Below, in pieces: positions 1-28,264 of a DNA stretch of 28,264 nt. The DNA is from a virus: IMG/VR virus record IMGVR_UViG_3300030390_001388, positions 1 through 28,264 of that record; one strand, 5' to 3'. The translations under genes were made by a program, and so were the position numbers. Below the pieces are notes generated by a model that saw only the letters and a program-made list of their open reading frames with translations, made no database searches and was not told where the DNA came from. Numbering within the stretch: the first letter of the stretch is position 1; each line of letters opens with the position of its first letter.

Positions 1-2141
1 CAGCTACATATAATGTAACTGGACTTCCAACTGGATATGCTGATAATGGTAATGCTATTATAGGAACAGCAGAGAACATAACTAATGGTTATGGACTATC
101 TGTTGTGCATACAATCTATGTAACTAAAGCAAATGACTTTGGTTCTGTGAATGGAACTATAACAGTAAATGTTAAAGCTAATTTAGCTAGTAATGAATTT
201 ACAATAGTGGACAAAGAAAATGGAACGATTAAGTTTACTCAAGATGGAGGACTTACTGAATTAGATTTCAGTACAGTAACTTTCAATGCAGGTAGTACTT
301 ACAAATTCTATTTAGATGGTGCTACACTTGAAGCTGGAGATGCTCTAAGTATCGTTGATGGTAGTGGAGCTGTTGTTTCTACTGGCGTTACTACGGTTGG
401 CGCTGCGGGTTCTGCAGGAGCTTACTTACAGTATGTTATCCCTTCTGATGTTTCTCCATCAAAGTTCTTGAGATACTATGATCTTGACACTACCGCTAAT
501 TATACAGACGTACCATTAACATTAAGTGGATCTTCTTATACTGAAACAGTAACAGGTATAAGTAACGAAGGGCCTAATCTAGTTTCTGGATTCAATGTAG
601 CTGCTGATAACTGGTATAGTATTGATGAGCAATTAGCAAATGGACAGAGATTAACTTTTAGTGGAGCTTTCTTTACTGATATGTTTAATGCTATGCCTGA
701 TCAAACAACTATGTGCTTTGGTATTAAGGATGGAGCTTGGGCTAACACTCAAGACGGTAATAGTAGCTCAAATACTGGATTCGAATACGATCTATGTATT
801 AAGTTCTTTAGAGCTAACTCTTCAGGAGGTAACCTTAGAGTACTTAAAAATGGAGTATCAGTATGTACAACTATTGTTTACATACCTTCTTTCTTACCTC
901 AAATGGTTGCATTTATTGAAATTCCAGCAGATGGTGACAATATTAGAATGGGTATCGATTATAATGATGGTGACCCTCTAACAACTACTTATGCTGATTG
1001 GAATGGTGTAGATAAGTATGAATCAGGTGATCAAGGATATGGATTCACAAATATAGATGTGATGGTATTCTTTGATAATTATACTAACACTTCTAATTTC
1101 AACTATGATGATATAGATTGGACAGCACTTACTGAGGTTTCGGCTCCAGTACCTTCTGTTGCAAACTCTACATCTTGGAATAAGGCAGTAGATTTTAGTG
1201 GAGGTGAATACTTACGACTAATAAGTGGTAATAACGCAAACAGTGTTCTAAAAATGAGTGGAATGGGTATTGCTGCAGGAGCACCCGTTACAGCAGGTAA
1301 CACCTCTAATGATTATTACGCTAGACCTTGGGCTACATCTATTGTATTTAAGGTTGACGGAAATAACTCTAACCAATACATTTGGAATAGTGGTGAAGGT
1401 ACAAGCTCTAGTCAGGATAACATTTATCTAAGAGTTGATGCTAACAACGATTTATACTTCGGTTGGGGTAGAAACGGAGTTAACTCTGTTCCTGATAGAA
1501 ATGAGTGTAAGATTGCTACTGCTATCTCTACATCTGATTGGTATGGAGCATACATAACTAGTACTGGTGAAAGACTAAGTGCTACTAATGCTACTGCTGC
1601 TAACTTAGCTGATTGTTTTGATATTAGATTAATGAGTAGTAGTGATTCATTTGCTTCAGTAGGAAGTAATTTATCAACAAGTACTAATTGGGTTGAATCA
1701 GGAAGTTCAATGACTAACACTGTTGTAGGTATCTTTACTATTGGCTCTCAATCAGGTAGCAGAACCTTCCATGGTAAAGTAGCTAGTATGGTTGTAACTA
1801 CATTGAAGAACAATCAAGTTATGCCTACTGATGCTGAGATTAAAGCTATAATTACTGACCCTCAAGCGTGGGTAGCAGATTACAAATTAGGTCAAACTGC
1901 TATGAGTTCTGCTGGAAGTGGTGGTAGTACATTCCTATTCCCTTCTGCTGTACCTACTCCTAACAACTATACTGCTGTTAGGTCTACTCAAGTATGGCTA
2001 ATGGGTGATGGAACTAATGACTCGTTTTCTAATGGTATAAGAAGCTATATATTGCCAACAGACACTGGTAATGTTAAACTATACTTTAATAATATGACAG
2101 CAAGTGATATTGAGAATGTAACTATATCTGGATTAAGTTAA
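1..2141 (+). CDS. Large tail/surface adhesin with LamG-like lectin region (5' truncated)
   Basis: The reading frame is open to the window edge (first whole codon at base 3) and ends at TAA 2139-2141, giving at least 712 residues. A GTG at 105 could be read as a start, but the frame continues upstream with the same composition, so the true start lies outside the window. The protein is rich in Ser, Thr, Asn, Gly and aromatics, typical of beta-sandwich adhesins. From about base 1135 onward (SWNKAVDFSGGEYLRL, then FHGKVASMVVT) it resembles the concanavalin/LamG-like domains of flavobacterial phage tail proteins. The upstream part looks like further Ig- or cadherin-like beta modules. Inferred role: receptor or glycan binding on the virion. 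No catalytic motif or membrane segment was seen. It is followed by a TAA repeat and a terminator, so it probably ends a transcript. Confidence 0.7.
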   Translation, partial: ATYNVTGLPTGYADNGNAIIGTAENITNGYGLSVVHTIYVTKANDFGSVNGTITVNVKANLASNEFTIVDKENGTIKFTQDGGLTELDFSTVTFNAGSTYKFYLDGATLEAGDALSIVDGSGAVVSTGVTTVGAAGSAGAYLQYVIPSDVSPSKFLRYYDLDTTANYTDVPLTLSGSSYTETVTGISNEGPNLVSGFNVAADNWYSIDEQLANGQRLTFSGAFFTDMFNAMPDQTTMCFGIKDGAWANTQDGNSSSNTGFEYDLCIKFFRANSSGGNLRVLKNGVSVCTTIVYIPSFLPQMVAFIEIPADGDNIRMGIDYNDGDPLTTTYADWNGVDKYESGDQGYGFTNIDVMVFFDNYTNTSNFNYDDIDWTALTEVSAPVPSVANSTSWNKAVDFSGGEYLRLISGNNANSVLKMSGMGIAAGAPVTAGNTSNDYYARPWATSIVFKVDGNNSNQYIWNSGEGTSSSQDNIYLRVDANNDLYFGWGRNGVNSVPDRNECKIATAISTSDWYGAYITSTGERLSATNATAANLADCFDIRLMSSSDSFASVGSNLSTSTNWVESGSSMTNTVVGIFTIGSQSGSRTFHGKVASMVVTTLKNNQVMPTDAEIKAIITDPQAWVADYKLGQTAMSSAGSGGSTFLFPSAVPTPNNYTAVRSTQVWLMGDGTNDSFSNGIRSYILPTDTGNVKLYFNNMTASDIENVTISGLS

Positions 2142-2142
2142 T

Positions 2143-2163
2143 TAATAATAATAATAATAATAA
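2143..2163. repeat. (TAA)7 trinucleotide microsatellite
   Basis: Seven perfect TAA units begin one base after the adhesin stop codon and run into the left arm of the following terminator stem. It is outside any called gene. Copy-number change would not alter an encoded protein but could alter the distance between stop codon and terminator. Confidence 0.85.
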
Positions 2164-2192
2164 CCCTATGGGACTAAACATCTCGTAGGGTT
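2162..2192 (+). terminator. Stem-loop terminator after the adhesin gene
   Basis: AACCCTATG (2162-2170) pairs with CGTAGGGTT (2184-2192), nine pairs including one G-U, with a 13-base loop. The downstream tract (TTTAATTAAA) is only weakly T-rich, so termination may be partial. Read-through would reach the gene at 2211, for which no clear promoter was seen. Confidence 0.65.
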
Positions 2193-2210
2193 TAATTAAA
2201 AATATAATGT

Positions 2211-2717
2211 ATGAGTAAAAACCCAAAATTAAAAAAGAATGGTGGTCAAGGTACTGCCGTTGGAAATTGGTTAAGAAAGATTGGAAGATCCGATATATTA
2301 ACAAAGGCAGTGAGTGTTATAGGTGAGGTGGCGTCAGGTGATTTGCTTGGTGCAATTCAGTCAGTTGTAGCTAAAGATGAGAAACTTACTTTAGATCAAA
2401 AAGAAGATGGCTTAGAACTCATTAGAATGGATTTTGCTGACAGAATGGACGCTAGGGATTTACAAAAGAATGCATTAAATCAAGATGACTTGTTTAGTAA
2501 GAGATTTATATACTACTTAACAATGGCGGTGTTTGCATTTTCTGTTGTAGTTGTGTTGCTTTTATTCTTTGTCACAATACCTGAAGAGAATCAGGATGTT
2601 GTCAATTTCATTTTAGGTGTAATTGTAGGTACTGGATTAACTGGTGTATTCAATTATTTCTATGGAAGTTCTCAAGGATCTAAGGATAAATCAAATGTTT
2701 TGAATCAACTGCAGTAA
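2211..2717 (+). CDS. Small membrane protein, putative holin (3TM/GTA-holin-like)
   Basis: A 168-residue protein starting at ATG 2211. The N-terminus is basic and polar (residues 1-30). Residues 35-55 are mildly hydrophobic (VIGEVASGDLLGAIQSVV), followed by a charged linker. Two clear membrane helices lie at about 99-121 and 131-151, before a short polar tail. Length, a first amphipathic segment near a 'VVAKDEKLT' stretch, and paired C-terminal helices resemble the three-helix holins of phages and gene transfer agents. That resemblance is from memory of the family. Role as a holin is inferred, and a second, more typical holin lies at 5567, so this may instead be an accessory lysis or virion membrane protein. 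It is isolated between two terminators. The leader has TTAAAAATA and no Shine-Dalgarno sequence. Confidence 0.6.
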   Translation: MSKNPKLKKNGGQGTAVGNWLRKIGRSDILTKAVSVIGEVASGDLLGAIQSVVAKDEKLTLDQKEDGLELIRMDFADRMDARDLQKNALNQDDLFSKRFIYYLTMAVFAFSVVVVLLLFFVTIPEENQDVVNFILGVIVGTGLTGVFNYFYGSSQGSKDKSNVLNQLQ

Positions 2718-2738
2718 TTATTTTTTAAACAAATATGC

Positions 2739-2776
2739 AAAAGCACTTCTTAATTGAGGTGCTTTTTCTTTTTTAG
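2739..2776 (+). terminator. Strong rho-independent terminator
   Basis: AAAAGCACTTC (2739-2749) pairs with GAGGTGCTTTT (2756-2766), eleven pairs with one G-U, and a 6-base loop. A T-rich run follows to about 2774. This is the best terminator in the window. It ends the transcript of the 2211 gene and its T-tract touches the upstream box of the next promoter at 2775. Confidence 0.85.
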
Positions 2777-2820
2777 CTATAATATAGATATCAGTTTTTC
2801 GCGTAAACAGAGTATTTTTG
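2775..2820 (+). promoter_or_regulatory. Promoter P1: AGCTATAATA box plus TAnnTTTG (-7) element
   Basis: AGCTATAATA spans 2775-2784 and TATTTTTG spans 2813-2820, which matches the Bacteroidota -7 consensus TAnnTTTG. No TTG is present at the usual -33 distance. The start-to-start distance of 38 bases is identical in P2 and P3. The ATG served is at 2841, giving a short leader of about 15 bases. Confidence 0.65.
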
Positions 2821-2840
2821 TTAGTAATCAAAAAAACATT

Positions 2841-3578
2841 ATGGGAATTATAACACTAGACATATCGGCTCAGGATAATCAATCCCCAAACTCTACAGGT
2901 TGGTTAAGACTGCCCATTACTTTCGGACAGCTATATGTTTTTACGCTCGCAAATTTTACTACAGAGACAACTCCAGCGTATAATGACCCAGAAGGTGATG
3001 ATTTTGCTTCATTAAAAATTACATCACTCCCAGGAAAAGGTGTAATTTCCAACAATGGCTCTATAGTAACTGTTGGAAGTATAATCACATCAAGTGATTT
3101 GACGAATGGTAATTTTAAATACCAAGCAAATAGTGCTGATTTAGATGGATATACCGATGGTGAGATGGAATTTACAGTAACTGATGAGGGTTCTGGAGTT
3201 TACACCACATCCCCTAAAAGTGTAACTTTTGAAGTTGAGAGCAATATTAATAGAGGTCCAAGCTCTGTAGGAGATGGAGAAACAAATGTTGTTGTAGGTG
3301 AGTCAATAGCCATTACAAAAGCAATGTTAACTACTGGATTGAATCCTCCATACTCAGATCCTGAAGGAGACAACCCAAGTATGCTGCTAGTTGTTACTGT
3401 GCCTGAATATGGTGATTTAGAATTAGATGGTGTAATAGTAGTTGATGATCAGGAAATTTCTTTTGATGATATTGATGATGGTAAACTTTTTTATATAAAC
3501 AGAGAATTCCCTTCAGGAAATGTAGAGGGATTTGAATTTAAAATATCTGACGAAGGATCAGGACAATACAGAGGATAA
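2841..3578 (+). CDS. Two-module cadherin/CSPG-like adhesin
   Basis: A 245-residue protein. The frame extends upstream to a TTG at 2754, but that lies inside the terminator stem, so ATG 2841, just after promoter P1, is preferred. It contains two similar beta modules at about 30-135 and 140-245. Each has a Y-N/S-DPEGD motif (residues 47-53 and 171-177), a hydrophobic strand (SLKIT or MLLVVTV), and a 'D-x-x-x-G-x-x-x-Y' strand followed by DEGSG. This pattern is like CSPG/cadherin-like repeats, and the DPEGD acidic cluster suggests calcium binding. No signal peptide. It is paralogous to the gene at 13694: same size, same module order, same SVGDG linker. It is coupled to the next gene by TAATATG. 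Inferred role: a fibre or surface adhesin. Confidence 0.65.
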   Translation: MGIITLDISAQDNQSPNSTGWLRLPITFGQLYVFTLANFTTETTPAYNDPEGDDFASLKITSLPGKGVISNNGSIVTVGSIITSSDLTNGNFKYQANSADLDGYTDGEMEFTVTDEGSGVYTTSPKSVTFEVESNINRGPSSVGDGETNVVVGESIAITKAMLTTGLNPPYSDPEGDNPSMLLVVTVPEYGDLELDGVIVVDDQEISFDDIDDGKLFYINREFPSGNVEGFEFKISDEGSGQYRG

Positions 3579-3579
3579 T

Positions 3580-5058
3580 ATGGCAATTTTTAATTTCAAC
3601 GTAGATGAAGCGGATAATTTTAGTGTAGATATACATTCACTAATAGAAACTGATTGCGCATCAAGATACACATACAAAGTAAATGCAGAGAGTGGTGATT
3701 CTATCAGGTTCTCTTTAAGTCAGGGTTTTGACAATTCTTCATACACTATTCTTGGTGTAGAGACTGAGTTTACTTCAGAGACAACTATTGCATACCAAAA
3801 AGATTTATATATAAATTTTACTATATTAAATTCAGGTGTATCAGGAGTTTTTACAAACGTGTTAGTATCAGTAGATGATGATACTAATAATCTTCATTAT
3901 GAAGACAGGGTTACAAGATTAAATGACTCACTAAGATGTGGTCAAGTAGCTGGAGGAATTACTTATGACGAATTGACAGACACTCCTGACAATAAAACAG
4001 GTAATTCACTCAATCTTGTAAGAGTTAATTTAGAAGAAGATGCTTTAGAGTATGTTGATGCAGGTTTATTTGTTGATTTAACAACAAGTCAAAATATAGG
4101 AGGACTTAAAACGTTTAGTGATGTAGTTCGTATGAATACATCTACCGATTCAGGATATGAATTAACAGTAGGTGTAGCCAATGGCTCATATTCAATATTT
4201 GCAGAAGGAAGAGTATATGTAGATGGAGATGTTCGTAGCACGAGTATTACGTGTAATGGTATAGGTGAATTTAACGCACCAACAACAACATCAGGTCAGA
4301 AGACTGTTTTGAAGATAATTAATAACTCTTCAGCAGATCAGACGAGTGCTATGACGGCAGATATTGATTTTGCATTACAGGACGACAATACAACAAGTAG
4401 TACTCAAGCGAGGATTGGAATTGTAGGAAGTTCTACTGGAACTCAAGATGCAGAATCAGGTGGTAAGTTAGTATTTTATACTTCTACAGCAAGTTTTTCT
4501 AGTCCAACCTTAACTGAAAGAATGACAATAGATGATCAAGGCTTTGTGTCTGTTGGAGCTGCTCAGAATGGTTATCAAATGACGATAGGAAATAAGGGCT
4601 CAGGTTCAATCTTTGCGTTTGGAAAAATATTTACATCTGACAATGTTTATGCTGCTGGTAGTATTACTGGTAGCTCAATTTCTAAAGTTGGAGGAACAAG
4701 TTCTCAGTTTTTAAAAGCAGATGGAAGTGTAGACTCAAATGATTATCTAAGAAGTGACCAAAATGATACTAGTACGGGGACGATAACTGCAACTAACTTT
4801 ATATTATCTTCGGATGGTAGACTTAAAGAGAATGTTGAAGAGGTTAGTGACAAATCTATTAACGTAGATTGGAAGACCTTTGAGATGAAATCTAATAAGG
4901 GTCAAAAGAGATATGGAGTAATAGCACAAGAGTTAGAGGAAGTTCACCCGGAGTTTGTGAGAACAGATGACGAGGGAATGAAGTCTGTAGCTTATGTGGA
5001 CTTACTAATCGCTAAGATAGCTGAATTAGAAGCTAGATTAGAAAAAGCTGGAATATAA
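3580..5058 (+). CDS. Tail fibre/spike with C-terminal S74 self-cleaving chaperone
   Basis: A 492-residue protein from ATG 3580. An in-frame TTG at 3532 lies inside the upstream gene and is not preferred. The C-terminus (about 410-492) is a clear peptidase S74 / intramolecular chaperone domain: S411-D-G-R-L-K416-E-N, then YGVIAQELEEVHPEFV and a short coiled coil (IAELEARLEKAG). In this family the domain guides trimer folding of a beta-rich fibre, then cuts itself off at the serine of SDxRLKxN. The middle contains ITYDELTDTPDN...LVRVN, a linker style common in marine phage fibres, then Ser/Thr/Gly-rich beta sequence. Expected mature fibre: about residues 1-410, homotrimeric. The stop overlaps the next start by one base (TAATG). 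Confidence 0.88.
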   Translation: MAIFNFNVDEADNFSVDIHSLIETDCASRYTYKVNAESGDSIRFSLSQGFDNSSYTILGVETEFTSETTIAYQKDLYINFTILNSGVSGVFTNVLVSVDDDTNNLHYEDRVTRLNDSLRCGQVAGGITYDELTDTPDNKTGNSLNLVRVNLEEDALEYVDAGLFVDLTTSQNIGGLKTFSDVVRMNTSTDSGYELTVGVANGSYSIFAEGRVYVDGDVRSTSITCNGIGEFNAPTTTSGQKTVLKIINNSSADQTSAMTADIDFALQDDNTTSSTQARIGIVGSSTGTQDAESGGKLVFYTSTASFSSPTLTERMTIDDQGFVSVGAAQNGYQMTIGNKGSGSIFAFGKIFTSDNVYAAGSITGSSISKVGGTSSQFLKADGSVDSNDYLRSDQNDTSTGTITATNFILSSDGRLKENVEEVSDKSINVDWKTFEMKSNKGQKRYGVIAQELEEVHPEFVRTDDEGMKSVAYVDLLIAKIAELEARLEKAGI

Positions 5059-5495
5059 TGTCGGTTCCAAACACAACAACTTTTTCACTACAAGATGTAG
5101 TGGACGAGATTAGTCCATCAAATAAAAACTTATTAAGTTGCGTTTCCGAAGCTACTTTTGGGAGTTATGATGGGAATTACTTTTCATCGCCAGCTACTAG
5201 CTTATTGGAGTTTAGGAATTATGGAGGCTCGCAAGTATATACGTTATTTTATAGAAATGCTGCATCATCTGGAAGTTCTTTAGCGTGTAACACGGCAGTC
5301 ACTATACAAGTGTGGCATAATGGTTCAGGGGCTCTACCAGTTGATGGCGATAGAGTTTACGCATCTTCAAACGGATCAACACTTGTAGAGTCCGGAACAT
5401 ACGGATGGAATATTGCAAGCGGAAATACCCCTACGGCTTCAGCCTTTGTAAATACAAACGGGTTTGTTTCTAGCTCAGATTCATGCTTATTTTAA
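5058..5495 (+). CDS. Small tail-fibre-associated protein, unknown function
   Basis: A 145-residue protein that starts in the stop codon of the S74 fibre gene (TAATG), so the two are probably translationally coupled. The N-terminus (FSLQDVVDEISPSNKNLLSC, then LLEFRNYGG) resembles the start of short fibre-like proteins that recur in flavobacterial phage tail regions; this is recalled, not searched. The remaining 90 residues are Ser/Gly/Asn-rich with a beta-sandwich look. No membrane segment or catalytic motif. Four cysteines are present (C28, C77 and others). Position suggests a receptor-binding tip, accessory fibre or fibre-assembly protein. Confidence 0.6.
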   Translation: MSVPNTTTFSLQDVVDEISPSNKNLLSCVSEATFGSYDGNYFSSPATSLLEFRNYGGSQVYTLFYRNAASSGSSLACNTAVTIQVWHNGSGALPVDGDRVYASSNGSTLVESGTYGWNIASGNTPTASAFVNTNGFVSSSDSCLF

Positions 5496-5503
5496 TGCAA
5501 AAC

Positions 5504-5549
5504 AGCTATAATAAGTATAATGATAAGGTTTAATAATATTGTATATTTG
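5504..5549 (+). promoter_or_regulatory. Promoter P2: AGCTATAATA box plus TATATTTG
   Basis: AGCTATAATA spans 5504-5513 and TATATTTG spans 5542-5549, again 38 bases start to start, with no TTG at the -33 distance. It sits between the fibre operon and the holin-amidase pair, and ATG 5567 is 18 bases beyond the -7 element. No convincing terminator precedes it, so read-through from the fibre operon is possible. Confidence 0.65.
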
Positions 5550-5566
5550 TAAGCATATATATAGAG

Positions 5567-6055
5567 ATGAGTTCAATTATAATTTTCTTCAAAACAATGA
5601 CTATAAGCAAGTATTTATTATTGCTTATAAGCCCTATTTTAATAATTATACTCAGTATGAAGACGATATTATTAGCCCTAGTAATTATAATATTTATAGA
5701 TTTGCTTACCGGAATAAGAAAGGCCCACTACAAGAACAAAATTAAATTCAGACCTTGGAAAAGTGAGTTCTGGAAAATAATAAGATCAAGTGCGCTTAGA
5801 AACACATGGAGAAAAACTACTGAATACGGTACAGGAATACTGGTATTCATATTATTGGACGCGCTAGTGTTCGATGAGTCACCATTGGTTAAAATTGGTT
5901 ATAATTATTCTTTAGCAGAGTTGGCAGCTATAGTTGCTTGCTTGGTAGAAGTGTATAGCATCTATGAAAATATGGAGGCAGTAAGCGGAAACAATCCCTT
6001 GAAAAGAATCCTTTCTTTTCTTCCTATAAAATTCAAAACAATTTTCTCGAAATGA
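5567..6055 (+). CDS. Holin (phage holin 4 / toxin-secretion holin-like)
   Basis: A 162-residue membrane protein. Hydrophobic segments lie at about 12-30, 32-49, 88-102 and 117-132. The second is followed by D45-L-L-T-G-I-R-K-A, and the C-terminal part carries EVYSIYENMEAVSGNNPL (about 128-145). The D-xx-TG motif and the S-I-x-EN...NP region are hallmarks of the holin_4 (Cph1-type) family. Holins oligomerise in the inner membrane and let the endolysin reach the wall. The gene overlaps the amidase by four bases (ATGA), a normal holin-endolysin pair. A second methionine at residue 11 could be an alternative start, giving a shorter form; which start is used cannot be decided here. Confidence 0.8.
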   Translation: MSSIIIFFKTMTISKYLLLLISPILIIILSMKTILLALVIIIFIDLLTGIRKAHYKNKIKFRPWKSEFWKIIRSSALRNTWRKTTEYGTGILVFILLDALVFDESPLVKIGYNYSLAELAAIVACLVEVYSIYENMEAVSGNNPLKRILSFLPIKFKTIFSK

Positions 6056-6465
6056 GGCAAATAGATAAGATAATTATTCATTGCGCTGCTACAAGAGAAT
6101 GTCAAGATGTCAAAACAGAAACAATAAGGCAATGGCATTTAGACAAAGGATGGAGTGACATAGGTTATCACTACGTTATAGAGCTAGATGGGTACTGTCA
6201 AAAAGGCAGAGACATTAGGTTGCAAGGAGCTCACGTAAAAGGGTTAAACAAAAACTCTATAGGCATATGCTATGTTGGGGGAGTAGCAGAAGATATGAGT
6301 CCGAAGGATACACGAACTGATCTACAAAAGGATGCGCTTAACATTCTTATTCGTCATTTAATGTCAAAGTATCCTAACGCAGAGTTATGTGGACACAATG
6401 AGTTCAGCCCAAAAGCCTGCCCATCTTTCAATGTAAAAGAACAATACAAAGATTTAATTCAATAA
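6052..6465 (+). CDS. Endolysin: N-acetylmuramoyl-L-alanine amidase (amidase_2, T7 lysozyme type)
   Basis: A 137-residue single-domain enzyme that cleaves the bond between N-acetylmuramic acid and L-alanine in peptidoglycan. All expected active-site residues can be read: zinc ligands H10 (IIIHCAAT), H115 (GHNEF) and C123 (KACPSF), plus Y39 (GYHYVI) and K121, matching His17, His122, Cys130, Tyr46 and Lys128 of T7 lysozyme. Length is close to T7 lysozyme (about 150). There is no signal peptide, so release depends on the overlapping holin. It sits at the end of the short lysis operon driven by P2. Confidence 0.93.
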   Translation: MRQIDKIIIHCAATRECQDVKTETIRQWHLDKGWSDIGYHYVIELDGYCQKGRDIRLQGAHVKGLNKNSIGICYVGGVAEDMSPKDTRTDLQKDALNILIRHLMSKYPNAELCGHNEFSPKACPSFNVKEQYKDLIQ

Positions 6466-6480
6466 ATATTAAAACTCTTT

Positions 6481-6526
6481 AGCTATAATACCTATTGGCA
6501 TTTAAGACCTTAATATTATACTTTTG
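6481..6526 (+). promoter_or_regulatory. Promoter P3: AGCTATAATA box plus TACTTTTG
   Basis: AGCTATAATA spans 6481-6490 and TACTTTTG spans 6519-6526, the third copy with the 38-base spacing. Here a TTG (6495-6497) is also present 21 bases upstream of the -7 element. P1 and P3 share a longer 13-base match, TTTAGCTATAATA. It precedes the scaffold and capsid genes, so high late expression is expected. ATG 6555 is 28 bases beyond the -7 element. Confidence 0.7.
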
Positions 6527-6554
6527 TTAATGGAGAATTAATAAATATTTATAC

Positions 6555-7673
6555 ATGGAAGAATTAAATTTAGGAGATTTAGATTTTGATACAAGTAACC
6601 TTCAACTATTTGAAGAAGGAAGTGATATCAAACCTATTGAATTAAAACAAGAAGGAGCTGCCACTCCTGCACCTGCGGGTGAAAACAAAGGTAAAGAAAC
6701 AAATACTGATGGTGATGATACTGCAGGTGCAGATCAAGAGAGCGTAGCTGGTCAGGGTAAAGATTTAAATCAAGTTCAGGCAGGTGAAACTGCTGAAGGT
6801 GCAGGCAGCGATTCTTCCTCTCCAAAAATGAATGAGACTGAACAGCTTTATTCGAACTTAGCTGCTGAATTCAAAGCCAAAGGTGTTTTACCTGAGCTTG
6901 ATGTTACATCTATTAAGAACATGAAAGATCTTGAAGATGCAATTAATAAAAAAATAGACTCTGGTCTAACTGATAGACAGAAGTTAATTGAGGATGCGCA
7001 GAAGAGTGGTGCTCCGTTAACTGAGGTTACGGAAAAGGTCAACACAATTGATAAGCTTAAAGGGGTTACTCCTGAGTACATCAAAGATGAAAGGAATGTA
7101 GAGTTTAGAAAAACTGCTATTGTTCAAGATTTCATAGAAAAAGGATATGATCCTGCTAGAGCTGAAGCAATGGCTCAGCGTAGTGTAGATGCTGGAACAG
7201 ATATTGAAGATGCGGAGTTCGCATTGAATAGTCTAATTAAATCAGAAGAAAACTCTTTGCAAAGTATTTTAAATGATGCAAAGAATAAGGAGAAGGATAG
7301 TTTGAAAGACATTAAGTCTTACATATCTACAACTCCAGAGGTGATTCCAGGTATTACATTAACTGATTCTCAAAAGGATGAGTTATATACCCAGATAACT
7401 TCAGACTTAGGTAATAAAGAGAATGCATTTATGCAAGCTCAAAAAGCTGATCCAGTTGGATCTCGTATTAAGTTAGAGGCTTTATTTTACTTAACAAAAG
7501 GTCTTAGTGATTTTAGTATTTTCGGAACAAAGGCTGAAAGTAAAATCACTAACAACATAGAAAATTTACTAAGAGGAGCTAACTTTACAGGTACTGGTTC
7601 TGTTGACACTAATACTGCTGACAATCAATCAAACTTTAAGTTATCTGATCTTGTTGATTTAGAGATAGAGTAA
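6555..7673 (+). CDS. Putative capsid scaffolding / head assembly protein
   Basis: A 372-residue, strongly acidic protein directly upstream of the major capsid gene. Residues 1-95 are low-complexity (Glu, Asp, Gln, Gly, Ala, with PAPAGENKGKETNTDGDD) and likely disordered. Residues 95-350 are predicted mostly helical with many charged residues. The C-terminus is short and acidic (LSDLVDLEIE). Position and composition match scaffolding proteins of HK97-fold phages, including the gene just before the capsid gene in crAss-like phages. No protease signature was recognised, so cleavage of head proteins cannot be assigned to it. The call is by position and composition, not by family match. Confidence 0.6.
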   Translation: MEELNLGDLDFDTSNLQLFEEGSDIKPIELKQEGAATPAPAGENKGKETNTDGDDTAGADQESVAGQGKDLNQVQAGETAEGAGSDSSSPKMNETEQLYSNLAAEFKAKGVLPELDVTSIKNMKDLEDAINKKIDSGLTDRQKLIEDAQKSGAPLTEVTEKVNTIDKLKGVTPEYIKDERNVEFRKTAIVQDFIEKGYDPARAEAMAQRSVDAGTDIEDAEFALNSLIKSEENSLQSILNDAKNKEKDSLKDIKSYISTTPEVIPGITLTDSQKDELYTQITSDLGNKENAFMQAQKADPVGSRIKLEALFYLTKGLSDFSIFGTKAESKITNNIENLLRGANFTGTGSVDTNTADNQSNFKLSDLVDLEIE

Positions 7674-7692
7674 ACAACTTTTTTTAACAGAG

Positions 7693-7717
7693 GTACATCA
7701 AAAACAAAAGCATGTAC
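7693..7717 (+). other. Stem-loop upstream of the capsid gene
   Basis: GTACAT (7693-7698) and ATGTAC (7712-7717) form a perfect 6-base inverted repeat with a 13-base A-rich loop, 16 bases before the major capsid start. It is short and could be chance. If real it might protect the capsid mRNA 5' end or act as a binding site. Confidence 0.3.
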
Positions 7718-7733
7718 GCAACACAATTAAATT

Positions 7734-9233
7734 ATGCAATTAGGCAGGTTCCAAGTAACTGATGCAAAGGCATTTGCTGGTATGATTAATCCCGAAAACA
7801 CTTTAGGTGCTATCTGGAAAACATCTCCAACAAAGATTAATGATGCCATGATCAAATTACTAGCTATTAATAGAGGTAAGTCTCTAGAAAATATGTTAGC
7901 TAAGTTTGAAACAAAAATGGTGGACAATGACAATGAATTCTATTGGGAATTAATTGGTAGTTCACGTAGAAACATTCCTTTAGTGGAAGCTTCTTTCCAA
8001 GGTGCTACTGTAACAAACAGTGACAATAACATTGGTGAAGGTGGTCAAGAATTTCAATTAACATTTGACGAGCATTGGTTCTTCAAAGGTGAGTTAATTG
8101 TAGGTGAGAAAAATGAAGTGTATCCAATTAGATTGTTAGATGATGGTTATCCATCAGGATCTCAGTGGGTTTATACTTGTGAAATAGCAGGTTCAGATAG
8201 AACAGGTATTCCTGGTTCTGAATTAATAGCTGGTAAGAGATTTACTGAAGAGTTCGCTCCAGTAGGTAAAGGTCTTTCTAGAGAAGTAGGTGGTATTCGT
8301 AGAGTAACTCCAATCTCCATGAGAGGTGAGTTGACTACTATTAGAATAGATCACAAACTTCCAGGAGATGCAACCAACAAGCAAGTAGTAATGGGTATTC
8401 CTGTTATTGACAAAGCTGGTAACAAGAAGGTATTTGGAGCATTGTCTCTTTATGAAGATTGGTTAGTTGAGCAAGAATTTTCTTTATACAAGAATAAATT
8501 CTTAATGTATGGTAAAACAAACAGAACTGCTGATGGTCAGTACCACAACAAAGATGTTTCAGGACGTAAGATTCAGATTGGATCTGGTATCCGTGAGCAA
8601 ATGGAGCAGTCTAATACTTACTTTTACAATGACTTCTCAATTGAGTTGTTAGAAGAGATCCTTTTTGGATTGAGTGAAGGTAAATTAGGATTTGACAATC
8701 GTGTATTTATTCTTCGTACAGGAGAAAGAGGTGCTGCTGAATTTCATAAAGCTGTATTGCAAACAACTTCAGGTTGGTCTGCAAACATGAGTACTCCAGG
8801 TACTAATCCAGCTACAGTTATGTCTACTCCGTCTCCATTACATAAGAATTCAATGAAAGCTGGTTTCCAGTTTGTAGAATACTTAGCGCCAAATGGAGTT
8901 TGCGTTAAATTAGAAGTAGATGATTTTTACGATGACAAGATTCGTAACACAATTAAGATCCCTGGATCTAACGGTGTAGCTGAATCTTATAGATTCGATA
9001 TCTTTTACATGGGAACTACTGAGAGTCCAAACATCCAAAAGGTACAGGTTAAAGGGAAAGAAGAAATCAGAGGTTACCAATGGGGCTTCAGAAATCCTTT
9101 CACAGGAGCTGTAAACAATGGTAACATGGGAACTTTAGAAGATAGTGGTACTATCACTAAATGGGCTCAATTAGGTGTAGTGGTTTATGACGCAAGTCGT
9201 ACAGCTTCAATTATTCCTTATGTGTTAGCATAG
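7734..9233 (+). CDS. Major capsid protein (crAss-like, HK97 fold)
   Basis: A 499-residue protein, the usual length of crAss-like major capsid proteins. An in-frame stop lies two codons upstream of ATG 7734, fixing the start. The order scaffold, this gene, then head-completion and neck genes supports the assignment. The sequence is globular, with no signal peptide or membrane helices. It contains a recognisable central stretch (FGLSEGKLGFDNRVFILRTG) recalled from Bacteroidota phage capsid proteins. It should form the icosahedral shell by self-assembly. It ends with two consecutive TAG stops (TAGTAG), followed by two hairpins, a common arrangement after very highly expressed genes. Confidence 0.8.
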   Translation: MQLGRFQVTDAKAFAGMINPENTLGAIWKTSPTKINDAMIKLLAINRGKSLENMLAKFETKMVDNDNEFYWELIGSSRRNIPLVEASFQGATVTNSDNNIGEGGQEFQLTFDEHWFFKGELIVGEKNEVYPIRLLDDGYPSGSQWVYTCEIAGSDRTGIPGSELIAGKRFTEEFAPVGKGLSREVGGIRRVTPISMRGELTTIRIDHKLPGDATNKQVVMGIPVIDKAGNKKVFGALSLYEDWLVEQEFSLYKNKFLMYGKTNRTADGQYHNKDVSGRKIQIGSGIREQMEQSNTYFYNDFSIELLEEILFGLSEGKLGFDNRVFILRTGERGAAEFHKAVLQTTSGWSANMSTPGTNPATVMSTPSPLHKNSMKAGFQFVEYLAPNGVCVKLEVDDFYDDKIRNTIKIPGSNGVAESYRFDIFYMGTTESPNIQKVQVKGKEEIRGYQWGFRNPFTGAVNNGNMGTLEDSGTITKWAQLGVVVYDASRTASIIPYVLA

Positions 9234-9246
9234 TAGAGTAAAACTT

Positions 9247-9281
9247 AATCACCTTGGATTGTTCGTCTGAGGTGATTATTA
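9247..9281 (+). terminator. Terminator or mRNA-stabilising hairpin after the capsid gene
   Basis: AATCACCT (9247-9254) pairs perfectly with AGGTGATT (9270-9277) across a 15-base loop. The following ATTATAAATA is only weakly T-rich. Partial termination would lower expression of downstream genes relative to capsid; no clear promoter follows, so read-through is likely needed. Confidence 0.6.
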
Positions 9282-9292
9282 TAAATAAAGTT

Positions 9293-9316
9293 TGGTAGTA
9301 TCTTTAATAACTACCA
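9293..9316 (+). other. Second hairpin in the capsid-downstream spacer
   Basis: TGGTAGT (9293-9299) pairs with ACTACCA (9310-9316), seven perfect pairs with a 10-base loop and no T-tract. It lies 39 bases before ATG 9356. It may be a processing or stability element rather than a terminator. Confidence 0.4.
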
Positions 9317-9355
9317 CAAACAAGGAGAGAAGAATCATAAAAATAAGTTAAAATT

Positions 9356-10261
9356 ATGGCAGCAGCAAAAGCTAAAGCAAAAGTACAAGAAGAAGTAAAT
9401 GTAAGAGCAATTCGTACAGACTTCTTAGAAGATAAAATAATATCAGTAAAATATCTATCAAAGGAAGCTAATGGTATTAAGGATCACAAGCATGTAGCTT
9501 ATGGTGGATTACTTAATGGAGCTGAGATTGCAATTCCTGCACCAACAATGGATAATGGGAAGATGAAGAATCTTCTTACTAATGTTGAGAAGGATGGATT
9601 AGAACATATGTTGAATGGTGTAAACCTTTCTATATATGGTGACTTCTGGAAAGAAAGCGGTAAGGCTTATGAAATGGGTATCTTACCAATCTATTTAGGG
9701 AAAGATGACATGAGGTTAGATTTATCAGATCCTTATGAGTACATAAAGTACAAAGTATTATTGGCTTGTCCAATTGTAGCAAACAGCTTAGATGAGGTTA
9801 AACATAAAGCTACTAATAGATTTGTGTTAACATCTGCTTCAGAGCAAATGGCTAAGGAAATTAACAAGGTTGGCAATAAAGTACAGGCATACAAGTTGTA
9901 TGTTAAGTATGAAGAAGACAAAAGGGTATTAAGATATACATTAAGGAACCTTGGTAGAAATACTAACAGATCTCACAAGATTGATTTCTTACAGTCTGAG
10001 TTACATAAAGAGCTTGAAAAAAACCCAAGTTTACTTTGTAGCATAATGGGTGATAGTTTCTTAAAAACAAAAGTATTGTTAGAGACTTGTTTCGAATATG
10101 GCGCAATCAATAAAGTTGATAAAAAGTTTTACACCCTGGATGATGAGCCTATTTCTGACGGAGACACTCCAACACTACAAGTGGCTGCTGAGTTCTTGTC
10201 AACAAACCTTGGACAGGAAATGAGATTAGCGCTTGAAGCAAAATTAAAAAATTTAGCATAG
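9356..10261 (+). CDS. Conserved-position structural protein downstream of capsid, unknown function
   Basis: A 301-residue soluble protein without membrane segments. The N-terminus is Ala/Lys-rich (MAAAKAKAKVQEE), the middle (about 25-130) mixed alpha/beta, and the C-terminal half helical and charged. I recognise no enzymatic motif. The gene is directly after the major capsid protein and separated by one base from the next gene (TAGTATG), so it is probably a virion or head-assembly protein such as a head-completion factor. The leader contains TTAAAATT just before ATG, the A-rich initiation region typical of flavobacteria; an AAGGAGA sequence lies too far upstream (about 28 bases) to serve as a Shine-Dalgarno site. 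Confidence 0.6.
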   Translation: MAAAKAKAKVQEEVNVRAIRTDFLEDKIISVKYLSKEANGIKDHKHVAYGGLLNGAEIAIPAPTMDNGKMKNLLTNVEKDGLEHMLNGVNLSIYGDFWKESGKAYEMGILPIYLGKDDMRLDLSDPYEYIKYKVLLACPIVANSLDEVKHKATNRFVLTSASEQMAKEINKVGNKVQAYKLYVKYEEDKRVLRYTLRNLGRNTNRSHKIDFLQSELHKELEKNPSLLCSIMGDSFLKTKVLLETCFEYGAINKVDKKFYTLDDEPISDGDTPTLQVAAEFLSTNLGQEMRLALEAKLKNLA

Positions 10262-10262
10262 T

Positions 10263-11003
10263 ATGAACGCATCAGAGATCAAAGAAGAGTTTAATTTAAG
10301 ATATAACAATGCACTGGAAGGTGCTCCTGGTTTAGACACATTTGAGATTAGTTCTTATTTAACTATTGCTCAAGAGCAATATGTGAAGATAAACTATGAT
10401 GCAACAAGGGATGAAACTAGTTCATTTGAATTGAGAGAAAGGTCTCGAAGAGTATTAAATGAGTTAGTTGTAGATGAAAAGATAAGTTCAGCAATCTCCT
10501 CTAGCAGGGGATTGGTGAATGAATCAAAATTCTACGAGTTGGGTAATAGTGCAATGTATATAGTTCTAGAAACTGCGACATTGTCAAGTAATTCTAACCC
10601 ACTCATTAATGGAAAAGTAATAGAAGTATTACCCGTAACACATGATGAATTCATGGTAAGTTATAGAAATCCATTTAAAAAGCCTAATAAAAATAAGGCT
10701 TGGCGAATGGACGTTTCAAAAGAGAATTCAAAAACAACTGTAGAAATCATTTCTTCTGAAACAATTAAAACCTACAATGTTCGATATATTTCTTATCCTT
10801 CTCCAATAATTATTGGAGACTTACAGACATCAAGTGATGTCGCCGGATTAGGATTAACTATTAATGGTAAAACTGCGGTAGAGACATGCTTGCTGGCCGA
10901 TTTAACCCATAGAGATATTATAAACATGGCTGTTGAGAATGCAATTATGGATTACAGAGAAAACACCTTAGAAGCAAAAGTAAAATTAAACTCAAGAGTT
11001 TAA
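10263..11003 (+). CDS. Conserved crAss-like head/neck structural protein
   Basis: A 246-residue protein. The N-terminal pattern, including FNLRYNN, APGLDTFEISSYLTIAQEQYV (about 10-40) and a following helical segment (FELRERSRRVLNELV), is one I associate with a protein family found beside capsid genes in crAss-like and related Bacteroidota phages. That is recognition from memory, not a search. Position suggests a neck or ring component of the portal-tail junction, but which one cannot be fixed. No membrane segment or catalytic motif. The start follows the previous stop by one base (TAGTATG), so translation is probably coupled. Confidence 0.6.
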   Translation: MNASEIKEEFNLRYNNALEGAPGLDTFEISSYLTIAQEQYVKINYDATRDETSSFELRERSRRVLNELVVDEKISSAISSSRGLVNESKFYELGNSAMYIVLETATLSSNSNPLINGKVIEVLPVTHDEFMVSYRNPFKKPNKNKAWRMDVSKENSKTTVEIISSETIKTYNVRYISYPSPIIIGDLQTSSDVAGLGLTINGKTAVETCLLADLTHRDIINMAVENAIMDYRENTLEAKVKLNSRV

Positions 11004-11022
11004 GTTAAAAATATTAGGATTA

Positions 11023-11059
11023 TTGATACAGATCCTTTATATTTGAAAAATAGTATCAA
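11023..11059 (+). promoter_or_regulatory. Candidate promoter/operator: TATATTTG centred in an inverted repeat
   Basis: TTGATAC (11023-11029) and GTATCAA (11053-11059) are a perfect 7-base inverted repeat. A consensus -7 octamer TATATTTG (11038-11045) sits almost exactly at the centre. There is no TTG at a -33 distance and no AGCTATAATA box. It may be a regulated promoter for the gene at 11091, or chance in AT-rich DNA. Confidence 0.35.
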
Positions 11060-11090
11060 AACAATTTATTAATTAAAAACAATTATTATT

Positions 11091-12059
11091 ATGGGATTAG
11101 CTGGTCAAAACCAAGTTAGACACATGTACGTAGGTACTGCAGATAATGCGGCATCTATTTCAGCTTTGAAATCAAAAGCTGCAAACAGTTTAGTAGTATT
11201 AAGTAAAGACGGTTCTGCCGTTTCTGCCGGATCAAGCTTTAAACTATTTCAAAAGGATGCACTAGGAACCATTATCTCTAGTGATACCATCAAGGTAGAT
11301 AATGTATTAGACGTAAGATCTGTGCCACATGCTGCTGCTGTAAACAAAGTAGTAACTATTTCAGGTTTAAGTGTAGATGTCAATAGCTTATATACTGTGA
11401 GCATTGAGATTGACCAACATGGTTCTTTGTCTCAAGAAGACACTTACTTAAAGCAAGGTTATTATAAAGCTGCTGCTGGTAATACTGCTGAATCTATTGT
11501 AGATGGATTAATCGCGTCATTAAATCGTAATTTCGCTCGTGAAATAGGCGCAAATGCAAGTGAGAATCCTTACTTTGGTTTCTCTAAAACTGGATCAGGA
11601 TCTAATGCTGCACTAGTTGTAACAGGAAAGACTCAAGGGTCTAGATTTGATGGAGATAAGCACATTAAAGTTGTTGACTCATTTAACGTAGACATCTCTT
11701 GTGATACTTACCCAACTGTAACTGTAACTTCAGCTGCAAGTTCAGGTGTTGGAACAGGTTTCCAAATCATGGAAATGGAATACTTCTTACTTGGTGAAAG
11801 AGGCGATACCTACAGAAAAAGCGGATATCCTAACAATATAACTGGACCAGCATTAGTTTCTAACGCTTCATCTAGTTATAATGTGATTGAGATTTCTTAT
11901 TATGATGAGGGTCGTGACGAAGCTAAGAAAAGTAAAAAAGGATTAACTATTGCTGTACCTTTTACAACTTTATCTGCAAATTCTGCTATCAACACTGTTG
12001 TTACAGATTTGAATACTATCTTAGGTTCTGGTTCTATTAATGCTTTCTTAGAGTCGTAG
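11091..12059 (+). CDS. Candidate auxiliary capsid / major virion structural protein
   Basis: A 322-residue protein rich in Ala, Ser, Val and Thr with alternating beta-strand patterns and no membrane helix. Residues 1-130 look like one beta domain. Residues about 120-240 form another, containing EMEYFLLGERGDTYRKSGYPN, a segment I associate with a conserved crAss-like virion protein. Residues 260-322 contain the IEISYYDEGRDEAKK region. Position after the capsid genes and presence of its own spacer and terminator fit a highly expressed structural protein, for example an auxiliary capsid or decoration protein. A tail-tube role would be unlikely in a podovirus. Assignment is by position and weak recognition. 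Confidence 0.5.
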   Translation: MGLAGQNQVRHMYVGTADNAASISALKSKAANSLVVLSKDGSAVSAGSSFKLFQKDALGTIISSDTIKVDNVLDVRSVPHAAAVNKVVTISGLSVDVNSLYTVSIEIDQHGSLSQEDTYLKQGYYKAAAGNTAESIVDGLIASLNRNFAREIGANASENPYFGFSKTGSGSNAALVVTGKTQGSRFDGDKHIKVVDSFNVDISCDTYPTVTVTSAASSGVGTGFQIMEMEYFLLGERGDTYRKSGYPNNITGPALVSNASSSYNVIEISYYDEGRDEAKKSKKGLTIAVPFTTLSANSAINTVVTDLNTILGSGSINAFLES

Positions 12060-12081
12060 TCTAAACTAGATTAAATTTAAC

Positions 12082-12117
12082 AAAGGGGCTGGAGATTTAT
12101 TCCCGGTCCCTTTTTTT
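12082..12117 (+). terminator. Strong rho-independent terminator
   Basis: AAAGGGGCTGG (12082-12092) pairs with CCGGTCCCTTT (12103-12113), eleven pairs including two G-U, with a 10-base loop and a run of T to 12117. It closes the head operon before the adhesion-like cassette. No promoter consensus was seen between it and ATG 12141. Confidence 0.85.
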
Positions 12118-12140
12118 ATTAATTAAATTAAAATAAAAAT

Positions 12141-12722
12141 ATGGCTATTAGCGTAACAAAATTTATGGTAACTAATGATCTTACTACTATAGACTTAGAT
12201 GTTGAGGTTAATGCTGGACAGACTGTAACTCAAATATTATTTTGGGACCAGGATTCCTACAGAGACCCTTATAAGGCAGTAGACTTGACCTCATTACTTG
12301 CCGGAACTAGCAATACAGAGAGTCTTCAGATATCTACAAGTAATGCTGGTGAATCAACATTTAGCGGAATGTATTTTCTTCAGATTACCACAAGTGATAG
12401 TGAAGCTGCTGTAGTGGCTACATTTAACTTAACACAATATTATACAGTACAAGCAAAGTTAATTGCAAACATTGACTTATCATGCTTAAACTGTAATGCA
12501 AACTTTCAAAATGCACTTCTATTTGATTTGTATTTAGAGGCAACAAAACAAGCGTTATTGCTAGGAAGATACCAAGATGCAATAGATAACTTAGCAAATT
12601 TAATTATAACCATGGACACATCTAATTGTAATGATTGTAATGATATTAGTCCGGTAGTTTCAACTGCAGGAAATATAGTATCAGTTGGTGTAATTGACTG
12701 CGTAATAGCTGAGAACTCATAA
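12141..12722 (+). CDS. Cassette protein with two CxxC pairs, unknown function
   Basis: A 193-residue protein. Residues 1-105 are beta-rich (IDLDVEVNAGQTVTQILFWDQD). Residues 110-165 contain helical ALLFDLYLEATKQALLLGRYQDAIDNLANLI bracketed by C115-x-x-C118 and C163-x-x-C166, with a fifth cysteine at 187. The paired cysteines flanking a helical hairpin suggest a metal- or disulfide-stabilised knob. Similar cysteine-helix endings occur in flavobacterial phage proteins I recall, but I cannot name a family. It starts right after the terminator at 12082-12117, and its stop overlaps the next start by one base (TAATG). Inferred to be an attachment or assembly partner of the next gene product. Confidence 0.55.
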   Translation: MAISVTKFMVTNDLTTIDLDVEVNAGQTVTQILFWDQDSYRDPYKAVDLTSLLAGTSNTESLQISTSNAGESTFSGMYFLQITTSDSEAAVVATFNLTQYYTVQAKLIANIDLSCLNCNANFQNALLFDLYLEATKQALLLGRYQDAIDNLANLIITMDTSNCNDCNDISPVVSTAGNIVSVGVIDCVIAENS

Positions 12723-13678
12723 TGGAAAATAAGAACGCAAGAATATATGTAGCATCAGTAGCTAATGTTACCAAAAGATTAGTTCATTATGGTGACGTCA
12801 AGATAGAGAACATTAGCTTATTAAAGCTTATATACAAGTATTCGTGTTATTCTTCTACGTACTCTCAATTACAGAGACTAGATAAAATGGTAGCACATCT
12901 TCAAAGAGTGGATCCATATATTTGCTTAGAGAGGCAAGCAGCCTCAACAGCATCCTATACAGCTCCAGTAGGAATTGTAAATATAGGGGCTGACGGTAAT
13001 AATGCCCCAACATTAACTTCATCAGCAATAACTGCCAATGATTCGGGAGATCCATACGTATTTACTTACTTAGATTTATTCTCAGGATATTCTGACGATG
13101 GTAGTGGTAATATTGGAAGTTTTGTAGTTAATTCATTACCCGCCAATGGTACCTTATTGTATAATGGTTTTGAAATTACAATCGGAACGTTATTGTATGA
13201 CGTAACAAAACTGGTGTACAACAGAAGTGTTGATGATGCTTATTCAACATCATTTACCTACTATGCATACGATGATGATGCTCAATTGCCATTGCCATCT
13301 AATGCTGTTTCATGTGCTATTACAGTAGAGCAAATAACAGAAGATAATAATTTACCAACAATAGGTAATAGAAACATTTACGCAGACAACAGAACTACTA
13401 CAGTTCTTACATTGCAAGACTTCACGTCTTTAGCTGTTGCAGCTTATAATGATATTGATGGTGATCCATTGCAAGCAGTTAAGGTTATTGAGATCTCTGA
13501 GGTAAATAGTGGTACTTATTATTACTATGGTTCGGTCCTTACGGTTGGACAGATTATTACTGCAGATGAATTAAGTTCTGGCGCTCTTTATCATATAGCT
13601 TCAGATTCTAATGGAATAGCAACTGACACGCTAGAAGTAGCAATTAGGGATCATGAGGATTCAGATTGGGTAAATTAA
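12722..13678 (+). CDS. Surface protein: helical anchor plus cadherin/CSPG-like modules
   Basis: A 318-residue protein. Residues 1-75 are helical (LLKLIYKYSCYSSTYSQLQ, then LDKMVAHLQRVDPYICLERQ) and could bind the virion or the preceding protein. Residues 94-205 and 211-318 are two beta modules. The second (AYNDIDGD at 241-248, then ITADELSSGALYHI and LEVAIRD) closely follows the module pattern of the genes at 2841 and 13694. The first (SGYSDDGSGN, then GTLLYNGFEITIGTLLYDVTKLVYN) is a more divergent copy. The start is inside the previous stop (TAATG). Likely an adhesin on a virion fibre. Confidence 0.6.
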   Translation: MENKNARIYVASVANVTKRLVHYGDVKIENISLLKLIYKYSCYSSTYSQLQRLDKMVAHLQRVDPYICLERQAASTASYTAPVGIVNIGADGNNAPTLTSSAITANDSGDPYVFTYLDLFSGYSDDGSGNIGSFVVNSLPANGTLLYNGFEITIGTLLYDVTKLVYNRSVDDAYSTSFTYYAYDDDAQLPLPSNAVSCAITVEQITEDNNLPTIGNRNIYADNRTTTVLTLQDFTSLAVAAYNDIDGDPLQAVKVIEISEVNSGTYYYYGSVLTVGQIITADELSSGALYHIASDSNGIATDTLEVAIRDHEDSDWVN

Positions 13679-13693
13679 TTTAAAACAAAACAA

Positions 13694-14437
13694 ATGCTAT
13701 TAACAATAACTAATAGTGGGCTTTCTAATGGAAGGCCCACTTCAATAGGGTCTAATTCCTTTGACTTAGGAAGTACAGGAACGCATGTATTTTCAGTGGC
13801 TGATTTTACTACTGACACAAGTCCCGCATATTCTGATCCGGAAGAAGATTCATTAAAGTACATCAAAATAACACAGACATTAGAAGGTAATGGTAGTTTG
13901 AAGCTGAATGGAACTGAGGTTTCTATTGGTCAGCTTGTATATGCTGGAGATATATCTTCAGGAAATTTAATATATGATACACCTTCAGTGGAAGAAGATG
14001 AGGCATATTCAGATGTATTTAAGTTTGATTGTGCTGATTCAGGTTCTAGTTCTTTAAGCGGATTGGATACTGGCGTTATTACAATAAACATAGCTGCAAA
14101 AGCTAATCAGCCAGCAGATTCTGTTGGGGATGGAACAGTAAGTACAGCTTACGCTACAACAATAGTATTTACAAGGGCAGACTTTACAACAAGTACTAGT
14201 CCTCAGTATAGTGATCCTGAAGGAGATGTTGCAGATAAGTTAAAGATATTGACTTTGCCATCAGCTGGTGTATTGCAATTTAATAATTCAAACGTAAGTG
14301 CAAATCAAATAATTACATTTGATGAAATAGATGCTGGATATTTTCAGTATGTTCCAAGCACACTGGTGTTTGAATTACAACAAGAATCATTTAATTTCGC
14401 TATTGCAGACGCAGGGTCTGGAATATTCGTAGAATAA
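13694..14437 (+). CDS. Two-module cadherin/CSPG-like adhesin, paralogue of the 2841 gene
   Basis: A 247-residue protein. Modules lie at about 30-135 and 142-247, with SPAYSDPEED (43-52) and SPQYSDPEGD (169-178). A DSVGDGT linker (142-148) is at the same place as SSVGDGE in the 2841 product, and both proteins end within a few residues of a xxGSGxY/F motif. Such close agreement in size, motif spacing and end point indicates gene duplication. Strand patterns follow the CSPG/cadherin-like repeat, and acidic clusters suggest calcium binding. No signal peptide or anchor of its own. Its position behind the helical-anchor protein suggests they act together at the virion surface. Confidence 0.65.
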   Translation: MLLTITNSGLSNGRPTSIGSNSFDLGSTGTHVFSVADFTTDTSPAYSDPEEDSLKYIKITQTLEGNGSLKLNGTEVSIGQLVYAGDISSGNLIYDTPSVEEDEAYSDVFKFDCADSGSSSLSGLDTGVITINIAAKANQPADSVGDGTVSTAYATTIVFTRADFTTSTSPQYSDPEGDVADKLKILTLPSAGVLQFNNSNVSANQIITFDEIDAGYFQYVPSTLVFELQQESFNFAIADAGSGIFVE

Positions 14438-14447
14438 CTGAATAGTC

Positions 14448-14834
14448 ATGGGAGTAATGAATATAAATGTCTCTGAAGAGCTTATAGAAGACCCAGTAGG
14501 AACTGGAAAGGTTGGTGGTTTAATGACTTCTGAAGATGTGTGTAAAACAGAGTGGTCAATATTAGTTAAGACAACTACGTCTGTATGGGTTGAGTATGTG
14601 ATAGCTGGTGGAACAGGATCGGTAGATAAGATTAGTGGTAATCTTATTGCTGTTAATGGCGAAACATTGACTGAGGTAACAACATATAATGGAATTATTC
14701 AAGGATATCAATCTTATGATGAGAATCAAAATAATAATATTACTCAAATAACATTCACATTAAAAGATGCTGATGGTGGTAATGTCCTAGATACACAGAC
14801 CTTTACAAGGCTTAGCAATGGTAATTATTGCTAA
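14448..14834 (+). CDS. Small beta-rich protein of the adhesion cassette, unknown
   Basis: A 128-residue protein from ATG 14448; a second ATG at 14457 (residue 4) would remove three residues and could be the true start. The sequence is beta-rich (WSILVKTTTSVWVEYVIAGG) with two cysteines at residue 32 and the C-terminus (GNYC). No motif was recognised. It follows the adhesin by ten bases and precedes a terminator, so it is the last gene of the cassette. It may be an accessory fibre or tip protein. Confidence 0.5.
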   Translation: MGVMNINVSEELIEDPVGTGKVGGLMTSEDVCKTEWSILVKTTTSVWVEYVIAGGTGSVDKISGNLIAVNGETLTEVTTYNGIIQGYQSYDENQNNNITQITFTLKDADGGNVLDTQTFTRLSNGNYC

Positions 14835-14840
14835 CAAAAT

Positions 14841-14902
14841 AGCCATATAATAAAGTGTATCACAAATAGATGATACAATTACTTGACTTATATGGCTTTT
14901 TT
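14841..14902 (+). terminator. Nested-hairpin terminator overlapping a promoter
   Basis: AGCCATATA (14841-14849) pairs with TATATGGCT (14889-14897), followed by six T. Inside the loop a second perfect hairpin forms: TGTATCA (14856-14862) with TGATACA (14871-14877). The TTG of promoter P4 (14883-14885) lies just before the right arm of the outer stem. This ends the adhesion cassette. Confidence 0.75.
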
Positions 14903-14913
14903 CATTATATTTG
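14883..14913 (+). promoter_or_regulatory. Promoter P4: TTGAC, 20-base spacer, TATATTTG
   Basis: TTGAC begins at 14883 and TATATTTG spans 14906-14913, with 20 bases between TTG and the octamer. This is the classic Bacteroidota -33/-7 arrangement and matches P5 exactly in octamer and spacing. It lacks the AGCTATAATA box. ATG 14945 is 31 bases beyond. The -33 region overlaps the terminator stem. Confidence 0.75.
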
Positions 14914-14944
14914 CTGGTAAGTTTTATTAACTAAAATATTTTAA

Positions 14945-16060
14945 ATGCAAGATTTAGAGATTATCAAAGACTTCCTTAGAAGTAAAAATAGTTATTTAAA
15001 TGAAGGTAATCCAAAGATTCAAAGGTTCTTAGCCAACAGGTATAATGGTCACATATTTAGCTTTGGAGCAATTAAAAAAGCTAAAAAGGAAGTAAGAGCA
15101 GAGTTTAGTAATCTATTAAAACAAGAGGCTCCAATAGAAATAAAGGATCCAAAGATTGAAGTAACACCCGAGTTATTGGCAAAGTTTAACGAACTTGCTG
15201 TTCAAATGGGAATGAAGGGTATTCAAGCACCCGTATCTAAAGAAGATAAAGTAACATCTATTCTTCAGAGAAAAAAAGCTTTACGTGGGTTCCACACCCC
15301 TGAAATTAAGGATCAGGTTGGAATGCATATTTTATTAGGGTGCAATCACGTGCCTTTTCACAATAAGCAATTACACCGTGGTATCATGGAAATGATAAAA
15401 GACCACAAAGATATTATAAAAGGATTTCACTTATTAGGTGATTTCTTAGATTTAAATCCTTTATCATTTCATGACAAAGGTAAATTCACTGCAGTTCCAG
15501 GATTAACACTAAATGATGAGTACCAGATTGGGAGTGATTTACTACATGATTTTGACAGAGTATTACCTAAAGATGTATGGAAGACATATATTTATGGTAA
15601 TCATGAAGATAGATACAACAGATGGATGTCTGTTATGGACAATGCTAAAACACCATTAGTTTCTCCTGAAGAAGGAATGAGACTGTGGCAAAAAGGGTAC
15701 AATGTTAAAACTAGTTGGAGTCAAGACTTCGTGACTATAGGAAAAGACTTTGATATCTTTCATGGTATTTACTTTAGTATTCATAATGCTAAGGCTCACT
15801 TAGATAAATTGAGAAGGAGTTGTGCTTACGTACACACTCACAGATCTCAAGTTTATAGAGAAGGTCAAATGGCAGCATATAACTTAGGTGCATGCGCTGA
15901 CTTTTCTTCTAAAGCATTTAATTACGCAACAAGACCTATGAAGGCTCAATGGGCCAATGGTTTTGGAATTAATATGGTTGATGAGCACGGAACATCACAT
16001 GTAACACAAATACACGTAACACCTGATGGTCACTTCTATTTTGGTGGAAAATTTTATTAG
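14945..16060 (+). CDS. Calcineurin-like metallophosphoesterase-fold protein with altered first motif
   Basis: A 371-residue protein. Residues 1-125 are helical and basic. The phosphoesterase domain follows: motif I reads G-C133-N-H135-V-P-F-H-N, motif II GDFLD (165-169), motif III GNHED (218-222), a metal-ligand His at 273 (IFHG), and motif V VHTH (296-299). All metal-binding motifs are present except the first aspartate of motif I (normally D-x-H), which is Cys133. The enzyme may still bind one or two metals, or may be structural. Substrate is unknown; nucleic-acid or phosphomonoester hydrolysis are family possibilities. It begins the neck-tail operon under P4, seven bases before the next gene. 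Confidence 0.75.
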   Translation: MQDLEIIKDFLRSKNSYLNEGNPKIQRFLANRYNGHIFSFGAIKKAKKEVRAEFSNLLKQEAPIEIKDPKIEVTPELLAKFNELAVQMGMKGIQAPVSKEDKVTSILQRKKALRGFHTPEIKDQVGMHILLGCNHVPFHNKQLHRGIMEMIKDHKDIIKGFHLLGDFLDLNPLSFHDKGKFTAVPGLTLNDEYQIGSDLLHDFDRVLPKDVWKTYIYGNHEDRYNRWMSVMDNAKTPLVSPEEGMRLWQKGYNVKTSWSQDFVTIGKDFDIFHGIYFSIHNAKAHLDKLRRSCAYVHTHRSQVYREGQMAAYNLGACADFSSKAFNYATRPMKAQWANGFGINMVDEHGTSHVTQIHVTPDGHFYFGGKFY

Positions 16061-16066
16061 ATTATT

Positions 16067-16735
16067 ATGACTAAAAGAGAAATAATTTATGCAGTCTTTG
16101 AAAAGTTAAACATTCATTCTGATGACACAAGGTTGTCAGAGGAATTGGTTTCTTCTTTAATAGACACTAAAAGAGCTATGCTGTTAAAGCAGCAATACGC
16201 TAAGAGCTCTTGGCATATGCCAATTGAGATTAAACAAGAGATATGTGTTGATATATCACTAGTTGATAGGGTTGATGGATACTCATGCGCTGGTAAAATC
16301 CTTTCTACCAACATTGCTCTGCCAAGATCTATAAAGATTAAGGGAAAAGAGGGTCCACTTTCTGTCCGTAAAGAAGACGGAATGGAAATAAATATTAGTA
16401 TTGTAGCAATTGAAAGGATTCCTTTTCTATTTGAAAACAAATACACTCAACATTTAATATATTGCGCAGTTGATTTTAGTGGTAAACTTTTTATCATATC
16501 AAAAGACAATAAATTAAGATTTCTAAAGAGCATAAAAATAACTGACATATTCGAAAGCCCAGATGAGGCTAGAAATTACTCATGTAATTTAGATAATTCT
16601 ATTGAAGCATGGGACGATCAATATCCAATGGAATCTGCAATGGTAGATATTGCTGTTGATTTAGTAGTGAAAGAACTAACTAGATCATTATCCATTCCTG
16701 GTGACAATGTAAATGACTCTTCAGATGGAAGATGA
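16067..16735 (+). CDS. Conserved crAss-like tail/neck structural protein
   Basis: A 222-residue protein. The N-terminal helix (TKREIIYAVFEKLNIHSDD, then IDTKRAMLLKQQYAK) and the C-terminal WDDQYPMESAMVDIAVDLVVKEL segment are patterns I associate with a conserved family in the structural block of crAss-like phages. Its place, two genes before the ring protein that precedes the muzzle, suggests a tail ring or hub component; the exact identity is not determined. No membrane or catalytic motif. Its last 23 bases overlap the next gene, which argues for coupled translation. Confidence 0.65.
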   Translation: MTKREIIYAVFEKLNIHSDDTRLSEELVSSLIDTKRAMLLKQQYAKSSWHMPIEIKQEICVDISLVDRVDGYSCAGKILSTNIALPRSIKIKGKEGPLSVRKEDGMEINISIVAIERIPFLFENKYTQHLIYCAVDFSGKLFIISKDNKLRFLKSIKITDIFESPDEARNYSCNLDNSIEAWDDQYPMESAMVDIAVDLVVKELTRSLSIPGDNVNDSSDGR

Positions 16736-17252
16736 TAAAAAAGATAAAAGATTTCATAGAATAAAAACTGATTACGGTAATTATGATTATTATAAGCACT
16801 TTGTAGCTAATCGTAGTAGCGATTCTGAATGCAAATTGGTTTCTAGAGCAACGTTTGGACAGATAATAAAAGAATTTAACGGTCATGTAAGAGACAGGAT
16901 TTCTACAAAAGGTGCAGAGTACATAATGCCTTGTAGAGTAGGAAAGGTTGAGTTGAGAAAAATGCAGACTGAAGTAAAGATAGATGATGATGGAAATATT
17001 ATTAACAACCTTCCTATTAATTGGAGGGAAACTAGAAAGCTTTGGAATGATAATGAAAAGGCAAGAGAAAAAAAAACTAAGATAAGATACACTAATGAGC
17101 ATACCGGAGGATATACTTTTAGAATATTTTATAGAACATCAAAAGCTAACTTTAAAAACAAAAGCATTTACAAGGTTAAATTTAATAGAACTATGAAGCG
17201 ACAGCTTTCTACTTCTATTTTTGCAGGTAAAATAGATGCATTTCTAAAATAA
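16713..17252 (+). CDS. Small basic conserved crAss-like protein
   Basis: A 179-residue, strongly basic protein. ATG 16713 overlaps the upstream gene by 23 bases; a second start at 16725 (residue 5) would overlap by 11. Segments such as CRVGKVELRKMQTEVKID, LPINWRETRKLW, NEHTGGYTFRIFYRT and FNRTMKRQL resemble a small protein conserved beside the ring and muzzle genes of crAss-like phages, recalled from sequence reading. High Lys/Arg content would allow nucleic-acid contact, but no DNA-binding fold is recognised. Likely a small virion or assembly protein. Confidence 0.65.
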   Translation: MTLQMEDDKKDKRFHRIKTDYGNYDYYKHFVANRSSDSECKLVSRATFGQIIKEFNGHVRDRISTKGAEYIMPCRVGKVELRKMQTEVKIDDDGNIINNLPINWRETRKLWNDNEKAREKKTKIRYTNEHTGGYTFRIFYRTSKANFKNKSIYKVKFNRTMKRQLSTSIFAGKIDAFLK

Positions 17253-17257
17253 ACAAA

Positions 17258-17965
17258 ATGGCAAGCACAGGTAATTTAGTAAGTATTAAAATGGTAGCTG
17301 ATAGGCTTTTCAGGAATCCTTTGATGAAGGATCTTAACTATGAATTCATAGTTGATAATGCTATTCAAGTTCTAAGAATATTAGAGGCTCCATCAATCTT
17401 TGTGAATAGAAGAGAGTCTATTAATGTAGTTAACTATAGGGCTTTGAAACCTATTGACATGATTAAAGTAGAGGGTATTGCAAGAACTGATAGTGGTCAG
17501 GTAGTTTCTCTACAGACGACTGAAGATATATCTCAAGAATTTTTTAGTCAGGGTGGTAACCAGCCTTCAAGGCCAGACAATACTTATTCGTTAAACAGCA
17601 AGTATATTACTGTAAACTTTGAAACTGGTACATTAGAAGTCATATACAAAGCAATAGCGACAGATGATGAATGTTATCCATTAATATTAGACAACGAAAC
17701 CTTATTAAGATGTGTTGAAAGCTATATTAAATGGAAGTGGTTCGACATATTAAACGACATGGAAATGGTATCTGATAGAAAGCTTAATAAAGCTGAATCA
17801 GACTATTGTTTTAATGTTGCTCAAGCAGATTCCAATCTTAAACTACCTAGTACAGATGAGATGGAAACTATTGTAAACACAATTGTTCAATTAATTCCAA
17901 GTAGAACTGAATTTTCAAGAAGGTTTGAATTTTTAGGTGCTCAAGAGAATTTACGCATTCAATAA
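17258..17965 (+). CDS. Neck ring protein (crAss-like; P22 gp4/T7 gp11-like tail adaptor)
   Basis: A 235-residue protein, predominantly helical at both ends with a central beta region. The C-terminal stretch, CVESYIKWKWF (around 150) to AESDYCFNVAQADSNLKL (around 180), is highly characteristic of the conserved crAss-like tail-tubular/ring protein. Its location directly before the muzzle gene matches crAss001, where ring protein 1 precedes the muzzle. These adaptors connect the portal to the tail barrel and are distantly related to P22 gp4 and T7 gp11. It is coupled to the muzzle gene through TAATATG. Confidence in the family is good; the specific ring number is inferred from order. Confidence 0.75.
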   Translation: MASTGNLVSIKMVADRLFRNPLMKDLNYEFIVDNAIQVLRILEAPSIFVNRRESINVVNYRALKPIDMIKVEGIARTDSGQVVSLQTTEDISQEFFSQGGNQPSRPDNTYSLNSKYITVNFETGTLEVIYKAIATDDECYPLILDNETLLRCVESYIKWKWFDILNDMEMVSDRKLNKAESDYCFNVAQADSNLKLPSTDEMETIVNTIVQLIPSRTEFSRRFEFLGAQENLRIQ

Positions 17966-17966
17966 T

Positions 17967-20900
17967 ATGATGTTAAAACAACAAGCTCAATATCGAGGTA
18001 TGAGCAAGGATTTATCTAGTGATAAACAAGGTGACAAATATTTCGATGCAAAGAATATTCGTATTCTAGCAACGGATCAAAAGAGTACATTTTCTATTAC
18101 AAATGAGGCGGGAAATGAATTTATCTTTTCTATTCCTTCTCCAACAATAGATACAAACTCTACAAGTATTAGATACGACACCGGATCTCTAATTAAGACG
18201 TTAAAATATCAAACTGAAACAAGCGTAATTCCAAGATGTAGTATTGAAAAGGAATACGACCAAAGAACTTCAGGTACTCAAGTAATAATTGGTACAAAAG
18301 AAATGAGAGATTCGGCTCTTATAGTTACAACAGATGATAATGGTTTTGATTGCTTCTGGGAGTTAACTAATTTGAACGAAGGTGATTTTGATTTAAATTT
18401 ACTCTATATGGGTAACTTGGGATTAAGCAAGATTAATCTTGTGCAAGTACTTTACAATTACGAGAATTCAATAATTCAAAAAATATACTTTGTTGATGGT
18501 CAACACCAACTTAGATTTTTAAACATACGACAAAGTGTAGCAAATGGAGATTCAATTAACCTAGTTGATTTGGACCCTAGTGCTGTGGATGTCGTGAGTA
18601 ACTTTGATTTATCTCAGATAAAGATTACTGGTGTTGTAGGAGGAGGATCTCATACTGCAGGTATGATTCAATACTCTTATGGATTATATATCCTTAACGG
18701 GGCTCAAACAACCCCATCTCCATTGTCTGAATTAGTTGCAATAGACAAAGGAACTGGATTAGGTGGTGGTGAAGTAAATGAGGTTTTAGGAAAGTCTATA
18801 TCATTAGAAATTTCAAATATAGATCAAAAGTTTACTCACATTAAGATATACTCTATAAAGTACACTTCTTATAATGAGAATCCGGAAATAACAATAGTTG
18901 CTGACAAGGAGATAGACACATTCACTTCATTTTCTTTTACAGATGATGGGTTATCTGGTACGTCTATATCTCTAGACGCCTTTATATTCCTGGGCTCTAA
19001 CCCTATCATACCGAAACATATTGCGACTAAAGATAATAGATTGTTCCCTATCAACATAGTAGAACAGCCATTTGATGTTGAATTAGATTGTAGAGCATTT
19101 TCTTTCAATTCAAGTACAGATTGTGTAGTGTACAATAATACCTACATTGATAGCAATAGAAATGTAACTGGAGATGCCACAGTGGTGGATAAAAATTCAT
19201 ACTCATTGCCTGAAGGTCATGACTCTATTAATAGTAATTATGACCTGTATAAATACAAGTCAAATGGTAGTACACTGGGAGCTTCGGGGAAGTATATAGA
19301 AGTGGAAGTTGTTCAGTCCTCATTATCTGATTCACAGTCAGAGAGTTTACAGTTCTTAAAAGATAGAGAGCTTTATAGGTTGGGTATTAAATTTTATAAC
19401 AGACTAGGTCAAACTTCAGATCCTAAATGGATTATGGATTTAAAGGCGCCTGCAGGAAACTTATCTGGAAATTACAATCAATTAAAAATAACACTTACTG
19501 CGGATTTTTACACATGGTTAGGAGATAGTTCTAACTTTTCAAATGAAAATGACATCCCGGTAGGATATAAAATATTAAGAGCCGATAGGACACTGACTGA
19601 TCAGACTATATATGCTCAAGGATTTATCAATCCAATGGTGGCAAATTATGTTACCAAGAATAAATTAACATCTCTTCAGGACAGGAAAGATGCTGTAAAT
19701 TCTACAACATCTGACATAATTCCATCAATGACTAGAATGTTTGAATCTATGTCTCCATTTATAGGGTGTAAAGACTACTATGATTTATCAGCTAAAAGCT
19801 CAGTTAACTCAGCGTTAACATACGGTAGAGATACTGAAGGATTTAAACCTCCTTCAAGCAAGGATTGGAGAGCTCAAAATTTCCAACACAGTAGATTAAT
19901 GCAGTTCTTCAGTCCGGATGTTCTATTTAGAGACAACCAAATAGACTCAAGTTTTAAACTCAGAGTATTAGGATTAGTTGAGCAAGATTATGTTGCCAAC
20001 TGGGCCACTGAAACAAACCCAATTACAGCAGTTCATGTTGTTGACGCTAAATTCTTGGATGGAGTTACAAGTTTGACTCCAGGAGTTACTCCACAAACAA
20101 GAGTAAGTAATCCAACATACATATCAGACGTAGGGTTTTTTGGACCAACTAATGGTGAGAATACTCACGCTACACATCAAGTGTTTAGGCAATTTACTGG
20201 AGACTTTCATGAAGCTACTGGAAAAACTAATTATGACATATATGGATCTCCTGAATTAACTCAAGAGGGTGCTGATTTTACAGCATACAATAATGACTAT
20301 TCATTAAGGTATTCAAATAACCTTAAGAGTATGTTAATGGATGACTGGAGAAAGTCTGACGGTGTGCATGGTGATTCTGAGGTTCAGATTAGAGGGTGTA
20401 ACACTATTGGTGCGAAGTGTATAACTTTTGCAGAGGGCCCTAATGATTTAAACTACCCTGTAGACTCAAGAAAAAGTATAGAGCAGATTCATACTGCAGC
20501 TAATACTGGAGCTACAAAAGGCGTATTACTTACTGAGTTCGTAAAAGACTCATCAGTATTTTACATAGGTGGTATTTATGGAGGTATGACATATGAGGCC
20601 AAGAAGAATGCTTCATACATAGAAATAGGGTCGTTAAATGATATTGATGAAAATAATGTATTAATAGAATCTCCTGGTGATACATTTGTAAATGTGTTTA
20701 CATTCACTAAGTTAGTAAAAACTGAAACTGAAAACACTTCAGTTGAGTTTAATACTGTTTCAGAGATAGTTAGCATCAAGGTGGAGACTACTGTAGATCT
20801 TAAAAATAGAAATGACTTGTCATTAGGAGCCTGGGATAATAGGTGGCAACCTAAGTATGATGAATATCAAGATTACAATACTGTATATTCTCAGCAACCA

Positions 20901-22004
20901 ACACTAATAAAGTCTATTGATACTGGCACTAAGTTTAAAAAAATACAGGAGTTTGATGGAAGATTAATGTCATCCAAAGAAAAAATCCCTGGTGAATTCG
21001 TAGACTCATGGACAGACTTTCTTGAGAATGAAACTATGGATCTAGATGGTAAGTACGGACCTATTAATGCAGTGATAAACTTAAAAGATGAAATTTTTTG
21101 TTTGCAAGACACTGCAGTTGCTCATATTAGTATTAATCCTAGAGCACAGACTACATCAAATGATGGAATATTACTTGAATTAGGTACTGGAGGAATACTT
21201 CATGACTATAAATACAAGAGTACAACTATAGGTTGTCTTAATAAATGGGGAGCAGTAACTACTGAAAATGCATTTTACTTTGTAGATGTTATTAATCATG
21301 GTATAATGACCTTTGACGGATCTGCTGTTGGTAGAATATCTGATTTAAAAGGATTCCATCATGAGCTTGTTAACAAAATGAACTACAATGATCTTAGTCA
21401 GGATAACCCTGTGTTAAGCACCGGAGTATCAGTAGGGTACAATTCTGTAAATGCGGATGTTTACTTTAGTTTTACTCAATCAGAAGATAGCTTTACAATA
21501 GGATTTAATGAAAAGATTGGTGAATTTGTTACTTACTATGACTATATACCTGCTTGGTATATAAACAAAGGATCAGTGATGATATCTACAGATAAAAATA
21601 ATACACAGGTGTGGGAGCACTTTAAAGGATTGCCTAATCATTTCTATGGTCAGCACTTTCCAAGCTCTATTACACTGCATGTTGCACCACAAGGGGGTGA
21701 AATCATACTTAACGGTGCTTCCTACAAGATGGAGTTGACAGATCTATCTGGAAACGAAGTATTAAATAAAGGATTAACAGGAGTTAGAGTGTATAATGAC
21801 TATCAAGATTCAGGTTTAGTTGACTTGGTTCAGAGACAAAATGTATTCAAAAAATTTAGAAACTGGAAGATTAACTTTCCAAGAGACAATGGTTCTAGAG
21901 ATAGAGTTCGTAGTGCATGGGGATTTACTGAATTCAGTTTTGATAACCTAAATGGTAATAAATTAATCTTACATGACATGACTATTTTCTATACGCAGCC
22001 TTAA
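17967..22004 (+). CDS. Tail muzzle / stabilisation protein (crAss-like)
   Basis: A 1,345-residue protein. The open frame extends to 17937, but ATG 17967, one base after the upstream stop (TAATATG), is the better start; the adjacent ATG at 17970 is possible. The N-terminus (QYRGMSKDLSSDKQGDKYFD, AKNIRI, then ITNEAGNE) and C-terminus (FKKFRNWKINFPRDNGSRDR, then LILHDMTIFY) are characteristic of the very large crAss-like tail protein called stabilisation protein, shown in the crAss001 virion structure to form the muzzle that closes the tail barrel. The body is long, beta-rich and repetitive in Ser/Asn/Asp. Expected role: distal tail conduit for DNA and cargo protein release. Confidence 0.8.
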   Translation: MMLKQQAQYRGMSKDLSSDKQGDKYFDAKNIRILATDQKSTFSITNEAGNEFIFSIPSPTIDTNSTSIRYDTGSLIKTLKYQTETSVIPRCSIEKEYDQRTSGTQVIIGTKEMRDSALIVTTDDNGFDCFWELTNLNEGDFDLNLLYMGNLGLSKINLVQVLYNYENSIIQKIYFVDGQHQLRFLNIRQSVANGDSINLVDLDPSAVDVVSNFDLSQIKITGVVGGGSHTAGMIQYSYGLYILNGAQTTPSPLSELVAIDKGTGLGGGEVNEVLGKSISLEISNIDQKFTHIKIYSIKYTSYNENPEITIVADKEIDTFTSFSFTDDGLSGTSISLDAFIFLGSNPIIPKHIATKDNRLFPINIVEQPFDVELDCRAFSFNSSTDCVVYNNTYIDSNRNVTGDATVVDKNSYSLPEGHDSINSNYDLYKYKSNGSTLGASGKYIEVEVVQSSLSDSQSESLQFLKDRELYRLGIKFYNRLGQTSDPKWIMDLKAPAGNLSGNYNQLKITLTADFYTWLGDSSNFSNENDIPVGYKILRADRTLTDQTIYAQGFINPMVANYVTKNKLTSLQDRKDAVNSTTSDIIPSMTRMFESMSPFIGCKDYYDLSAKSSVNSALTYGRDTEGFKPPSSKDWRAQNFQHSRLMQFFSPDVLFRDNQIDSSFKLRVLGLVEQDYVANWATETNPITAVHVVDAKFLDGVTSLTPGVTPQTRVSNPTYISDVGFFGPTNGENTHATHQVFRQFTGDFHEATGKTNYDIYGSPELTQEGADFTAYNNDYSLRYSNNLKSMLMDDWRKSDGVHGDSEVQIRGCNTIGAKCITFAEGPNDLNYPVDSRKSIEQIHTAANTGATKGVLLTEFVKDSSVFYIGGIYGGMTYEAKKNASYIEIGSLNDIDENNVLIESPGDTFVNVFTFTKLVKTETENTSVEFNTVSEIVSIKVETTVDLKNRNDLSLGAWDNRWQPKYDEYQDYNTVYSQQPTLIKSIDTGTKFKKIQEFDGRLMSSKEKIPGEFVDSWTDFLENETMDLDGKYGPINAVINLKDEIFCLQDTAVAHISINPRAQTTSNDGILLELGTGGILHDYKYKSTTIGCLNKWGAVTTENAFYFVDVINHGIMTFDGSAVGRISDLKGFHHELVNKMNYNDLSQDNPVLSTGVSVGYNSVNADVYFSFTQSEDSFTIGFNEKIGEFVTYYDYIPAWYINKGSVMISTDKNNTQVWEHFKGLPNHFYGQHFPSSITLHVAPQGGEIILNGASYKMELTDLSGNEVLNKGLTGVRVYNDYQDSGLVDLVQRQNVFKKFRNWKINFPRDNGSRDRVRSAWGFTEFSFDNLNGNKLILHDMTIFYTQP

Positions 22005-22023
22005 GAGTGTGTGATATATAATG

Positions 22024-22054
22024 TTGACAATTAATTCATAATTTCATATATTTG
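22024..22054 (+). promoter_or_regulatory. Promoter P5: TTGAC, 20-base spacer, TATATTTG
   Basis: TTGAC begins at 22024 and TATATTTG spans 22047-22054, same octamer and spacing as P4. ATG 22059 is only four bases beyond the octamer, so the transcript would begin at or within the start codon. Either the mRNA is leaderless or the gene is chiefly read from upstream. No terminator was found between the muzzle gene and this promoter. Confidence 0.7.
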
Positions 22055-22058
22055 TAAT

Positions 22059-23186
22059 ATGCCATACAACGATAAGGACTCAAAAAAAATCCTTCCAAAT
22101 ACTTCTCCTGTAAAAAAAGACATAAAAAGCTCTTTTGAGTTTTTAAACTCAATGACTAATGGAGATAATGATAAGCCAAAGAAGCCTTCTAAATTTAATA
22201 AGAAGGCTTTCAAGCATGCTATAAGTATGGTGGAATCTAGCGGTGGAAAAAACATGTGGAACTCCACATCTTCTGCTACAGGTAAATACCAATTTCTATA
22301 CGATTTAATTAAAACTGACGAATCTATGGACGGTATAAGTAGAAAAGAATTCATGAATAGGCCTGAACTTCAGGAATCTATAATGGATAAAGCTCTTAAC
22401 GGAAATTTAGAAGGATTTGCATACGGTGAGAAATACGCTAATAAAATTAAGAAAGAATACGGATCTGATTATGATGTAAATTCTCTGATGGCTCTGGTTC
22501 ACTTTGTAGGGCCAGGAGGTGCTAGAAGATTCTTAAAAGATCCTGAAGGATACAGAGTTCCTGGTAAAGTTAATCTTACTGGCAATCAATATCTTAGTGA
22601 ATTTACAAAACATTTCAATCAGTATAGTGCTGATAATCCAACTAAAGATTCGCCAAAAAATCCAAAAAAGTTAAAAATGCTATCTGGTGAAGCTTCTTCC
22701 GCGTCTATTAAAGATATGGAGGCTAAAAATGTAATTCAACCAAAAGATAATATTCCAAAAAGATCTACAATGATGAAGGACTTGTTGAACAAACTTCCTG
22801 ACGATATATCCAATTACGAGACTAGGAATAAGGAATTAAATAACTTTAAGTATGGAGGTGAAGTAACAGGACAATCAGGAGCTGATAAATTAGTCACTCT
22901 ATTTGAAGGTGGTGGTTCACATGAGGAAAATCCATTAGGAGGAATACCTCTAGGAATTGGTGCAAATGGAAAGCCCAATCTTGTAGAAGAGGGTGAGACT
23001 AAGTGGAATAACTATATATTTTCCAATGTCTTTGACATGGATGGAAACTTTACAGAAGAAGACGGCAAGAAGCACAATGTATTTAAAGATGATGCAGATT
23101 CACTTAAAACAGACAAAACATCAAAGTCATTAAATACAATTTCTTATCAAGAAAAATCAAATAATAACGAATATAAATTATCATAG
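22059..23186 (+). CDS. Virion-associated lytic transglycosylase/lysozyme-like protein
   Basis: A 375-residue protein. Residues about 45-190 form a lysozyme-like (SLT/goose-type) domain: MVE59SSGGKNMWNSTSSATGKYQF gives a catalytic Glu59 followed by the usual Ser/Gly and GxYQF signature, and later LMALVHFVGPGGARRFL. It would cleave peptidoglycan glycan strands locally during DNA entry. Residues 200-375 are not enzymatic. They hold FKYGGEV (263-269) and a strikingly conserved-looking block, HEENPLGGIPLG (288-299) and PNLVEEGE (306-313), which I associate with crAss-like virion proteins of unknown function. No signal peptide, consistent with injection from the virion rather than export. It heads the cargo operon. 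Confidence 0.75.
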   Translation: MPYNDKDSKKILPNTSPVKKDIKSSFEFLNSMTNGDNDKPKKPSKFNKKAFKHAISMVESSGGKNMWNSTSSATGKYQFLYDLIKTDESMDGISRKEFMNRPELQESIMDKALNGNLEGFAYGEKYANKIKKEYGSDYDVNSLMALVHFVGPGGARRFLKDPEGYRVPGKVNLTGNQYLSEFTKHFNQYSADNPTKDSPKNPKKLKMLSGEASSASIKDMEAKNVIQPKDNIPKRSTMMKDLLNKLPDDISNYETRNKELNNFKYGGEVTGQSGADKLVTLFEGGGSHEENPLGGIPLGIGANGKPNLVEEGETKWNNYIFSNVFDMDGNFTEEDGKKHNVFKDDADSLKTDKTSKSLNTISYQEKSNNNEYKLS

Positions 23187-23187
23187 T

Positions 23188-24681
23188 ATGGATATAATGT
23201 CAAAATTTAACTTGCCAAAATACTTAAAAGGAAAATCATTTTCTGAGGCAAGCAAATGTATTGCAGATAAGTTTAAAGATAGAAATAGCCCTGAAGACAT
23301 AGAGACAATGAATGAGATGCAGGGTAGACTTAGGCAAGCTCAGGAATTTGTAAAGGCTAAGCAAGAAGCTAGAACTAAACCTCAAGTTAAGTCAGGTGAT
23401 GAGCAAGCGCAACATCAAATGCCAGATGGAAGCATGATGGCTGGTGCGGAGCATCAAGAGCAATACATGCGTAAAGGAGGAGAGAATCCTGTAGAAAAAT
23501 ATAAAAAAGGTGGTGAAATTGATAATCCCAAACCAGGAATTGGAGCATATACAGGTGCCGCTACTGCAGCTCTTAGCTTAGGTAAAAAAGCTTTTAGCGA
23601 CACAGGTATTGATACTTCTGGAGCAACGGCTGCTCCAGACGTTCCCTCTCAAGGATCATCTACTGCAAGTGGTGCAATGGAAGGTGCGAGTGCAGGGGCT
23701 GCATTTGGGCCATGGGGTGCTGCCATAGGCGGTGTAGTTGGTGGTGTTGCCGGATTAATTGGAGGAGGTAAAGCCAATAGAGATGCTGAAGAAGCTAGAA
23801 CTAACTTTACATTTGGGCAACAAAATCAAGCAAGTAATAGCTATAAATCAGGAGGGCAGTTATTGGCTAATTCATTTAAAACTGGTGATGATGTAGATTT
23901 TCAAGAAGATAATGACACAAGAGATGATATAGATTTTCAAGGACAAAATGATAAAGACATGTATGATAGCAAAGAAGGCCAACCTCTTGCTAATAGACCT
24001 AGAGTAACAGCACTTGAACCAAAAGGTGCAGTAATTAAAAGACTAACCTCTGATCCAACTAATAAAATTGTTATAAAAAGTAAAACTGAGGAGGAAAGTA
24101 CTGATGAGGATTTTAATCCAATTGAACTGTTGAGATACGCGCCAGCCGCAATGAATATGGCTCAATTAGCTAACCTTAAAAAACCTGAAGCAGTAGCTCT
24201 TGATAAATTAGGTAATAAATACAAAGAGCAAAGGGTTGATGAGAGAGGGCTACAAAACTCAGTACAAGAATCAGTAAATAATAATAGAGATGCTATTTTA
24301 AGTTCATCTGGAGGTTCAGGATCTGCCGCAAGAGCAAATTTAATAGCTTCACAATTACAAGGCTCAAAGGCTATGTCAAGCGCTTACCAAGCAGCTACTG
24401 GAGAAAATAGACAAGACAATGTAAGAGGTCAGCAATTTGACTTAGGGGTTGATAAAACTAATCTTGGACAGTCTAATAATGAAACTAATCTTAACTTAGA
24501 GCAACAAGCATCTTACCAAACTAACAAGAGTAAATTACTGTCTCAGATAGGAAATGATCTTGGAGGTGTAGGAAAAGAAGAGCTAATGAAGAGGTATCCG
24601 GAATTAATGGGTATGAATTATAATTGGAAGGGAAGACACAAAAGTGAAAATAAAAATAAAAAGAAAAAAACTTCTAATTAA
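23188..24681 (+). CDS. Internal virion/ejection-type protein with glycine-zipper segment
   Basis: A 497-residue protein starting one base after the upstream stop (TAGTATG); ATG at 23197 (residue 4) is an alternative. Residues about 160-200 are Gly/Ala-rich (GASAGAAFGPWGAAIGGVVG, then GVAGLIGGGKANRD), a glycine-zipper segment able to insert into membranes. Three K-x-GG elements (residues 94-98, 105-109, 219-223) and a 12-residue tandem repeat (234-257) occur. The C-terminal half is helical, Gln/Asn-rich (YQAATGENRQDNVRGQQFDL) with a Lys-rich end. It fits an internal protein that helps form a channel across the host envelope, as in podovirus ejectosomes; the function is inferred. Confidence 0.6.
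   Translation: MDIMSKFNLPKYLKGKSFSEASKCIADKFKDRNSPEDIETMNEMQGRLRQAQEFVKAKQEARTKPQVKSGDEQAQHQMPDGSMMAGAEHQEQYMRKGGENPVEKYKKGGEIDNPKPGIGAYTGAATAALSLGKKAFSDTGIDTSGATAAPDVPSQGSSTASGAMEGASAGAAFGPWGAAIGGVVGGVAGLIGGGKANRDAEEARTNFTFGQQNQASNSYKSGGQLLANSFKTGDDVDFQEDNDTRDDIDFQGQNDKDMYDSKEGQPLANRPRVTALEPKGAVIKRLTSDPTNKIVIKSKTEEESTDEDFNPIELLRYAPAAMNMAQLANLKKPEAVALDKLGNKYKEQRVDERGLQNSVQESVNNNRDAILSSSGGSGSAARANLIASQLQGSKAMSSAYQAATGENRQDNVRGQQFDLGVDKTNLGQSNNETNLNLEQQASYQTNKSKLLSQIGNDLGGVGKEELMKRYPELMGMNYNWKGRHKSENKNKKKKTSN
23887..23940 (+). repeat. In-gene tandem repeat encoding DDxDFQ
   Basis: The DNA repeats with a 36-base period. Codons 234-239 read DDVDFQ and codons 246-251 read DDIDFQ, each followed by an acidic, Asn/Asp-rich spacer. 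The two copies share GATGAT-TAGATTTTCAA with few changes, indicating a recent duplication. Confidence 0.7.
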
Positions 24682-24704
24682 AAATATTTTAATACATTTA
24701 CATT

Positions 24705-26945
24705 ATGGCAGGTAGAACAATGGACGTTAGTACATCATCATTCAAACCACTTAATTTACAAGAAATTATGATGGTGCCTTTGGCTAAGCAAAAGATGGAG
24801 GATGAATTTATGGCAAGTAGTGACCAGGTTGGTGGTTTAGAGGCAAGCACACTAGGTGCTGACACTCTACAATCTGACAAAATACTTAATGAATTTAAAG
24901 ATAGGGCTTCATCATTATCACAAGATGTGATTAATAGAGGTGTATCAAGAGAACAATTCAATAAGTTACGTAAACTTAGAGGTGATACTCAAAAAGAGTT
25001 TAGTTCAGGGTTCTTGGGTTCTGCAATAGCAAACAAGAAGGCTGCTTCAACTTATATTAATAAGATGGCAACTGATAAGATGGCACAAGCTGGATGGAGT
25101 CCTAAAGAGGCACAACAGTGGGCTATGCATAATGTTAGTCAATTCCAAGGAACTTCAGCTTCTGATGGTAGTTTCAATTCCTTTAATGGAGCGCAACTAG
25201 CAACAAAAGTTGATGAGGATAAATTCCTTAAGGAAGCTGTTGATAGTGTTGCAAAAGATATAGACCCAAAAGGAATGAGAGCTATGCAATTAGGTGGATT
25301 ACCTGCATTTAAGCAAGCATTTCAGGATGGTGTAGTAACTAAAGTAGATTTTGACAAAGTAATGGAGACTATTATCTCTAAGTCATCAACTAACCCAGCG
25401 TTATTAGCTTCACTTAAACAACAGGCATTCTTTACAGGAGAAAAGAATCCATTAGATATGGGTCATTTCAATTACACAGATGAAAAAGTAACAGATGCTG
25501 AAGGTAATCCAGTCTATGACAAGGATGGTAAACAGAAGATAAGGACTACTAGGAAGTTTGAAATGGGTGATAGTAGATATGGAAGGAAGGCTGCGGGATT
25601 TGGTAACGCCGCTTCATATTCTAACTTAAAAATAAATACAACTATTGTTAAAGATGAGATTGGATTTAAGATGTGGCAAGATGGAATGGAAGAGCAACAG
25701 GCTGTAGAGTTAATCTCCTTTATGGGAGGTGAGTTGAATTCTGTAAATGCAGACAATATCGAAACTATTGAAAGTAATTTAAAATTATACGGGACTGAAG
25801 TTAAATCACTACAGGCTCAAGCAAACAAGAGAAAAGAAAAATTAAAGTCTGAGAATCCTAAGATTACTGATGCTGAGATAAACAGTGACTTTGAATATGA
25901 GAGATTACAAAACTTATACATAGATAAGAATACTTCTTTTAAGAATGCTGAATCTAGAATGAAATCTATATACAAGCAGGTTGACTCACAAGTAAAACCT
26001 GATGATAAAAAAATATTTGAGGTTCAAGATGTATTAGACAAGTATGGTGGAGACCCAATAAAGGCTCTAAGAGGAGAGCTCGGTCTAGAAGTAAGTAAAG
26101 AATACCTTTCCGGAGGTTTCAATAGAGATGAAGCGGCAAAGGCTTCATACATTTTGGCTACAGAAATGGGTGTTGATATGTCTGGTAGACATCGTCCTAA
26201 CCATAACGTATGGAAGGATACCTATAAAGGTGCAAAAGACAGAAGAACTGATTTAACTGAAACATACTTAAAAGCAAACCCTAAGTCAGAGTCTTTCACT
26301 AGACTTAATGGTGAGTCTGTAGGAAAATACTACACAGCAATTGGTGGTTGGAATAAAACTCAATCAGAAAACTTTGCTGTAGGAGGATCTACATTAGCAT
26401 ATAATGGTGGATCTTTAGAAGAAAATGAAGATTATCAAAATCTATTAGTTCCCGGAGAAATACCTAAATTCAGGGTAGAAATGACTGATGGTACTGATGA
26501 CGCTGGTAATAATTTTAATAATGTAATCATAACTACAAGTAAGGGTAGTACATCTGTTCAAGTTATAGATAATGAGAATGGTAGCGCTAGAGCTAAAATT
26601 GCTAACCAACTTCTTAAAGGAGACTTTGCTCAGAGAAGAATGGGTACGCAAATCTTAGCAGATATGAACCACATGAGAAATATTAAAAAGTCTGGAATGC
26701 TTTGGCAGGATGAAGGATTCATGACTCTTAACTTAGGTGATGGTAAAAGCAGAAAGGATGTTACATATACTAAGAATCCTGAGAATGGATTCTACCAAGT
26801 ATCAATAGGTGGTATTTTAATTGACCTTAACGGTAGAACTCAATTGTCAGGAGAGAAAGAAGTTTCAAGAGCATTGGCAGAAGCAGTTATGGGAATAAAC
26901 ATGGAAAAAGAAAGAGTAGCAGCGTTAGCTTTAAAAAATAAATAA
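24705..26945 (+). CDS. Large virion cargo protein, crAss-like
   Basis: A 746-residue protein, mainly helical and charged, without membrane helices. The N-terminus (SFKPLNLQEIMMVPLAKQKM) has a form I associate with crAss-like virion cargo proteins, where a short 'PL-x-EIM-x-VPL' segment opens the chain. Residues 270-290 hold a DAEGNPVYDKDGKQK turn, and the middle third is rich in Lys/Glu coiled-coil-like helices (about 350-440). The C-terminal third is more beta-rich (FRVEMTDGTDDAGNNFNNVI). Cargo proteins of this type sit inside the capsid or tail barrel and are ejected with DNA. It follows the previous gene by 23 bases and is coupled to the next by TAATATG. Confidence 0.6.
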   Translation: MAGRTMDVSTSSFKPLNLQEIMMVPLAKQKMEDEFMASSDQVGGLEASTLGADTLQSDKILNEFKDRASSLSQDVINRGVSREQFNKLRKLRGDTQKEFSSGFLGSAIANKKAASTYINKMATDKMAQAGWSPKEAQQWAMHNVSQFQGTSASDGSFNSFNGAQLATKVDEDKFLKEAVDSVAKDIDPKGMRAMQLGGLPAFKQAFQDGVVTKVDFDKVMETIISKSSTNPALLASLKQQAFFTGEKNPLDMGHFNYTDEKVTDAEGNPVYDKDGKQKIRTTRKFEMGDSRYGRKAAGFGNAASYSNLKINTTIVKDEIGFKMWQDGMEEQQAVELISFMGGELNSVNADNIETIESNLKLYGTEVKSLQAQANKRKEKLKSENPKITDAEINSDFEYERLQNLYIDKNTSFKNAESRMKSIYKQVDSQVKPDDKKIFEVQDVLDKYGGDPIKALRGELGLEVSKEYLSGGFNRDEAAKASYILATEMGVDMSGRHRPNHNVWKDTYKGAKDRRTDLTETYLKANPKSESFTRLNGESVGKYYTAIGGWNKTQSENFAVGGSTLAYNGGSLEENEDYQNLLVPGEIPKFRVEMTDGTDDAGNNFNNVIITTSKGSTSVQVIDNENGSARAKIANQLLKGDFAQRRMGTQILADMNHMRNIKKSGMLWQDEGFMTLNLGDGKSRKDVTYTKNPENGFYQVSIGGILIDLNGRTQLSGEKEVSRALAEAVMGINMEKERVAALALKNK

Positions 26946-26946
26946 T

Positions 26947-28264
26947 ATGGCAGAAGAATCTAAATGGGCTGCACTAGTTGAGGCAGATGGTGCTGAAGAA
27001 ACAAAGGTAATCCCAACTGATGATGTTGAAACTACACTACCAGATCAGGGAGCTGAAGTTAGTAAATGGGCCAATCTTGATCCTAGTGGAGAATATAGCA
27101 CTACTGATATTACATACGATGATAGAGTTAACTTAAATGTTGATGACTATAGAGATGAATTAGGTGGTGATATCTTTTTACCTGATGGAGAGAATGGTAT
27201 TGACATACTTAACAAGGACAGGGCTACAAATCAAGCTTGGTATAACCAGGCTGGTAACTTTTTAGGCCAGGCTGTTGTTGGAGAGATTATTGGTGGTACT
27301 TTAGAAGGATTAGGATATATTCTTGACATAGGTTCTATTATAGATGTTATGCAAGGAGATGAAGCTGACTGGGGTAACTTTATTACTGAAGCTGGTCAAG
27401 GAATTAGAGAAGGGACTCAAGAGGCTTTGCAAATACATCAAGATCCAACTGCACAAGGTTGGGATAAGATGGCAGATTCAGGATGGTGGTTTAGTAATAG
27501 TGTATCTATTGCTTCTACCTTATCAATGTTGATACCAACGATGGGAGCTATGAAGGCTGCATCATTTATTGGTAAAGGTCTTGGTGCTTCAAAAGGAATG
27601 AAAGCTGTGCGTAGGGCCGCAGGAATGGCTGAGGAAATGGGCTCCAAGAGTAAATGGATGACCAATGGGTTGTCTCAAGCTGTACTTTCTCGTAATATTG
27701 AGAACTGGATGGAAGCTCATGGTACTTACGAGGATCATAAAAATACAAAATTAAATGAAATAGATCCTGCAACTGGAGAAAACTTCACTGAAGAGAAAGC
27801 TGGTAAATTAGCTGGAGAAGCAGCATCAGGTAACTGGAAGAAAGGTTGGGCAATGTTATTACAAGACATTCCTCAATTTCTAGCTATTGGTAAAATATTC
27901 GATCCTATTTCTAAGAAGATGGTTAACTCTTTAGGAGCAGCATCTAAGAAAGGGATTATTTCTAAATTGAAACCTTGGCAACAAAAGGTAGGAGCAATTG
28001 GAGGTACCTTCGTTGGTGAAGGGGCAGAAGAGAGCTATCAATATCTTATCGCTGAGCAATCTAAATACAAAAGTGATTTAGATGCAGGTTATATCTCACA
28101 AGAAGATTACGACAAGAAAATGTCTGATGCATATGGGTCTGAAGAGATGATGACATCTGCATTCTTTGGTGGACTTGGTGGTAATTTATTCCAAGCTACA
28201 GGCTCCAGGTTAAATGAAGTATTCAAGTCTAAAGATAGAAAAGAATATGAGAAGAAACTAGGGG
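26947..28264 (+). CDS. Large virion cargo/ejection protein (3' truncated)
   Basis: The frame starts at ATG 26947, one base after the previous stop, and is still open at the window end: 439 codons and more beyond. The N-terminus is acidic and disordered (1-60, with two 'SKWA' repeats: ESKWAALVEAD and VSKWANLDPSG). Residues about 95-135 are hydrophobic and Gly-rich (NFLGQAVVGEIIGGTLEGLGYILDIGSI). Further hydrophobic helices follow near 180-200 (SNSVSIASTLSMLIPTMGAM) and 290-310. This Gly-rich segment followed by a long helical chain is typical of the largest virion proteins in crAss-like phages, thought to be cargo that interacts with membranes. Whether an enzymatic domain (for example RNA polymerase) follows cannot be told from this window. 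Confidence 0.65.
   Translation, partial: MAEESKWAALVEADGAEETKVIPTDDVETTLPDQGAEVSKWANLDPSGEYSTTDITYDDRVNLNVDDYRDELGGDIFLPDGENGIDILNKDRATNQAWYNQAGNFLGQAVVGEIIGGTLEGLGYILDIGSIIDVMQGDEADWGNFITEAGQGIREGTQEALQIHQDPTAQGWDKMADSGWWFSNSVSIASTLSMLIPTMGAMKAASFIGKGLGASKGMKAVRRAAGMAEEMGSKSKWMTNGLSQAVLSRNIENWMEAHGTYEDHKNTKLNEIDPATGENFTEEKAGKLAGEAASGNWKKGWAMLLQDIPQFLAIGKIFDPISKKMVNSLGAASKKGIISKLKPWQQKVGAIGGTFVGEGAEESYQYLIAEQSKYKSDLDAGYISQEDYDKKMSDAYGSEEMMTSAFFGGLGGNLFQATGSRLNEVFKSKDRKEYEKKLG

Follow-up and report, generated by a model that had tools for sequence, protein, structure and literature searches.

The genes C1 to C4 of the window (the whole stretch of DNA analysed, 28,264 nucleotides) appear to encode the hub on which the tail fibres of a crAss-like phage dock, the locus lying in its ordinary place and fed by read-through of a terminator, a reading to which a probability of roughly 75% is assigned. 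The initial annotation had reported open reading frames at 12141, 12722, 13694 and 14448, all of which are present, and had viewed them as an exchangeable adhesion module inserted between conserved head and tail genes. The features concerned are as follows, all on the + strand:

2754–3578, C3 paralogue adjoining the tail fibre gene (phrog_22884, E 4.4e-46; Cadherin_3, E 2.9e-7)
3580–5058, tail fibre with C-terminal Peptidase_S74 chaperone (Pfam, E 7.1e-11)
3580–3945, N-terminal domain of this fibre, related to C4 by profile comparison
11024–11058, inverted repeat TGATAC-N23-GTATCA enclosing TATATTTG, candidate promoter 5' of the auxiliary capsid gene
11091–12059, auxiliary capsid protein (AuxCP) gene, the 5' flank (Pfam crAss_AuxCP, E 1e-35)
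12083–12118, hairpin resembling an intrinsic terminator, separating capsid from tail hub genes (fold, conservation, covariation)
12141–12722, C1, homologue of tail hub protein A (THA), ORF of 193 aa
12722–13678, C2, helical N-terminal domain and cadherin-like domains (ORF of 318 aa; model)
12722–12946, C2 residues 1–75, candidate domain equivalent to tail hub protein B (THB) (position, three predicted helices)
13010–13339, C2 residues 97–206, cadherin/CSPG-like domain (VIA structure match)
13694–14437, C3, candidate cadherin-like adaptor (ORF of 247 aa; phrog_22884, E 1.4e-54)
14448–14834, C4, shaftless homologue of the tail fibre N-terminal domain (ORF of 128 aa; hhalign)
14841–14902, hairpin before the metallophosphoesterase (MPE) gene (fold)
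14883–14913, promoter-like TTGACT-N17-TATATTTG (sequence match)
16067–16735, ring protein 2, the 3' flank (Pfam CrAss_Ring_2, E 3.4e-33)

The first base of C2 is the last base of C1. It should also be noted that the ATG at 2841 is the likelier start of the gene placed at 2754.

C1 and tail hub protein A

C1 is, on its structural model and its sequence profile, a divergent homologue of tail hub protein A of phage crAss001. When the AlphaFold2 model of C1 (mean pLDDT 69.9, with the last 39 residues below 50) was searched against the PDB with Foldseek, crAss001 tail chains took the top three places with E-values of about 1e-6, among them chain 7qoj_G (E 1.2e-6), which is identified as 'Tail hub protein A gp38'. 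The gp38 fold extends over most of the chain, with a VIA Z of 13.2 and an rmsd of 2.5 over 148 aligned residues of a 177-residue target, while the best unrelated structure reached a Z of 8.2. Comparison of C1 with the THA profile in hhalign gave an E-value of 1.4e-5, against 0.6 and 0.42 for the controls C4 and C3. C1 had no Pfam match at E ≤ 1 and did not reach the cut-off of PF25724, and it is termed a divergent homologue rather than a member of the Pfam family because it lies below the detection of PF25724. Searches of PDB sequences with C1 alone and with the profile of its clade returned no credible relative.

The C1 family and the THA family are connected, at the level of sequence, through intermediate phages. 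Of 52 C1/THA-like ORFs, 23 matched both profiles at E ≤ 1e-3, and four of five tested intermediates (L158, L153, L157 and L114; L096 fell below) passed the Pfam crAss_THA cut-off. The gene order AuxCP followed by C1/THA was found in all 52 loci with room for it, one ORF lying in between in crAss001, L088 and L144.

C2 and tail hub protein B

The N-terminal helical domain of C2 most likely represents tail hub protein B, as C2 occupies the THB position directly 3' of THA. Profile comparisons of this domain with THB were weak and varied with the set used: hhalign gave an E-value of 0.45, the score of the window clade taken by itself was indistinguishable from shuffles, the environmental set gave an E-value of 0.014 (equalled by 0/200 shuffles) and the pooled set was equalled by 10/200 shuffles. 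A protein of loci L071/L078 matched THB with an E-value of 3.5e-5 in a set of 48 sequences. The tested THB candidates gave no match to Pfam crAss_THB (PF25711), and a PDB sequence search with the C2 N-terminal profile yielded no credible relative. Fold searches with the C2 model (pTM 0.40) were taken up by its cadherin-like domain, residues 97–206 matching neck/collar chains of Agrobacterium phage Milano (VIA Z 8.6) and a CSPG4 fragment (Z 8.0). The split C2 of one locus (L009; 75 and 247 aa) was considered as a stand-alone THB and set aside, as the break falls inside the domain and may be a frameshift.

C3, C4 and the second adaptor and fibre pair

C3 shares homology with the C-terminal portion of C2 (hhalign, E 3.4e-29) and with the gene at 2754, both C3 and the latter matching phrog_22884. 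The window C3 scored 18.9 bits against a Pfam cadherin-like model with a cut-off of 25.5, while the gene at 2754 exceeds the cut-off of Cadherin_3; at E ≤ 0.1, 6 of 13 family members match Cadherin_3 and 9 of 13 match Cadherin_4. The C3 paralogue adjoins a tail fibre gene both in the window and in loci L067–L070 and L075. C4 aligned with the N-terminal domain of the tail fibre encoded at 3580–5058 over 121 columns (hhalign probability 76.9, E 2.1e-5; 0/150 shuffles), and this link rests on the profile comparison and not on BLASTP, as a single BLASTP alignment of the two gave a chance match only, outside the N-terminal domain. PDB sequence searches with the C3 and C4 profiles found no credible relative. 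Phage crAss001 lacks C4, as do 5 of 14 related virus contigs, and the C3–C4 pair is therefore not essential. By function, C3 and C4 would constitute an adaptor pair. An adhesin-like composition had been attributed to all four genes in the initial annotation; this applies to the cadherin-like C2 and C3 but not to C1 and C4.

Conservation of the locus

Within the clade of the window, C1, C2 and C3 were collinear in 19/19 spanning loci and C4 was present in 15 of them. Pairwise distances of C1–C3 followed those of the flanking genes (Mantel r 0.69–0.83, 0/500 permutations), as did those of C4 (r 0.50, 1/500 permutations). Mean identity was 52% for C2, 55% for C3 and 30% for C4, compared with 63–90% for seven flanking genes. 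Given this collinearity of C1–C3 and a divergence that tracks the flanks, the reading of these genes as an exchangeable cassette is not supported in the clade. Nor was the proposed interruption of a conserved structural block confirmed, since C1 is itself conserved and crAss001 keeps its tail hub genes in the corresponding position, after the auxiliary capsid gene and before ring 2.

Over greater distances the locus is less constant. Cellulophaga phage phi14:2 carries four orthologues in the same order, gp098 (C1), gp094 (C2), gp091 (C3) and gp090 (C4), of which the first three are annotated from MS/MS as 'structural protein', with three extra genes between C1 and C2, two between C2 and C3 and three between C4 and MPE. 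Remote environmental relatives vary in how many genes follow the second hub gene and in how large these are. Collinearity of all four genes in every distant relative, named at the outset as evidence against exchange, holds inside the clade but not among all distant relatives. From the extra genes in phi14:2 and the free change in remote relatives, it follows that the locus takes up surface genes over a long time scale, behind a pair of hub genes that stays fixed.

Hairpins and promoter-like elements

The strong terminator proposed at 12082–12117 was confirmed as a GC-rich hairpin at about 12083–12118 (−18.8 kcal/mol, z −4.5, 0/200 shuffles as stable) that terminates in a T run, the anatomy of an intrinsic terminator. 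Such a hairpin was found in 61 of 66 distinct AuxCP–C1/THA intergenic sequences, crAss001 included, against 10 of 231 random segments, and its stem shows compensatory changes, with covariation at 0/500 shuffles. The five sequences without it in the narrower scan were all counted as failures; in a wider scan the hairpin is present in three (L088, L102 and L108), while the other two (L096 and L030) have the stem with a poor T run. The hairpin of L130 was weak in the wider scan. A strong terminator was detected at the AuxCP–C1 boundary in 14/14 cases and at each of three other boundaries in 0/14. A second stem lies 3' of the MCP gene in 15/15 loci, with a weaker T run in the window clade. A generic terminator scan missed the hairpins at both 12083 and 14841, an Rfam search of the window gave no match, and no open-licence PMC paper was found by title on a terminator at the boundary of capsid and tail hub genes.

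Across the compared loci, no shared promoter was seen between this hairpin and C1. It had been suggested that either read-through of the terminator or an atypical promoter feeds the four genes; the sequence favours read-through, because the terminator is conserved and no such shared promoter was seen. The hairpin probably lowers expression between the capsid and tail genes.

The terminator joined to a promoter that had been described at 14841–14913 was borne out in part. A hairpin folds at 14841–14902 (−18.1 kcal/mol, z −4.9), with inner arms GTATCA...TGATAC at 14857–14876, and is accompanied by the TTGACT-N17-TATATTTG element, but its outer stem is not general, as a strong terminator occurs at the C4–MPE boundary in only two of seven genomes. 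A similar promoter-like element precedes the MPE gene in 9 of the 14 window-clade sources, the window counted, of 20 sources scanned in all. The inverted repeat at 11024–11058 compares with 0.02 expected by chance. A generic sigma-70 scan gave 22 hits where 24.1 were expected and so carried no information.

Proposed function of the locus

It is proposed that C1 would act as tail hub protein A at the collar where tail fibres dock, and that the N-terminal helices of C2 would supply tail hub protein B, with its cadherin-like domains projecting outward from the collar. The cadherin-like C3 and the shaftless fibre-base domain C4 would serve as adaptors and be a duplicate of the pair at 2754–5058, whose base domain bears a real fibre. 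C1–C4 may be transcribed with the late block through the leaky, conserved intrinsic terminator 3' of the high-copy auxiliary capsid gene, a leak that would keep tail hub expression low relative to the high expression of the capsid. According to PMC10172136, the asymmetric unit of crAss001 contains nine copies each of MCP and gp36, whereas the hubs, of composition A2B, number 12. Ring 3/4 and g9356 lie 5' of the terminator although they are presumed to be low-copy, which counts against this explanation.

Although cadherin-like C2 and C3, the faster divergence of C2–C4 relative to their flanks, the variable number and size of post-hub genes in remote relatives and the additional large tail genes of phi14:2 would all suit a surface-adhesion cassette that had been inserted at the head–tail boundary and could be exchanged, this is very unlikely, since C1 is a hub protein and the conserved order and flank-like distances of C1–C3 contradict it within the clade. 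Somewhat less improbable, but still unlikely, is that only C1 belongs to the tail and C2–C4 are capsid fibres or Hoc-like ornaments of the head. The category of phrog_22884, 'head and packaging', the position directly 3' of the auxiliary capsid gene and the immunoglobulin-like head fibres reported for crAss001 speak for such a decoration. The PHROG label is an annotation, however, and the phi14:2 note reads just 'structural protein', while the relation of C4 to a tail fibre base, the C3 paralogue beside a tail fibre gene and the start of C2 in the THB position all point to the tail.

The role of the hairpin is a separate matter. The same anatomy would be expected if it were a 3' end stabilising the mRNA of the capsid genes, or if it terminated fully and an antitermination factor let the polymerase pass, and the second stem 3' of the MCP gene would fit this too; just its T run and its particular location favour termination, and the alternative is considered less likely. 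A wider reading, held at somewhat below even odds, is that gut, sea and other crAss-like phages share a head–tail boundary attenuator, one conserved hairpin 3' of the auxiliary capsid gene (with a second stem 3' of MCP) through which capsid-to-tail transcripts must leak and which fixes a capsid:hub ratio of about 540:24, and that arms specific to each lineage, arising from duplication of adaptor and fibre base, are mounted on a fixed hub pair. A simple, deeply conserved RNA element may govern the stoichiometry of virions in a group of viruses that is very abundant. Four unannotated genes would be assigned to a named virion component, and fibre hubs of crAss-like phages that Pfam misses could be sought directly 3' of the hairpin trailing the auxiliary capsid gene.

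Comparison with known systems

The closest parallel is crAss001 with gp38 and gp39 (Pfam crAss_THA, PF25724, and crAss_THB, PF25711), which shares with the window the fold of C1, the order AuxCP, hub A, hub B position and ring 2, and a hairpin 5' of hub A. The window differs in that its C1 falls below Pfam detection, its candidate THB domain continues into cadherin-like domains within one protein, and three further genes, for C3, C4 and a metallophosphoesterase, come next in line. A further trait of crAss_THA is assembly into A2B trimers in a collar on rings 1 and 2. Phage phi14:2 keeps the orthologues of C1–C4 in order, three of them structural by MS/MS, but has eight more genes among and after them, including one for a 1275-aa tail protein. 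The collar domains of the Agrobacterium phages Milano and 7-7-1 resemble C2 residues 97–206 (Z 8.6 and 7.8), although these values are middling and near those of mammalian cadherins, a similarity of fold that gives no evidence of shared descent. In phage T7, the intrinsic terminator T-phi, recognised by T7 RNA polymerase, lies after the capsid gene and before the tail genes; the hairpin of the window is likewise located 3' of a capsid gene and 5' of tail genes.

Gene content of the locus

Pfam matches along this 28,264-base fragment of a crAss-like phage from IMG/VR gave an order of virion genes in which four ORFs, C1–C4, lie downstream of the auxiliary capsid gene and upstream of a metallophosphoesterase gene at 14945. 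The coordinates initially annotated for the four ORFs were confirmed.

Features of the window (genes known by their Pfam match are given by start position)
7734, major capsid protein (MCP)
9246–9278, stem of 14 bp whose loop contains TTCG, directly behind the MCP gene
10263, ring 3/4 protein
11024–11058, inverted repeat TGATAC-N23-GTATCA enclosing TATATTTG, ahead of the auxiliary capsid gene (0.02 expected)
11091, auxiliary capsid protein
12141–12722, + strand, C1
12722–13678, + strand, C2
13694–14437, + strand, C3
14448–14834, + strand, C4
16067, ring 2
17258, ring 1
17937, muzzle
22059, cargo protein 1

A gene of the holin family and, behind it, one for an N-acetylmuramoyl-alanine amidase (5567–6465) lie between the tail fibre and capsid genes.

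The account of crAss001 in PMC10172136 places a homing endonuclease, gp38 (tail hub protein A, THA) and gp39 (tail hub protein B, THB) between gp36 (auxiliary capsid protein) and gp40 (ring 2). Pfam gave no match for C1. In a Foldseek search with the AlphaFold2 model of C1 (mean pLDDT 69.9), three crAss001 tail chains ranked first (E about 1e-6). By VIA, 148 residues of the model aligned with 7qoj_G, which is tail hub protein A gp38, at Z 13.2; the entry ranked next is unrelated and scored Z 8.2. Profile comparison of C1 with 11 THA sequences gave an E-value of 1.4e-5 with most of the length covered, the controls C4 and C3 giving 0.6 and 0.42. At E<=1e-3, 51 of 52 C1/THA-like ORFs were detected by the C1 profile, 24 by the THA profile and 23 by both, and four of the five environmental ORFs of this kind that were tested passed the Pfam THA cut-off. 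Environmental relatives thereby bridge the sequence gap between C1 and THA, and on its predicted fold and profile matches C1 is identified as a tail hub protein.

The last base of C1 is the first base of C2, whose first 63 residues are predicted to form three helices, and it is this helical domain that sits in the position of THB. The protein encoded behind C1 in environmental relatives likewise opens with such a domain, either alone (86 aa in the related contig L096) or extended. Its direct similarity to THB is weak: E-values were 0.45 with the clade set and 0.014 with 32 environmental sequences (reached by 0/200 shuffles), while the pooled set was matched by 10/200 shuffles. The N-terminal domain of C2 is likely the THB equivalent. 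C-terminal extensions of hub B were gained in gut phages too, the whole hub B protein of cr106_1 (L024:3518–4171) having 218 aa vs 90 aa in cr112_1. Residues 97–206 of C2 form a cadherin/CSPG-like domain in the predicted model, with its best VIA match (Z 8.6) among Agrobacterium phage Milano chains from the collar or neck.

C3 is homologous to the C-terminal part of C2 (E 3.4e-29), and a C3 paralogue (2754–3578) directly precedes the gene for the S74-type tail fibre (3580–5058), to whose N-terminal domain C4 is homologous (probability 76.9, E 2.1e-5, 0/150 shuffles). Therefore C3–C4 and 2754–5058 represent one plan in two copies, a candidate cadherin-like adaptor and then a fibre base; just one of the copies has a shaft. 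Among 16 records searched whole, the C3-like domain was found in 15, being absent from crAss001, and C4 in 10. Two proteins of 263–267 aa (L088:16899–17702 and L107:11520–12311) matched the C4 profile in separate stretches, the latter apparently having two C4-like domains. In Cellulophaga phage phi14:2, the orthologues of C1, C2 and C3 (gp098, gp094 and gp091) carry MS/MS structural notes; gp090, the C4 orthologue, is without one.

Conservation of the locus

The initial annotation regarded C1–C4 as an exchangeable adhesion cassette inserted between conserved head and tail genes. Nineteen related loci, some of them near-duplicate contigs, reach from the auxiliary capsid gene as far as ring 2 (16 of the first 20 and three later). 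C1, C2 and C3 were in order in all 19, C2 being split in L009, and C4 was present in 15, including L015 (assigned by position and later by profile), and absent from L018, L019, L047 and L048. The latter two have a 98-aa ORF between C2 and C3 (L047:11718–12014 and L048:11719–12015), which bears weak similarity to the protein encoded at 5058–5495 of the window. Protein distances correlated with those of seven flanking genes (C1 r 0.72, C2 0.83 and C3 0.69, 0/500 permutations each; C4 r 0.50, 1/500). As these distances track the flanks, the four genes have been inherited together with the surrounding block, only diverging faster. Exchange is thus contradicted within the clade; variable content does hold for distant relatives, as phi14:2 carries eight additional genes, some between the four and others behind them, and the number and size of genes behind the second hub gene vary in 80 more distant relatives. 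What was misread as an inserted cassette is an ordinary virion locus that has diverged.

Promoter-like elements and hairpins

The nested hairpin at 14841–14902 proved real (stability against shuffles z −4.9). A promoter-like element at 14883–14913 is the sole window match to TTGACT-N14-20-TANNTTTG, a pattern with at least one match in 14/100 shuffles; similar elements were found ahead of the metallophosphoesterase gene in 9/14 clade sources. That gene (14945–16060), which has its own promoter-like element, lies between hub and ring 2, where crAss001 has no metallophosphoesterase gene; its identity to the window is 76% in L011 and L020, about 56–61% in most others and 22–23% in L018. The repeat at 11024–11058 is a candidate promoter. 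The same kind of repeat occupies the gap between the ring 3/4 and auxiliary capsid genes in nine related loci (L001, L005, L008, L009, L010, L012, L013, L015 and L016), and both arms are altered jointly in L011 and L020. In the window the half-sites recur convergently at 14857–14876. Another GTATCA...TGATAC repeat lies within the tail fibre gene (3865–3884).

The question of how a locus said to lack its own promoter is expressed led to a more interesting item than the cassette, namely the hairpin (12083–12118) that follows the auxiliary capsid gene. It too is real (z −4.5), and among the non-coding features found it was the most conserved. A strict terminator scan detected it at the boundary with C1 in 14/14 genomes, and in 0/14 at each of the boundaries g6555–MCP, g9356–ring 3/4 and ring 3/4–auxiliary capsid. 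It was present in 61 of 66 distinct intergenic sequences (clade 15/15, environmental 35/39, gut 10/11, phi14:2 1/1), against 10 of 231 random segments. In the clade alignment 98.2% of cells were paired and both partners had changed in four pairs; 0/500 shuffles reached the covariation score. A strong stem also follows the MCP gene in 15/15 loci. In most of them its loop is TTCG and its T run weaker, and the strict scan accepted it in 7/14.

We infer that the conserved hairpin acts as an attenuator. According to PMC10136315, late genes of crAss-like phages are presumably transcribed by the host polymerase. Transcription from the candidate promoter at 11024–11058 could supply the auxiliary capsid gene and, via leak, the hub genes. 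The crAss001 structure is reported with nine MCP and nine gp36 copies per capsid asymmetric unit, and with 12 hubs in the collar, each of two THA and one THB (PMC10172136). An attenuator placed behind a high-copy capsid gene would obtain such a capsid-to-hub ratio cheaply. A precedent for such an arrangement is phage T7, which has a terminator after its capsid gene.
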